Source: Gammaproteobacteria bacterium (GTDB taxonomy: Bacteria > Pseudomonadota > Gammaproteobacteria > SZUA-229). Taken from it: a DNA stretch of 51,555 nucleotides. Position numbers and translations under genes: made by a program. Shown piece after piece: positions 1-51,555 of this stretch. Below the pieces are notes generated by a model, which was given only the letters and a program-made list of their open reading frames with translations, ran no database searches and was not told where the DNA came from. Position 1 is the stretch's first letter, and each line of letters begins with the position of its first letter. The DNA lies in NCBI GenBank assembly GCA_026195255.1, contig JAPHSS010000032.1, positions 1 to 51,555 of the forward strand. The letters run 5' to 3'.

Positions 1-801
1 ATCAAGAACAACTTTATTATTCATTAACAGAACAACCGTAGACCCCAGATTAAAACGTCCCATTTCAATACCTTTTTTCAGACTAATATCAACATTTTCA
101 TAAGTAGTATGAATAATTTTGTTTTTACTGGGCGGAGTAACTGAACCAGCCCAAACAGTATCAATAGCAGACACATTAACTGCACCAACTAAAATCATAA
201 TCATAGGGCCGTGATCTGTTGTAAATTTACATACCAGTCTTTCATTTCGAGCAAATAACCTGGGCACAGTATTAACGGTATGAGGCGCAACACTAAACAG
301 ACGACCAGGCACATATACCATATCAGTCAGTTTGCCATCTATTGGCATATGAATACGGTGATAATCTCGGGGAGACAAATAGATAGTAGCAAAACTTGCA
401 TTGGTGAAATCATCGGCAAGTTCGTTAATTCCGCCAACCAGCTCCAGCAAACTGTAGTCCTGTCCTTTTGCCTGAAATACGCGGCCATTTTCTATAGCTT
501 GCGCCTGGCTAACTTTACCATCGACAGGGCAGGCCATGGTATTTTTTGTGTCGTCAATTAAGCGAGCGCTGGGTTTTAAAGCACGCGTAAAAAAAGCATT
601 AAGCGTTTCATAAGCGTATGGGTTTTCTTCGACTGCTTCAGACATATTAACTTCATGAAGTGATAAATATATTTTTAATGTGAAGTTTTTTACAGGCGCC
701 CATTTTATACGTGCGATTTTAAATACCACTGCTGAAATTAAGTGGTGAGGTAAAAAATAAAAAGGTGTTGATTTTAGATAGTCAGTAAATGATGCTTTCA
801 T
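1..801 (-). CDS. psd: Phosphatidylserine decarboxylase proenzyme (C-terminus outside window)
   Basis: This membrane-associated enzyme decarboxylates phosphatidylserine to phosphatidylethanolamine using a pyruvoyl group made by self-cleavage. Reading from ATG at 799-801, 267 codons are open to the window edge with no stop, so the short tail after the cleavage site is missing. The self-processing motif LGST is at residues 252-255 (bases 37-48), the same position as the known Gly253/Ser254 site of the E. coli enzyme. Asp94 in CPVDGK and the His pair in YHRIHMP (148, 151) match the catalytic positions of the family. The N-terminal 45 residues are hydrophobic and basic, as expected for the beta chain. 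Identification is firm; only the C-terminal end is unseen. Confidence 0.95.
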   Translation of the reverse strand, partial: MKASFTDYLKSTPFYFLPHHLISAVVFKIARIKWAPVKNFTLKIYLSLHEVNMSEAVEENPYAYETLNAFFTRALKPSARLIDDTKNTMACPVDGKVSQAQAIENGRVFQAKGQDYSLLELVGGINELADDFTNASFATIYLSPRDYHRIHMPIDGKLTDMVYVPGRLFSVAPHTVNTVPRLFARNERLVCKFTTDHGPMIMILVGAVNVSAIDTVWAGSVTPPSKNKIIHTTYENVDISLKKGIEMGRFNLGSTVVLLMNNKVVLD

Positions 802-826
802 AATTTATATCGTAAGTAGTCAGTGG

Positions 827-1291
827 TTACATGCCGCCGCATTTTCCAGCAGCACATTTCATGCCGCGAGATCGAGTCTTTTTTATGCTTACTTCAAGTT
901 TTATGCTTTCATTATTTGAAAGAGTAAAATTCAGCTTAATTTTTTCACCCTGTTTGAACCATTTTGATGGTTTAATTAACATTAAGTGGTAACCACCAGG
1001 TTCCAGTATTAGTTTACCATTGGCCGGGATGCTTAACTGTTTCTGAGGTAACATTTTGGCGAAACCGTCAACTTCTTTAGAAAGGTGCATTTCTATCGAT
1101 TTGAATGACGGACTTTTTATATCAATAATATCAATCTGTTCATTACCTGTATTATTAATCTCCATATAAGCCGCCATAACGCTGGCGCCTGGAGGGGCTT
1201 CAGGAATTCGTGGATTGCTGAAGTTTAAACTATCAGCCGCACATATATTGAAACTGAGCAGCAGACCAAGAAGAAGATATAATTGTTTCAT
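827..1291 (-). CDS. PCu(A)C-family periplasmic copper chaperone with a Cys-containing tail
   Basis: The 154-residue protein has an N-terminal signal peptide (hydrophobic run to about residue 18, cut near CAA-DS) and one PCu(A)C (DUF461) domain. Family members carry Cu(I) in the periplasm, usually to cytochrome oxidase, and bind it through Met and His. Visible candidate ligands are Met43 in YMEINN, the region IEMHL, and the C-terminal HLMLI motif. The last 15 residues add a second possible thiol site, MKCAAGKCGGM, which is not part of the core domain. It lies between psd (25 bp away, same strand) and the divergent prmB. Function is inferred from the family; the partner oxidase or pump is not in view. 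Confidence 0.85.
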   Translation of the reverse strand: MKQLYLLLGLLLSFNICAADSLNFSNPRIPEAPPGASVMAAYMEINNTGNEQIDIIDIKSPSFKSIEMHLSKEVDGFAKMLPQKQLSIPANGKLILEPGGYHLMLIKPSKWFKQGEKIKLNFTLSNNESIKLEVSIKKTRSRGMKCAAGKCGGM

Positions 1292-1397
1292 TAATTTAAG
1301 TTTCTATTTAAATACATATAAGGCTCGTGATTATATTCGTCACAGGGTAATATTTAAACACATATATCAATCAACATTTTTTAGCAGGTTTTTAAGC

Positions 1398-2303
1398 ATG
1401 TCTACACAAGCACCTCCCGAAGAGCTAAAAACCATAAAAGATTATATCCGTTGGGGTGTGAGCCGGTTTAATCAGGCAGGTTTGTATTATGGACATGGTA
1501 TGTCCAGTGCATTGGATGAGGTTGTTTATTTAAGTTTGTTTGCGCTTAATTTACCTCATGATTTTGCTGAAACTTATTTTGATAGTGCATTAACCAATGC
1601 AGAAAAACAGGCTGTTCATGCGCTGTTGAGGCGTCGTATAGATGAGCGGTTGCCCGCATCCTATCTGACTGGTGAGGCATGGTTTGCAGGTTTGCCTTTT
1701 GTGGTAAATGAAAATGTTCTGGTGCCTCGTTCACCCATTGCAGAGCTGATCGAAAAACATTTTGCACCCTGGGTTGAGGCTGAATCAGTCGAAAACATAC
1801 TTGATTTGTGTTGTGGCAGTGGCTGTATAGGCATTGCCTGTGCAACCAATTTTGACTGGGCATATGTAGATATGGTGGATATTTCACCACAGGCTATAGA
1901 GGTGGCTGCAGAAAATATTCAGCGACATCAACTAGATGACCGTGTGAGTGTTATTGAATCGGATCTTTTTCAAAATGTGCCGCAGCGACATTACGATATT
2001 ATCGTTAGTAATCCACCCTATGTTGATGCTGAAGATATGGCTGATTTACCTGATGAATATTTACATGAGCCTGAACTGGGGCTTGCTGCAGGTGATGATG
2101 GCCTGGATCTGGTAGTTCCTATATTGCAGCAAGCTAGAAAATATTTAACTGATCAGGGTGTGATTATTGTTGAAGTTGGAAATTCCCAGCACGCTTTGCA
2201 GGAAGCGTATCCTCATGTGCCATTTTACTGGCTTGATTTTGAGAAAGGCGGTTCTGGTATTTTTCTGTTAACAGCTGAGCAACTTGATGAGTTTGATTTT
2301 TAG
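1398..2303 (+). CDS. prmB: Ribosomal protein L3 N5-glutamine methyltransferase
   Basis: This SAM-dependent methyltransferase modifies a glutamine of ribosomal protein L3. The 301-residue product has an N-terminal helical domain (MSTQAPPEELKTIKDYIRWG) and a Rossmann methyltransferase domain. The SAM loop is DLCCGSGCIGI, and the catalytic NPPY motif sits in IVSNPPYVDAED. The frame is open further upstream, but a start at 1215 would run through the divergent copper-chaperone gene, and the PrmB family begins at the ATG chosen here. PrmB usually precedes aroC; here the histidine kinase gene lies between them on the other strand, its stop only 3 bp from the prmB stop. PrmC is the paralogue to exclude, and the N-terminal domain favours PrmB. 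Confidence 0.93.
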   Translation: MSTQAPPEELKTIKDYIRWGVSRFNQAGLYYGHGMSSALDEVVYLSLFALNLPHDFAETYFDSALTNAEKQAVHALLRRRIDERLPASYLTGEAWFAGLPFVVNENVLVPRSPIAELIEKHFAPWVEAESVENILDLCCGSGCIGIACATNFDWAYVDMVDISPQAIEVAAENIQRHQLDDRVSVIESDLFQNVPQRHYDIIVSNPPYVDAEDMADLPDEYLHEPELGLAAGDDGLDLVVPILQQARKYLTDQGVIIVEVGNSQHALQEAYPHVPFYWLDFEKGGSGIFLLTAEQLDEFDF

Positions 2304-2306
2304 CTT

Positions 2307-3401
2307 TTAAACGGGCTTAAGTTTGAATATGGGTAATTTAAACCAGAAACTAGTGCCTCTGTCGTTATTGTTCATGGCGTCTAATTCACCTTCATGTAAA
2401 TCAATCAGCTGTTTACAAATAGATAAACCCAGACCCGTGTGTGATTCATTATTAGTTGGTTTGTTGCTCAGTTCTGAATTTTTTACAAATAACTGATCAA
2501 AGTCGCTGTCTTTTAAACCCGGGCCGGTATCTGAAACAATAACCGATACACTGTCATCACTTACTTTAGTGCTGATTGTAATGGTGTCATTTGCTGAACA
2601 AAATTTAACGGCATTATCGACCAGGTTGTCGAGTACCTGGGCGATCCGCGAACGATCAACTTCAATAGTTGGCGTATTTTGTTCTATTTTGCTCACCAGG
2701 GTGATACGCTTTTCACTGGCATAGGCCAGATGCCTGTTGATGGTTTCTGAAATAAGCGGTTCTATCTGGATAGGAATTTTTGTTAGCCTTATCTGTACAA
2801 AACCGCCTGCCTGAGCGTTTAAAATGCACTCTACAATTGAGTTCATATAATTTGCCGATTGAGCAATGGTGCTGAAATTCCTAATTATTTCATCTTCATC
2901 CAGGGCTTGATTCGTGGCTACTTTCAAACGCGATGTGGCAGCAGCATCCTGAATTACGGCGATAGGTTTGCGTAAGTCATGGCTGGCGGTTGTGAGAAAT
3001 TCGTTATTTAATGCAGATAGTTGTTTCAGACTTAACTGGGTTTGCAGGCGAGCAATTAATATCGGGAAATTAATAGGTTTGGAAACATAGTCATTCGCGC
3101 CCAGTTCTAATGCGCGTACGATACGTTGGTCTTCATCAATAGCAGTAACCATAATAATGGGTAACTCAACCATTGAGTGAGACTGTCGCAAGGTGTGTAA
3201 TACCTGTAGGCCCATAACCTCCGGCAGCATAATATCTAACAGAATTATGTCAGGTTTTTTTTCTTCCACCATGTCTAGAGCCTGCTGGCCATCAACAGCA
3301 AACCTCAGATTGTAATTACAGGACTGCAATCGCAGAGCCATAATTTCCCTGTTGAATTCTTCGTCTTCGACAATCAGCACGTCAGGAGTTGAAAAGTACA
3401 T
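2307..3401 (-). CDS. Receiver-first hybrid histidine kinase without sensor domain
   Basis: The 364-residue cytoplasmic protein starts with a CheY-like receiver domain (about residues 5-125) with acidic pocket VEDEE, phospho-acceptor Asp56 in LLDIMLP and Lys108 in SKPINF. A histidine kinase core follows: the H-box ASHDLRKP puts the phosphorylated His at 141, and the HATPase domain shows the N-box [10 protein letters not shown], the G1 motif [10 protein letters not shown] and the G2 motif [10 protein letters not shown]. There is no membrane segment and no PAS or GAF sensor, so the receiver probably acts as the input. It is convergent with prmB and its start lies about 110 bp from the divergent aroC start. 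No partner regulator is adjacent. The signal and output are unknown. Confidence 0.85.
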
Positions 3402-3514
3402 GGTTTCTATTTTATTATTTGCTTCATTCCACTATAAAGGTTTTTACCACCGGCTGGCAAGCCGATATGTTAATATCCAGTTCAGGTAAATGCATTAGTC
3501 TAAGAGGAAGTAAA

Positions 3515-4615
3515 TTGTCAGGAAATACTTTAGGTAAATTATTCACTGTAACAACCAGTGGTGAGTCACATGGCCCTGCCTTAATGGCAATAGTTGATGG
3601 CTGTCCTCCTGGAATTGAACTGTCTGAAGCAGATTTGCAGACTGAACTTGATCGGCGTAGGCCCGGCACTTCCCGGCATACTACTCAACGACGTGAGCCG
3701 GATCAGGTGAAAATTCTTTCTGGCATTTTTGAAGGCAAAACAACCGGCACTCCGATTGGTTTGCTGATTGAAAATGTTGACCAGCGCTCGAAAGATTACG
3801 GCAATATTGCCAATACCTTCAGGCCCGGACATGCTGATTATACTTATACGCAAAAGTATGGGTTCCGTGATTATCGTGGTGGTGGTCGTTCATCAGCAAG
3901 AGAAACCGCAATGCGCGTGGCAGCCGGCGCAATCGCAAAAAAATATCTTAAAGATACATACAATATTTTAATTCGTGGTTATCTGTCCAAGTTAGGGCCC
4001 ATAGAGGCAGAGCAGCATGACTGGGACCAGGTAAGTCAAAATCCTTTCTTTAGTCCGGATATTAATAAAGTAAAAGAAATGGAAGATTATATGGATGCCT
4101 TACGTAAAGAAGGCAACTCTGTAGGCGCAAGGATATCTGTTGTCGCAGAAGGTGTACCGCCAGGCCTGGGTGAGCCTGTTTTTGATCGTTTAGATGCAGA
4201 AATATCATATTCCATGATGACGATTAATGCGGCTAAAGGTGTAGAAATCGGTGGTGGTTTTTCCTGTGTAGAGGCTAAAGGTACAGAGTTTCGTGATGAA
4301 ATCACGCCGGATGGTTTTTTGAGTAATCATGCAGGTGGAATTTTGGGTGGCATAAGCTCAGGACAAAATATTGTTGTGCATACGGCTTTTAAACCCACTA
4401 CGAGTATGCGATTGCCAGGCAGAAGTGTTGATATAAATGGTGAGCCAATGGAAGTTGTTACACATGGGCGTCATGATCCGTGTGTTGGAATTCGTGCTAC
4501 CCCAATTTGTGAAGCCATGTTGGCTTTAACACTGGCAGATCACATGATGAGATTTAATGCCCAATGTGGTGATGTTGAATGTGCGACGCCTGTTATTCCG
4601 GCGGGTGATGAATAA
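3515..4615 (+). CDS. aroC: Chorismate synthase
   Basis: This enzyme converts 5-enolpyruvylshikimate-3-phosphate to chorismate, the branch point for aromatic amino acids and folate, using reduced FMN. The protein begins SGNTLGKLF and carries the family signatures [24 protein letters not shown] and the [20 protein letters not shown] segment. Its 366 residues compare with about 360 in E. coli. I chose the TTG at 3515-3517 because it is preceded by AGAGGAAG at normal ribosome-binding distance and because the family starts at this point; the frame extends to 3389 with no homologous sequence. It feeds the tryptophan genes at 17-20 kb but is not in their operon. Confidence 0.95.
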
Positions 4616-4848
4616 ATATTAAAGAAAAAAACGGAAAAGAAAACGCAAATGAACGCAAATAAACGCAAATGTTTATATTGTGTGCCTGCGGCACATAATA
4701 CTAATAGTCGCCTTATTAGCGCTCATTTGCGTACATTTACTACGCGCTCCTGCGCTTCGCTCTTTCAGGGCCGCACTAATGTGCGTTCAAAATATTCCCT
4801 ACATTTTAGCGCGACTTCTTATCGTTTTTCTTTTCCTGTCAATCACGC
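4616..4848. repeat. MITE-like palindromic intergenic element
   Basis: This gap between aroC and the MFS gene is a nested palindrome. Near-inverted ends are 4631-4645 (ACGGAAAAGAAAACG) and 4823-4839 (reverse complement ACAGGAAAAGAAAAACG). Three 10-bp tandem units of the AAACGCAAAT type fill 4641-4670, and an inverted match to them (CATTTGCGT) lies near 4725-4735. Internal hairpins are 4681-4695 (TGTGCC-TGC-GGCACA), 4701-4719 (CTAATA/TATTAG) and 4773-4784 (GCAC-TAAT-GTGC). No convincing protein is encoded. It looks like a small non-autonomous repeat rather than a simple terminator. Copy number elsewhere in the genome is unknown. Confidence 0.55.
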
Positions 4849-6024
4849 ATGACTAAGCAAATGCCTTACTGGCGACTATCTGGTTTTTACTGGGTTTACT
4901 TCGCATCACTTGGTATTGTCGTACCTTACTGGAGTCTTTATCTAAATTCACTCGGGTTTGATGCAAAATCTATTGGTGAATTAATGGCCATATTGATGGC
5001 CACAAAAATTATTGCGCCTTATTTATGGAGCTGGATTGCTGATCATACTGGCCACTGTATGAAAATAATCCGTATCGCCAGTATTTGTTCCAGTGTTGCC
5101 TTTTTAGGTGTCTTTATTAATTCGAGTTTCTGGTGGCTGGCTGTTGTCATGTTGTTATTCAGCTTTTTCTGGAATGCGACATTGCCACAGTTTGAAGCAA
5201 ATACGATGAATCATTTAGGTGAGTTTACCCATAAATATAGTGTAGTGCGTTTATGGGGGTCATTGGGTTTTGTTTTTTCAGTGATTATTATAGGGACTCT
5301 GCTGGATGAGTATGGTTACCAGTTGGTGCCAGTATCTGTTTTTATAATGTATATATTGATTGTTGTTTATAGTTTTCTGGTTAATGATGCGCCCTGTAAG
5401 GTCACTCATATTGAACATGGCTCCATTTTTAAAGTATTAAAACAGTCACATGTTATTGCTCTTTTGTTAGTTTGTTTTTTAATACAAATGAGCCATGGTC
5501 CGTATTACACTTTTTATTCTATATACCTTAAGCAATTTGATTATAGTAACGCAGCTCTGGGCTGGTTATGGGCATTAGGTGTCATTGCGGAAATCATTTT
5601 GTTTTTGTTTATGCATAAACTAATGCCAAAATATGCGCCAAGGTTATTACTCATTGTTGCTCTGGGTTTAACGACTATACGCTGGTTGTTAATTGGCTCA
5701 TATGTTGATAATTTATTAATGATTATTTTTGCCCAGTGTTTACATGCGGCAAGTTTTGGTTTGTATCATGCGGTAGCTATTGAATTATTTCATCAGAAAT
5801 TTAAAGGTAAATTACAGGGCCGTGGGCAGGCCTTGTATTCTGCGATTAGTTTTGGTGCGGGTGGTGCTGTTGGCACATTACTGAGTGGGGCCTACTGGGA
5901 TACTTATTCACCGCAGCTTATATTCGGTGCGGCGGCGACAACTTCATTTGTGGCACTTCTGATTGTATTAAAATTTACAAATCTGGAAAATAAAGCAGCC
6001 ATTCATCAGTCTTTAAAAACCTGA
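4849..6024 (+). CDS. MFS transporter, HcaT / MFS_1-like type
   Basis: The 391-residue integral membrane protein has about twelve hydrophobic segments. It opens with YWRLSGFYWVYFASLGIVVP, typical of the phenylpropionate-permease (HcaT) branch of the major facilitator superfamily. The first cytoplasmic loop shows WSWIADHTGH, the position of the classic G-x-x-x-D-R/K motif, and later segments carry the RGQALYSAISFGAGGAVG signature found in LacY/HcaT-like carriers. The substrate cannot be read from the sequence; annotation as a phenylpropionate transporter would be by family only. It follows aroC after the palindromic element and is convergent with slyD. Confidence 0.8.
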   Translation: MTKQMPYWRLSGFYWVYFASLGIVVPYWSLYLNSLGFDAKSIGELMAILMATKIIAPYLWSWIADHTGHCMKIIRIASICSSVAFLGVFINSSFWWLAVVMLLFSFFWNATLPQFEANTMNHLGEFTHKYSVVRLWGSLGFVFSVIIIGTLLDEYGYQLVPVSVFIMYILIVVYSFLVNDAPCKVTHIEHGSIFKVLKQSHVIALLLVCFLIQMSHGPYYTFYSIYLKQFDYSNAALGWLWALGVIAEIILFLFMHKLMPKYAPRLLLIVALGLTTIRWLLIGSYVDNLLMIIFAQCLHAASFGLYHAVAIELFHQKFKGKLQGRGQALYSAISFGAGGAVGTLLSGAYWDTYSPQLIFGAAATTSFVALLIVLKFTNLENKAAIHQSLKT

Positions 6025-6047
6025 TCAAGGCCTGCCGAATTTAGATT

Positions 6048-6536
6048 TTAGTGGTTATGTCCACAGCTTTCACCTTGCGCATGTATATGCCCGTGGCTTA
6101 ACTCTTCTTTTGTGGCGTCTCTAACATCTATAACCTCTACAGAATAATTTAAAGTTACACCGGCTAGTGGTGGGTTACCGTCAATGGTTACATCATCACC
6201 ATTGATTTCACTAATTGTAATTAAAACCGGGTTTCCATCATCGCCTTCTGCATGAAACTGCATGCCTACTTCGATTTTTTCTTCACCGAATGCACTGCGA
6301 CTTATTGTTTGTGTAATAGCCGCATTATATTCACCGTAAGCATCTTTAGGTTCAAGTACCAGTTCAAACTTATCACCTTTGGTTTTGTTGTCTAGTGCAG
6401 CTTCAAGCCCCGGGATGATATTGCTGTGACCATGTAGATAGATGAAACTCGAGTCTTTTGATTCATCAATTAACTTACCTTCATCGTCTTTTAATGTGTA
6501 ATTGATGGTAATGGCTTTGTCGGTGGTTATATTCAT
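6048..6536 (-). CDS. slyD: FKBP-type peptidyl-prolyl isomerase, SlyD-like
   Basis: This cytoplasmic prolyl isomerase and chaperone has 162 residues. The FKBP core is split by an insert-in-flap (IF) domain. Recognisable parts are ITINYTLKDDEGKLID at the N-terminus, YLHGHSNIIPGLEAAL, the IF region with EPKDAYGEYN, and GNPPLAGVTL leading into the last strand. The C-terminus ends in a short metal-binding tail, HGHIHAQGESCGHNH, shorter than the long tail of E. coli SlyD but of the same type, which in the family binds nickel and links it to hydrogenase maturation. The gene is convergent with the MFS gene and divergent from the HisN-like gene. Confidence 0.9.
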   Translation of the reverse strand: MNITTDKAITINYTLKDDEGKLIDESKDSSFIYLHGHSNIIPGLEAALDNKTKGDKFELVLEPKDAYGEYNAAITQTISRSAFGEEKIEVGMQFHAEGDDGNPVLITISEINGDDVTIDGNPPLAGVTLNYSVEVIDVRDATKEELSHGHIHAQGESCGHNH

Positions 6537-6696
6537 AGCTAGCTCTGTTTGCTCTGTTTGGTTTGAAAAGAGTGAAGATTATATCTTAATTTTGGTTTTT
6601 CTGTATCTATCTTCAAGGGCCAGCTATTATTCGGTCTTCTTAAATAAAAATTGAAGATATATAACATGCCTTATCGAGCGTGTTTGAAGATAGAAA

Positions 6697-7491
6697 ATGC
6701 CCACACAAAAACAAATTAAAGAATTTAGCGATTTTGCTCATAAAGTCGCCGATGCGGTAGGAAAAATACACCGCAAATACTATCGTCAACCCGTATCTAC
6801 TGAATATAAAGATGATAGTAGTCCCGTGACACAGGTAGATAAAGAGTCTGAAGCAGTAATGCGTGAAATGGTTATGAAGCGGTTTCCAGATCATGGCATT
6901 TTAGGTGAAGAATATCCTGCGCATCAGGCTGACGCTGAGTTTGTCTGGGTGATTGACCCGGTTGATGGCACTAAGTATTTCATGACCGGGCACCCGACAT
7001 TTGCCCTGTTGTTGGGTCTGGCATGTCAGGGCGAGTTTATACTGGGGGTTATTGACCAGGCTATTTCACGTGAAAGATGGATTGGTGCTGATGGTGATGG
7101 CGCGTTTTTAAATGGTCAGAGAGTGCTAACGCGTAAATGCGCATCTGTCGATAAAGCAATAATTGCACGTGCTGGTTTTGAGTGGCATACAGAAGGCAGA
7201 GACCACTATATAGATAAGGTGTGGAAAGCCAGCCATTGGGCGCAATGGGGTGTAGCGCCCTATGATTATGGATTACTAGCTGCGGGGCACCTGGATATGG
7301 TGATAACCGCAGGGCCATTAGTGCACGATTATGCCGCACTGGGGCCTATTATAAATAATGCAGGTGGTTTAATTACCGACTGGTATGGAAATAAATTAAC
7401 GCTGACTTCGCCTAATCATGTTATTGCAGTGGGTAACCCTGAACTCATGCCTGAAATCCTGCAGATACTAAATTTTCCTGTTGATGCTTAA
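6697..7491 (+). CDS. hisN: Inositol-monophosphatase-family phosphatase, probably histidinol-phosphatase HisN
   Basis: This Mg2+-dependent phosphatase of the IMPase fold has 264 residues. Metal ligands are visible as Glu71 in GEEYP and as Asp87 and Asp90 in IDPVDGTKYF, with the third Asp in the late VHDYAAL motif. The segment WGVAPYDYGLLAAGHLDMVI resembles the HisN-type (histidinol-phosphate phosphatase) version rather than SuhB, which carries other sequence here. If correct it performs the penultimate step of histidine synthesis. It stands alone, with no other his genes in the window, and is divergent from slyD across a 160-bp gap. A broader sugar- or inositol-phosphatase role cannot be excluded. 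Confidence 0.7.
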   Translation: MPTQKQIKEFSDFAHKVADAVGKIHRKYYRQPVSTEYKDDSSPVTQVDKESEAVMREMVMKRFPDHGILGEEYPAHQADAEFVWVIDPVDGTKYFMTGHPTFALLLGLACQGEFILGVIDQAISRERWIGADGDGAFLNGQRVLTRKCASVDKAIIARAGFEWHTEGRDHYIDKVWKASHWAQWGVAPYDYGLLAAGHLDMVITAGPLVHDYAALGPIINNAGGLITDWYGNKLTLTSPNHVIAVGNPELMPEILQILNFPVDA

Positions 7492-7506
7492 TAATTAGGC
7501 GTCTTA

Positions 7507-8379
7507 TCAGGACTTGTGTTTCTCAAGTTCGAGCAATAACATTTTTGCCGCATTAGATAAGGTTCTGTGCTGATGACTCACAACACCCAGCAGTCTTTCA
7601 AACCCGATGCCTTTGATGTTCATTATGGCTATATCGGGGGTGATCATCGATACCGGTAAAACACTCCAGCCCAGGCCAATGGAGACCATCATTTTAATGG
7701 TTTCCAGGTAATTAGTTTCCATTGCGATATTCAAATTCTGCTGATTCAGGCCCAGTGCCTGTTCTAGCAACTCGCGGGTGAAAGTGTTCTGAGAAGGTAA
7801 AATAGCGGGTATTTTACTGAGCTGTTTTATGCTGATCTGACTGAGATCAGCTTGTGGATGTTGAGTGCTAATAACTATATCCAGTGGGTCGTGCCATATT
7901 ATCTGGCTTTGTAATTGCGGCCAGTTATTCTCAGGTAGTGTGGCTATAGCGAGTTCTACCTCGCCTTTAAGCACGCAATGGCAGGCCTCTTCAGAATCCA
8001 TAAAACGAATATCGAGGTCAACCTCCGAGTGATTACGGGTGAACGCACGCAATACGGGTGGTAAACGATGCAGGCCTATGTGGTGGCTTGTTGCAATGCT
8101 GAGTTTTCCACCCACTTTTTCATTTAAATTACCAATGGCGCGTTTGCTATCTTCCAGTTCAGCTAAAATACGTAATGCACTGGGTAGCAGGGTTTTGCCC
8201 GCTTCCGTTAATAGAACGCTTTTGCCAATACGATCGAACAGGCGAATATTAAGTTCTTTTTCTAACGCTGATATGCGTTTGCTCACAGCGGGTTGAGTAA
8301 TAAACAGTTGCTCAGCCGCTTTGGAAAACGATTTTTTTTCGCTGACTGAGATAAATGCAGATAAGTTTTGAATTTCCAT
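7507..8379 (-). CDS. LysR-type regulator divergent from leuC
   Basis: This 290-residue regulator has an N-terminal winged helix-turn-helix (residues 1-60: MEIQNLSAFISVSEKKSFSKAAEQLFITQPAVSKRI region) and a LysR substrate-binding domain from about residue 90. It is transcribed divergently from leuC across 148 bp that contain a good inverted repeat (see 8398-8414). The same arrangement, a LysR gene back-to-back with leuC, occurs in Pseudomonas. This suggests it controls the leuCDB operon and its own gene, possibly responding to a leucine-pathway intermediate. The ligand is not known from the sequence. Confidence 0.88.
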   Translation of the reverse strand: MEIQNLSAFISVSEKKSFSKAAEQLFITQPAVSKRISALEKELNIRLFDRIGKSVLLTEAGKTLLPSALRILAELEDSKRAIGNLNEKVGGKLSIATSHHIGLHRLPPVLRAFTRNHSEVDLDIRFMDSEEACHCVLKGEVELAIATLPENNWPQLQSQIIWHDPLDIVISTQHPQADLSQISIKQLSKIPAILPSQNTFTRELLEQALGLNQQNLNIAMETNYLETIKMMVSIGLGWSVLPVSMITPDIAIMNIKGIGFERLLGVVSHQHRTLSNAAKMLLLELEKHKS

Positions 8380-8397
8380 GAGGTGTTTATATTCTAT

Positions 8398-8414
8398 TAT
8401 TCCTGTTGGGAATA
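8398..8414. promoter_or_regulatory. Candidate LysR-regulator operator
   Basis: The perfect inverted repeat TATTCC-TGTTG-GGAATA lies 19 bp upstream of the LysR start and about 115 bp upstream of leuC. It contains the T-N11-A spacing expected of LysR-type binding sites. The position suggests autoregulation plus control of leuC. A related half-site, GGAATA, occurs again near 8475. Binding is inferred, not shown. Confidence 0.5.
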
Positions 8415-8527
8415 GTTTATATGAAAAAGATGAATTTGTTTTATGTTTTATTCAGGGATAGAATTTAACATTAGGAATAAGATGACTGTAATATCCAAAA
8501 GACGCTATAGCGGGAGTTTAGAGAAGA

Positions 8528-9937
8528 ATGGCCGGCAAGACATTATACGATAAATTATTTGATTCTCACGTTGTGCGAATGGAAAAAGACGGTACAGCCC
8601 TGCTTTATATTGATCGTCATCTGGTGCATGAAGTGACATCACCTCAGGCCTTTGAAGGTTTGCGCCTGGCGAACCGTAAACCATGGCGTACAGATACAAC
8701 ATTAGCAGTACCTGATCATAATGTGCCTACAGTTCCGTCTGAAAGGGCTGCAGGTATTACCGATGCGGTTGCAAAAATACAGGTTGAAACATTAGAAAAG
8801 AACACTAAAGAATTCGGTATTACCCAGTTTGCAATGAATGATATTCGTCAGGGTATTGTGCATGTAATTGGTCCTGAGCAGGGGGCAACATTACCCGGTA
8901 TGACATTGGTATGTGGTGACTCCCATACAGCAACGCATGGTGCTTTTGGTTCTATGGCGTTTGGCATCGGTACATCTGAAGTTGAACACGTTTTAGCTAC
9001 ACAGTGTTTATTGCAGAAAAAAATGAGCAATATGCGTATTAATGTGGAAGGTGAGTTAGGCGCGGGTGTAACGGCTAAAGATATTGTTCTGGCGGTTATT
9101 GGCGAAATAGGTACTGCTGGTGGAAACGGTTATGCCATTGAGTTTGCAGGCTCAGCTATTCGTAACCTGTCAATGGAAGGCCGTATGACGATTTGTAATA
9201 TGGCGATTGAAGCAGGCGCGCGAGTCGGCCTGGTGGCGGTTGACCAAACCACGATTGATTATGTAGAAGGCCGGCCTTATTCACCTAAAGGTGATAACTG
9301 GGATAATGCGGTAGCTGCCTGGTTTGATTTACACAGTGATGATGATGCGATATTTGATAATGAGCTGACTTTAAAAGCAGAATCAATATCTCCGCAAGTG
9401 ACCTGGGGTACATCTCCGGAAATGGTTGTGTCTATAGGTGAAAAGGTTCCTGATCCTGCAAACGAAACAGATGCGGTAAAATCTGATGGAATGCAAAAAG
9501 CATTAAAGTACATGGGGCTGGAAGCAGGTACGCCTATTGATACAATAAGTATCGATAAGGTCTTTATTGGTTCCTGCACCAATTCACGTTTAGAAGACTT
9601 ACAGGAAGTGGCAGATATTATTAAAGGTCGTAAAGTCGCCGCTAATGTAAAACTGGCAATGATCGTACCGGGTTCCGGGCTCATTAAACAACAGGCAGAA
9701 AAAGCCGGGTTAGATAAGTTATTTACCGATGCAGGTTTTGAATGGCGTGAACCGGGCTGCTCCATGTGTTTAGCAATGAATGCTGACAAGCTGGAACCAG
9801 GTGAGCGTTGTGCTTCAACATCTAATAGAAACTTTGAAGGGCGTCAGGGGCAGGGTGGACGTACTCACCTGGTAAGCCCGGCAATGGCAGCAGCAGCTGC
9901 TATTGCGGGTCATTTTGTTGATGTTAGAGATTTTTAA
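8528..9937 (+). CDS. leuC: 3-isopropylmalate dehydratase large subunit
   Basis: With LeuD this aconitase-type enzyme isomerises 2- to 3-isopropylmalate in leucine synthesis. The 469-residue length is normal. The three cysteines that hold the [4Fe-4S] cluster are visible: Cys350 in [11 protein letters not shown], and Cys411 and Cys414 in [11 protein letters not shown]. Other signatures include [12 protein letters not shown] near residue 130 and [12 protein letters not shown] near the C-terminus. The ATG at 8528 is preceded by a purine-rich GAGAAGA ribosome-binding site. It is the first gene of the leu operon and is divergent from the LysR gene. The 167-bp gap to leuD is unusually long and holds the lipoprotein relic described separately. 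Confidence 0.97.
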
Positions 9938-9948
9938 AAGCTGAAGTT

Positions 9949-10101
9949 ATGAAAAAATATGTATTTTAATAATTTTACTTTCACCGCCTTCTCTAACGGG
10001 CTGCCATTAAAGAAACGGCGAAAGCATGGGTGATGCAGGCAACAATGGTATTGAAACTATTGATAACCAGTCAATAGAGACAAAGCGAAATAGACGGGTA
10101 A
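9949..10101 (+). pseudogene. Relic of an entericidin-like small lipoprotein gene
   Basis: Between leuC and leuD, an ATG at 9949 starts MKKYVF and stops at once. One extra A in the A6 run at 9952-9957 would instead give a lipoprotein signal: MKKICILIILLSPPSLTGCH, with lipobox SLTGC at 9990-10004. A TAA at 10008 then interrupts the frame. The same frame continues open as RNGESMGDAGNNGIETIDNQ, reminiscent of the Gly-rich acidic tail of entericidin-type lipoproteins. So one frameshift and one nonsense change separate it from an intact gene of about 50 codons. The lipobox is seen directly; the entericidin assignment is inference from pattern, and chance cannot be ruled out. Confidence 0.42.
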
Positions 10102-10104
10102 ATA

Positions 10105-10743
10105 ATGAAAAAGTTTAGAATAGTAACAGGTGTAGTTGCACCAATGGATCGACCTAATGTTGATACAGATGCAATTATTCCCAAGCAATATCTGAAATCA
10201 ATTAAACGATCTGGTTTTGGGCCAAATGCTTTTGATGACTGGCGTTATCTTGATCCGGGTGCGCCAGATATTGAAAATTCAAGCAGACGTATTAATCCTG
10301 ATTTTGTATTAAATCAGTCGCCATATGATCAGGCTAATATTTTAATTGCCAGAGAAAATTTTGGTTGTGGTTCTTCTCGCGAACATGCGGTATGGGCATT
10401 AGACGATTTTGGTTTTCGGGCTATTATTGCGCCTGGTTTTGCGGATATCTTTTTTAATAACAGTTTTAAAAATGGCCTGTTGCCGATCGTTTTAGATGCT
10501 GAAGTTGTTAATGAAATATTTGAAAAAATAGCCGCTAAATCAGGTTATGAAATTACAGTTGATTTAACTAATCAAAAAGTTGTCACAGAAGATGGTGATG
10601 AGTACCCATTTGAAGTTGATGCATTTAGAAAACATTGTTTGCTGAATGGTTTAGACGATATTAGTTTAACCTTACAACATGCTGATGAAATAAGAGCATA
10701 CGAAGAAAAAACAAAACAATCAGCTCCCTGGTTGTTTTCATAA
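10105..10743 (+). CDS. leuD: 3-isopropylmalate dehydratase small subunit
   Basis: This is the swivelling subunit that completes isopropylmalate isomerase with LeuC. Its 212 residues are the usual length. Signatures are the N-terminal [20 protein letters not shown] and the substrate-loop segment [16 protein letters not shown] around residue 90, followed by [13 protein letters not shown]. The ATG at 10105 follows a GGGTAAATA stretch, a weak ribosome-binding site. An 84-bp gap to leuB is filled by one of the dispersed palindromic repeats. Confidence 0.97.
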
Positions 10744-10750
10744 AAGAATA

Positions 10751-10816
10751 TAGCCGCAAAGACACGCAGAGCTCAGAGAGAATGTTATAAAAACTCTGTG
10801 GTCTCTGTGGCAAAGA
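10751..10816. repeat. Dispersed palindromic repeat family 1, copy A (upstream of leuB)
   Basis: Left arm 10751-10773 (GCCGCAAAGACACGCAGAG core) pairs with right arm 10791-10814 (ACTCTGTGGTCTCTGTGGCA core) to form a long imperfect hairpin. It ends 12 bp before the leuB ATG, and the GAGGA that follows serves as the ribosome-binding site. Related copies lie upstream of asd and folC. Confidence 0.7.
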
Positions 10817-10827
10817 GGATAGATCAC

Positions 10828-11904
10828 ATGACACAAAAAATTGCAATTTTACCCGGTGATGGTATTGGTAAAGAAATTGTTGCTGAAGCCGTTAAAGTTA
10901 TCGAGTTTTTAAAAGCAGATGGCGTGCTCGATGTCGAGCTTAGCGAAGCGCCAGTGGGTGGCGCAGGGTATGATGCCGATGGCGAGCCTTTACCCGCTGC
11001 CACATTAGAACTTTGTAAAAATTCCGATGCGATTTTATTAGGTGCCGTTGGCGGGCCTCAGTATGAATCATTACCTCGTGAAAAACGGCCTGAAAAAGGG
11101 CTTTTAGGTTTGCGTTCTGAACTGCAACTGTTCTCTAATTTACGCCCGGCTATTTTGTACCCGCAATTGGCAGAAGCATCATCTCTAAAGCCTGAAATAG
11201 TTTCAGGTTTAGATATTATGATTGTGCGTGAGTTAACCGGAGGTATTTACTTTGGTCAGCCACGTGAAATCACTGAAAAAGATGGTGAGCGTTATGCTTA
11301 TAACACAGCGGGTTATAAAGAAAGCGAAATAGAACGTATTGGTCGTTCAGCATTTGAAATTGCCATGAAGCGAGACAAGCGTGTGTGCTCTGTTGATAAG
11401 GCGAATGTTTTAGAAGTATCTGAGTTATGGCGTGAAGTGATGGAGCGTGTAGCTAAAGATTATCCAGAAGTTGAGTTGTCACATATGTATGTAGATAACG
11501 CAGCAATGCAGTTAGTCAAATGGCCAAAGCAGTTTGATGTCATGGTAACCAGTAATTTATTTGGTGATGTTTTATCTGATTGTGCGGCTATGTTAACCGG
11601 TTCAATTGGTATGTTGCCTTCCGCCTCTTTAGATGCAAATGGTCGTGGTATGTATGAACCAATTCATGGTTCGGCGCCAGACATTGCAGGTAAAGGTATT
11701 GCAAATCCTTTAGCCACTATTTTGTCTATTTCTATGATGTTACGTTATAGCTTAAACAATGAAACTGTTGCACAGCGCATTGATGATGCGGTGGGGAAAG
11801 TTTTAGATCAGGGCTTACGCACAGCAGATATTATGTCTGCCGGTTGCACTGAAGTGGGTACGGCTGTCATGGGTGATGCGGTGGTTGAAGCGCTTAAAGT
11901 ATAA
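10828..11904 (+). CDS. leuB: 3-isopropylmalate dehydrogenase
   Basis: This NAD-dependent enzyme oxidises 3-isopropylmalate to 2-oxoisocaproate with decarboxylation. The 358-residue protein starts [17 protein letters not shown] and carries the substrate and metal signatures [13 protein letters not shown], the Asp-rich [12 protein letters not shown] motif and the NAD-binding [16 protein letters not shown] chose ATG 10828 because AGAGGAT precedes it and the family begins here; an upstream GTG in the same frame would lie inside the palindromic repeat. It is co-directional with leuC and leuD, and the operon appears to continue into asd. Confidence 0.97.
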
Positions 11905-11920
11905 GTAAATTTTTAAAAAA

Positions 11921-12007
11921 TTAGCCACAGAGACACAGAGTTGTTTTTGTCATTCCTTCACAGGCATGATTAGTTTTCTCTGCGCACACTGTGACTCTGT
12001 GGCAAAA
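11921..12007. repeat. Dispersed palindromic repeat family 1, copy B (upstream of asd)
   Basis: Left arm TTAGCCACAGAGACACAGAG (11921-11940) and right arm ACTGTGACTCTGTGGCAAAA (11988-12006) are near-perfect reverse complements, separated by 47 bp. The right arm ends about 17 bp before the asd ATG. This is the clearest copy of the family. Confidence 0.75.
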
Positions 12008-12023
12008 AAATCAGGAAAAAATT

Positions 12024-13046
12024 ATGAGTAAAACATATGATGTAGCAGTAGTAGGTGCCACCGGTGCAGTAGGTGAAACGATGTTATCAATTCTGGCGGA
12101 AAGAAATTTTCCGGTAGGTAATATTTATGCACTGGCTTCGGAACGCTCTGCAGGCAAAAAAGTTGATTTCGGTGGCAAGATGTTAACCGTCGAAAATTTA
12201 GCGGATTTTGATTTTTCTAAAGTACAAATTGGGCTATTTTCAGCAGGTGGTTCTATATCTGCCGAGTTTGCACCGAAAGCGGCGGCAGCAGGCTGTGTTG
12301 TTATTGATAATACATCTGAGTTTCGTTATGTAGATGATATTCCTCTGGTTGTGCCTGAAGTTAATCCACACGCTATAGCAAATTATAAAACAAAAGGCAT
12401 TATTGCAAACCCTAACTGTTCAACTATTCAAATGCTGGTTGCGTTAAAACCAATACAGGATGCTGTTGGTATTTCCAGAATTAATGTCTGCACCTATCAG
12501 GCTGTTTCGGGTACAGGTAAAAATGCAATTGAAGAATTAGCAGGTCAAACAGCGCGATTATTAAACTGTAAACCGGTTGAGTGTAAGGTTTACCCAAAGC
12601 AGATCGCTTTTAACGTTTTACCACAAATTGATGTGTTTCAGGAAAATGGCTATACCAAAGAAGAAATGAAGATGGTCTGGGAAACAAATAAAATAATGGA
12701 AGACGATACAATCAAGGTAAACCCCACTGCGGTGCGCGTTCCTGTGTTTTATGGTCATTCAGAAGCCCTGCATATTGAAACACGTAAAAAAATCAGTGCT
12801 AAGCAATGCCGTGAGTTGCTGGAAAAAGCCCCCGGTGTTGAAGTTATTGATGAGCACATTGATGGTGGTTACCCGACAGCGGTGACAGAGGGCGCTACAA
12901 ATAACCCGACTTATGTAGGAAGAATTCGTGAGGATATTTCCCATGAAATGGGTATAGATATGTGGGTAGTCTCAGATAACGTACGAAAAGGTGCTGCATT
13001 AAATAGCGTACAAATTGCAGAAATTTTGATAAAAGACTATTTATAA
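12024..13046 (+). CDS. asd: Aspartate-semialdehyde dehydrogenase
   Basis: This enzyme reduces aspartyl phosphate to aspartate semialdehyde, feeding lysine/diaminopimelate, threonine and methionine. The 340-residue protein has the NADP loop VVGATGAVGETM at residues 9-20 and the catalytic Cys132 in ANPNCSTIQM. It continues with the VSGTGKNAIEEL segment after the active site and ends with the VSDNVRKGAALNSVQIAE signature. ATG 12024 is preceded by CAGGAAAAAATT, a clear ribosome-binding site; an upstream start at 11991 would fall inside the repeat. Because it provides DAP precursor, it is linked biochemically to the peptidoglycan genes at 25-28 kb. Confidence 0.96.
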   Translation: MSKTYDVAVVGATGAVGETMLSILAERNFPVGNIYALASERSAGKKVDFGGKMLTVENLADFDFSKVQIGLFSAGGSISAEFAPKAAAAGCVVIDNTSEFRYVDDIPLVVPEVNPHAIANYKTKGIIANPNCSTIQMLVALKPIQDAVGISRINVCTYQAVSGTGKNAIEELAGQTARLLNCKPVECKVYPKQIAFNVLPQIDVFQENGYTKEEMKMVWETNKIMEDDTIKVNPTAVRVPVFYGHSEALHIETRKKISAKQCRELLEKAPGVEVIDEHIDGGYPTAVTEGATNNPTYVGRIREDISHEMGIDMWVVSDNVRKGAALNSVQIAEILIKDYL

Positions 13047-13149
13047 TCTATAGTTACGTCTACATGCTAAAGTTTTTTCTTAGCTTTTAACTGGAAATAG
13101 GTGTATCTTTGGCCTAAATTCAGAATAACGAACAATAAATGAAATAGAT

Positions 13150-13203
13150 GTAATTGCTCAGGTTGCCAGAAAAGGGCACCAGATCAAGGCGAAAAATGCT
13201 GGC
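13150..13203. repeat. Dispersed repeat family 2, partial copy upstream of fimV
   Basis: The segment GTAATTGCTCAGGTTGCCAG, continuing with GGGCACCAGATCAAGGCGA, matches the right half of the 121-bp palindrome at 36717-36837 (read on its - strand), with several mismatches. The opposite arm is not recognisable here. It lies in the 260-bp asd-fimV gap. Confidence 0.55.
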
Positions 13204-13306
13204 TTGCATTGTTAAGTTATCATTTGACCAGGGTTATAGTGGTCTATATATAGACGCGCTGAGTAGTTGCAGGAAATATTCATAGGATCGAGTGAGGGGA
13301 CTACCT

Positions 13307-16300
13307 GTGCGCAAATTAACGCTGAGCCTTGCCGTGATGGCTGCATTGCTGCCAGTTCGCGGATATCCATTAGGGTTGGGTGATTTAGAGCTGAATTCAG
13401 CACTAAATCAAGAGCTAAATGCAGAAATAGCGGTATTATCAGCTGCGACTGAAGACGCTGAACAGATTATTATAAAACTGGCTGATCGTGATGCCTTTAT
13501 TCGTGCGGGCCTTGATCGCCCACATCTGTTACAGCAACTCCAGTTTAAAATGATTGATAAAAACGGCTCGCCTTATGTAAAGGTTTACACTAAGACGCCT
13601 ATTCGTGAACCATTTTTAAGCTTTCTGTTAGAAATTGACTGGCCGCAAGGGCATTTGTTACGAGAATATACGTTACTTCTCGATCCGCCTGTCTATAACA
13701 CCAGTGGTTTATCAAATAACGCACCCGCATCTACGGATGTAAATAGCCCTTTTAATGAACCGACTGATGCCCAGGCGCAAACTCAGCCGGTGTTTTCTGA
13801 ACAACAAAGTGCCTCAACTGTTCAAAGTCGTGGGCAGGCCGCCCCTGTTATGCAAGCAGGTGTTATTTCATCTGATGCAGGGCGGAGTGTTAATTACCAA
13901 TACCAGCCACTTCCTGCAGCAACATCTTCACCAGATCAATATAGAGTTCAACAAAACGATACCTTGTGGAGCATGGCAAATCGCATGCGTCCAGATAACT
14001 CGGTTAGTGTCGAGCAAATGATGCTGGCAATGGTGCGTAAAAATCCAGAAGCATTTATTCAGGAAAATATTAATGGGGTTAAGCGCGGTTACATACTGCG
14101 AATTCCAGGTCGTGATGAAGCGACTCAAATAGACAGGCAGCAGGCGGTGGCGCAGGCGCGTGAGCATGCGGCATTATGGCGTGAATATAGTCAGGGCGCA
14201 GCAAGTGCTTCTCCCGCATCTTCAATGGAAGCAGATGCTTTTAGTGGGGATTCGGCAGCAGATCAGCGGCGTGATGCAGATGGTCACTTATCCATTGTAG
14301 GTGCAAGCGAAAGCGGCAGCGAACAGGCGGGTTCGAACCAGGACCCGGATGCACAATTAAGTCGTTTAAAGCAAGATCTGAACCTGGCCAGGGAGCAGCT
14401 TGAATCAGAAAAGCTTGAAAAAGAAGATTTACGTGCACGTCTGGCTGAACTAGAACAGCGTGTACAGCGTGTTATAGAAATGGACGATGGCGAGCTGGCT
14501 AAATTGCAGCAGGATTTACAGTCTAGCCAGCAAACAGTTGAAGTAATGGATGGCGCTACGGCTGAAGACGCGCCAGTGGAAGATGTTGCTACTGAAGAAA
14601 TGCCGGCTGAAGATATGCTTGAAACAATGCCGGAAGAACCATCAGAAGCGGCAATGGATGAAGGTGTCACAGATGAATCATCAGATGCGCCGACTGAAGA
14701 AGCTATTTTTGCCGATGAAACAGCCGATGAGACTGTAACTGGCGAGGTAGCAGAAATTGAACCTCAGGCTCAGACTATTGAGCCTGTAGAAGCGATTGAA
14801 ACGCCGGTATTTGCACAGCAAAAACCCAAAAATTTCCTTGATAGCCTGATGGAAGACCCCAGGTTATTGGGTATGATCGGCGGTGGCCTGGCATTTGTTT
14901 TCTTATTAGTCGCATTATTATTAAAACGTATTCGTGGCAGTAAAGCAGAAGAGGAAGATCAGTGGGCGTCAGCAATGGATGACCCAGCTGATTTATCTAA
15001 CCTTGATGATAATTTAGATGCGGCTGTAGACGAGGCAACCGTTAAAACTGAAGCTGTAGATATGACCTCTACAGCTGAGATGATGGCAGCGCCAGAAGCT
15101 GTATCTGAGTTTGGTGATACGCAAATTGAAGCCCCAGATGTGGCTGATGATCTTGAAGATACTGTATTTGATTTAGAGGGTGATGAGCCTGCTTCTGGGG
15201 AAACTGAGAGTGATGATGTTATAGCGGAAGCAGACGTATACCTGGCTTACGGTATTTATCAGCAGGCAGAAGAGTTATTAAATAGTGCGATAGATGAAAA
15301 TCCTGAGCGTGATGATTACCGCATGAAATTGCTGGAGACTCATTATGCTGCTAAAAACTCAACAGGCTTCGCGCGACTAGCCGAAGATGTTAAGGCCCGT
15401 AAAGGTGATGATAAGGCTTATTGGGATCGTGTTATTGCAATGGGAATGGAGCTTTGTCCGGAAAATGCCTTATTCTCAGGATCTGATGTAAATCTGAGTG
15501 ACATCGATGCAGATGCATTGTTGCCAGAGAAGCCACAAAAAGCCGATCTTGAGCTGGATGCGGGGGATGAATCATCAACAGATTTTGATCTGGGACTTGA
15601 TGATGCAGATTTAGGTGGTCTCGAAGATGATTCAGGCGAAACTCAGGTTCTTTCTGCGCCAGCTGACCCAGGTATGGAATCGGCAGAAGATGAGTTAGAT
15701 CTGGCGGGTGATCTTGATGATATCGCAAATGAACTTGAGAAGCAGGATGATACCAGTTCTGATTTAGAATTTGATCTGGGTGAGTTTGATGATATGGAGA
15801 TCTCATCAGAAACTGAAAGCTCAACTGAAGATTTAGCAGAATCATCTGAGATGGATATCGATGATGACTTTTCGCTTGATTTTGATGCGGCTGATTTAGG
15901 TTTTGAAGAGTCCGAGTCTGAATCAGGCGAGACAGATGAGATAAGTCCGGATGCAGATCTGGATCTTGGTGAAGATCTTGATGAAACGCCTGAAGTCGCC
16001 CTAGGTGATGACCTTGGCGAAATTGAAATCGAAGGTGAAGAGTTAGATTTAGGTGAGTTGGACCTGGATGATATGGATCTGGCTGATACAGATCTGGGCG
16101 ATACAGACCTGAATGATTCAGACCTGGGAGATTTGAGCTTAGATGATGCTGTGACCTCTACAGATATGGACCTTTCAGATGATGACAGTGAATTCGACAT
16201 TTCTGAGTTATCAGAAGATGTTGACGAAGTAAGCACAAAGCTTGATCTGGCAAAAGCATATATTGATATGGGTGATAATGATGGTGCTCGCAGTATATTG

Positions 16301-16372
16301 GAAGAAGTCAAAGCTGAAGGCAATGATGAACAACAACAACAGGCTAATGAGTTACTTCAGCGGGCAAGTTAG
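13307..16372 (+). CDS. fimV: FimV-like LysM/TPR inner-membrane hub protein
   Basis: FimV proteins organise type IV pili, twitching and polar proteins by joining peptidoglycan to cytoplasmic partners. This one has 1021 residues. In order: signal peptide (to about residue 22), conserved FimV N-domain beginning LGDLELNSALNQELNAEI, a LysM peptidoglycan-binding domain (about 211-265, YRVQQNDTLWSMANRMRPD), a coiled coil (about 350-410), a single membrane span (about 518-541, LGMIGGGLAFVFLLVALLL), a very acidic cytoplasmic tail with D/L/G-rich repeats, and a C-terminal FimV/TPR motif (LDLAKAYIDMGDNDGARSIL). I prefer GTG 13307, preceded by GAGGGGACT; GTG 13292 is the alternative. The asd–fimV–truA order matches Pseudomonas. 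Confidence 0.93.
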   Translation: MRKLTLSLAVMAALLPVRGYPLGLGDLELNSALNQELNAEIAVLSAATEDAEQIIIKLADRDAFIRAGLDRPHLLQQLQFKMIDKNGSPYVKVYTKTPIREPFLSFLLEIDWPQGHLLREYTLLLDPPVYNTSGLSNNAPASTDVNSPFNEPTDAQAQTQPVFSEQQSASTVQSRGQAAPVMQAGVISSDAGRSVNYQYQPLPAATSSPDQYRVQQNDTLWSMANRMRPDNSVSVEQMMLAMVRKNPEAFIQENINGVKRGYILRIPGRDEATQIDRQQAVAQAREHAALWREYSQGAASASPASSMEADAFSGDSAADQRRDADGHLSIVGASESGSEQAGSNQDPDAQLSRLKQDLNLAREQLESEKLEKEDLRARLAELEQRVQRVIEMDDGELAKLQQDLQSSQQTVEVMDGATAEDAPVEDVATEEMPAEDMLETMPEEPSEAAMDEGVTDESSDAPTEEAIFADETADETVTGEVAEIEPQAQTIEPVEAIETPVFAQQKPKNFLDSLMEDPRLLGMIGGGLAFVFLLVALLLKRIRGSKAEEEDQWASAMDDPADLSNLDDNLDAAVDEATVKTEAVDMTSTAEMMAAPEAVSEFGDTQIEAPDVADDLEDTVFDLEGDEPASGETESDDVIAEADVYLAYGIYQQAEELLNSAIDENPERDDYRMKLLETHYAAKNSTGFARLAEDVKARKGDDKAYWDRVIAMGMELCPENALFSGSDVNLSDIDADALLPEKPQKADLELDAGDESSTDFDLGLDDADLGGLEDDSGETQVLSAPADPGMESAEDELDLAGDLDDIANELEKQDDTSSDLEFDLGEFDDMEISSETESSTEDLAESSEMDIDDDFSLDFDAADLGFEESESESGETDEISPDADLDLGEDLDETPEVALGDDLGEIEIEGEELDLGELDLDDMDLADTDLGDTDLNDSDLGDLSLDDAVTSTDMDLSDDDSEFDISELSEDVDEVSTKLDLAKAYIDMGDNDGARSILEEVKAEGNDEQQQQANELLQRAS

Positions 16373-16393
16373 TTGGTAAACTGTAGAGTAAAT

Positions 16394-16430
16394 AAAACGG
16401 CACCGGGTTAATACCGGTGCCGTTTTTTTA
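16394..16430 (+). terminator. Rho-independent terminator after fimV
   Basis: The stem CGGCACCGG (16398-16406) pairs perfectly with CCGGTGCCG (16414-16422) around a 7-base loop, followed by seven T residues. This is the strongest terminator in the window. It ends the leu–asd–fimV unit, so truA probably starts its own transcript. Confidence 0.92.
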
Positions 16431-16516
16431 TGCGTATGATATGCGTATTCTCGCTCATACATAAAACTGAAGAAGTGTCCGTTATAGAGTAATAACAGGC
16501 ATCAGGAAATTAATAC

Positions 16517-17299
16517 ATGAAATTCGCACTAGGCATAGAATATGACGGGAGTAATTTTTCCGGCTGGCAAATGCAAAAACACGGTACTCGTACGGTTCAG
16601 GAGTGTGTGGAAAAAGCACTGTCTAGTGTTGCTAATCAGTCTGTGCAGGTGGTTTGTGCCGGACGTACCGATACCGGTGTACATGCAACCGGCCAGGTAG
16701 TGCATTTTGAGTGTGACTCACCGCGACAGCAAAAAGCCTGGGTTATGGGGGTAAATACTCACTTACCCGATGACGTTGCCTCTGTCTGGGCAAAACCTGT
16801 GGCAGATGATTTCAGCGCGCGTTTTAGTGCGACAGCGCGACAATATCGTTATATTATTTTGAACCGGTTAGCGCGTCCCGCGATTTTAAATAATAAAGTT
16901 ACCTGGAAACATGGTGCCTTTAATGTAGAGGCGATGCATCAGGCGGCACAAGCACTGTTGGGAGAACAGGATTTTACATCATTCCGCTCTTCCGCATGCC
17001 AGGCTGAACATGCGATGCGACGTGTTCACTGGGTAAAGGTAAGCCGTGATGGTGATTATATTTATATCGATATCGAAGCGAATGCCTTTTTGCATCATAT
17101 GGTAAGAAATATTGTCGGCTCATTGATTATGGTCGGTCAGGAAGTGAAACCAGTTACCTGGATGTCAGACTTAATGAGCTGTAAGGATCGTAATCAGGCA
17201 GGGCCGACGGCACCGGCAGAGGGGCTTTATCTGGTGAAGGTGACGTACCCGGAAGAGATTGGAATTAGTAGCAGGATTTACTTACCAAATTTCACCTGA
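16517..17299 (+). CDS. truA: tRNA pseudouridine(38-40) synthase
   Basis: TruA isomerises uridines 38-40 of the anticodon arm of many tRNAs. The product is 260 residues. The catalytic Asp52 sits in the signature CAGRTDTGVHATGQ, and the N-terminus FALGIEYDGSNFSGWQ and the later FTSFRSSACQ and AFLHHMVRNIVGSL segments are typical. It is the first gene after the fimV terminator and likely leads the trpF–trpBA–accD–folC unit; 80 bp separate it from trpF. Confidence 0.96.
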   Translation: MKFALGIEYDGSNFSGWQMQKHGTRTVQECVEKALSSVANQSVQVVCAGRTDTGVHATGQVVHFECDSPRQQKAWVMGVNTHLPDDVASVWAKPVADDFSARFSATARQYRYIILNRLARPAILNNKVTWKHGAFNVEAMHQAAQALLGEQDFTSFRSSACQAEHAMRRVHWVKVSRDGDYIYIDIEANAFLHHMVRNIVGSLIMVGQEVKPVTWMSDLMSCKDRNQAGPTAPAEGLYLVKVTYPEEIGISSRIYLPNFT

Positions 17300-17379
17300 A
17301 AAGTTATGAAATATTCGGGCTGGCAGTGAATTTCTGTTAAAATGCTTTTTTTTAGACTCAAGACAGGTTTGTTAGGCTT

Positions 17380-18012
17380 TTGAACCCGAGAACCCGCGTA
17401 AAAATTTGTGGTATTACCCGACTTGAAGATGCCCTGGAAGCCGCTCAATTGGGTGTAGATGCGCTGGGTTTTGTTTTTTATAATAAAAGCCCGCGAAACA
17501 TAGACACTAAAACCGCCCGGGTTATCTGTCAGCAACTTCCCGGTTTTGTGACAACCACCGCTTTATTTTTAAACCCGGATGAAAGTTTAGTGAGAAAGGT
17601 GCTTGCAGAAGTAAATATTGATTGTCTGCAGTTTCACGGAACTGAGTCAGTTGAGTTTTGTGAATCTTTTGGTAAGCCTTATATAAAAGCTCTGGGTGTA
17701 GAAGGCGTAACTGATATCGTTGCATTATTTGAGCAATATAAAAGTGCACGAAGCATCTTGTTAGATAGTCATGCCAGCGGCAGGGCGGGTGGCACGGGGC
17801 AAACATTTGACTGGTCATCTATTCCAGAGAAATTGCGACAGAAAATTATACTGGCGGGTGGTCTAAAGCCGGATAACGTAGCGGATGCAATACAACAGAT
17901 TAAACCTTATGCGGTCGATTTAAGCTCGGGTGTTGAATCAGCACCTGGTATAAAAGACAGTACTTTAATGGTGCGATTAATGAGTGAAATTAAGCGTGCC
18001 GATTGTGATTAA
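17380..18012 (+). CDS. trpF: Phosphoribosylanthranilate isomerase
   Basis: This enzyme converts phosphoribosylanthranilate to the 1-(carboxyphenylamino) deoxyribulose phosphate in tryptophan synthesis. The 210-residue (βα)8 protein has the general-base Cys10 in VKICGITR and the phosphate-binding segments LLDSHASGRAGGTGQTFDW and LAGGLKPDNVADAI. The start is TTG at 17380, since no ATG or GTG precedes the conserved KICGIT; a modest AGG lies just upstream. It is followed 15 bp later by trpB. The trpF–trpB–trpA–accD–folC order is common in gammaproteobacteria. Confidence 0.94.
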   Translation: MNPRTRVKICGITRLEDALEAAQLGVDALGFVFYNKSPRNIDTKTARVICQQLPGFVTTTALFLNPDESLVRKVLAEVNIDCLQFHGTESVEFCESFGKPYIKALGVEGVTDIVALFEQYKSARSILLDSHASGRAGGTGQTFDWSSIPEKLRQKIILAGGLKPDNVADAIQQIKPYAVDLSSGVESAPGIKDSTLMVRLMSEIKRADCD

Positions 18013-18027
18013 CAGTGATAAGTGAAA

Positions 18028-19245
18028 ATGAAAGAAGATACTTGTAACGATTATTATTCCATGCCTGATGAGCGTGGCCACTTTGGTGTTTATGGCGGTA
18101 AATTTGTCGCTGAAACTTTAATGGAGCCGATAGAGGAATTACGCCAGGCTTATGAAAAAGTAAAAACCGATGAGCAATTTCAGGCGGCGTTTGATAAGGA
18201 CCTGGCCGATTATGTAGGTCGCCCGAGTCCTTTATATCATGCACAGCGCTGGTCAGATGAACTGGGTGGCGCACAGATTTATTTGAAGCGTGAAGATTTA
18301 AATCACACCGGCGCACATAAAATAAATAACACAATAGGTCAGGGTTTATTAGCCAAATACATGGGTAAAAAACGCATAATCGCAGAAACCGGTGCCGGTC
18401 AGCACGGTGTTGCGTCTGCAACAGTTGCTGCTCGCCTTGGTATGGAGTGTGTTGTTTATATGGGTGAAGAGGACGTTAAACGTCAAGCACCTAATGTATA
18501 TAGAATGAAACTACTGGGCGCAAAAGTTGTGCCTGTTACGTCTGGTTCAAGAACACTTAAAGATGCGCTTAATGAAGCCATGCGTGACTGGGTAACGAAT
18601 ATCGATAATACATTTTATATTATTGGTACCGTTGCGGGGCCTCACCCTTACCCGGCGATGGTTCGTGACTTTCAAACCGTAATAGGCCGTGAAGCAAAAC
18701 GACAGATTCTTGAAAAAGCAGGTCGCTTGCCGGATGCGCTGGTTGCCTGTGTGGGTGGTGGATCAAATGCAATTGGTTTATTTCATCCGTTTCTGGGTGA
18801 TGAAGATGTAAAAATGTACGGTGTTGAAGGTGCTGGTGATGGTATTGATACACCTAACCATGCTGCGCCTTTATGTGCTGGTAGCCCCGGCGTATTACAT
18901 GGAAACCGTACTTATTTAATGGAAGATGATAATGGACAGATTATAGAAACACATTGTGTTTCTGCGGGTCTTGATTATCCCGGTGTTGGGCCTGAACATG
19001 CCTGGTTAAAAGACTGTGGTCGCGCGAGTTATGTGCCGATTACAGATAAAGAAGCACTGGCAGCCTTTCACGTACTTACACTTACAGAAGGTATTATTCC
19101 TGCGCTGGAATCAAGCCATGCGTTAGCTTATGGAGCGAAACTGGCAAAGACTATGGATAAAGATAAAATCATTATTATCAATCTTTCAGGGCGTGGAGAT
19201 AAAGATATTAATACAATCGCAGAGATAGAAGGTATAGAACTGTGA
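18028..19245 (+). CDS. trpB: Tryptophan synthase beta chain
   Basis: This PLP enzyme condenses indole with serine to make tryptophan. The 405-residue product holds the PLP Schiff-base Lys98 in [10 protein letters not shown], the family segments [15 protein letters not shown] and [10 protein letters not shown], and the phosphate cup [11 protein letters not shown] use ATG 18028; a GTG at 18022 is an equally possible start two codons earlier. Its stop overlaps the GTG start of trpA by 4 bp (GTGA), so the two subunits are translationally coupled, as expected for an alpha2-beta2 complex. Confidence 0.97.
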
Positions 19246-20045
19246 GTCGTTTACAAGCAAGCTTTGAGACTTTAAAGTCAGCCAATAAAACGGCATTAAT
19301 TCCGTATATTACAGCAGGTGATCCTCATCCCTCAGTTACTGTGAATTTAATGCATGATATGGTGCAGGCGGGAGCAAGTATTTTAGAACTGGGAATTCCA
19401 TTTTCAGATCCAATGGCAGAAGGCCCGGTTATTCAGTTGGCCTGTGAACGTGCATTAAAACATAATGTGAGCCTGACTGATGTGCTTGGCATGGTTAAGG
19501 AATTTCGCAGTAAAGATAACGATACACCGATTGTTTTAATGGGGTACACCAATCCTGTTGAAGTAATGGGGTACGAAAAATTTGCAAAAGCAGCGGCAAG
19601 TTCTGGTGTTGATGGTTTAATACTGGTTGATTTACCACCAGAAGAAGGTGCTGATCTAATTAGTGCATTAAACGTTAATAAAATAGATATGATCTTTTTA
19701 TTGGCGCCAACGAGTACTGATGAGCGTATGCAACTGATATGTGATCAGGCCAGTGGTTTTGTTTATTATGTGTCATTAAAAGGTGTTACGGGTTCTGCTA
19801 ATTTAGATGTCGCGTCAGTGGTTAAAAAAGTAGAGCAAATTCGGGGCCATACATCTATACCTGTTGGTGTTGGTTTTGGTATTCGAGATGCAGAGTCTGC
19901 TGCACAGGTGGCCTCTGTCGCTGATGCCGTTGTTGTAGGTAGTGCGCTTGTAAATCGAATTGCAGAAAATGCAGATAATCCAGAAGAAATGTCTAAACAG
20001 GTTTGCGCATTACTGTCATCAATGCGTGAGGCAATGGATAAATAA
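19242..20045 (+). CDS. trpA: Tryptophan synthase alpha chain
   Basis: The alpha subunit splits indoleglycerol phosphate and passes indole through a tunnel to TrpB. The product has 267 residues and begins at GTG 19242 inside the trpB stop. Catalytic Glu49 is in [11 protein letters not shown]. The second acidic catalytic residue, Asp60 in E. coli, is Glu60 here (SDPMAEGP), a conservative change. The glycine-rich phosphate loops GVTGSANLD and [11 protein letters not shown] are present. No attenuator-like leader is seen for these trp genes. Confidence 0.96.
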
Positions 20046-20164
20046 TTAACTGTAGGCGCTGTAAAATGTAAATGGAATTGCTATTACTACGATGATGGAT
20101 TTTATGGGTGGTGCAGCTGTATAAGTTCGCCTATAAGCGAAACTACAAATGTAAAGGTAATACA

Positions 20165-21034
20165 ATGAACTGGTTTGAAAAATTAATGCCATCGCGAATT
20201 CGTACTGAAGCGAGTGATGCAGATAAAAAAGGCTCTGTGCCAGAAGGCCTGTGGACAAAATGTAATTCATGTAATGCGGTATTATATCGTGCAGAGTTAG
20301 AGCGTAATCATGATGTGTGTCCTAAGTGTCATCATCACATGCGCATGAATTCACGTAGACGCCTTGAAAATTTTCTTGATGAAGAGCCAAGGGAAGAGGT
20401 AGCTGCTAATATAAAACCGCTTGATATTTTGAAGTTTAAAGATAGTAAAAAATATAAAGATCGTATTTTAAGCGCTCAAAAAGCCACTAACGAAAATGAT
20501 GTTTTAATTGTAATTAAGGGCCAGGTAAAAAATATTCCATTAGTGGCGGCTGCATTTGAGTTTAAATTTATGGGTGGCTCCATGGGATCAGTGGTTGGTG
20601 AAAAATTCGTTAGAGCTGCAAATATTTGTCTTGAAGAAGAAATACCACTGGTTTGTTTTTCAGCATCGGGTGGTGCTCGAATGCAGGAATCTTTGTTTTC
20701 TCTAATGCAAATGTCGAAAACTTCTGCGGTATTACAGAAAATGTCGCAACGTGGCGTGCCGTTTATTTCAGTTATGACCGATCCTACTATGGGTGGTGTA
20801 TCAGCCAGTTTAGCTATGTTGGGTGATTTAAATATTGGTGAGCCAAATGCATTAATTGGTTTTGCTGGACCACGTGTTATTGAGCAAACCGTGCGTGAAA
20901 CATTACCTGAAGGGTTTCAGCGTAGTGAGTTTTTATTAGAGCATGGTGCAATTGATATGATTATTGATCGTCGTGATATGCGAGATAAAATTGCTAGTCT
21001 ATTAAGCATGATGCAAAATAAACCTGCGGCTTAA
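20165..21034 (+). CDS. accD: Acetyl-CoA carboxylase carboxyltransferase subunit beta
   Basis: AccD with AccA transfers carboxyl from biotin to acetyl-CoA, the first step of fatty-acid synthesis. The 289-residue product has the four-cysteine zinc finger at its N-terminus ([20 protein letters not shown] then PKC) and the crotonase-like carboxyltransferase core with [17 protein letters not shown] and [15 protein letters not shown] 20165 follows AAAGGTAATACA, a good ribosome-binding site; a start 57 bp upstream has no family support. The order accD–folC–dedD–cvpA–purF matches E. coli and Pseudomonas. Confidence 0.97.
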
Positions 21035-21039
21035 GTCTT

Positions 21040-21103
21040 CGTCACACGGGCACAGGGCAGCTTGTAGAAAATTCTTCGTGTACTCGTGCCTTTGTGGCAA
21101 ATA
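21040..21103. repeat. Dispersed palindromic repeat family 1, copy C (upstream of folC)
   Basis: Left arm GTCACACGGGCACAGG (21041-21056) and right arm CGTGCCTTTGTGGCAAA (21085-21101) form an imperfect hairpin related to the copies before leuB and asd but more diverged. The right arm ends at the folC start. Confidence 0.6.
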
Positions 21104-21105
21104 AT

Positions 21106-22383
21106 ATGAGATATAAAAAACTTCAAGACTGGCTCACCTGGCAAGAGAGTCTTAATCCTAAAGAAATAGATCTAGGTCTTGATCGTGTTTCTCAAGTATT
21201 TAAAAACTTAAACTTTTCAGCCGACTTTTTCTGTCCGGTTATTACTGTTGCGGGAACCAATGGAAAAGGCTCTACTGTCGCTTTCATTGAGTCTATTTTG
21301 AAGCAGTCAAATGTTTCTGTTGGCAGTTACACTTCTCCCCACCTGTTTAAATATAATGAACGCATTAAAATTAACCAGCAAGCGGTTTCTGATGACGTTT
21401 TGTGTGAAGCGTTTGATGTGATTGATCAGGCCAGGGGTGATGTCCCGCTTACTTATTTTGAGTTTGCTACACTTGCCGCGTTAGTGGTTTTTAAAAAATA
21501 TCAGGTAGAGGTAGCTGTACTTGAGGTTGGTTTAGGTGGTCGTCTGGATGCAGTAAATGTAATAGATGCAAATGTCGCGGTTATTACAAGTATTGCTATC
21601 GACCATGTTGACTGGTTAGGTGATGATGTAGAGCTTATTGCCAGAGAAAAGGCGGGTATTATGCGGCCAGGCAAACCTGCTGTGGTGAGTATATTTAAAG
21701 CGCCAGAATCATTACTAAAGTATGCTGAAGAGCATAAGGTGAAACTGGTTAGCTTAGGTAAAGATTATTTGTATCAGGGGTTATCCAGTAAAAGCTGGCA
21801 ATTAAAAGCCGCAAACCTTCATTTATCAGATTTGCCTGTACCTGCCTTAAAAGGTGGCTTTCAGTTACAGAATGCGGCGGCGGCGATAATGGCCATCTCG
21901 CTACTGGAGCTGGAGCTTGTAAACAGCGCTGTTGCTAAAGGTCTACAGGAAGTCAGTCTTGCTGGGCGGTATCAGCAAATTTGCGAGAGCCCCAGAGTGA
22001 TCGTTGACGTGGCCCATAATGAGCAATCTGCCAGAATGTTAAGTGACACATTAGCTGAAAATCCGGTAAAGGGCAAAACGATTGCTGTTGTTGCTATGCT
22101 TGCCGATAAGGAAGTGGGCAAAGTGCTGGCAGCAGTTCAGCCAGAAATAGACCACTGGGTGAGTGCGGGATTTTTAACGAGTCGCGCAATGTCATCAAAA
22201 AACTTGGCACAGGCGGTGCGTGGTGTGCATACAAATGTTAAACTCTCGGTTTGTGAAAGCGTGACTGAAGCGTGCGTAACAGCTCGAACTTTAGCGTCAG
22301 AAGAGGATCGTATAATAGTGTTTGGTTCATTTTATACGGTTTCTGAAGCCACAGCTTATTTTAACCAGTGCAATGACAATTAA
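21106..22383 (+). CDS. folC: Bifunctional folylpolyglutamate / dihydrofolate synthase
   Basis: FolC adds glutamate to dihydropteroate and then to folates. The product has 425 residues. The ATP-binding P-loop is VAGTNGKGSTVAF near residue 50, and the Mur-ligase-type segments YTSPHLFKYNERIKIN and EVGLGGRLDAVNV follow, with VIDVAHNEQSA in the C-terminal domain. ATG 21106 (MRYKKLQDWL) is preferred; a GTG at 21094 lies within the repeat arm. It is co-directional with dedD, which begins 15 bp later. Confidence 0.95.
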   Translation: MRYKKLQDWLTWQESLNPKEIDLGLDRVSQVFKNLNFSADFFCPVITVAGTNGKGSTVAFIESILKQSNVSVGSYTSPHLFKYNERIKINQQAVSDDVLCEAFDVIDQARGDVPLTYFEFATLAALVVFKKYQVEVAVLEVGLGGRLDAVNVIDANVAVITSIAIDHVDWLGDDVELIAREKAGIMRPGKPAVVSIFKAPESLLKYAEEHKVKLVSLGKDYLYQGLSSKSWQLKAANLHLSDLPVPALKGGFQLQNAAAAIMAISLLELELVNSAVAKGLQEVSLAGRYQQICESPRVIVDVAHNEQSARMLSDTLAENPVKGKTIAVVAMLADKEVGKVLAAVQPEIDHWVSAGFLTSRAMSSKNLAQAVRGVHTNVKLSVCESVTEACVTARTLASEEDRIIVFGSFYTVSEATAYFNQCNDN

Positions 22384-22397
22384 ATTCTGGAACTGGA

Positions 22398-22856
22398 TTG
22401 GATAGAAAACTACGTAAACGTATTATAGGAGCTATTGTTTTAGCGGCTTTTCTGGTTATTTTAGTGCCCGAATGGCTAGATGGTGCCGGGCATAAATCAC
22501 GTTATAGCAATAAAGTAGAGATACCGGATAAACCAGAGTTTAAACCTATAGCCGATTATATAGAATCCACTGATTCTGCAGTTACTATTAATAAACGTAT
22601 AAAGTCCGAAGAGTCGTCAGTGCACGCATGGGCTTTGCAGTTAGGAAGTTTTTCCAGAGAATCGAATGCTGAAGCGATGCGGGATAAGCTTAGAGCCAAA
22701 GGTTACGCGAGTTATGTTGATGTTTTGAAAAAACCAGATAGAACCACGTATAGAGTAAGAATTGGACCCGAGCTCGATAAGAAACGGCTAGAACAGATTA
22801 AGCTTGAGTTGGGGAAAAAAGAGAAAATGAAAGGCATGTTAGTACAGCATCCATGA
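22398..22856 (+). CDS. dedD: SPOR-domain protein, DedD-like
   Basis: DedD-type proteins are inner-membrane, septum-localised proteins whose SPOR domain binds denuded glycan strands at the division site. The 152-residue product has a basic N-terminus (MDRKLRKRI), a single membrane span (about 9-25), a short linker and a SPOR domain (about 74-150: HAWALQLGSFSRESNAEAMR then YRVRIGPELDKKR). The start is TTG 22398, the only start that keeps the basic/hydrophobic N-terminus. It sits between folC and cvpA, as dedD does in E. coli. Confidence 0.88.
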   Translation: MDRKLRKRIIGAIVLAAFLVILVPEWLDGAGHKSRYSNKVEIPDKPEFKPIADYIESTDSAVTINKRIKSEESSVHAWALQLGSFSRESNAEAMRDKLRAKGYASYVDVLKKPDRTTYRVRIGPELDKKRLEQIKLELGKKEKMKGMLVQHP

Positions 22857-22896
22857 GACAATTTAATACAACAAATAAGAATGCAGGAAAGAAGGA

Positions 22897-23385
22897 ATGA
22901 CCCTTGTTGATTTTGGAATAGTTACCATAATCGCTGTTTTACTGGTACTCGGATTAATCTGGGGTTTTGCTAAAATTGCCATTGCATTAGGCACCTGGTT
23001 AGCGGCCAGTATAATATCTTTTAGTTTTGCGCCTAATCTTGCTGCATCAATGCTAACATCTATTGAATCACCACCGATGAGGCTGGCTGCAGCAATGGGT
23101 ATACTCTTTGTTCTTACTATTATGGTTGGAGCAGTTGTGAGTTTTCTAGTGCGTCAGTTTGTGAGTAAAACGGGTTTAAGTGGATTAGATCGTGTACTGG
23201 GTTTGATACTGGGTAGTTCTTTGGGACTGGTTGTAGTTATTGCGCTGGTTTTTGTCGCCGGTTTAACTAATGCGCCTGCTCATGACTGGTGGCAGTCATC
23301 CATTTTAATTGAAAGATTTGAAACCCTGGCGTTGTGGCTGCAAGGTTATTTACCCGATGATGTTGCGAAATACTTTTCTTATTAA
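22897..23385 (+). CDS. cvpA: CvpA family membrane protein
   Basis: The 162-residue protein has four hydrophobic segments and belongs to the CvpA/colicin V production family. It is found next to purF in many proteobacteria and has been linked to purine-dependent growth, biofilm formation and envelope tolerance, but its biochemical role is unclear. The start MTLVDFGIVTIIAVLLVLGL follows GAAAGAAGGA, a strong ribosome-binding site. The gap to purF is 95 bp. Confidence 0.92.
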   Translation: MTLVDFGIVTIIAVLLVLGLIWGFAKIAIALGTWLAASIISFSFAPNLAASMLTSIESPPMRLAAAMGILFVLTIMVGAVVSFLVRQFVSKTGLSGLDRVLGLILGSSLGLVVVIALVFVAGLTNAPAHDWWQSSILIERFETLALWLQGYLPDDVAKYFSY

Positions 23386-23480
23386 TGATGTTTTCTATTG
23401 TTTTTTTGCAATCACAATAGTTACATCATGATATTTGTTTTCTGCTCTAATAATTTAGCAAATTTGCTGTTGAGGTTTAT

Positions 23481-24995
23481 ATGTGCGGTATAGTCGGTAT
23501 TGTTGGCCGAAGTCCTGTTAATCAGTTGTTATATGATGCGTTAATCATATTGCAGCACCGCGGGCAGGATGCTGCTGGCATTGTTACCAGTGAGGGCAAT
23601 AAGTTCCATTTACGTAAAAGTAATGGCTTAGTGAGTGATGTGTTTAATGCAGATAGCATGTCACAGTTATCAGGTAATATGGGCATAGGACATGTACGTT
23701 ACCCAACTGCCGGTTGCTCTTCAGTGGCCGAGTCTCAGCCTTTTTATGTGAACTCTCCTTATGGTATTGCCATAGCGCATAATGGTAATTTAACCAATGC
23801 TGAGGAATTAAAGGCGCAGTTATATAAAGATGATATGCGGCATATTAATACGGATTCAGATTCTGAAATTTTATTAAATATTTTTGCCCATGAATTACAG
23901 GCATTGAAAAAATTACAGGTAACATCGGAAGAAATTTTTAAAGCTGTTTCTGCTGTTCATAAGCGTTGCCTGGGTGGTTATGCCGTTGTCGCAACCATTG
24001 TGGGTAAAGGAGTGCTGGCATTTCGTGACCCAAATGGTATTCGCCCGGTTTGTTATGGTAAGCGTGAGTCGGAAACAGGTACCGAATATATTGTTGCATC
24101 TGAGAGCGTGGCATTACATGCATTAGGTTTTGAACTGGTACGTGATCTGAAACCAGGTGAAGCGATTTATATTGATATCGATGGTAATTTTTCAAGTAAG
24201 CAATGTGCAGAAAACCCTAAAAGTAATCCCTGTATCTTTGAGTATGTATATTTTGCACGCCCAGATTCTATTATTGATGATATTTCAGTTTATAAAGCCC
24301 GTTTGCGAATGGGTACAACACTGGTGCAAAAAATTCTACGTGAGAGACCGAATCACGATATAGATGTGGTTATACCTATTCCAGATACGAGTAGAACGGC
24401 GGCTCTGGATGTGGCTTATCACCTGGGTGTGAAGTATAGAGAAGGTTTTATTAAAAATAGATATATTGGCCGTACATTTATTATGCCTGGACAGGTTCAA
24501 CGAAAAAAATCAGTCCGCCAGAAATTAAATGCTATTGACCTGGAGTTTAAAGACAAAAATGTTCTGTTGGTAGATGACTCTATTGTTCGAGGAACAACAT
24601 CAAAGCAAATTATTCAAATGGCTAGAGAAGCGGGTGCTAAAAATGTATATATGGCATCTGCAGCGCCTCCGGTCAGATACCCTAATGTATATGGTATTGA
24701 TATGCCTTCACCAAAAGAGTTTGTAGCCCATGGGCGAAGCACTGAAGAGATCACCAAAGAAATTGGTGCAGACTGGTTAATTTATCAGGATTTAGATGAC
24801 TTAATTCACGCGGTTAAACAGGGTAATGAGAAAATCGATAGTTTTGATAGTTCCTGTTTTAGCGGTGAATACATTACCGGCGATATCGACAAAACCTATC
24901 TGAAAAACCTGGATGATTCGCGCTCAGATACAGCTAAATCTAAACGTGAGAATTCGAATAATTTGGCTGGAATTGACTTATACAGCAACCAGTAA
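23481..24995 (+). CDS. purF: Amidophosphoribosyltransferase
   Basis: PurF makes 5-phosphoribosylamine from PRPP and glutamine, the first committed step of purine synthesis. The 504-residue protein begins MCGIVGIVG, so Cys2 becomes the N-terminal glutaminase nucleophile with no propeptide, as in E. coli. The glutaminase core includes GQDAAGIVT and [12 protein letters not shown]. The PRPP loop is [15 protein letters not shown] at about residues 359-373. No PurR-type operator is evident upstream. The peptidoglycan-linked genes begin 8 bp after its stop. Confidence 0.97.
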
Positions 24996-25003
24996 AATAA
25001 TTA

Positions 25004-25963
25004 ATGTTTTTTATGGACTATAAAATTTTTCAGCAGTATTTGCCCGTGGCATTTCGTAAATTTACATATTTGCTATTACTCCTGTTTTCGACAGCGATCA
25101 TGGCAGGTGTGGATGATCTGAAGATTTTTAATGATGATAAAGAGTTGTTTTCGAAGGCAGTGAGCTTATCTACACAAAAAAAGTGGTTAGAGGCTGAGCC
25201 TATATACCGTGATTTATTAAAGCGTAATCAGTATTGGCCAGAACCAGGTAATAATTTAGCTATACTTTTGTTAAATACAGGCCGAACAGATGAAGCTATA
25301 ACAGTGCTTGAGCAAGCCGTAATTAGTTCGCCGGGTTATAGAATTACTCAGAAAAATCGATCTGAGTTATATGGCTATCTTGCAACACGAGCATACGATA
25401 AGGCGTTGGGTTCAGACCAGCAAAGTATTATGCCGGAACTGGAGTTAATTCAGACAATTTATCAACCTGTAAAAATAATAGAAAGAGAAGTAGAAAAAGA
25501 AGTAGAAAAAGTCGTTATAAAAGAAGTGCTTGTAGAAAAACCTCAGTTAGTCGAGCATCAGCAGGTAGTTGAGCCTCAAAAGGTTTCGGTAGGTGCGCCT
25601 CAAAATGACATCGGCAGACATATTAAGCAACAGTTGTCTGACTGGTCAAGAGCATGGTCTAAGGGGGATTTTGATAATTATATTAAATCCTATTCAACTA
25701 ATTTTGTGCCTTCTGATACGAGAAAGTCTTACGCCGAATGGAAAAATATAAGGCGAGCCCGTCTAAAATTTACCAAAGGCGTTAATGTTGAAATTGATCA
25801 GTTAAGGGTTTTTGTTGAAGGTCAGGGAAAACATGTATTAGTTGAATTTATACAGAACTATAGATCAGACTCATATAGCGACACCGTTTTAAAACAGATG
25901 TACATGCAAAATCAGCAAGATAATTGGCTGATACTGTCTGAAAGAACTATTAAAAAGTACTAA
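25004..25963 (+). CDS. Periplasmic protein with TPR-like repeats and a Csd6-type NTF2-like C-terminal domain
   Basis: This 319-residue protein has a signal-like hydrophobic stretch (about 22-35), a TPR-like helical pair (about 45-110, WLEAEPIYRDLLK and AITVLEQAV), a charged EVEKEVEK-type linker (about 162-190) and a C-terminal domain (about 205-317) like those fused to Csd6-type L,D-transpeptidases. That domain shares the pattern W..W…D…Y…YS..F…W…R, followed by F.Q.Y.SD, with the C-terminus of the next gene's product. It lacks any YkuD catalytic domain, so it may be a regulator, dimer partner or glycan-binding subunit of its neighbour. It follows purF by 8 bp. ATG 25013 is an alternative start. 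Confidence 0.7.
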   Translation: MFFMDYKIFQQYLPVAFRKFTYLLLLLFSTAIMAGVDDLKIFNDDKELFSKAVSLSTQKKWLEAEPIYRDLLKRNQYWPEPGNNLAILLLNTGRTDEAITVLEQAVISSPGYRITQKNRSELYGYLATRAYDKALGSDQQSIMPELELIQTIYQPVKIIEREVEKEVEKVVIKEVLVEKPQLVEHQQVVEPQKVSVGAPQNDIGRHIKQQLSDWSRAWSKGDFDNYIKSYSTNFVPSDTRKSYAEWKNIRRARLKFTKGVNVEIDQLRVFVEGQGKHVLVEFIQNYRSDSYSDTVLKQMYMQNQQDNWLILSERTIKKY

Positions 25964-25992
25964 ACTTAGGTAATTCAGTCTAAACGTGATTA

Positions 25993-27252
25993 GTGTTTAA
26001 ATTAATGAAATTTGCATCTATTATATTTACAGTATTTTATTCAGCAGCGATAACTCTTGTCGGGGCCGCTGTCTGCTCGAGTGCATGGGCAGTAGAAACG
26101 ACACTGGATAACTCTCACCCGGAAGTCCGATTGCTCGATGCTGTTCAGGATATTCAGTCTTCTGATTTAAACAGTGCCGAATCAAAGTTAAAAACGCTGG
26201 TCTCCGAAATGCCTGATTTTAAACTGGCGCAACTGGTTTATGCCGATGTTTTAATGTCTAAAGTGAAAGGTATTCATAATCCCGGTCCAGACTTAAACAA
26301 TAGTCTAGAAAAGTCTTTGCTGCTTACAGAAATAAAAAACCGCTATCAGGCTGTTAATGATGATCTCGTTAAAACTAATTTTCCTAAAGTTCTGGCGAAG
26401 TTAGATGCTTTTTATCGATATGTTATTGTTGTTGATCTAAGCAAATCTCGTTTATATTTGTTTGATAATACTCAGCCGTTACCCGTATTAATAGATGACT
26501 TTTTTATCTCTATGGGGCGCAGTGGAGCGGGTAAGGTTTCTGAAGGTGATTTAAAAACACCATTAGGTGTATATTTTATTCAGTCTTATATTGCACCTGA
26601 TCAACTGGCTGACAAGTATGGCGCAGGTGCTTATCCAATTAATTATCCAAATGCGTGGGATCGTTTAAATGGAAAAACAGGCCATGGTATATGGCTGCAT
26701 GGAACACGAAGTGGCACATATAATCGACCGCCATTAGCATCAGAAGGTTGTGTTGTATTACCGAATGAAGATCTGCTTAATATAGGTTCACACATTGATT
26801 TAAAAAGCACACCGGTATTAATCGGTGAAAATATTACATGGCTTGCTGAGAAGCAGTGGCTGTTACACAAAGATAACATCAGCCAACTGCATGAACAGTG
26901 GAAAAATGACTGGGAGAGTATGGATGTTGAAAGTTATTTACAACATTACTCTGACAGGTTTACCAATGGTAAAAAAGATATTTATAACTGGTCTGATCAT
27001 AAACGCAGAATAGCGAAACATAAAACTTTCGTAAAAGTAAATTTATCTAATGTGAGTTTGCTTCAGCATCCGAATGAAGATGTTATGGTGGCTACCTTTT
27101 TACAGACTTATGCCAGTGATAATTTCTCAAGCCAGAGCTGGAAACGTCAATACTGGAATAAGGAAAATGATGGTAAATGGCGAATTGTTTTTGAAGGTGA
27201 AATATCAATGCCGTTGAATTCTCAATTAGCTCAGAATCGTAAAAATGAATGA
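25993..27252 (+). CDS. Csd6/YafK-like L,D-transpeptidase (YkuD) with NTF2-like C-terminal domain
   Basis: This 419-residue exported protein carries an N-terminal signal or anchor (about 8-34), a helical TPR-like region (about 45-130), a YkuD catalytic domain (about 143-280) and an NTF2-like C-terminal domain (about 290-405). Catalytic residues are His236 in WLHGTRSG and Cys253 in ASEGCVVLPN. The Glu before Gly-Cys, in place of the usual His, is the YafK/Csd6 form. Csd6 of Helicobacter pylori is an L,D-carboxypeptidase affecting cell shape; E. coli YafK (DpaA) releases Lpp from peptidoglycan. Which activity applies here is unknown. Start GTG 25993; ATG 26005 is the alternative. Confidence 0.82.
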   Translation: MFKLMKFASIIFTVFYSAAITLVGAAVCSSAWAVETTLDNSHPEVRLLDAVQDIQSSDLNSAESKLKTLVSEMPDFKLAQLVYADVLMSKVKGIHNPGPDLNNSLEKSLLLTEIKNRYQAVNDDLVKTNFPKVLAKLDAFYRYVIVVDLSKSRLYLFDNTQPLPVLIDDFFISMGRSGAGKVSEGDLKTPLGVYFIQSYIAPDQLADKYGAGAYPINYPNAWDRLNGKTGHGIWLHGTRSGTYNRPPLASEGCVVLPNEDLLNIGSHIDLKSTPVLIGENITWLAEKQWLLHKDNISQLHEQWKNDWESMDVESYLQHYSDRFTNGKKDIYNWSDHKRRIAKHKTFVKVNLSNVSLLQHPNEDVMVATFLQTYASDNFSSQSWKRQYWNKENDGKWRIVFEGEISMPLNSQLAQNRKNE

Positions 27253-27334
27253 CTTAGTTTAGTAGGCGCTTTGCCACTGAAAAACCGAAGTCACGGCGCT
27301 AGATTTGATAAATGATTATTTTAAATGCGCACTC

Positions 27335-28222
27335 TCACTGTAACGCTGTTTTTGCTTTAGGGGGTTGCGGAATATTTACCCTGAGCCACTTAATCATATC
27401 AACCCATATCCTGCTTACTTCATGATTGCTGGGCATAATACCCGCATAGGGTAGTTCAATAGTGACAACTGGAATTTCCTCCTGTAAACCGGCGTAGTTA
27501 CCAAGTGATCCCGGATAGGTTCCTAATAATTTTAAATAAAGGTGACCAAGACGGGACGGCGGGCTGGGCGGCCCATCGTAATCAACAATTCCGTAAGGTG
27601 CGTGAACCGACACGATAGCATCCGGTTTAAAATCTTTAATTAGTTTAACTATCCACTGGGTTTCGGGTTCGCTCAATGGGCTCGGGCCGGGATAGCGCCT
27701 TGGGTCGCTATATGCACGATCCTTCCAGTATTCAAGGCTTGCTTGCGGACTGCCATTATTAGGAAAATTACGGTTTAAATCGACACCACTGGCATTTATT
27801 CGTTGAGATTTTTTCTGCAATAAACCATCCGGATTTACCAGTGGAGCCACTTTCCAGTGAAATAAACCACTATGGTATTTATCAAGAATTTTCATCCATT
27901 TAAACATAATAGTTACTGATGAATACTCATCTCCGTGAATACCGCCAAGCATAAGAATTCTTGCCTGTGGCTGTCTTTTGTTTAGTAGTGGGGGGTATTC
28001 TTTTATTAATAAGTTATTTTTATTATTAGATTGATGCTGAGACGGCATAAGCTCAAGTGAAATACATTCATTAAAAGTAACGCTGGATAGCTTATTAGCG
28101 ATCTTAATGCAGCTGTCATTCACCTGGTTTGGCTGTAACAGAGTGATGTTGTTCGTGTTTTGGCTATAAGCAGGAACTGATATTAAGAAAAGAAGTGTAA
28201 TCCGATAAAGGCGTGTTAGCAT
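27335..28222 (-). CDS. Exported M14-family zinc peptidase, probably a murein peptide amidase/carboxypeptidase
   Basis: The 295-residue protein has a signal peptide (about 1-20) and an M14 zinc carboxypeptidase fold. Zinc ligands are His96 and Glu99 in GGIHGDEYSS and His207 in VSVHAPYG. The substrate-binding Arg is in VDLNRNFPNN and the catalytic Glu256 is in VTIELPYAG. MpaA (gamma-D-glutamyl-diaminopimelate amidase) and Csd4 (D,L-carboxypeptidase acting on muropeptides) are the nearest named functions. The gene is convergent with the Csd6-like gene and divergent from the small L,D-transpeptidase, which supports a peptidoglycan role. The exact bond cleaved is inferred. Confidence 0.8.
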   Translation of the reverse strand: MLTRLYRITLLFLISVPAYSQNTNNITLLQPNQVNDSCIKIANKLSSVTFNECISLELMPSQHQSNNKNNLLIKEYPPLLNKRQPQARILMLGGIHGDEYSSVTIMFKWMKILDKYHSGLFHWKVAPLVNPDGLLQKKSQRINASGVDLNRNFPNNGSPQASLEYWKDRAYSDPRRYPGPSPLSEPETQWIVKLIKDFKPDAIVSVHAPYGIVDYDGPPSPPSRLGHLYLKLLGTYPGSLGNYAGLQEEIPVVTIELPYAGIMPSNHEVSRIWVDMIKWLRVNIPQPPKAKTALQ

Positions 28223-28253
28223 AGAAATTAGTCGTTTTGTCAGTTACTAAAGT

Positions 28254-28763
28254 ATGTCACATATAAGTTATATAATTATAAATATAGATCAGCAGCGTTT
28301 GTATTGCATGGATCAGGATGAAAATATTATTTCTGATTACCCCGTGTCGACTTCAAGCTTAGGTGTGGGTAATAAAAACGGCAGTTACCAGACCCCGTTA
28401 GGCATACATAGTATTGCACAGAAAATTGGTGATGGCTGCTCCATAAATGAAGTATTTGTGGGTCGGCAACCACTTGGTATATTAGATGACCTGAAAATGT
28501 CAAAAGAAAGCTTGCCTGATGATATTATTAGTAGTCGTATTCTCTGGTTGCAGGGTGAAGAAGCGGGTTTAAACAAAGGTAATGATAGTCAGGGTGATAT
28601 GATAGACAGTTATCAGCGTTATATTTATATTCATGGAACCTCAGAAGAAGATAAAATTGGCCAACCAGCATCCCATGGTTGCGTGAGAATGAAAAATAAA
28701 GATGTGATTGAGTTATTTAACCTTGTTGAAGAAGGTTGTAAAGTGATCATAAAAGAAAGCTAA
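28254..28763 (+). CDS. Small L,D-transpeptidase-family (YkuD) protein without a visible signal peptide
   Basis: The 169-residue protein is little more than a YkuD domain. The catalytic motif is complete: the His of YIHGTSEED and the Cys of ASHGCVRMKN, the canonical form. It begins SHISYIIINIDQQRLYCMDQ, matching the first strands of the domain with no room for a signal peptide; no upstream in-frame start adding one is apparent. Family enzymes act on periplasmic peptidoglycan, so either export is unconventional or the substrate is a cytoplasmic muropeptide. It lies 31 bp from the divergent M14 gene and 14 bp before metZ. Confidence 0.85.
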   Translation: MSHISYIIINIDQQRLYCMDQDENIISDYPVSTSSLGVGNKNGSYQTPLGIHSIAQKIGDGCSINEVFVGRQPLGILDDLKMSKESLPDDIISSRILWLQGEEAGLNKGNDSQGDMIDSYQRYIYIHGTSEEDKIGQPASHGCVRMKNKDVIELFNLVEEGCKVIIKES

Positions 28764-28777
28764 ACAGGTAAAGTAAA

Positions 28778-29965
28778 ATGAGCGATTATGACGATTTAGA
28801 AGCCGAGTGGTCTTTTGCGACTCAGGCGGTGAGAGCCGGGCAGGTGCGGACTTTGGAACAGGAGCATAGTGAGCCTATTTTTCCTACTTCGAGTTTTGTT
28901 TTTTCGTCAGCTGCTGAAGCAGCGGCACGATTTTCCGGTGAACAGCCAGGCAATATTTATTCGCGTTTTACAAATCCTACAGTAAGAACATTTGAGCAAC
29001 GTCTTGCTCGTATGGAAGGTGGTGAATGTTGTGTTGCTACCGCATCTGGAATGTCGGCTATTCTCGCAACCTGTCTGGGTATTTTAAAAACAGGTGATCA
29101 TATTGTTTCATCACGCAGTATATTTGGCACAACAACAGTGTTATTCACAAACTTTATGGCCAAACTGGGAATTGAAACTACCTTTGTTGATCTGTCAGAT
29201 CTAACAGGCTGGGAACAGGCAATACAGGCAAATACACGTTTATTGTTTTTAGAAACACCTTCAAATCCATTAACAGAACTGGTTGATATAGCGGCACTTG
29301 CAAATATAACTCATAAGCATGATTGTCTGTTGGCGGTTGATAATTGTTTAGCAACACCTGCTTTGCAAAAACCTATAAGTTTAGGTGCTGATATTGTTAT
29401 TCATTCAGCAACTAAATATATAGATGGGCAGGGGCGTTGCATGGGTGGAGCCGTTGTTGGAACTGAGGACGTTGTTGGTACAGATGTTTATGCGTTTTTA
29501 CGAACTGCAGGGCCAACAATGAGTGCCTTTAATGCCTGGGTATTTTTAAAAGGCCTGGAAACACTTGATATCAGAATGAAGGCTCATAGTACAAGTGCGC
29601 TGGAGCTCGCAAGGTGGTTAGAGTTACAACCGCAGGTAGCTCGAGTTTATTACCCCGGGCTTGAGTCTCATCCACAGCACGAGTTGGCTAAACAACAGCA
29701 ATCAGGCTTTGGTGGTTTATTGTCATTTGAGCTTAAAGGTGGCAAAGACGATGGCTGGAAATTAATCGATGCCACACAAATATGTTCTATTACGGCTAAT
29801 TTAGGTGACACAAAAACCACCATTACTCATCCAGCGACAACAACTCATGGTCGCTTAACACCGGAACAGCGACAGCAATCAGGTATAGCTGATGGTTTAA
29901 TTCGGCTGGCTGTAGGGCTGGAAGATATTGAAGATATTAAGAAAGACCTGGCACGTGGTATGTGA
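28778..29965 (+). CDS. metZ: O-succinylhomoserine sulfhydrylase
   Basis: This PLP enzyme makes homocysteine directly from O-succinylhomoserine and sulfide. The product has 395 residues. The Schiff-base Lys is in the Cys/Met-metabolism signature SATKYIDGQGRCMGG (near residue 212), and NIYSRFTNPTVRTFE and LFLETPSNPL are further family motifs. MetZ rather than MetB or MetC is favoured by the sequence DYDDLEAEWSFATQAVRAGQ at the N-terminus and by position after purF, as in Pseudomonas, although four murein-related genes now separate purF from metZ. No MetJ box is seen. Confidence 0.92.
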   Translation: MSDYDDLEAEWSFATQAVRAGQVRTLEQEHSEPIFPTSSFVFSSAAEAAARFSGEQPGNIYSRFTNPTVRTFEQRLARMEGGECCVATASGMSAILATCLGILKTGDHIVSSRSIFGTTTVLFTNFMAKLGIETTFVDLSDLTGWEQAIQANTRLLFLETPSNPLTELVDIAALANITHKHDCLLAVDNCLATPALQKPISLGADIVIHSATKYIDGQGRCMGGAVVGTEDVVGTDVYAFLRTAGPTMSAFNAWVFLKGLETLDIRMKAHSTSALELARWLELQPQVARVYYPGLESHPQHELAKQQQSGFGGLLSFELKGGKDDGWKLIDATQICSITANLGDTKTTITHPATTTHGRLTPEQRQQSGIADGLIRLAVGLEDIEDIKKDLARGM

Positions 29966-30072
29966 TAGATGTGTTCAAGATTGTATTCTTCAATAATGTA
30001 TTATTATTGAATTAGTTGGTTCAGATAAAAGTCCTTATAGTTTATCTCGATTAAATATCAGCAAATGGAAGT

Positions 30073-32169
30073 ATGTTTGTGTCAGATTTAAGTAATCTAT
30101 TAATTGCAGAACGTAAAACCCCGTTAATTCTAGTTGTCGATGACGATATAGTTATTCGTACAATGTTAATGAAAGCCTTGCTGAAACAGGGTTTTAATAC
30201 AATTGAAGCTCCAAATGGTGCTGAAGGTATTGAGTTATTTAAGCAACATAGACCTGATATGGTTTTGCTCGATGTATTGATGCCAGTCATGAATGGGTTT
30301 GAAGCTTGTCAGGAAATGCGTGTTATTGACCCAGATCGAACTGTGCCGATTATTATGCTTACGGGTTTAGATGATGTCGCTTCAGTTGATAAGTCATTTG
30401 ATGCAGGTGCGACAGATTTTATTTCTAAACCTATTAACTGGAGTTTATTTACTCAACGAGTTCGATATGCACTGAAATCACGTGATATGGATTTTGAACT
30501 ACGCAAAAATCGACATCGTGTATCTCATGCATTGAAAGTTGCCATGTTAGGTTATTGGGACTGGGACTTACAAACTGAAAAACTTTCATTTCCAGTGGGT
30601 GTATTAGAAATGCTGGGTATTGATGGTTCACAGGAACTGTCGTTAAAAGACTTTCTTATTCATGTACCAGAAGATGATCGTGATCGGGTTGTTCATGCAT
30701 TTGAAGATGCCAGAAACCGAGGTGTAAGGTTTGTTCTAGAACATCGATTACAGGGCTCTGATAATAAGGAGCGATATATTTATCAGCAATGTGATGTGAT
30801 TATGGGTGATGATAAAAAACCCCGTCATGTATTAGGTACCATACAGGATATTACAGCATTAAAACGCGCAGAGGATATGATTTTACATCAGGCATATCAC
30901 GACTTATTGACTGACTTGCCAAATCAAACGCTATTTAAAGAACGCCTGACACACGCTATTAAAGTTGCCGAGCACTCTGCGCAGCAGGTGGCAGTCGTGT
31001 TAATGGATATAGACCGCTTTCAGTTAATAAATGCAAGCCTGGGTCGTGATATTGGTAACGAATTACTGGTTGCTTTTGCCGGGTTTTTAAGTGGTTTTGT
31101 AAAAGAAGGTGATACGGTTGCTCGATTTGGTGGTAACGAATTTGCTATTCTGCTGGAAAGCGTCACCTCAATAGAAGAAATTAGTCAAACGCTGAGTAAT
31201 TTAAATCAGGCGTTAAAAGAAAATGCTTTTGATCTGGGAAGCCAGAAGGTAATTGTTTCACTGAGTTTAGGAATATCTTTATACCCGGATGATGAAACTG
31301 ATGCAGGTGAACTAATACAGTGTGCAAATGCAGCCATGCGAAAAGCGAAAAGCCTGGGTGGTGACCAGGAACATTTTTATACTAGTGATATGAATCGCAG
31401 AGTAGATGACCGTTTACGAATGGAAACAGATTTGCGCAGCGCTATAGAAAACAATGAAATTGAGCTTTTTTATCAACCACAGGTAGATGTTAAAACACGA
31501 AAAATTATTGCTTCAGAAGCATTAGTACGTTGGCGTCATAAAGATTACGGTTTGGTGCCTCCAATAAGGTTTATCCCATTGGCTGAAGAAACAGGCTTAA
31601 TTCAGCCTTTGGGTCAGTATGTTCTAGAGCAGGCTATTAAACAAACTAAAAAATGGAATCAACAGGGCTATAATTTAAGCGTAGGTATTAATTTATCAGC
31701 CAGACAGTTTATGCAGGCTGATCTTGTAAATCAGATAAAGCAGCTTATTGAACAGTATGAAATAGTAGCAGAAAATGTTGACCTGGAAATAACAGAAACG
31801 ATTGCAATGCAAGATGCTGAAAGTAGCATAAATAAAATGCATCATTTAAAAGAGCTGGGTGTGAAGTTATCTATGGATGATTTTGGAACCGGGTACTCTT
31901 CCTTAAGTTATTTACATCAGTTTCCACTAGATGTATTAAAGATAGATCGCTCATTTGTAAAAGATATTACGGGTAATAGCGAAGATGGAGCAATTGCCAG
32001 AGCGGTTATCGCAATGGCTCATAGTATGAATTTAAAAGTGATTGCAGAAGGCGTGGAAACGGAAGATCAGTATGAGTTTCTAAGAGATCGTAATTGTGAA
32101 GTCATACAGGGTTATTTAATTTCAAAGCCAGTCCCAGCTGATGAGTTTGAAAAATTATTGTTATTGTAG
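30073..32169 (+). CDS. Response regulator with PAS, degenerate GGDEF and EAL domains
   Basis: This 698-residue cytoplasmic protein has a receiver domain (about 17-135, phospho-acceptor Asp67 in LLDVLMP), a PAS domain (about 150-272), a GGDEF domain (about 280-440) and an EAL domain (about 455-695). The diguanylate cyclase motif reads GGNEF (RFGGNEFAILL) instead of GGDEF, so cyclase activity is doubtful. The EAL domain looks intact: SEALVRWRHK, NLSARQF, EITETIAM, DDFGTGYSSLSYL, KIDRSFV and IAEGVETEDQ. It is therefore probably a cyclic-di-GMP phosphodiesterase controlled by phosphorylation. No kinase is adjacent; the kinase at 2.3-3.4 kb is remote. Flagellar and FimV genes nearby are plausible downstream processes. 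Confidence 0.9.
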   Translation: MFVSDLSNLLIAERKTPLILVVDDDIVIRTMLMKALLKQGFNTIEAPNGAEGIELFKQHRPDMVLLDVLMPVMNGFEACQEMRVIDPDRTVPIIMLTGLDDVASVDKSFDAGATDFISKPINWSLFTQRVRYALKSRDMDFELRKNRHRVSHALKVAMLGYWDWDLQTEKLSFPVGVLEMLGIDGSQELSLKDFLIHVPEDDRDRVVHAFEDARNRGVRFVLEHRLQGSDNKERYIYQQCDVIMGDDKKPRHVLGTIQDITALKRAEDMILHQAYHDLLTDLPNQTLFKERLTHAIKVAEHSAQQVAVVLMDIDRFQLINASLGRDIGNELLVAFAGFLSGFVKEGDTVARFGGNEFAILLESVTSIEEISQTLSNLNQALKENAFDLGSQKVIVSLSLGISLYPDDETDAGELIQCANAAMRKAKSLGGDQEHFYTSDMNRRVDDRLRMETDLRSAIENNEIELFYQPQVDVKTRKIIASEALVRWRHKDYGLVPPIRFIPLAEETGLIQPLGQYVLEQAIKQTKKWNQQGYNLSVGINLSARQFMQADLVNQIKQLIEQYEIVAENVDLEITETIAMQDAESSINKMHHLKELGVKLSMDDFGTGYSSLSYLHQFPLDVLKIDRSFVKDITGNSEDGAIARAVIAMAHSMNLKVIAEGVETEDQYEFLRDRNCEVIQGYLISKPVPADEFEKLLLL

Positions 32170-32172
32170 TGT

Positions 32173-32952
32173 TTACTTAAAATCAAATTCAGCCAGCAGT
32201 GGTATGTGATCAGATAAACCAGCCCAACTCTGCTCAGGTGGATGTTCAAGAGAATAATCCAGATGACTATTATGTAGTCGCTGGCATTGCTTTATTTCTA
32301 AACCGCGGGTATAAATTCTGTCCATAGGTAATAATGGCATCCAGGAAGGAAAAGTCCGAGCCAGTTTTCCCTGTGCTGATTTAAATGCGTCACTTAAACC
32401 CAATTCACGGCATAAGTGTTTTTCAGCTTTACCCATCCAGTCATTGAAATCTCCGGCAATGATGAGTGGCTCGTTATGAGGAATGAATTCTTCAATGCGT
32501 GTTGCAAGTTTAATTAACTGACGCTGTCGTTCAAATGGAAGTAATCCCAGGTGAACGCAGATGACATGTAATGGTTTCTGTGATTCAGGATAGTATATTT
32601 CCCCGTGTAATAAACTGCGACTCGCAGATTTCATATAAGAAACATCTATATTTTCATATTTAGAAAAAGGCATTTTGCTTAAAATAGCATTGCCATGATG
32701 ACCATGACTATATATGGCATTTTTACCGTAGGCATGGTGAGGCCAGATTTCATCGGCAAGAAACTCAAACTGAGAATCATCAGGCCAGTTATGAATACGT
32801 TTGGCATTATGAGTATGCTTACCCTGAATTTCCTGTAAAAAAATCAAATCTGCGTTAGTAGACTGTAATGCAGATTTAATTTTATGTAGTATAAAACGCT
32901 GATTTCCACTGCTGAAGCCTTTGTGTATATTGTATGTTAGTATTTTAAACAT
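32173..32952 (-). CDS. Endonuclease/exonuclease/phosphatase-family protein, YbhP-like
   Basis: The 259-residue protein has the fold of DNase I and inositol-phosphate phosphatases. It shows the conserved YNIHKG at the N-terminus, FLQEIQGKH with the metal-binding Glu, IAGDFNDW and the C-terminal SDHIPLLAEF with the catalytic His. It lies 18 bp after a phospholipase-D-type cardiolipin synthase gene on the same strand. E. coli has the same pairing, ybhP with clsB. A role in lipid-head-group or phosphate-ester metabolism is likelier than DNA repair, but no substrate is known. Confidence 0.82.
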   Translation of the reverse strand: MFKILTYNIHKGFSSGNQRFILHKIKSALQSTNADLIFLQEIQGKHTHNAKRIHNWPDDSQFEFLADEIWPHHAYGKNAIYSHGHHGNAILSKMPFSKYENIDVSYMKSASRSLLHGEIYYPESQKPLHVICVHLGLLPFERQRQLIKLATRIEEFIPHNEPLIIAGDFNDWMGKAEKHLCRELGLSDAFKSAQGKLARTFPSWMPLLPMDRIYTRGLEIKQCQRLHNSHLDYSLEHPPEQSWAGLSDHIPLLAEFDFK

Positions 32953-32970
32953 AATTTTAAGATGAATCCT

Positions 32971-34131
32971 TTAAAGCCAGTAGCGTATTCGCCAGATAAT
33001 TTTTCCCATAATACGGTAATACCAGGGCAGTTTAGTTAGTTTTGACAAATTAATTTTATCAGAATCATTGATAAGTTGTATTGATTCATTGACTAGTTTT
33101 TGCAGGCTTTTTTTGTGGCTTAAAATTGTGTCCAGTTCAAGGTCATGTAAAAAACTTCGATGATTAAGGTTAGAGCTGCCGACAAACGCTATATTATCTA
33201 TTAAAACTGTTTTCGCATGAATTAGATATTTATTATGTATATAAATTTCAATGTCTGCTTCAAGTAATTCAGCAAAATATGTGGTGCTTATCAGCGGAAA
33301 AAAAATAACATCTGAATGACGGGAAATAATCAGTTTTACATTAACATTATTTAAACGAGCCTGTTTTAAAGCGTTGACAATTTTTCTGGATGGTGCAAAG
33401 TAAGCGCTAATTATCCAGACTCTTTGCTTGCAAGTTTGAATAAGCCTGACAAATTCATTGTTTTTATGCTGGCGGCGGATAATGTTGTTATTAGTTCTAA
33501 ATGGCAAGCGCGGGTTTTCATTAGGGTAGTGAATTTTTCGTTTAAATATTCCATGGAAATTATCTGATAACTCGAGTACAGATTCGCCTGTTACTTTTAC
33601 ACCGCAGTCAAACCATTCACAATTAGCATTTGATTGTTTAAGGTGTGAATCAGATATATTCAAACTGCCGCTCCATGCGTAAATTTTATCGACAATATAA
33701 AGCTTTCTGTGATCACGTTTGTTTATTCGTGAAGCAAGGTAGATGAATTTATTTATAAAATTTTTCGGTCTTGTCGATTTACTATATAAAGACAGTCGCC
33801 AGGGTAAGGGGTGAAATATTTTTACTTTTATACCGATGTCTTTTAATTTTAATAACTGTTGTCTATTCCAGTTAAGAGATCCGTGGCCATCTATAATTAA
33901 ATGTATTTCTACGCCTTTTTTAGCGGCTTCTATTAATGCCGCAATGATTTTTTTTCCTAAACTATCTTGATAAAATATATAACATTCAATTTCAATCGAT
34001 GTTTTTGCGTGTTTTAAACCATTAATCAGGTCGTTAAAATACTCATCACCTGAAAAAAATATTTCTTCACTAGCCCATGCATGAAGCCGTGGTAGTAAAC
34101 CTGACTCATTTTCTGGCGTTGCTTTATTCAT
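32971..34131 (-). CDS. clsB: Cardiolipin synthase-like phospholipase D protein (ClsB type)
   Basis: The 386-residue protein carries two complete HKD motifs: HRKLYIVD with WSGSLNISD, and HAKTVLIDN with GSSNLNHRS. These form the two halves of a phospholipase D active site. ClsB-type enzymes make cardiolipin from phosphatidylglycerol and phosphatidylethanolamine. There are no N-terminal membrane spans, unlike ClsA, and the partner gene downstream is YbhP-like, both favouring ClsB. Phosphatidylethanolamine supply comes from psd at the left end of the window. ClsC-type remains an alternative. Confidence 0.8.
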   Translation of the reverse strand: MNKATPENESGLLPRLHAWASEEIFFSGDEYFNDLINGLKHAKTSIEIECYIFYQDSLGKKIIAALIEAAKKGVEIHLIIDGHGSLNWNRQQLLKLKDIGIKVKIFHPLPWRLSLYSKSTRPKNFINKFIYLASRINKRDHRKLYIVDKIYAWSGSLNISDSHLKQSNANCEWFDCGVKVTGESVLELSDNFHGIFKRKIHYPNENPRLPFRTNNNIIRRQHKNNEFVRLIQTCKQRVWIISAYFAPSRKIVNALKQARLNNVNVKLIISRHSDVIFFPLISTTYFAELLEADIEIYIHNKYLIHAKTVLIDNIAFVGSSNLNHRSFLHDLELDTILSHKKSLQKLVNESIQLINDSDKINLSKLTKLPWYYRIMGKIIWRIRYWL

Positions 34132-34171
34132 ATCGCTTGTGCTTACGCTATTATGTCAAACATGGAGTGTT

Positions 34172-34447
34172 TTATTGGCTCCAGTTTTTTGGGAACTTGC
34201 CACTTAAGATATAAGCAAATGCAATGATTTCAGCAATAACACGATATAGGTCCTCAGGTATTTCATCTCCCAGGTTTAAATCAGATAATATTTCAACCAG
34301 TTCATTATCTTGCTGTAAAGGAACACCGTGTTGTTTAGCTATTTCTATTATTTTGTCTGCAATTGGACCAACACCACGTGCATTTACAACGGGTGCATGT
34401 TCACCGTCAAAATCTAATGCAACAGCAATAGGTGTAGATTGCTTCAT
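34172..34447 (-). CDS. FlhB C-terminal-domain-like protein (FhlB)
   Basis: This 91-residue protein resembles the cytoplasmic domain of the flagellar export switch FlhB, without the membrane part. It opens with PIAVALDFDGEHAPVVNARG, aligning with the strand after the NPTH cleavage site of FlhB, and continues with ADKIIEIAKQHGVPL and LYRVIAEIIAFAY. Such stand-alone homologues often accompany fliK. Here its start overlaps the fliK stop by 4 bp (ATGA), indicating translational coupling and a shared job in substrate-specificity switching or hook-length control. It lacks the NPTH motif itself. Confidence 0.82.
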   Translation of the reverse strand: MKQSTPIAVALDFDGEHAPVVNARGVGPIADKIIEIAKQHGVPLQQDNELVEILSDLNLGDEIPEDLYRVIAEIIAFAYILSGKFPKNWSQ

Positions 34448-35841
34448 GCTTTTTCATCCAGCAGGTTAACCTGATCACTAACAAAAGGCCTGTTATTAAG
34501 CAGCTTGTTGTCAACGCTTAAATTAACAAGATTTAAGCCTGTTTTTTTCAATGCGGATTCAAGTAGAGGTAGTAGTTGTTTTATTTTATCAGCGGTTGTT
34601 TTGAGTTCGGTATGGAACACGCTGGAAACCTGATTAGCATTTAAATGAATTATAGACTGCACCTTTCCAAGTGTTTTAAAGTTGAAAGTCAGAGTAACAG
34701 ACCAGTCTTCTTCATTGTTTTCAGTGCTTTCACTTTCCTGTTGAATTCTAAAATCAATGTCAAAACGTTCATGGTTGTCTTTAAATACCAGGTTGAACAA
34801 TAATAATACCATATTGTCGCCTTCACGACTCATTGGCTGTAATTGCATACTTGTTATTTTACTAATTGCCTGTTCAACTTGCAGATTTAGATCTAGCAAC
34901 ATTAGACGGTATTGTAATAACTCCTGTATTTGCTGACTTAGTTGAAGGCCATGTTGTTGTGAGGTGGTTATTATGAGTTTGGCTAATGACTGAACGTCAT
35001 TCAATGTAACCAGCTCAGTTGTTTTTCCACCAAGCAGGCTGATAATTTGTGTAATCGAAGTTTTTGGCAGAAATGTTAATAATTTATCGGTTAATTCGGC
35101 TAGTGTGTGTCCGGGTCGGTTCGCGTATTCTTTAATTAGCGACTGTAGTTGATTTAATTGCTGTGCTGTTAACGGTTGTTTTGTTGCCTGCTCTTCAGCG
35201 GGTGATATCCGGGATAATTCAGCCTTAATTGCCAGAAGCTGGTATTTAAAGTCATTTATAAAGCTCTTCTCAGTTGCAGATGTTTGCGGCTGTAGCAATT
35301 TCGACTCTAAAAATACGCCACTGTTTAATATCTGTTGTTTTAACTGGGCAGGGCTTATACCTTTGCTGTTGAGTTGGAGCGTGTTTTGCAAGTTGCCTAA
35401 TAGGTTTTTTAACGTTTCGGGTAGTTTATCGGTACTGGTTTTATTACTGGTAAGTTCATTTGCAAGTTGTTGTAACTGACTAAATGATTGTTGTACTGCA
35501 ATAAACTGTCGTAATTTAAGCGCCGCCAGCTTGTTTGAATTACTCACAATGGGCGAGGTTTCAATGATGCTTAGCAGGGGGAGTTTAACTACTGAGTTAT
35601 TAGACTGATTTTCAGTTAAAGATTTTACCTGCAGCTTTATTTCCTGGCCGTTTTGAAGCGTAACGGGTGTTTTCGCTTCTATGGTGTGTTGGCCGATACG
35701 TATTAAAACCTTTGATAAGGCCTCACCACCCTGTTGTGTGGTTGCATTAAGTACCTGCCCCACCTTCCACGATTTAGTAATATCAGGAATAAGCTCTGGT
35801 TTTACGGCTGAACTCTGTTTTATAGGCGGTATGTTTATCAT
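34444..35841 (-). CDS. fliK: Flagellar hook-length control protein FliK
   Basis: This 465-residue protein is Gln/Leu/Asn-rich in its N-terminal two-thirds, as flexible FliK rulers are. Its C-terminal part (about 330-450) matches the Flg_hook domain: MQLQPMSREGDNMVLLLFNLVF and the LGKVQSIIHLNANQVSSVFH stretch. FliK is secreted, measures hook length and then switches FlhB specificity. It is coupled to the FhlB-like gene downstream and is divergent from fliL across a 337-bp region. A candidate sigma-54 promoter lies about 25 bp upstream. Confidence 0.8.
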   Translation of the reverse strand: MINIPPIKQSSAVKPELIPDITKSWKVGQVLNATTQQGGEALSKVLIRIGQHTIEAKTPVTLQNGQEIKLQVKSLTENQSNNSVVKLPLLSIIETSPIVSNSNKLAALKLRQFIAVQQSFSQLQQLANELTSNKTSTDKLPETLKNLLGNLQNTLQLNSKGISPAQLKQQILNSGVFLESKLLQPQTSATEKSFINDFKYQLLAIKAELSRISPAEEQATKQPLTAQQLNQLQSLIKEYANRPGHTLAELTDKLLTFLPKTSITQIISLLGGKTTELVTLNDVQSLAKLIITTSQQHGLQLSQQIQELLQYRLMLLDLNLQVEQAISKITSMQLQPMSREGDNMVLLLFNLVFKDNHERFDIDFRIQQESESTENNEEDWSVTLTFNFKTLGKVQSIIHLNANQVSSVFHTELKTTADKIKQLLPLLESALKKTGLNLVNLSVDNKLLNNRPFVSDQVNLLDEKA

Positions 35842-35864
35842 AAATTTTTGGGTGACAGTTTTTT

Positions 35865-35880
35865 GGCAAACTTCTGACCA
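35865..35880 (-). promoter_or_regulatory. Candidate sigma-54 promoter for fliK–fhlB
   Basis: Read on the - strand the site is TGGTCAGAAGTTTGCC, with GG and GC separated by exactly 10 bases and the TTTGC of the -12 element. It is weaker than the fliL site because the -24 element reads TGGTCA rather than TGGCAC. The predicted start of transcription is about 13 bp before the fliK ATG, which leaves a short leader. Confidence 0.42.
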
Positions 35881-36132
35881 TTACACTTCATAGCGGCCAA
35901 TAGTATGACGAACTGAAGGCTTATAAATTTATTTATTTGATCATTAGTTTAGCGCTTTAGATCAAAAATTGCATTTTTATACTCATTTTTATAAATAGTT
36001 ACTTTATACTACGAATATCATCTATCTTATTGAAATTAAATGAATTAATACTATGCTTAGTAACAGATAGCGTTGGTTTTTTTATCGATGAGATTGGCAG
36101 CTAGATCGTTTCGACAAGATTTAGATTAATAG

Positions 36133-36148
36133 CGGCACGTTCTTTGCA
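36133..36148 (+). promoter_or_regulatory. Sigma-54 (RpoN) promoter for fliLMNOP
   Basis: The site CGGCACGTTCTTTGCA matches the -24/-12 consensus TGGCACG-N4-TTGCA: GG (36134-36135) and GC (36146-36147) are exactly 10 bases apart. Transcription would begin near 36159, leaving about 20 bases to the fliL ATG with AGGGGAAG as ribosome-binding site. RpoN control of this flagellar class is known in Vibrio and Pseudomonas. Confidence 0.8.
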
Positions 36149-36178
36149 TTTATGACAATAACCTATAGGGGAAGCTTA

Positions 36179-36715
36179 ATGGCTGACGAAGAAGAAAATC
36201 AGGAAGCTGGAGAAGAAAAGAAAGGCGGTATGATGAAAGTTATATTGCTCATAAACGGCTTAGTATTGCTCATTGGTATTGGCGTGGGCGTTTTCATGTT
36301 TATGAGTGGAGATGAAGAGTCTGATGGTGCAGCAGATATGGAAGTACTCGAAGATGCTGAGGCTGTTGAAGGCGCAAACGGCCAGAAATCAAAAGGTACG
36401 CCTATTTATGTTCCTTTACACCCTGCATTTGTTGTTAATTTTGAAAACCAGGAGCAGGTATCCTTTTTACAGGTTGATATACAGATTATGACTTATGATT
36501 CATCTGTTGAATCAGCTTTAAAAGCACATATGCCTGCGGTGCGTAATGAGCTGTTATTGTTATTAGGTGGTAAGCAGTATCACGAGATAAACACCCGTGA
36601 AGGTAAGCGAGCATTAAGTCAGGAAGCAATACAGGTGATGCAGGATGTACTGAAAAATGTTGGTGAAGCAAGTTCAATAGAAGCTTTATACTTCACCAGT
36701 TTCGTAATGCAATAG
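36179..36715 (+). CDS. fliL: Flagellar basal-body protein FliL
   Basis: FliL is a single-span inner-membrane protein that surrounds or supports the stator near the basal body. The 178-residue product has a charged Glu/Lys-rich cytoplasmic N-terminus, one membrane span (about 20-42, VILLINGLVLLIGIGVGVFM) and a periplasmic domain with VPLHPAFVVNFE and ending in FTSFVMQ, the typical FliL C-terminus. ATG 36179 is used because AGGGGAAGC precedes it. The 169-bp gap to fliM contains a large palindromic repeat. Confidence 0.92.
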   Translation: MADEEENQEAGEEKKGGMMKVILLINGLVLLIGIGVGVFMFMSGDEESDGAADMEVLEDAEAVEGANGQKSKGTPIYVPLHPAFVVNFENQEQVSFLQVDIQIMTYDSSVESALKAHMPAVRNELLLLLGGKQYHEINTREGKRALSQEAIQVMQDVLKNVGEASSIEALYFTSFVMQ

Positions 36716-36716
36716 G

Positions 36717-36837
36717 GTAATGACTCAGCTTACCCCATAAATGCACCAGCTCTTCGTTGGGAAATGGACGCTTACACTTGTAAGCTTACATTTCCCGCCT
36801 TGATCTGGCACATTTCTGGGGCAACCTGAATCATTAC
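36717..36837. repeat. Dispersed repeat family 2: 121-bp near-perfect palindrome between fliL and fliM
   Basis: The 36-bp arms 36717-36752 and 36802-36837 are inverted copies with only a few mismatches. The inside also pairs (GGGAAATG with CATTTCCC; CTTAC-ACTT-GTAAG). Transcribed RNA would form one long hairpin in the fliL–fliM message. A partial copy lies upstream of fimV at 13150-13203. There is no T-tract, so it does not look like a simple terminator. Confidence 0.75.
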
Positions 36838-36884
36838 ATAGAAAATAGATTTAAAGTTTTTAATATTTTAATTGAAGAAAAATT

Positions 36885-37892
36885 ATGGCAACTGCAGATG
36901 TTTTAAGTCAAGACGAGATTGATGCCCTGTTACACGGGGTAGATGATGGTGATGTCGAAACAGAAGACGAAGACCTTCATGATGGATCTGCCAGGTCTTT
37001 TGATTTTAATTCTCAGGAGCGAATAGTACGTGGGCGATTGCCTACCCTGGAAATGCTTAATGAGCGTTTTGCGCGTAATTTTCGAGTTAGCATGTTTAAT
37101 ATGTTACGTCGTCAGGCTGAAATAGCTGTGGGTGGCGTGCAGATGATGAAATTTGCCGAGTATGTACATAGTCTTTACGTTCCCACCAGTTTAAATATGA
37201 TTAAAGTCGATCCGTTAAAAGGTACGGCTTTATTTGTTATTGATCCCAAGCTGGTATTTATTGTTGTAGATAATTATTTCGGGGGCGAGGGGCGTTTTTA
37301 TAACAAAATTGAAGGTCGTGAATTCACGCCTACCGAACAGCGCGTCATTAGTATGTTACTGGAGCAGATTTTTAAAGATCTGGAAGATGCCTGGAAGCCA
37401 ATCAAACCTTTGAAATTTGAGTATCAATCATCTGAGGTTAACCCTCATTTAGCTAATATTGTAAGTCCGACTGAAGTCGTTGTAGTGAGCACTTTTCGTG
37501 TTGATCTTGAAGGCGGTGGTGGCGACTTGCATGTTACTTTTCCTTACTCAATGGTTGAACCTATTCGTGATTTATTAGATGCGGGTGTTCAATCAGATAT
37601 GTCGGAAATTGATGATCGATGGCGCTTGTCGTTACGCGATGAAATTTTTGAATCGAAGGTTGAAGTTAGAAGTCTGATGACAGAAATAGAAATTAACTTA
37701 TCTGAGATCAATGACTTAAAAGTTGGTGATGTTATCCCCTTTGATATGCCTGAGCAGGTAGTGTTAGAAGCAGAAGAAATTCCGTTGTTCAGGTGCTCTC
37801 TGGGTGTATCCAGAGGAAATGCAGCGGTAAAGGTTAACGAACGTGTTTCTCGCCCGAATTTAAATTTTATTTCAGAAATAGAAGAAAATTGA
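36885..37892 (+). CDS. fliM: Flagellar motor switch protein FliM
   Basis: FliM forms the C-ring with FliG and FliN and binds CheY-P to reverse the motor. The 335-residue protein begins with the CheY-binding peptide LSQDEIDALLHGVDDGD. The CheC-like middle domain and the C-terminal SpoA domain (from about 255, LSEINDLKVGDVIPFDMPE) follow. It is followed 10 bp later by fliN. Confidence 0.96.
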   Translation: MATADVLSQDEIDALLHGVDDGDVETEDEDLHDGSARSFDFNSQERIVRGRLPTLEMLNERFARNFRVSMFNMLRRQAEIAVGGVQMMKFAEYVHSLYVPTSLNMIKVDPLKGTALFVIDPKLVFIVVDNYFGGEGRFYNKIEGREFTPTEQRVISMLLEQIFKDLEDAWKPIKPLKFEYQSSEVNPHLANIVSPTEVVVVSTFRVDLEGGGGDLHVTFPYSMVEPIRDLLDAGVQSDMSEIDDRWRLSLRDEIFESKVEVRSLMTEIEINLSEINDLKVGDVIPFDMPEQVVLEAEEIPLFRCSLGVSRGNAAVKVNERVSRPNLNFISEIEEN

Positions 37893-37902
37893 GAATAAAG
37901 CC

Positions 37903-38304
37903 ATGAGTGATGAAGAAAATACTGAAGAAGATCCATGGGCTGATGCGCTAAATGAGCAGGCTGAATCTGAAGCAACAGATGCGAGTGCAGCGGCTAGCGC
38001 GGCCAGTTTTGATGAGTTAAACGACTCGAGTATACCAGGCTCAGATGTGAATCTGGATGTCGTGCTGGATATACCGGTTAATTTATCGATGGAAATTGGA
38101 CGTACTAAAATAAGTATAAGAAATTTACTGCAATTAAATCAGGGGTCAGTAGTTGAACTGGAACGTCTTGCGGGTGAACCAATGGATGTTCTGGTAAACG
38201 GCACATTAATCGCACGGGGAGAGGTTGTGGTTGTAAATGAAAAATTTGGTATTCGTTTAACGGATATTATCAGCCCTGCCGAGCGCGTGAAAAAACTGAA
38301 ATAA
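37903..38304 (+). CDS. fliN: Flagellar motor switch protein FliN
   Basis: The 133-residue C-ring component has an acidic, Ala-rich N-terminus (to about residue 45) and a SpoA domain: DIPVNLSMEIGRTKISIRNL, GSVVELERLAGEPMDVLVNG and EKFGIRLTDIISPAERVKKL. It is the standard partner of FliM and also helps export-substrate docking. Spacing to fliM is 10 bp and to fliO 14 bp, so they are one transcript. Confidence 0.96.
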   Translation: MSDEENTEEDPWADALNEQAESEATDASAAASAASFDELNDSSIPGSDVNLDVVLDIPVNLSMEIGRTKISIRNLLQLNQGSVVELERLAGEPMDVLVNGTLIARGEVVVVNEKFGIRLTDIISPAERVKKLK

Positions 38305-38318
38305 TTAGTGAGTAATTT

Positions 38319-38834
38319 GTGTTGCAGCTAAATAAAAATTTCTATAACTCGAGAATAAGTAATATCAAAAGTATGTTCTTAAACATAAGACCTGATTGCA
38401 TTTTTAGTCTGCTTAGCAAAAAGGCTGTGTCTTATTCAGTATTGCTTATAAGTGGTTATCCCCTGGTGGCTTTTTCTAAATCAGAAACCATTGTTAAACC
38501 GGCTACAGCCGAAGCTTTTTCAATGATGGGTGCGCTGAATATGGCAATGGGATTGGTGGTTGTTATTGCGCTTATTTTAGGCCTGGCCTGGGTATTAAAA
38601 AAATACGGACGATTGCCAAATAATAACCAGGTTGATATGAAAGTACTGGGAGGCCTGTCATTAGGAACCAGAGAAAAAGCCATATTAATAGAGATTGAAA
38701 ATAAACGTTTATTAGTCGGGGTTACGCCAGGGCATATTCAGACATTATATGTGCTGGACGACAATGCTGTAGGTTCTGTTGCAGAGGGTTCTTTTGAGAC
38801 GAAACTTGAAGAAGTCATGGAAAACAGGCAATGA
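38319..38834 (+). CDS. fliO: Flagellar biosynthesis protein FliO
   Basis: FliO is a bitopic membrane protein that helps assemble the FliP ring of the export gate. As read from GTG 38319 it has 171 residues; an ATG at 38373 would give 153, close to the usual size, and would place the hydrophobic signal-like part ([14 protein letters not shown]) nearer the N-terminus. The real start is uncertain. The single membrane span [19 protein letters not shown] is followed by the FliO domain [19 protein letters not shown]. Its stop overlaps the fliP start by 4 bp. Confidence 0.85.
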
Positions 38835-39622
38835 TGTTATCTTTATCTCATGCATCGATGATTAAATTATCGAGTAAAAGTTTATTTAACATAGTCTTCT
38901 TCGTGTTTCTTTTTCTGCTGTCTGCCGGGGTAATTGCCGAGCCTACATTACCCGCCTTAATAATTGAAGACACGGCATCAGGCGGCAAAGAGTATTCTAT
39001 TTCTTTGCAGGTATTAATGTTTATGACCGTGCTGTCTGTATTGCCAGCATTGTTATTAACCATGACATCGTTTACGCGCATTATTATTGTGTTATCTATA
39101 CTTCGTCAGGCATTGGGTACAGCTCAGACACCATCAAATCAAATACTCATCGGCTTATCACTCTTTTTAAGCTTTTTTATTATGTCGCCAGTTTTTACTC
39201 AGGCTTATGAAAATGCCTACCAGCCTTATATTGCCGAACAGATTGGTGCTGATGAAGCGATAGCCCGGATTAAAAGACCGTTTCATAAATTTATGATTGA
39301 ACAAACCAGGGAAACAGATCTCGAGTTGTTCGCTAACCTGTCTGGCGCTGATGGTTATGACGGCCCTGAATCAGTACCATTTTCAGTATTGATGCCCGCG
39401 TTTTTAACGTCCGAGTTAAAAACTGCATTTCAAATAGGTTTTATGTTGTTTATACCTTTTCTTATTATCGATCTGGTTGTGGCCAGTGTCTTAATGGCTA
39501 TGGGTATGATGATGTTGTCACCGTTGATTATTTCATTGCCTTTTAAACTGATGTTATTTGTACTGGTTGATGGCTGGTCATTAGTCATAGGCACATTAGC
39601 TGCAAGTTTTGTAGTTACCTGA
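38831..39622 (+). CDS. fliP: Flagellar export-gate protein FliP
   Basis: FliP forms the pentameric core of the flagellar type III export gate. The 263-residue product has a cleavable signal (about 20-36) and four membrane spans. Family signatures present are [19 protein letters not shown] and [16 protein letters not shown] at the C-terminus. In most gammaproteobacteria fliQ, fliR and flhB follow at once; here the next gene is a glutaredoxin, so the cluster ends at fliP and the remaining gate genes must be elsewhere. Confidence 0.96.
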
Positions 39623-39666
39623 TAAACTTCGATTTCCAGTAATTCATATAGATTTTTAACTGAATA

Positions 39667-39924
39667 ATGAACAAGGTCCGAATATACCGAACCCGATCGT
39701 GCCCCTACTGTCGTCGTGCCGAGATTTTATTAAAAAAACGCGGTGTTAAAACAATGCAAAATATTGACGTAGGTGTAAATAAAAAACTCTGGTCGATTAT
39801 GAAGAAAGAAAGTAGGCGCGATACGGTGCCGCAGATATTTATCGGAGAGGTGCACGTTGGGGGCTTTGATGACCTGGCTGCTTTGGATAAAAAAGGCAAA
39901 CTTGAGGCTTTATTAAATAAGTAA
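39667..39924 (+). CDS. grxC: Glutaredoxin (GrxC type)
   Basis: This 85-residue thiol-disulfide oxidoreductase is reduced by glutathione. The active site CPYC is at residues 12-15, with the cis-Pro of TVPQIFIGE and the VGGFDDLAAL motif that contacts glutathione. The size and motifs match E. coli Grx3. Residues 25-60 include several Lys not typical of the family. It lies 44 bp after fliP and before cysG, with no obvious functional link to either. Confidence 0.92.
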   Translation: MNKVRIYRTRSCPYCRRAEILLKKRGVKTMQNIDVGVNKKLWSIMKKESRRDTVPQIFIGEVHVGGFDDLAALDKKGKLEALLNK

Positions 39925-40046
39925 AATTCAGTTTTTTCAGTATTTCAGGCTTTTGTGTATACTTAAAAGCCCTAGCTAATGGGATATAGACCCAAACATC
40001 ATGAATCACTACTATACTCAGCTAACTCCAAATTTAAGGAATCCAC

Positions 40047-41471
40047 GTGGATTTTCTACCCATATTCTTTGATATTAAACAAAAACCCTGTCTTGTTATT
40101 GGCGGTGGCGAAGTCGCTGCACGTAAAGTGTCATTATTGCTAAAAGCTCAGTCTGCTGTGACGGTTGTCTCTCCCGAGTTGTCTCATGAACTTGCAGGCT
40201 GGCATGAAGAGGGAAAGTTCACCCATATTGCTCGTGATTTTGAAGATGCGGATATTGAAAAACCGGTGCTGGTTATTGCTGCAACGGATAATCATGATGT
40301 AAATAAGCGGGTCTCAGAGTTGGCTCAGAGACGTGGTATTCCGGTGAATGTGGTTGATGATCCAGCGCTTTGCTCATTCATTACGCCCTCTATCGTTGAT
40401 CGCTCACCGGTGCAAATTGCAATATCTACGGGTGGTGCCTCTCCCGTTTTAGCGCGTATGATTCGTACAAAATTAGAAGGCTGTATTCCAGCTGCATATG
40501 GCCGACTAGGTGCGCTAGTGTCAGACTTTAGAGAAAAGGTTAAAGCTAAATTTACAAATGTTGATCAACGTCGTGCCTTCTGGGAATCTATATTAGAGAG
40601 CACTGTTGCTGACCGGGTATATAGTGGCCATGAAAATGAAGCGGCTGAAGAGTTACAAAAAGCCATAGATGCTGCAGATCCTAACCCCAAATATCAGGGT
40701 GAAGTTTATCTGGTTGGTGCCGGCCCTGGTGACCCTGATTTGTTAACTTTCCGTGCCCTGCGTCTGATGCAGTCCTGTGATGTTATGGTTTATGACAGAC
40801 TGGTTTCACCCGCTATTCGAGAACTGGTTCGACGTGATGCGGAGTTAATTTACGTTGGAAAAGCACGTGATAAACATACAATGCAGCAGGAAAATATTAA
40901 TGAGCTGTTAGTGCGCCTGGCTAAAGAAGGTAAGCGTGTTTTGCGCCTTAAAGGTGGAGACCCCTTTATCTTTGGTCGAGGTGGCGAAGAAATAGAACTA
41001 CTCGCACAGGAAGGTGTGCCGTTTCAGGTGGTGCCGGGTATTACCGCTGCAGCAGGTTGCGCCGCCTATGCAGGTATACCTTTAACACATCGTGATTACT
41101 CACAGGCCTGTGTTTTTGTAACCGGTCATTTAAAAGACGGCACGGTTGACCTGAACTGGCCTGCACTGGCACAGCCAAATCAAACCGTTGTTTTTTATAT
41201 GGGTTTGCATGGCGCACCAACACTATGTAAAGAAATGATGGGCCATGGTTTGCCACCAACGACACCGGTTGCATTAGTGCAAAAAGGTACAACACCCGAT
41301 CAAAAAACGGTTATAGCTACATTAGATACTCTAGAAGAAACATTGAAAACGCATACTTTTGAGCCGCCTACCTTAATTATTGTTGGCGAAGTTGTTTCAT
41401 TAAAAGATAAATTAGACTGGTTTAATCCCAAAGAGCCACAAGGTTTAGCGGTTAAATCGGGTAAGTGGTAG
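40047..41471 (+). CDS. cysG: Siroheme synthase (multifunctional CysG)
   Basis: CysG converts uroporphyrinogen III to siroheme for sulfite and nitrite reductases. The 474-residue fusion has an N-terminal precorrin-2 dehydrogenase/ferrochelatase domain (about 1-215, NAD loop VIGGGEVAARK) and a C-terminal SAM methyltransferase domain (about 222-465, VGAGPGDPDLLT, VGKARDKHTM, LKGGDPFIFGRGGEE). The start is GTG 40047, preceded by TAAGGA. A 56-codon membrane ORF follows 9 bp later. Confidence 0.96.
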   Translation: MDFLPIFFDIKQKPCLVIGGGEVAARKVSLLLKAQSAVTVVSPELSHELAGWHEEGKFTHIARDFEDADIEKPVLVIAATDNHDVNKRVSELAQRRGIPVNVVDDPALCSFITPSIVDRSPVQIAISTGGASPVLARMIRTKLEGCIPAAYGRLGALVSDFREKVKAKFTNVDQRRAFWESILESTVADRVYSGHENEAAEELQKAIDAADPNPKYQGEVYLVGAGPGDPDLLTFRALRLMQSCDVMVYDRLVSPAIRELVRRDAELIYVGKARDKHTMQQENINELLVRLAKEGKRVLRLKGGDPFIFGRGGEEIELLAQEGVPFQVVPGITAAAGCAAYAGIPLTHRDYSQACVFVTGHLKDGTVDLNWPALAQPNQTVVFYMGLHGAPTLCKEMMGHGLPPTTPVALVQKGTTPDQKTVIATLDTLEETLKTHTFEPPTLIIVGEVVSLKDKLDWFNPKEPQGLAVKSGKW

Positions 41472-41480
41472 GTAACACTG

Positions 41481-41651
41481 ATGCCTTTTGATATTAAACA
41501 AATGCCTGGTTCATCAGAGAAGAATCCTAATGAAGCTGAGAGAGTGACGGCATCATTGAATCGGTTTAAAATCTGGTTTGCGGGCATTGTATTGGTATGT
41601 GCCAGTGTCATTATTGGTGCTGCTATCTATTATTATCAGTTGAATAATTAA
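41481..41651 (+). CDS. 56-residue single-span membrane protein after cysG
   Basis: ATG 41481 starts 9 bp after the cysG stop, with AGGTAAC as a possible ribosome-binding site. The product, MPFDIKQMPGSSEKNPNEAE followed by RVTASLNRFK, has a hydrophilic N-terminal half and one membrane span near the C-terminus (about 32-51, IWFAGIVLVCASVIIGAAIY) with a short tail. I do not recognise a family. Position and composition make it a credible gene co-transcribed with cysG; no function can be assigned. Confidence 0.55.
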   Translation: MPFDIKQMPGSSEKNPNEAERVTASLNRFKIWFAGIVLVCASVIIGAAIYYYQLNN

Positions 41652-41687
41652 TTCATTCGTAATTAATAGTCTTCTGCAAAAAACTCA

Positions 41688-41731
41688 AATTAACGAGGCC
41701 GGGTACTGACAGGTATCCCGGTAGGTTAATT
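41688..41731. terminator. Hairpin between convergent genes, possible terminator for the carrier gene
   Basis: AATTAAC (41688-41694) pairs with GTTAATT (41725-41731), and inside it CCGGG pairs with CCCGG, forming a long stem. On the - strand it is followed after a few bases by a run of T (TTTTTT near 41678-41683), so it could stop the SLC13-like transcript. Confidence 0.45.
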
Positions 41732-41771
41732 ATTTGTCTGTAGGTTCTGTCTGATACGCATCTTTAAAGCA

Positions 41772-43118
41772 CTAAAGAACATGAATCCAGAAAAAATTCG
41801 CTACCAGTACAGTCAAAAATATAGCGATTAAATTAAAGACAATGCCATAACGGGCCATTGTTTTTACATTAACCACGCCACTGCTCATTGCAATGGCGTT
41901 CGGTGGTGTGGCAATCGGCAACATAAATGCATAGGATGCACATACTGTCGCGATAATCATAAATAAACGCACATCAAGACCGGCCAGGTTGCAGACTTCA
42001 TATACTATCGGCAGCATAATAGAAATCAGTGCAGTATTACTGGTGACTTCTGTTGTAAACGTAACCATAGCTGCAACAATTAACATAAATAAGATAACCG
42101 GCAGAGTTGTTAGTTCTAATAAATATGAGGCCATTTCTTTTGCCATGCCGGTTTCAGTAAACGCCATAGCAATTGAGAATCCGGCACCAAAAAGAAACAT
42201 AATACGGTAAGGGATATTATTTTTATCCTGATCCCAGTTTAAGATATTAAATGGAGGTGCAAACAATATTAAGCCTGCGGACAGTAAAATGCCTGCGTCA
42301 TTTAATCCTAAGCCCTTGTAATATGGTTCTATGGGTGAATTTAAAAAAAGCATGATTATTAAAAAGCAAATTAGCGTGATGACTTTTTTTTGATTACTAT
42401 TCAGGGCCGGAATATTAAGCTCAGATGTTATTTTGGTGTCTTTCAGGCCGCTACTTAAAATAAATCCGACAATAGTGAACATAAAAATAACTAGCGGAAA
42501 CATCATCCACATCCATTGTGCAAAAGCTATTTTTTCTAAGCCCATTTCCTGCATCACTCCAAATAAAATCAGATTTGGAGGGGTGCCTATTGGTGTGAGT
42601 ATGCCACCAATACTTGCGCCGTAAGCTATGCCTAATGCTAAACGCACTTTTAGTTTATTACTATCGGTTAGAAATAATGCAATCGGCAATAATAAAAGTG
42701 TTGTAGTCGTATTGGACAAAACTGAACTGAGTAAACCCGAAGTAATAATTAAGGCAAATATTATACCTCTTGCATGTCCTGGAAAAATATTCAGCATCTG
42801 GTTTGCTATCCATTTATGCAGGTTTGTTTTTTCTACGGCAATAGCGATTAAAAAACCACCCATGAATAAAAAAATAATGGGATTGGCGTAATTTTGTGCG
42901 GTTTGAGACGTGTTTAAAATGCCAGCCGCAGGAAATAGAACAATGGGGGTGAGAGAAACCACGGCTAATGGTAATCCTTCATTCGTCCATAATGTGACCA
43001 TTATTACTAAGATTGCGACTAACAGACTTTGCTCTAATGTATAAAATAGCTGCATCAATATAAAACTAAGGCTGCCCAGGATAAGTGCAAGTAATATTTT
43101 TTTGCTATTGGAGGTCAT
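41772..43118 (-). CDS. DASS/SLC13-family sodium-anion symporter
   Basis: The 448-residue membrane carrier has about eleven hydrophobic segments and the two SNT motifs of the divalent anion-sodium symporter family: VLSNTTTTLLLLP near residue 135 and VTSNTALISIMLP near residue 355. These hold sodium and substrate. Members carry dicarboxylates, sulfate or related anions. Nearness to cysG, which serves sulfite reduction, mildly suggests sulfate, but dicarboxylates are equally possible from the sequence. The gene is convergent with cysG and co-directional with bcp upstream. Confidence 0.85.
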   Translation of the reverse strand: MTSNSKKILLALILGSLSFILMQLFYTLEQSLLVAILVIMVTLWTNEGLPLAVVSLTPIVLFPAAGILNTSQTAQNYANPIIFLFMGGFLIAIAVEKTNLHKWIANQMLNIFPGHARGIIFALIITSGLLSSVLSNTTTTLLLLPIALFLTDSNKLKVRLALGIAYGASIGGILTPIGTPPNLILFGVMQEMGLEKIAFAQWMWMMFPLVIFMFTIVGFILSSGLKDTKITSELNIPALNSNQKKVITLICFLIIMLFLNSPIEPYYKGLGLNDAGILLSAGLILFAPPFNILNWDQDKNNIPYRIMFLFGAGFSIAMAFTETGMAKEMASYLLELTTLPVILFMLIVAAMVTFTTEVTSNTALISIMLPIVYEVCNLAGLDVRLFMIIATVCASYAFMLPIATPPNAIAMSSGVVNVKTMARYGIVFNLIAIFLTVLVANFFWIHVL

Positions 43119-43202
43119 TAATATGTTCTTGTTTTTTTTCGGCGTGGCACGTTAGTAGAGGCAATGTTTTATGTTTGTCTCTAAATAATACTAATTGAAT
43201 TA

Positions 43203-43667
43203 CTATAATTTTCTAATTTTATCTAAAACTAGTTGTGCATGGCCTTCAGCTGCTACGCCGTATTCAACATCAGCTAGTTTACCCGACTGATCAATGATAA
43301 AGGTTGAGCGAACTATACCCATTTTTTTCACACCATTTTTTTCTTTTTCCTGCCATACGCCATAGGTATCACACAGGCTTCCATCTGTATCCGCTAATAA
43401 ATCGATTTTCAAATTAAACTTGTCGATAAACGCTTGATGGCTTTCGGTGTCGTCTTTACTTACGCCAAAAATAATTGTGTTTAATTTAGTGAATTCATCA
43501 ACCAGATCGGTGAACTGATTTGCTTCAATTGTGCAACCAGGCGTATCGTCTTTTGGGTAGAAATAAAGCACAACGTTTTTATTACCATTAAAATCAGATA
43601 AATTGATTGTTTCGTTTTTTTGATTGATGCTGGTAAAAGAAGGTGCATTAGTATTTGCTTGTAACAT
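43203..43667 (-). CDS. bcp: Thioredoxin-dependent peroxiredoxin, BCP type
   Basis: The 154-residue peroxiredoxin reduces hydroperoxides. The peroxidatic Cys45 is in YPKDDTPGCTIEANQF. The resolving Cys that E. coli BCP has five residues later is Asn50 here, so the enzyme either works as a 1-Cys type or uses the later Cys in SLCDTYG. I chose ATG 43667 (MLQANTNAPSF) because GGGAATAACC precedes it; an ATG four codons upstream (43679) has no ribosome-binding site. The upstream region contains a Fur-like box. Confidence 0.9.
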   Translation of the reverse strand: MLQANTNAPSFTSINQKNETINLSDFNGNKNVVLYFYPKDDTPGCTIEANQFTDLVDEFTKLNTIIFGVSKDDTESHQAFIDKFNLKIDLLADTDGSLCDTYGVWQEKEKNGVKKMGIVRSTFIIDQSGKLADVEYGVAAEGHAQLVLDKIRKL

Positions 43668-43801
43668 GGTTATTCCCATTAGTTAATTTTAGATGATTAT
43701 ATAAGTGTTTAAAGAATAATAAGATTACTTTATTAAGGGCTGAAAGTATCAATCTGCACTAAGAATGAAATAATTTAATCAATAAATGGCAGATTAATTT
43801 T

Positions 43802-43820
43802 ATTAATGATAATCATTCGC
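43802..43820. promoter_or_regulatory. Candidate Fur box
   Basis: The site contains the perfect palindrome AATGATAATCATT (43805-43817) and agrees with the 19-bp Fur consensus at 15 positions by eye. It lies about 135 bp upstream of bcp and could govern bcp or a + strand transcript into the non-coding region. Confidence 0.6.
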
Positions 43821-44089
43821 ATTAATAGACCAATAAGCATTAGTAAAGACTAATGTTCTTTGCTTGATATCAAATGAAATAATACGCATAAATCTTTTCT
43901 ATTATCGTTTTGGAAGCTGCTAAAGCTGACAAACAGCATATACTTGTGAATAAGTGTGCTTATGTGGCTGGACGTAATACTCAGTTTATAAGTACTTTCC
44001 CTAACAACACTATCCTTACCTATGTAAGCAGATGAAAAACTGAACGGTGAAGATGAAAAAGGTTTACCCACAGTATAATGAATCACGTT

Positions 44090-44357
44090 GTGTCCGTTGC
44101 GTCACCATAGGTGCATGCCTGTACAGGTTATCTCTTTTGAGAACTACCTGGTTGATTAGGTTGCTCAGCAAATAGTAGTAAGACGTGCGGTTTGCTGGTT
44201 AGCAACACGTGAAACTAGAGATCGTAGCGAAGAAAATCAGGTACACCTGCATTGATGATTCAGTCTAAAGCGTTGAATGATGTTGCCTCTAAATAATAAT
44301 TAGTTAATTTTCTAATTTAGCTGTTTAAAAGGCGTAACCTGAGTTACGTCTTTTTTT
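44090..44357 (+). ncRNA. Candidate structured non-coding RNA
   Basis: The segment lacks coding potential but is hairpin-rich and ends in a strong intrinsic terminator. Visible elements are the palindrome CCTGTACAGG near 44118-44127, a TCTC/GAGA hairpin near 44131-44141, and a two-part hairpin at 44183-44210 (ACGTG…CACGT outside, TTGCT-GGTT-AGCAA inside). I compared it mentally with 6S, tmRNA, RNase P, SRP RNA and CsrB types and it fits none of them. The 5' end is arbitrary; no clear promoter was found. Confidence 0.28.
44331..44357 (+). terminator. Intrinsic terminator in the non-coding region
   Basis: GGCGTAAC (44331-44338) pairs with GTTACGTC (44343-44350) with one G·U pair around a CTGA loop, followed by seven T residues. 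No coding gene on the + strand ends before it within 2.6 kb, so it probably terminates an RNA gene. Confidence 0.75.
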
Positions 44358-44830
44358 ATGCGCGTTATAAAAATAATAATGTTAACTGGTCTTGATTATT
44401 AGCAGTTTGTTAAATAGTATATATAACTCAATTCCCGCATGCAGTACCTGGGGATATAAGGATGTATGTTTAGTGGTATGCGCGGCTAATATTAAATTTT
44501 GAATTAAAACATTATTTCTAATCTATTGTTTTAACTTCTAGTAATATGATTGCATACATTTAGTTATTTAATTGAGATTAAATTGAAGTATGTGTTTATA
44601 AGACTTTTACAGCTAATGCGTTGCCTGAAATATTTATTAACATTAGTTATATATTAGCTTGTGTCATTTATTTATTCTAATTAAAGTACAGATTTTAATT
44701 GCCATAAAAGTGAAGACAAACTAGGCGAACAACTTCTTTCATCAAGTGATATGCAGATTGTTAATATAGTTAACGAAAATAATAAATAGATTATTAATAT
44801 ATTTATCTGAAAATTAAAAATGAGATAAAA

Positions 44831-46969
44831 ATGACTAATAAAATACATTCTAGTGGTTACGTTAAGTATGATCCCAAAGATACTATTAATGCGGGTTCTT
44901 ATAAAGTTTGTCAGGCAGAAATTGATCACCTTAAAAAGAACCGTCCAGTTGATGAAGATAAGCTGAAAGGCATTGCACTATCTGGCGGAGGTATTAGAGC
45001 CGCGAGTTTTTCATTGGGTGTAATCCAGTCATTAGCAAAACATAATAAACTAGAACAGTTTGATTATTTATCCACAGTATCAGGTGGTGGATACCTTGGC
45101 GGCGCTTTATCCTGGTTATGGTCGGGCAAATGGAGAGAAGGCACTGATTCTAAGCGGGAGTTTGGATTTACAGGCAATAATTTTCCATATGGTGTTGGTG
45201 GGCGACACTCAAATGACGATAAAGAAATGGATAAAGACCAGGCAATGTTAATGCGTCATTTACGCCAAAATGGTTGTTATTTAAATCCCGGAAATGGTCT
45301 AACTGGCTTCTCACTTTTAGGTGTCATATTGCGTGGTATGTTTATGGGATTTGTTACATTAATCGTATTAGCCAGTTTATTGTTTAGTTTATTACATTTA
45401 ACTATAGAAAAGCTGCCAGATAGTTTTAGTTCACTTACACCTATACAGATCAGTCTGGCAGCTATGGCTTTTTATGTTTTAAGTTTATTAATTAGTACTC
45501 TTGTTTCGTCATTATATACAAATGCTAGTTGTGCCACGTCTGCTTATAGGTGGAGACGATCATGGGAAATATATATTAGTATGCTTATGCAGATAATACT
45601 CATTGTATTTATTTTATCAGCTGTGTTTTGGCTAAACGATTATATAACCAAGGAAATTCAAGGTGTAGGTGGTGTGTCTGCTGTTTTTGGTGCAGCTTTG
45701 GTCTGGTTTAGTCAAACAAAAGATAAATCAAAAATATTTAATTATGTACCTGCTTCATTAATAGTGAATGTGGGTGTATTTATTATGTTGTTAGGCTTAT
45801 TGGTTTTATCTGACCGAATTTCACAGTTAATTTTACAAGAAGTTGAAATGACAGGCAGCCTGAAGTTATTTTATTATCAATTGTCGCTAGGCATACTGAT
45901 AATAGTTCTGGCTAAAGTGCTGCCAATTAATAGAATATCTATACACAGATACTATAGGGACAGGCTAATGGAGATATTTAATCCAGATGTATCTGACATT
46001 CTATCCTCTAAGAAAACAGTTTTAGCTAGCAAGGCTAATACCGTATCTCTAAATGATTGCCTTTCTCCAGATAAAAGTACAATGCCTTATCATATTATTA
46101 ATAGTAATTTAATTTTAGTGGGTTCAAAAATTCCAAAATTTAGAGGTCGTGGTGGTGATAACTTTATACTTAGCCCTTTATTTTCCGGCTCGAATGCAAC
46201 TGGTTGGAGAAGAAGCGAGCAATTTGCCAATAATAGTATTACCCTGCCAACAGCTGTGGCAATCTCAGGTGCTGCAGCTAACTCTGATTCAGGAGTTGCT
46301 GGTTCAGGTTTAACCATAAAACCATTAATCTCAGCCATAATGACCATTTTTAATTTACGCCTTGGTTATTGGGTGGTTAATCCAAATCCAGAAGTTCAGC
46401 CAAACCAGAAAACAATGGCTAGTTTTTTGAGTCCCGGTTTCTGGGGTGTGACAGGGCGTAATAAAATTAACGAAACATCAAAATTCATACAACTGTCAGA
46501 TGGCGGTCACTTTGAAAATTTAGCTATTTACGAATTAATTCGCCGACATTGTAAATTGATTATTTGCAGTGATGCTGAGCAGGATAGTGAGTTTTTATTT
46601 TCAAGTTTAGCCAATATTATAGAAAAATCTCGTGTAGATTTTGGTGTAGATATTAAAGTATCTGCAGCAGATTTGGATTTATTGAAGTGCTCAGAAGATG
46701 AAGAAAAAAATATTGATTTTGCCAGTAAAGGATATATCGTTGCAGATATTATATATCCTGGAAGTGAATCAGCAGGTCGCCTGATTTATATTAAAACAAC
46801 TTTAACTTCTGATATACCCGCTGAGTTATTAAGTTATAAAAAATCTAACCCTGCTTTTCCTGATGAAACAACGGCCGATCAATTTTTTAATGAAAAACAA
46901 TTAGAGGCTTACCGTGTGTTAGGGCTGCATTTTACGGACTCATTAATTAATGAGGGTGTTTTAAATTAA
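44831..46969 (+). CDS. Membrane-embedded patatin-like phospholipase
   Basis: The 712-residue protein begins with a patatin domain: the oxyanion-hole motif ALSGGGIRAASFSLG (about 49-63) and the nucleophile Ser84 in STVSGGGYLGG. About five or six membrane spans follow (about 160-370). The catalytic Asp557 appears far downstream in LSDGGHFENLAIYEL. The dyad is thus split by a membrane domain. Patatins are acyl hydrolases acting on lipids. The variant nucleophile motif T-V-S-G-G, in place of G-x-S-x-G, is known in this large patatin subgroup. It stands alone between non-coding regions with no obvious operon partner; the substrate and role are unknown. Confidence 0.82.
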   Translation: MTNKIHSSGYVKYDPKDTINAGSYKVCQAEIDHLKKNRPVDEDKLKGIALSGGGIRAASFSLGVIQSLAKHNKLEQFDYLSTVSGGGYLGGALSWLWSGKWREGTDSKREFGFTGNNFPYGVGGRHSNDDKEMDKDQAMLMRHLRQNGCYLNPGNGLTGFSLLGVILRGMFMGFVTLIVLASLLFSLLHLTIEKLPDSFSSLTPIQISLAAMAFYVLSLLISTLVSSLYTNASCATSAYRWRRSWEIYISMLMQIILIVFILSAVFWLNDYITKEIQGVGGVSAVFGAALVWFSQTKDKSKIFNYVPASLIVNVGVFIMLLGLLVLSDRISQLILQEVEMTGSLKLFYYQLSLGILIIVLAKVLPINRISIHRYYRDRLMEIFNPDVSDILSSKKTVLASKANTVSLNDCLSPDKSTMPYHIINSNLILVGSKIPKFRGRGGDNFILSPLFSGSNATGWRRSEQFANNSITLPTAVAISGAAANSDSGVAGSGLTIKPLISAIMTIFNLRLGYWVVNPNPEVQPNQKTMASFLSPGFWGVTGRNKINETSKFIQLSDGGHFENLAIYELIRRHCKLIICSDAEQDSEFLFSSLANIIEKSRVDFGVDIKVSAADLDLLKCSEDEEKNIDFASKGYIVADIIYPGSESAGRLIYIKTTLTSDIPAELLSYKKSNPAFPDETTADQFFNEKQLEAYRVLGLHFTDSLINEGVLN

Positions 46970-47244
46970 CAGTTTATGTGTGGCATATGTATCTAGACTT
47001 GAATATTATCAAGTGTGAAGATTGGGTTTATAATTAGCGTATGACATTGTGACTTCACGGGTAGACATTCACATGTTTGGTTTGTACTTCTACGAAAGGT
47101 GGGACTAGCGTATTTTTTATAATACCCATTGTAACTAATGGATTAACTCATTTAGTTTGTAAATAGCTAATACTTATCTGCTTCAGCCCAAAATTTGAGT
47201 GGAGCAGATAAAATATTGCCAGGTATTTATCGAATGCTTTGAAA

Positions 47245-47676
47245 TTAACGAGTTCTTTGGCAAAGTTCTTCTTCACTAAAGAAATATTTAATTTCTTCAG
47301 CGGCTGTTTCAGGAGCGTCTGAGCCGTGTACGGCGTTTTCGTCTACTGTTTCAGCGAAGTCAGCTCGAATTGTGCCTGCTTCTGCAGCCGCAGGGTTTGT
47401 TGCACCCATTAATTCACGGTTGCGAGCTATTGCGTTTTCACCTTCTAATACCTGTAACATAACTGGGCCGGAGATCATAAAGCTAACCAGGTCATTAAAA
47501 AAAGGCCGTTCCTTATGAACAGCGTAGAAACCTTCAGCTTGTTGTTTCGATAGTTGAAGCATTTTTGAAGCAACTATTCGTAAACCGCCTTTTTCAAAAC
47601 GGCTATAAATTTCACCAATTACATTTTTTGCAACGGCATCGGGTTTAATAATTGAAAATGTGCGTTGAATCGCCAT
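47245..47676 (-). CDS. ndk: Nucleoside diphosphate kinase
   Basis: Ndk transfers the gamma-phosphate of ATP to other nucleoside diphosphates via a phospho-histidine. The 143-residue length is standard. It starts [20 protein letters not shown]; the catalytic His is in [16 protein letters not shown], and the [18 protein letters not shown] segment binds nucleotide. The ATG is preceded by TAGAGGCACACAC. It is isolated, with non-coding DNA on both sides. Confidence 0.97.
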
Positions 47677-48275
47677 GTGTGTGCCTCTAAAAGATTTATT
47701 AAAATAGTCAACGCAGCTCCGGGGAGGGTATGCAGCGCAGGGGCGCTAGGATATCATCTAAAGTATAAGTAATCACTAATATTTAAAAAATACTAATTAT
47801 TGCTTGCTAGCTCAGGGTGTTAATAAAATAGATATAATAAACAATGAGTTATATATAAATACTAAACTACGTCAGTTTTACTCATCTTCCAATATAAGAA
47901 GTGTTTTTATGAAACTGCCCATAAATCAGGTAAACGTGTTTGCAATTAGTCCTTTACAAGGCAACCTGGTTACCGTGATTAATCTAGAGTCATAGTTATC
48001 TGATCATGATATACATCTGGTAGTGGTATATAACAATCTGTCAGAGACAGCTTTTTTATAAAACGGGGTAGTGTTTTAATATTCGCTGGTTCACCCTTTG
48101 TAAGGAATTAAAAGCAGACAGGGTGTAATACAGGTAAGGCGGTAATGTATGAGCAGGTTGAAATTAAAATTTAGTATTTAGAAATGCCATTCGACTTGAA
48201 GCTGCATCACAGCTTCGGTCGATGACATAAAATATTTCATATTAAAACAGAGATTTCAGAAAATAGTTAGCTGGA
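47677..48275. other. About 600 bp of non-coding DNA between ndk and the DUF3240 gene
   Basis: The left end should hold the ndk promoter. A 63-codon frame at 47804-47995 has no recognisable features and no ribosome-binding site. A hairpin lies at about 48190-48217 (GAAGCTG-CATCA-CAGCTTC within CGAC…GTCG), without a T-run on either strand. Nothing else is evident. Confidence 0.5.
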
Positions 48276-48581
48276 TTACAGTTTCCCAAAATCATCAATA
48301 TCTGTGACCCAGTAGATGCCTTTACCTTTAAATGGACAGTTTGATTTTTTAATATTTTCTAAAAGTTGCTTAATCGCCTCATTATCTAGTATTACATCCA
48401 GGCGAACTTGAGGAACATATCCCACTACCTTGTCACGTGCAGATAAAAAGCTATCTTTCTCAACGTGTGAGCTATGCTCTTCAATATGGGTAAACATAAA
48501 GGTTTCAAGTTTTTGGCTACGTAAAAAATCAGATAATGTTTGCTGCAAAGATGTATGTACAACCATGCTTAATTTTTTCAT
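48276..48581 (-). CDS. DUF3240 family protein (PII-like fold) coupled to the RND pump
   Basis: The 101-residue cytoplasmic protein (KKLSMVVHTSLQQTLSDFLR at the start, VPQVRLDVIL in the middle and KGIYWVTDI near the end) matches the DUF3240 type. These are small ferredoxin-fold, PII-like proteins found beside CzcA/CusA pumps. Its start overlaps the pump stop by 4 bp (ATGA), so it is translationally coupled. It contains His/Glu-rich text (HIEEHSSHVEKD) that might bind metal. The function is unknown, probably sensing or modulating the pump. Confidence 0.72.
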   Translation of the reverse strand: MKKLSMVVHTSLQQTLSDFLRSQKLETFMFTHIEEHSSHVEKDSFLSARDKVVGYVPQVRLDVILDNEAIKQLLENIKKSNCPFKGKGIYWVTDIDDFGKL

Positions 48582-51555
48582 GATTTTTCCTCAATTCTTT
48601 TTTCCAGTTTCTCTTCCATCCAGGCATAAAGTGTCGGAAGTAAAATAAGTGTTAGTAGAGTAGATGTGATTAAACCGCCAATAACTACCACAGCAAGAGG
48701 TTGCTGCAATTCTGAGCCTGGGCCCGTAGCAGTCAGCAAAGGCAGTAAACCAAAACTAGCAATTAACGCAGTCATTAATACCGGTCTAAGGCGACGTTCT
48801 GCTCCCTGTTTAACTGATTCGGTCAAACTTAAGCCACTTTGTCTTAGTTGATTAAAGTAACTAACCATTACAACACCATTTAATACGGCTACACCGAAGA
48901 GTGTAATGAAACCAACAGAAGCTGGTACCGAAAGGTATAAGCCAGAAACATACAGGCTAATGACACCACCAATCATGGCAAAAGGTATATTGAGCAATAT
49001 AAGCCCTGCCTGTAACATTGATCTGAATGTTGTAAATAACATAATAAATATTAGAATAATCGCAATAGGAATGACGAGAGTTAACGTTTTAGCTGCTCTT
49101 TGCTGATTCTCAAACTGCCCGCCAAAGGTTACATAGTAACCCGACGGTAGCTGAATATTATTCGCAATAGAGCTTTGCACTTCATTTACAAAACTCACTA
49201 CGTCGCGGTTCTCTACATTAGACTGAATAACTATCTGACGCTTTGCAGATTCACGAATGATTTGTATTGGCCCATCAGTAACAGAAACCTTGGCCAGTTT
49301 GTTAAGAGGTACTTTATTACCATTGGGTATGCTGACAAGCATGTTGTTAATAACCTCAGGCGAATTACGATGTTTTTCATCGTAGCGAATGAGTACATTA
49401 ATAGGGCGATTGTTTTCAAGAATATCAGTTACTACTTTACCACCAACCGCAGATTCAATGAGTGTGTTTATATCTTCTACATTGATTCCGTATTTAGATA
49501 TTGCTTTCTGATCAATATCTATCTGTAAATATTGTTGACCGGAAATATCAGTTCTAAATACATCTACAGACCCTTTAATGCTTTTCACCTGCTCTTCAAT
49601 TTCAGCCGCTTTTTGATCGAGGATGTTTAAATCATCACCATAAAGTTTTATAGCCATAGCTGAGCGTACACCGGTTAACATTTCTGAAACACGCATATCG
49701 ATCGGTTGGGTAAATGCATATTCAATATTTTCAAAACCATCAAGAATTTCTCGTAAATTTTCCTGAAACTGTTTTAATGAAATATCCCACTCTTCCCTGG
49801 GTTTTGTAATTATGAAGTTATCAGTTTGATATAAACCCATAGGGTCCATGCGTAATTCATCAGCACCGGTTCTTGATGTTATACCAATAACTTCGGGTAA
49901 TGCCATCATTGCCTTCTGAAAAGGTGCATCCATAGCCAGTGATTTCTCAAGTGTAATACCCGGGTCTTTTTCTATGATAATGACGGTATTGCCTTCATCC
50001 ATTGTTGGCATAAACTCTTTACCAATCTGTGAAAACAGTGGAGCAGTAGCAAGTAGCGCCAGCAAAGCAATGCCGACTGCCGATTTTCTATAAACTAAAG
50101 CCCAGTTCATTACAGGTAAGTAAATAAACTTTAAACCACTGATTAATTTGCCATCTTTTGCTTCGTGTGAATCTTCATGAACTTTCATAAAGAAACTCGC
50201 GATAACAGGAATCACTGTTAACGATAAAATTAATGAGCCTAGTAGTGCAAAACTGATAGTAACAGCCAGTGGTGTGAACATCTTTCCTTCAAGCCCTGTT
50301 AGACTGAATAGTGGAAGGAATACAGCTACGATAATTAAAATACCTGATATTACCGGTGCAGAAACTTCAAGTACTGCACGATAAATTAAATGTAAACGAT
50401 TTAATCCTTTTGAGCCTCTACTGAAATGGGTATGAATGTTCTCAACCACAACGACAGCCGCATCCACAAGAATACCTATTGCAATTGTAAGTCCGCCGAG
50501 AGACATGAGGTTTGCAGAAACTCCAAATACCTTCATTAAAATAAAGGTGAACAAAACAGATAAGGGTAAAATAACTGCAACTGTTAATGCGCTACGTATA
50601 TCTCCAAGCATTATAATTAATACAATAAAAACAAGAATGACGGCTTCACCCAGAGCTTTTTCAACTGTCCACACTGCTTTAGTGATTAAATCGGTACGAT
50701 CATAAAATACCTTGATACTAATATCTTCAGGTAAAATATCTTTTAACGATTCAAATGCCAGTTTTGTTTTTTCTACGGTCTTTAAACTGTTAGCCCCTTT
50801 GCGTAACAATACAAGGCCTGTAACAACTTCACCTTCGCCATCAGCTGTAACGCCACCATAACGTGTCATACTACCGCTACGAACATCAGCAACATCACGA
50901 ATATGTAATGGTGTGCCATAGCGAGTACGTATTGTAATATTTCTAATATCTTCCGCACCATTTAACTTGCCTAATGTACGGACTAAAAGCACTTCGTTAT
51001 TTCGATTGATTCGGTCGCCACCTGCATTACGGTTGTTGTTTGCAAGTGCTCTTTCTATTTCGTCAATGCTTATGCCGTGTTTTACCAGCGCTTCAGGTTT
51101 AATAACAACTTCATAATTACGCACCTCACCACCTAGTGAGTTGATATCAGCTACGCCGTCTACCTGACGTAAATGAGGTCTGATGACCCAGTCCTGTAAA
51201 CTGCGTAATTCCTGATTAGTATAATTTTCACCAATGATGCGATACATATATATCTCACCAAGTGGTGTTGTAATGGGTGCAAGTCCGCCTTCAATGTCAG
51301 CAGGTAGTGAAGCCCAAACCTGGTTTAAGCGTTCATTTACCAGGTTTCGTGCATGATAAATATCTACATTATCTTCAAAATCGACAACAATAATACTTAA
51401 TGCATATTTCGTAGTTGAGCGTAGAATTTTTTGGCCAGGTATACCCTGCATTTCTGTTTCAATAGGAAATGTTATGCGTTGTTCAACTTCCGTTGGCGAC
51501 ATGCCCGGCGCTTTAATTATTATCTGCACCTGAGGTGATGATATATCGGGAAAAG
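48578..51555 (-). CDS. CusA/CzcA-type heavy-metal RND efflux pump (N-terminus outside window)
   Basis: The frame is open to the window end; the first visible residues are FPDISSPQVQIIIKAPGMSP, so roughly 40 N-terminal residues are missing. About 990 residues are present. Two repeats of membrane spans with large periplasmic loops are clear. The proton-relay helix reads GGLTIAIGILVDAAVVVVEN, which keeps one Asp and the Glu but lacks the first Asp of CzcA-type pumps, closer to the CusA pattern. A methionine cluster (RMDPMGLYQ, IDMRVSEML, SAMAIKL) lines part of the periplasmic cleft. It exports metal cations from periplasm and cytoplasm through a tripartite channel; copper/silver is favoured over cobalt/zinc/cadmium but not proven. 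The adaptor and outer-membrane genes would lie beyond the window. Confidence 0.9.
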   Translation of the reverse strand, partial: FPDISSPQVQIIIKAPGMSPTEVEQRITFPIETEMQGIPGQKILRSTTKYALSIIVVDFEDNVDIYHARNLVNERLNQVWASLPADIEGGLAPITTPLGEIYMYRIIGENYTNQELRSLQDWVIRPHLRQVDGVADINSLGGEVRNYEVVIKPEALVKHGISIDEIERALANNNRNAGGDRINRNNEVLLVRTLGKLNGAEDIRNITIRTRYGTPLHIRDVADVRSGSMTRYGGVTADGEGEVVTGLVLLRKGANSLKTVEKTKLAFESLKDILPEDISIKVFYDRTDLITKAVWTVEKALGEAVILVFIVLIIMLGDIRSALTVAVILPLSVLFTFILMKVFGVSANLMSLGGLTIAIGILVDAAVVVVENIHTHFSRGSKGLNRLHLIYRAVLEVSAPVISGILIIVAVFLPLFSLTGLEGKMFTPLAVTISFALLGSLILSLTVIPVIASFFMKVHEDSHEAKDGKLISGLKFIYLPVMNWALVYRKSAVGIALLALLATAPLFSQIGKEFMPTMDEGNTVIIIEKDPGITLEKSLAMDAPFQKAMMALPEVIGITSRTGADELRMDPMGLYQTDNFIITKPREEWDISLKQFQENLREILDGFENIEYAFTQPIDMRVSEMLTGVRSAMAIKLYGDDLNILDQKAAEIEEQVKSIKGSVDVFRTDISGQQYLQIDIDQKAISKYGINVEDINTLIESAVGGKVVTDILENNRPINVLIRYDEKHRNSPEVINNMLVSIPNGNKVPLNKLAKVSVTDGPIQIIRESAKRQIVIQSNVENRDVVSFVNEVQSSIANNIQLPSGYYVTFGGQFENQQRAAKTLTLVIPIAIILIFIMLFTTFRSMLQAGLILLNIPFAMIGGVISLYVSGLYLSVPASVGFITLFGVAVLNGVVMVSYFNQLRQSGLSLTESVKQGAERRLRPVLMTALIASFGLLPLLTATGPGSELQQPLAVVVIGGLITSTLLTLILLPTLYAWMEEKLEKRIEEKS

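What the first reader, a model, noticed from the sequence alone, without database searches (positions are those of the whole stretch)
25004..28763. Compact peptidoglycan-tailoring cluster inserted between purF and metZ
Four neighbouring genes look devoted to murein peptides: an NTF2-domain periplasmic protein, a Csd6/YafK-like L,D-transpeptidase, an M14 carboxypeptidase/amidase and a second YkuD enzyme. Motifs are seen directly. In Helicobacter pylori, Csd4 (M14) and Csd6 (YkuD with NTF2-like domain) act in sequence to shape the cell, which suggests a parallel system here. That it forms one functional unit is inference.
Basis: partly seen in the sequence, partly recalled or inferred. Interest (0 to 1): 0.72.

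Follow-up and report, generated by a model that had tools for sequence, protein, structure and literature searches.

The report
Cell-wall trimming module with TPR partner
Three neighbouring genes encode a periplasmic kit that probably shortens cell-wall peptides: a Csd6-like enzyme, a second peptidase, and an apparently undescribed partner protein without an enzyme domain that may tell the enzyme where on the wall to cut; the fourth gene is a separate recycling enzyme that was probably there before.

Summary
The four genes are real and the domain calls largely hold, but they are not one four-gene unit. Genes 1-3 form a cassette with export-like N-termini. Gene 1 is a non-catalytic TPR + Csd6-type NTF2 protein. 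Gene 2 is a Csd6/Pgp2/Bd1075-type protein, predicted L,D-carboxypeptidase. Gene 3, on the opposite strand, is an MpaA-type M14 peptidase. Gene 4 is a leaderless ElsL-like YkuD protein that sits beside metZ with or without the cassette; the genome has Mpl but no LdcA or VanY match, so murein recycling is its likely job.

The core is the gene 1-gene 2 pair: gene 1 is directly upstream in 72 of 78 evaluable loci and in 17 of 20 hand-picked loci of other groups. Gene 3 is optional. The cassette occurs in two unrelated contexts. Five NTF2 pocket positions needed for Pgp2 function are kept in gene 1 (one as Arg), each in 72-77 of 77 proteins.

Most likely mechanism (inferred): gene 1 docks the enzyme on peptidoglycan, gene 2 trims tetra- to tripeptide, gene 3 tri- to dipeptide. 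I found no paper on the TPR-NTF2 partner. New variant of a known kind.

The parts
25004..25963 (+). Gene 1: TPR + Csd6-type NTF2 protein with export-like N-terminus, no catalytic domain found; proposed peptidoglycan-docking partner of gene 2
25993..27252 (+). Gene 2: YkuD + NTF2 protein of the Csd6/Pgp2/Bd1075 kind with export-like N-terminus; predicted L,D-carboxypeptidase (H236, C253; V255 where most L,D-transpeptidases have Arg)
27335..28222 (-). Gene 3: MpaA-type M14 zinc peptidase with export-like N-terminus, convergent to gene 2; predicted to cut the gamma-D-Glu-mDAP bond (tri- to dipeptide)
28254..28763 (+). Gene 4: leaderless ElsL-like YkuD protein, tightly linked to metZ; predicted cytoplasmic recycling L,D-carboxypeptidase; resident gene, not part of the cassette
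23481..24995 (+). purF, left flank (8 nt before gene 1)
28778..29965 (+). metZ, right flank (14 nt after gene 4)

Best explanation
Genes 1-3 are a periplasmic peptide-stem trimming module. Gene 2 removes the terminal D-Ala from tetrapeptide stems (L,D-carboxypeptidase). Gene 3 then removes meso-DAP from the tripeptide (MpaA-type cut at gamma-D-Glu-mDAP). Gene 1 has no enzyme domain; it keeps the NTF2 pocket that in Pgp2 binds peptidoglycan and adds a TPR surface, so it most likely works as a docking or positioning partner that decides where or on which strands gene 2 trims. Gene 4 is a separate cytoplasmic ElsL-type L,D-carboxypeptidase that makes tripeptide for Mpl-dependent recycling. Shown here: domains, hydrophobic N-termini, residue conservation, gene linkage. 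Inferred: export, activities, physical interaction, positioning, effect on cell shape.
For: Gene 2: PDB hits by sequence; predicted fold Z 30.8 (rmsd 1.9, 263 aligned) to Bd1075, 26.9 to Csd6, 25.9 to Pgp2. His and Cys kept in 80 of 80. The Cys+2 residue is never Arg (V 51, I 12, A 7, S 6, T 4 of 80); PMC8938487 gives Arg in most transpeptidases, Val in Bd1075, Ala in Csd6/Pgp2 (passages). Gene 1 pocket: Pgp2 Y233, F242, K257, K307, E324 (PMC8038945, abstract and passages) map by hand to Y226, F234, R250, K297, E313, kept as Y 76, F 72 (+4 Y), R 76, K 77, E 77 of 77. Foldseek's best PDB hits to the gene 1 model are Bd1075 and Csd6. Gene 3: MpaA motifs; H96, E99, H207, E256 invariant in 22 of 22; next to gene 2, convergent, in 21 of 74 evaluable loci and 14 of 16 evaluable panel genomes. 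Distance-matrix correlations 0.54-0.73, 0 of 999 permutations as high. Two contexts for the cassette and a third for the pair. Gene 4: ElsL model 145.5 bits; Mpl 720 bits, LdcA 0 and VanY 0 in this genome.
Against: No biochemical or phenotypic data. The activity of gene 2 is inferred from relatives at 24-30% identity. Gene 3 is absent next to gene 2 in 53 of 74 evaluable loci, some gammaproteobacterial ones among them, and was found in 0 of 20 regions of other groups, so it is optional. Presence within the home family follows genus, so the panel co-occurrence (Fisher p 1e-9) may reflect few events. Distance correlations also arise from shared ancestry alone. Gene 1 occurs without gene 2 in 3 of 20 fetched regions. 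Pgp2 Y233F still bound peptidoglycan, so not each pocket residue is needed for binding. By VIA-align the gene 1 NTF2 domain is not clearly closer to Csd6 than to unrelated NTF2 proteins. Gene 4 falls below NCBI's ElsL cut-off (145.5 against 270). Export was judged by hydropathy only. No complex was modelled.
Confidence: 0.6

Rival explanations
1. One four-gene muropeptide unit including gene 4: periplasmic trimming plus cytoplasmic recycling co-evolved as a single cluster.
For: Gene 4 is the divergent neighbour of gene 3 in 16 of 17 cassettes of the panel that have gene 3.
Against: Gene 4 keeps its place beside metZ in 13 of 14 fetched cassette-less loci of the same family; in G046 the cassette is elsewhere; only 4 of 80 loci show gene 4 within the DNA held, all in the purF-metZ arrangement of the home family.
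Confidence: 0.1
2. Gene 2 is a true L,D-transpeptidase that makes 3-3 cross-links or attaches lipoproteins, with gene 1 as chaperone.
For: YkuD domain above the Pfam cut-off; the only other YkuD match in this genome is leaderless gene 4.
Against: The Cys+2 Arg is missing in 80 of 80; closest relatives by sequence and fold are Bd1075, Csd6 and Pgp2; long YkuD proteins are rarer in family genomes with the cassette (1 of 17 against 8 of 20, p 0.023, not corrected for kinship, counted by hand, test).
Confidence: 0.12
3. Gene 1 is not a partner of gene 2 but an independent envelope protein that is linked through operon position only.
For: Gene 1-like proteins occur without gene 2 in 3 of 20 fetched regions; in the Neptuniibacter-type loci the TPR-NTF2 gene is not directly upstream.
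Against: 72 of 78 adjacency across different gene contexts; the same NTF2 pocket residues in both proteins.
Confidence: 0.2
4. Gene 3 acts on freed stem peptides in the periplasm (scavenging of DAP) rather than on the sacculus.
For: The closest known relative, MpaA, acts on free tripeptide in recycling (recalled); this is the only MpaA-type match in the genome.
Against: Export-like N-terminus, linkage to a Csd6-type gene; in the 58-genome panel it is found without Cds6_C only in G047, where the His of the VHAP motif (zinc ligand by analogy, recalled) is Lys.
Confidence: 0.25

Closest known systems
Csd6 (H. pylori) / Pgp2 (C. jejuni) / Bd1075 (B. bacteriovorus) L,D-carboxypeptidases
   Same: YkuD + NTF2 architecture, catalytic His/Cys, non-Arg Cys+2, pocket residues, predicted fold
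   Different: Extra N-terminal helices (43-121) with a weak TPR-like signal, and a linked non-catalytic TPR-NTF2 protein; no such partner turned up in the passages I read on these three
Csd4 (H. pylori) / Pgp1 (C. jejuni)
   Same: M14 family; predicted cut of the same tripeptide bond; gene next to the Csd6-type gene, as PMC3961634 reports for pgp1-pgp2 in Nitratiruptor, Nautilia, Desulfococcus and Persephonella (section 20 read)
   Different: Gene 3 is of the MpaA lineage (75-76 bits to MpaA, 11.7 bits to 4wcm, recalled to be Csd4) and shorter (295 aa against a 439-residue chain)
MpaA murein tripeptide amidase
   Same: HGDE, DLNRNFP, PGSxG and the conserved Glu
   Different: Export-like N-terminus; below the NCBI MpaA cut-off (78.7 against 157 bits)
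ElsL (Acinetobacter) cytoplasmic L,D-carboxypeptidase
   Same: Gene 4: leaderless, 169 aa, YkuD, no LdcA in the genome
   Different: Below the NCBI ElsL cut-off; linked to metZ

Membership tests
Csd6/Pgp2/Bd1075 L,D-carboxypeptidases (gene 2) | YkuD domain followed by Csd6-type NTF2 domain | tested here: met
   (56 of 56 members of the alignment match both models)
Csd6/Pgp2/Bd1075 L,D-carboxypeptidases (gene 2) | Catalytic His and Cys with non-Arg at Cys+2 | tested here: met
   80 of 80
Csd6/Pgp2/Bd1075 L,D-carboxypeptidases (gene 2) | NTF2 pocket residues Y233, F242, K257, K307, E324 (Pgp2 numbering) | tested here: met
   Window has all five; Y 77, F 64 (+15 Y), K 77, K 75, E 79 of 80; mapping by hand
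Csd6/Pgp2/Bd1075 L,D-carboxypeptidases (gene 2) | Tetra- to tripeptide activity | not testable with these tools
   Needs enzyme assay
Csd4/Pgp1 (gene 3) | Sequence relationship closer than to other M14 | tested here: not met
   MpaA 75-76 bits, 4wcm (recalled to be Csd4) 11.7 bits, E 0.95
MpaA (gene 3) | M14 HxxE, later His and Glu, DLNRNFP and PGSxG motifs | tested here: met
   (H96, E99, H207, E256 in 22 of 22)
MpaA (gene 3) | NCBIfam equivalog cut-off 157 bits | tested here: not met
   78.7 bits
MpaA (gene 3) | Cytoplasmic location (recalled) | tested here: inconclusive
   Signal-like N-terminus, mean hydropathy 2.07 over 12 residues against 1.53 (purF) and 1.12 (metZ) speaks against it; no dedicated signal-peptide predictor was run
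ElsL (gene 4) | Leaderless YkuD protein of 105-200 aa (definition in PMC8649774, passages) | tested here: met
   169 aa, N-terminal hydropathy 0.94; the paper's own predictors were not run
ElsL (gene 4) | NCBIfam NF040925 cut-off 270 bits | tested here: not met
   145.5 bits
ElsL (gene 4) | Genome lacks the other known recycling L,D-carboxypeptidase families, and has Mpl | tested here: met
   LdcA (PF02016) 0, VanY (PF02557) 0, Mpl 720 bits; that LdcV belongs to the VanY family is recalled

The most novel reading that the evidence does not exclude
The TPR-NTF2 protein is an ancient, widespread, catalytically empty partner of Csd6-type L,D-carboxypeptidases across Pseudomonadota: a periplasmic adaptor that reads peptidoglycan with the same pocket as the enzyme and, through its TPR surface, places stem trimming at chosen wall sites. 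It would be the missing targeting factor for localised wall trimming, and the gammaproteobacterial form recruits an exported MpaA-type peptidase as second cutter, independently of Csd4/Pgp1.
Probability: 0.35. Interest if true: 0.75.

Novelty: new variant of a known kind. Interest (0 to 1): 0.52.

Why it matters
Stem-trimming carboxypeptidases shape curved and helical bacteria, but PMC8938487 states that no mechanistic basis is known for targeting a protein to one lateral side-wall (passages), and PMC3961634 reports that Pgp1 plus Pgp2 were not enough to reshape E. coli, so other proteins for their localization or for preparing the substrate are needed (passages). A conserved non-catalytic partner with the same wall-binding pocket is a concrete candidate that can be tested in non-pathogenic, culturable hosts.

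Tried and rejected
Bactofilin link: a bactofilin is in 46 of 58 genomes, with or without the cassette, so no association.

Plasmid-borne cassette: no match of gene 2 in 72,556 plasmid records at E 1e-5. I did not search the flanks for transposases or integrases.

RNA feature: no Rfam match in the window at gathering thresholds.

Remnants of genes 1-3 in cassette-less relatives: profiles A2 and A3 hit nothing in L055-L072; the 14 weak A1 hits there are YkuD proteins, 12 of them gene 4 itself and the other two L070 and L071.

Gene 1 as gene 2 minus its catalytic domain: the NTF2 halves align strongly (E 2e-24), the N-terminal halves only weakly (one repeat, probability 58%, E 1e-4), though 68 of 78 and 16 of 19 gene 1 proteins hit by profile A1 are also hit in its N-terminal part. 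One of 56 gene 2 proteins matches a Pfam TPR model. A shared TPR-like chassis is possible, not shown.

Literature: no paper on the TPR-NTF2 partner in the searches (open-licence PMC papers only; of 39 papers and 144 only 20 and 15 were listed).

Not tested: whether Campylobacter, Helicobacter or Bdellovibrio encode a gene 1; a complex model of genes 1 and 2; a dedicated signal-peptide predictor.

Rows set aside: 2 of 80 loci too short upstream and 6 of 80 too short downstream to score. L070 and L071 left out of the gene 4 profile. Cassette-less family genomes G010, G011, G030, G033, G035 and G036 were not fetched; G011 and G030 have no ElsL-sized YkuD match at all, so ElsL is not universal. 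A first count by ORF ends gave gene 1 adjacent in 63 of 78; over-extended starts of gene 2 explain the rise to 72 when its start is taken from the profile. Minus-strand rows of alignments A1-A3 lack their first residue because I printed those ends wrongly; A4-A6 are not affected.
Full report
What is there. The window is contig C52 of a 3.56 Mb, 99.9% complete genome; its closest named relatives by gene 2 are uncultured Gammaproteobacteria MAGs, N1D-Bin_4 (96%) and SZUA-229 (70%). Between purF and metZ lie four ORFs. Gene 1 (319 aa) has a hydrophobic N-terminus, TPR repeats, a disordered linker and a Cds6_C NTF2 domain. Gene 2 (419 aa) has a hydrophobic N-terminus, four further N-terminal helices, a YkuD domain and a Cds6_C domain. 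Gene 3 (295 aa, opposite strand) is an M14 peptidase with a hydrophobic N-terminus. Gene 4 (169 aa) is a leaderless YkuD protein. The best 12-residue hydropathy near the N-terminus is 2.53, 2.04, 2.07 and 0.94 for genes 1-4, with purF 1.53 and metZ 1.12 as cytoplasmic yardsticks. Over orthologues it is 2.08-3.06 for gene 1 (14 proteins, one of them at 0.8, whose start is probably miscalled), 1.99-3.03 for gene 2 (16), 1.41-2.81 for gene 3 (17) and -0.13 to 1.62 for gene 4 (34, one of them an outlier at 2.77). No dedicated signal-peptide predictor was run.

Gene 2 is of the Csd6 type. By sequence its best PDB neighbours are Bd1075 (7o21), Csd6 (4xzz) and Pgp2 (6xj6). The predicted model (mean pLDDT 87.9) aligns to them at Z 30.8, 26.9 and 25.9 over 263-266 residues, while the next entry, B. 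subtilis YkuD, is at 17.5 over 111. In 80 homologues the catalytic His and Cys are invariant and the residue two after the Cys is never Arg. PMC8938487 (passages) says this residue is Arg in most L,D-transpeptidases, Val in Bd1075 and Ala in Csd6/Pgp2. Gene 2 has Val.

Gene 1 is the surprise. Cds6_C occurs in 18 of 58 genomes searched (own included; 0 of 14 control genomes), always in two copies; in 17 of 18 both lie on one contig about 1.2-1.3 kb apart, and in G025 they lie on two contigs. Five of the six exceptions, Neptuniibacter-type loci (L090, L093-L095, L126), carry a gene 1-like gene elsewhere in the locus; L096 has none in its short contig. In a sample of 249 genomes of the phylum, 109 have Cds6_C, and at least 31 other genomes show two listed matches 1.23-1.35 kb apart (my count by eye of a list the tool had cut). 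Of 20 regions that I picked from that sample, 17 have gene 1 directly upstream of gene 2 and 3 have gene 1 without gene 2. Eight of the 20 already showed two Cds6_C matches when picked; of the other 12, 9 had the pair.

The gene 1 pocket. PMC8038945 (abstract and passages) shows that Pgp2 variants at Y233, F242, K257, K307 and E324 fail to restore helical shape, and that K307A weakens peptidoglycan binding, while Y233F alone did not disrupt binding. Using the printed alignments (for Pgp2 to gene 2, anchored on the K307A chain; for gene 2 to gene 1; mapped by hand), these positions are Y315, F323, K337, K384, E401 in gene 2 and Y226, F234, R250, K297, E313 in gene 1. In 77 gene 1 proteins: Y 76, F 72 (+4 Y), R 76, K 77, E 77. 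In 80 gene 2 proteins: Y 77, F 64 (+15 Y), K 77, K 75, E 79. The non-catalytic protein thus keeps the pocket about as strictly as the enzyme does. Foldseek puts Bd1075 and Csd6 first for the gene 1 model (mean pLDDT 81.8, pTM 0.54). Under VIA-align, Csd6 leads at Z 16.3, but unrelated NTF2 proteins follow at 15 and Bd1075 is at 14.3, so fold alone does not single out the family; sequence does.

Gene 3. It has the MpaA motifs and aligns to MpaA structures. With the wider profile MpaA scores 75-76 bits and 4wcm, which I recall to be H. pylori Csd4, 11.7 bits. It is the only MpaA-type match in this genome and falls below NCBI's MpaA cut-off. H96, E99, H207 and E256 are invariant in 22 of 22. Among 58 genomes it is present in 18, in 17 of them with Cds6_C. 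The two mismatches are G013 (74% complete; other genes follow gene 2) and G047 (M14 without Cds6_C). In G047 the His equivalent to H207 is Lys, as if activity was lost without the partner; this is one case. In the 80 loci gene 3 follows gene 2 convergently in 21 of 74 evaluable ones, all labelled as gammaproteobacterial groups or unspecified Proteobacteria; other gammaproteobacterial loci, such as L092 and the Neptuniibacter ones, lack it. None of the 20 regions has it.

Contexts. (i) Home family: purF-[1-2-3]-elsL-metZ. Of 16 evaluable panel genomes (own included; G003 and G032 set aside for contig breaks), gene 3 is the next gene after gene 2 in 14; in G021 about 880 nt with a 135-aa ORF lie between them, and G013 has no gene 3. 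(ii) Other Gammaproteobacteria: [1-2-3] near a BirA-like protein, type III pantothenate kinase and a SPOR protein on one side and chorismate lyase, RecG and RidA-like genes on the other (10-15 loci each; one example of each named by Pfam). (iii) Mostly betaproteobacterial loci: [1-2] near CysS (31 loci), a cyclophilin (29) and a metallophosphatase (32) which I would call LpxH (recalled), often with metZ and purF a few kb away on the other strand. Distances of genes 1, 2 and 3 over the 22 loci with all three plus the window correlate at 0.67 (1-2), 0.54 (1-3) and 0.73 (2-3), with 0 of 999 permutations as high; shared ancestry alone can give this.

Gene 4. I fetched 14 of the 20 cassette-less genomes of the same family: it is beside metZ in 13 (the 14th is at a contig edge), with purF 309-1816 nt away in 10. 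In the panel it is the divergent neighbour of gene 3 in 16 of 17 cassettes that have gene 3, but in G046 it lies on another contig. ElsL is described as a cytoplasmic recycling L,D-carboxypeptidase in a bacterium without LdcA (PMC8649774, passages). This genome has Mpl at 720 bits, no LdcA (1 of 58 genomes has one) and no VanY match (that LdcV belongs to that family is recalled). Gene 4 scores 145.5 bits to the ElsL model, below its strict cut-off of 270. G011 and G030 have no ElsL-sized YkuD protein, so the gene can be lost or missed.

How it likely works. Gene 2 trims tetra- to tripeptide and gene 3 tri- to dipeptide, as reported for Pgp2 and Pgp1 (PMC3961634, passages and section 20; PMC3310789, passages). 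Gene 1 binds peptidoglycan through its NTF2 pocket and positions or regulates gene 2 through its TPR part. In Bd1075 the NTF2 domain itself does the targeting (PMC8938487, passages), so a second NTF2 protein without an enzyme fits a positioning role. Activities, binding and shape effects are inference.

What is known and what is not. That pgp1 and pgp2 homologues can be neighbours is in print for Nitratiruptor, Nautilia, Desulfococcus and Persephonella. I found no paper on the TPR-NTF2 partner (searches; open-licence papers only). Hence: a new variant of a known kind, with an apparently undescribed and highly conserved partner as the main interest.

Limits. Presence in the home family follows genus, so few independent gains or losses are sampled. 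Whether Campylobacter, Helicobacter and Bdellovibrio have a gene 1 was not tested. The cell shape of this organism is unknown.

Noticed in passing
L054:5428-6375 (genome G047): Orphan M14 homologue in a genome without Cds6_C has Lys in place of the His of the VHAP motif (zinc ligand by analogy, recalled), as if degenerating without the carboxypeptidase.
   Followed up: partly
Home family, 37 genomes: Long YkuD proteins (open frames of 340 aa or more other than gene 2, likely L,D-transpeptidases) occur in 1 of 17 genomes with the cassette and 8 of 20 without (Fisher p 0.023; counted by hand, not corrected for kinship): trimming and 3-3 cross-linking may exclude each other.
   Followed up: partly
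Genomes of unnamed family f49, e.g. G073:C8:17755-18066, G163:C4:1267827-1268144: Beside the gene 1-gene 2 pair these genomes carry extra Cds6_C proteins with open frames of about 575-680 aa elsewhere.
   Followed up: no
L090, L093, L094, L095, L126: Neptuniibacter-type loci have gene 2 with TPR-NTF2-like genes downstream, a strong one on the other strand in four of the five, instead of directly upstream.
   Followed up: no
window:28222-28254: Divergent genes 3 and 4 are only 31 nt apart; by first-start ORF ends the gap is 19-74 nt in 13 of 15 relatives (one overlap, one 255 nt), so at least one promoter probably lies inside a coding sequence.
   Followed up: no
L060:6620-7291 and similar spots in relatives: Cassette-less relatives carry other genes between purF and elsL, e.g. 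a SIMPL-domain protein in L060, so this spot varies.
   Followed up: partly
L045 / L075 (genome G021): About 880 nt with a 135-aa ORF separate genes 2 and 3 here, unlike in the other panel genomes.
   Followed up: no
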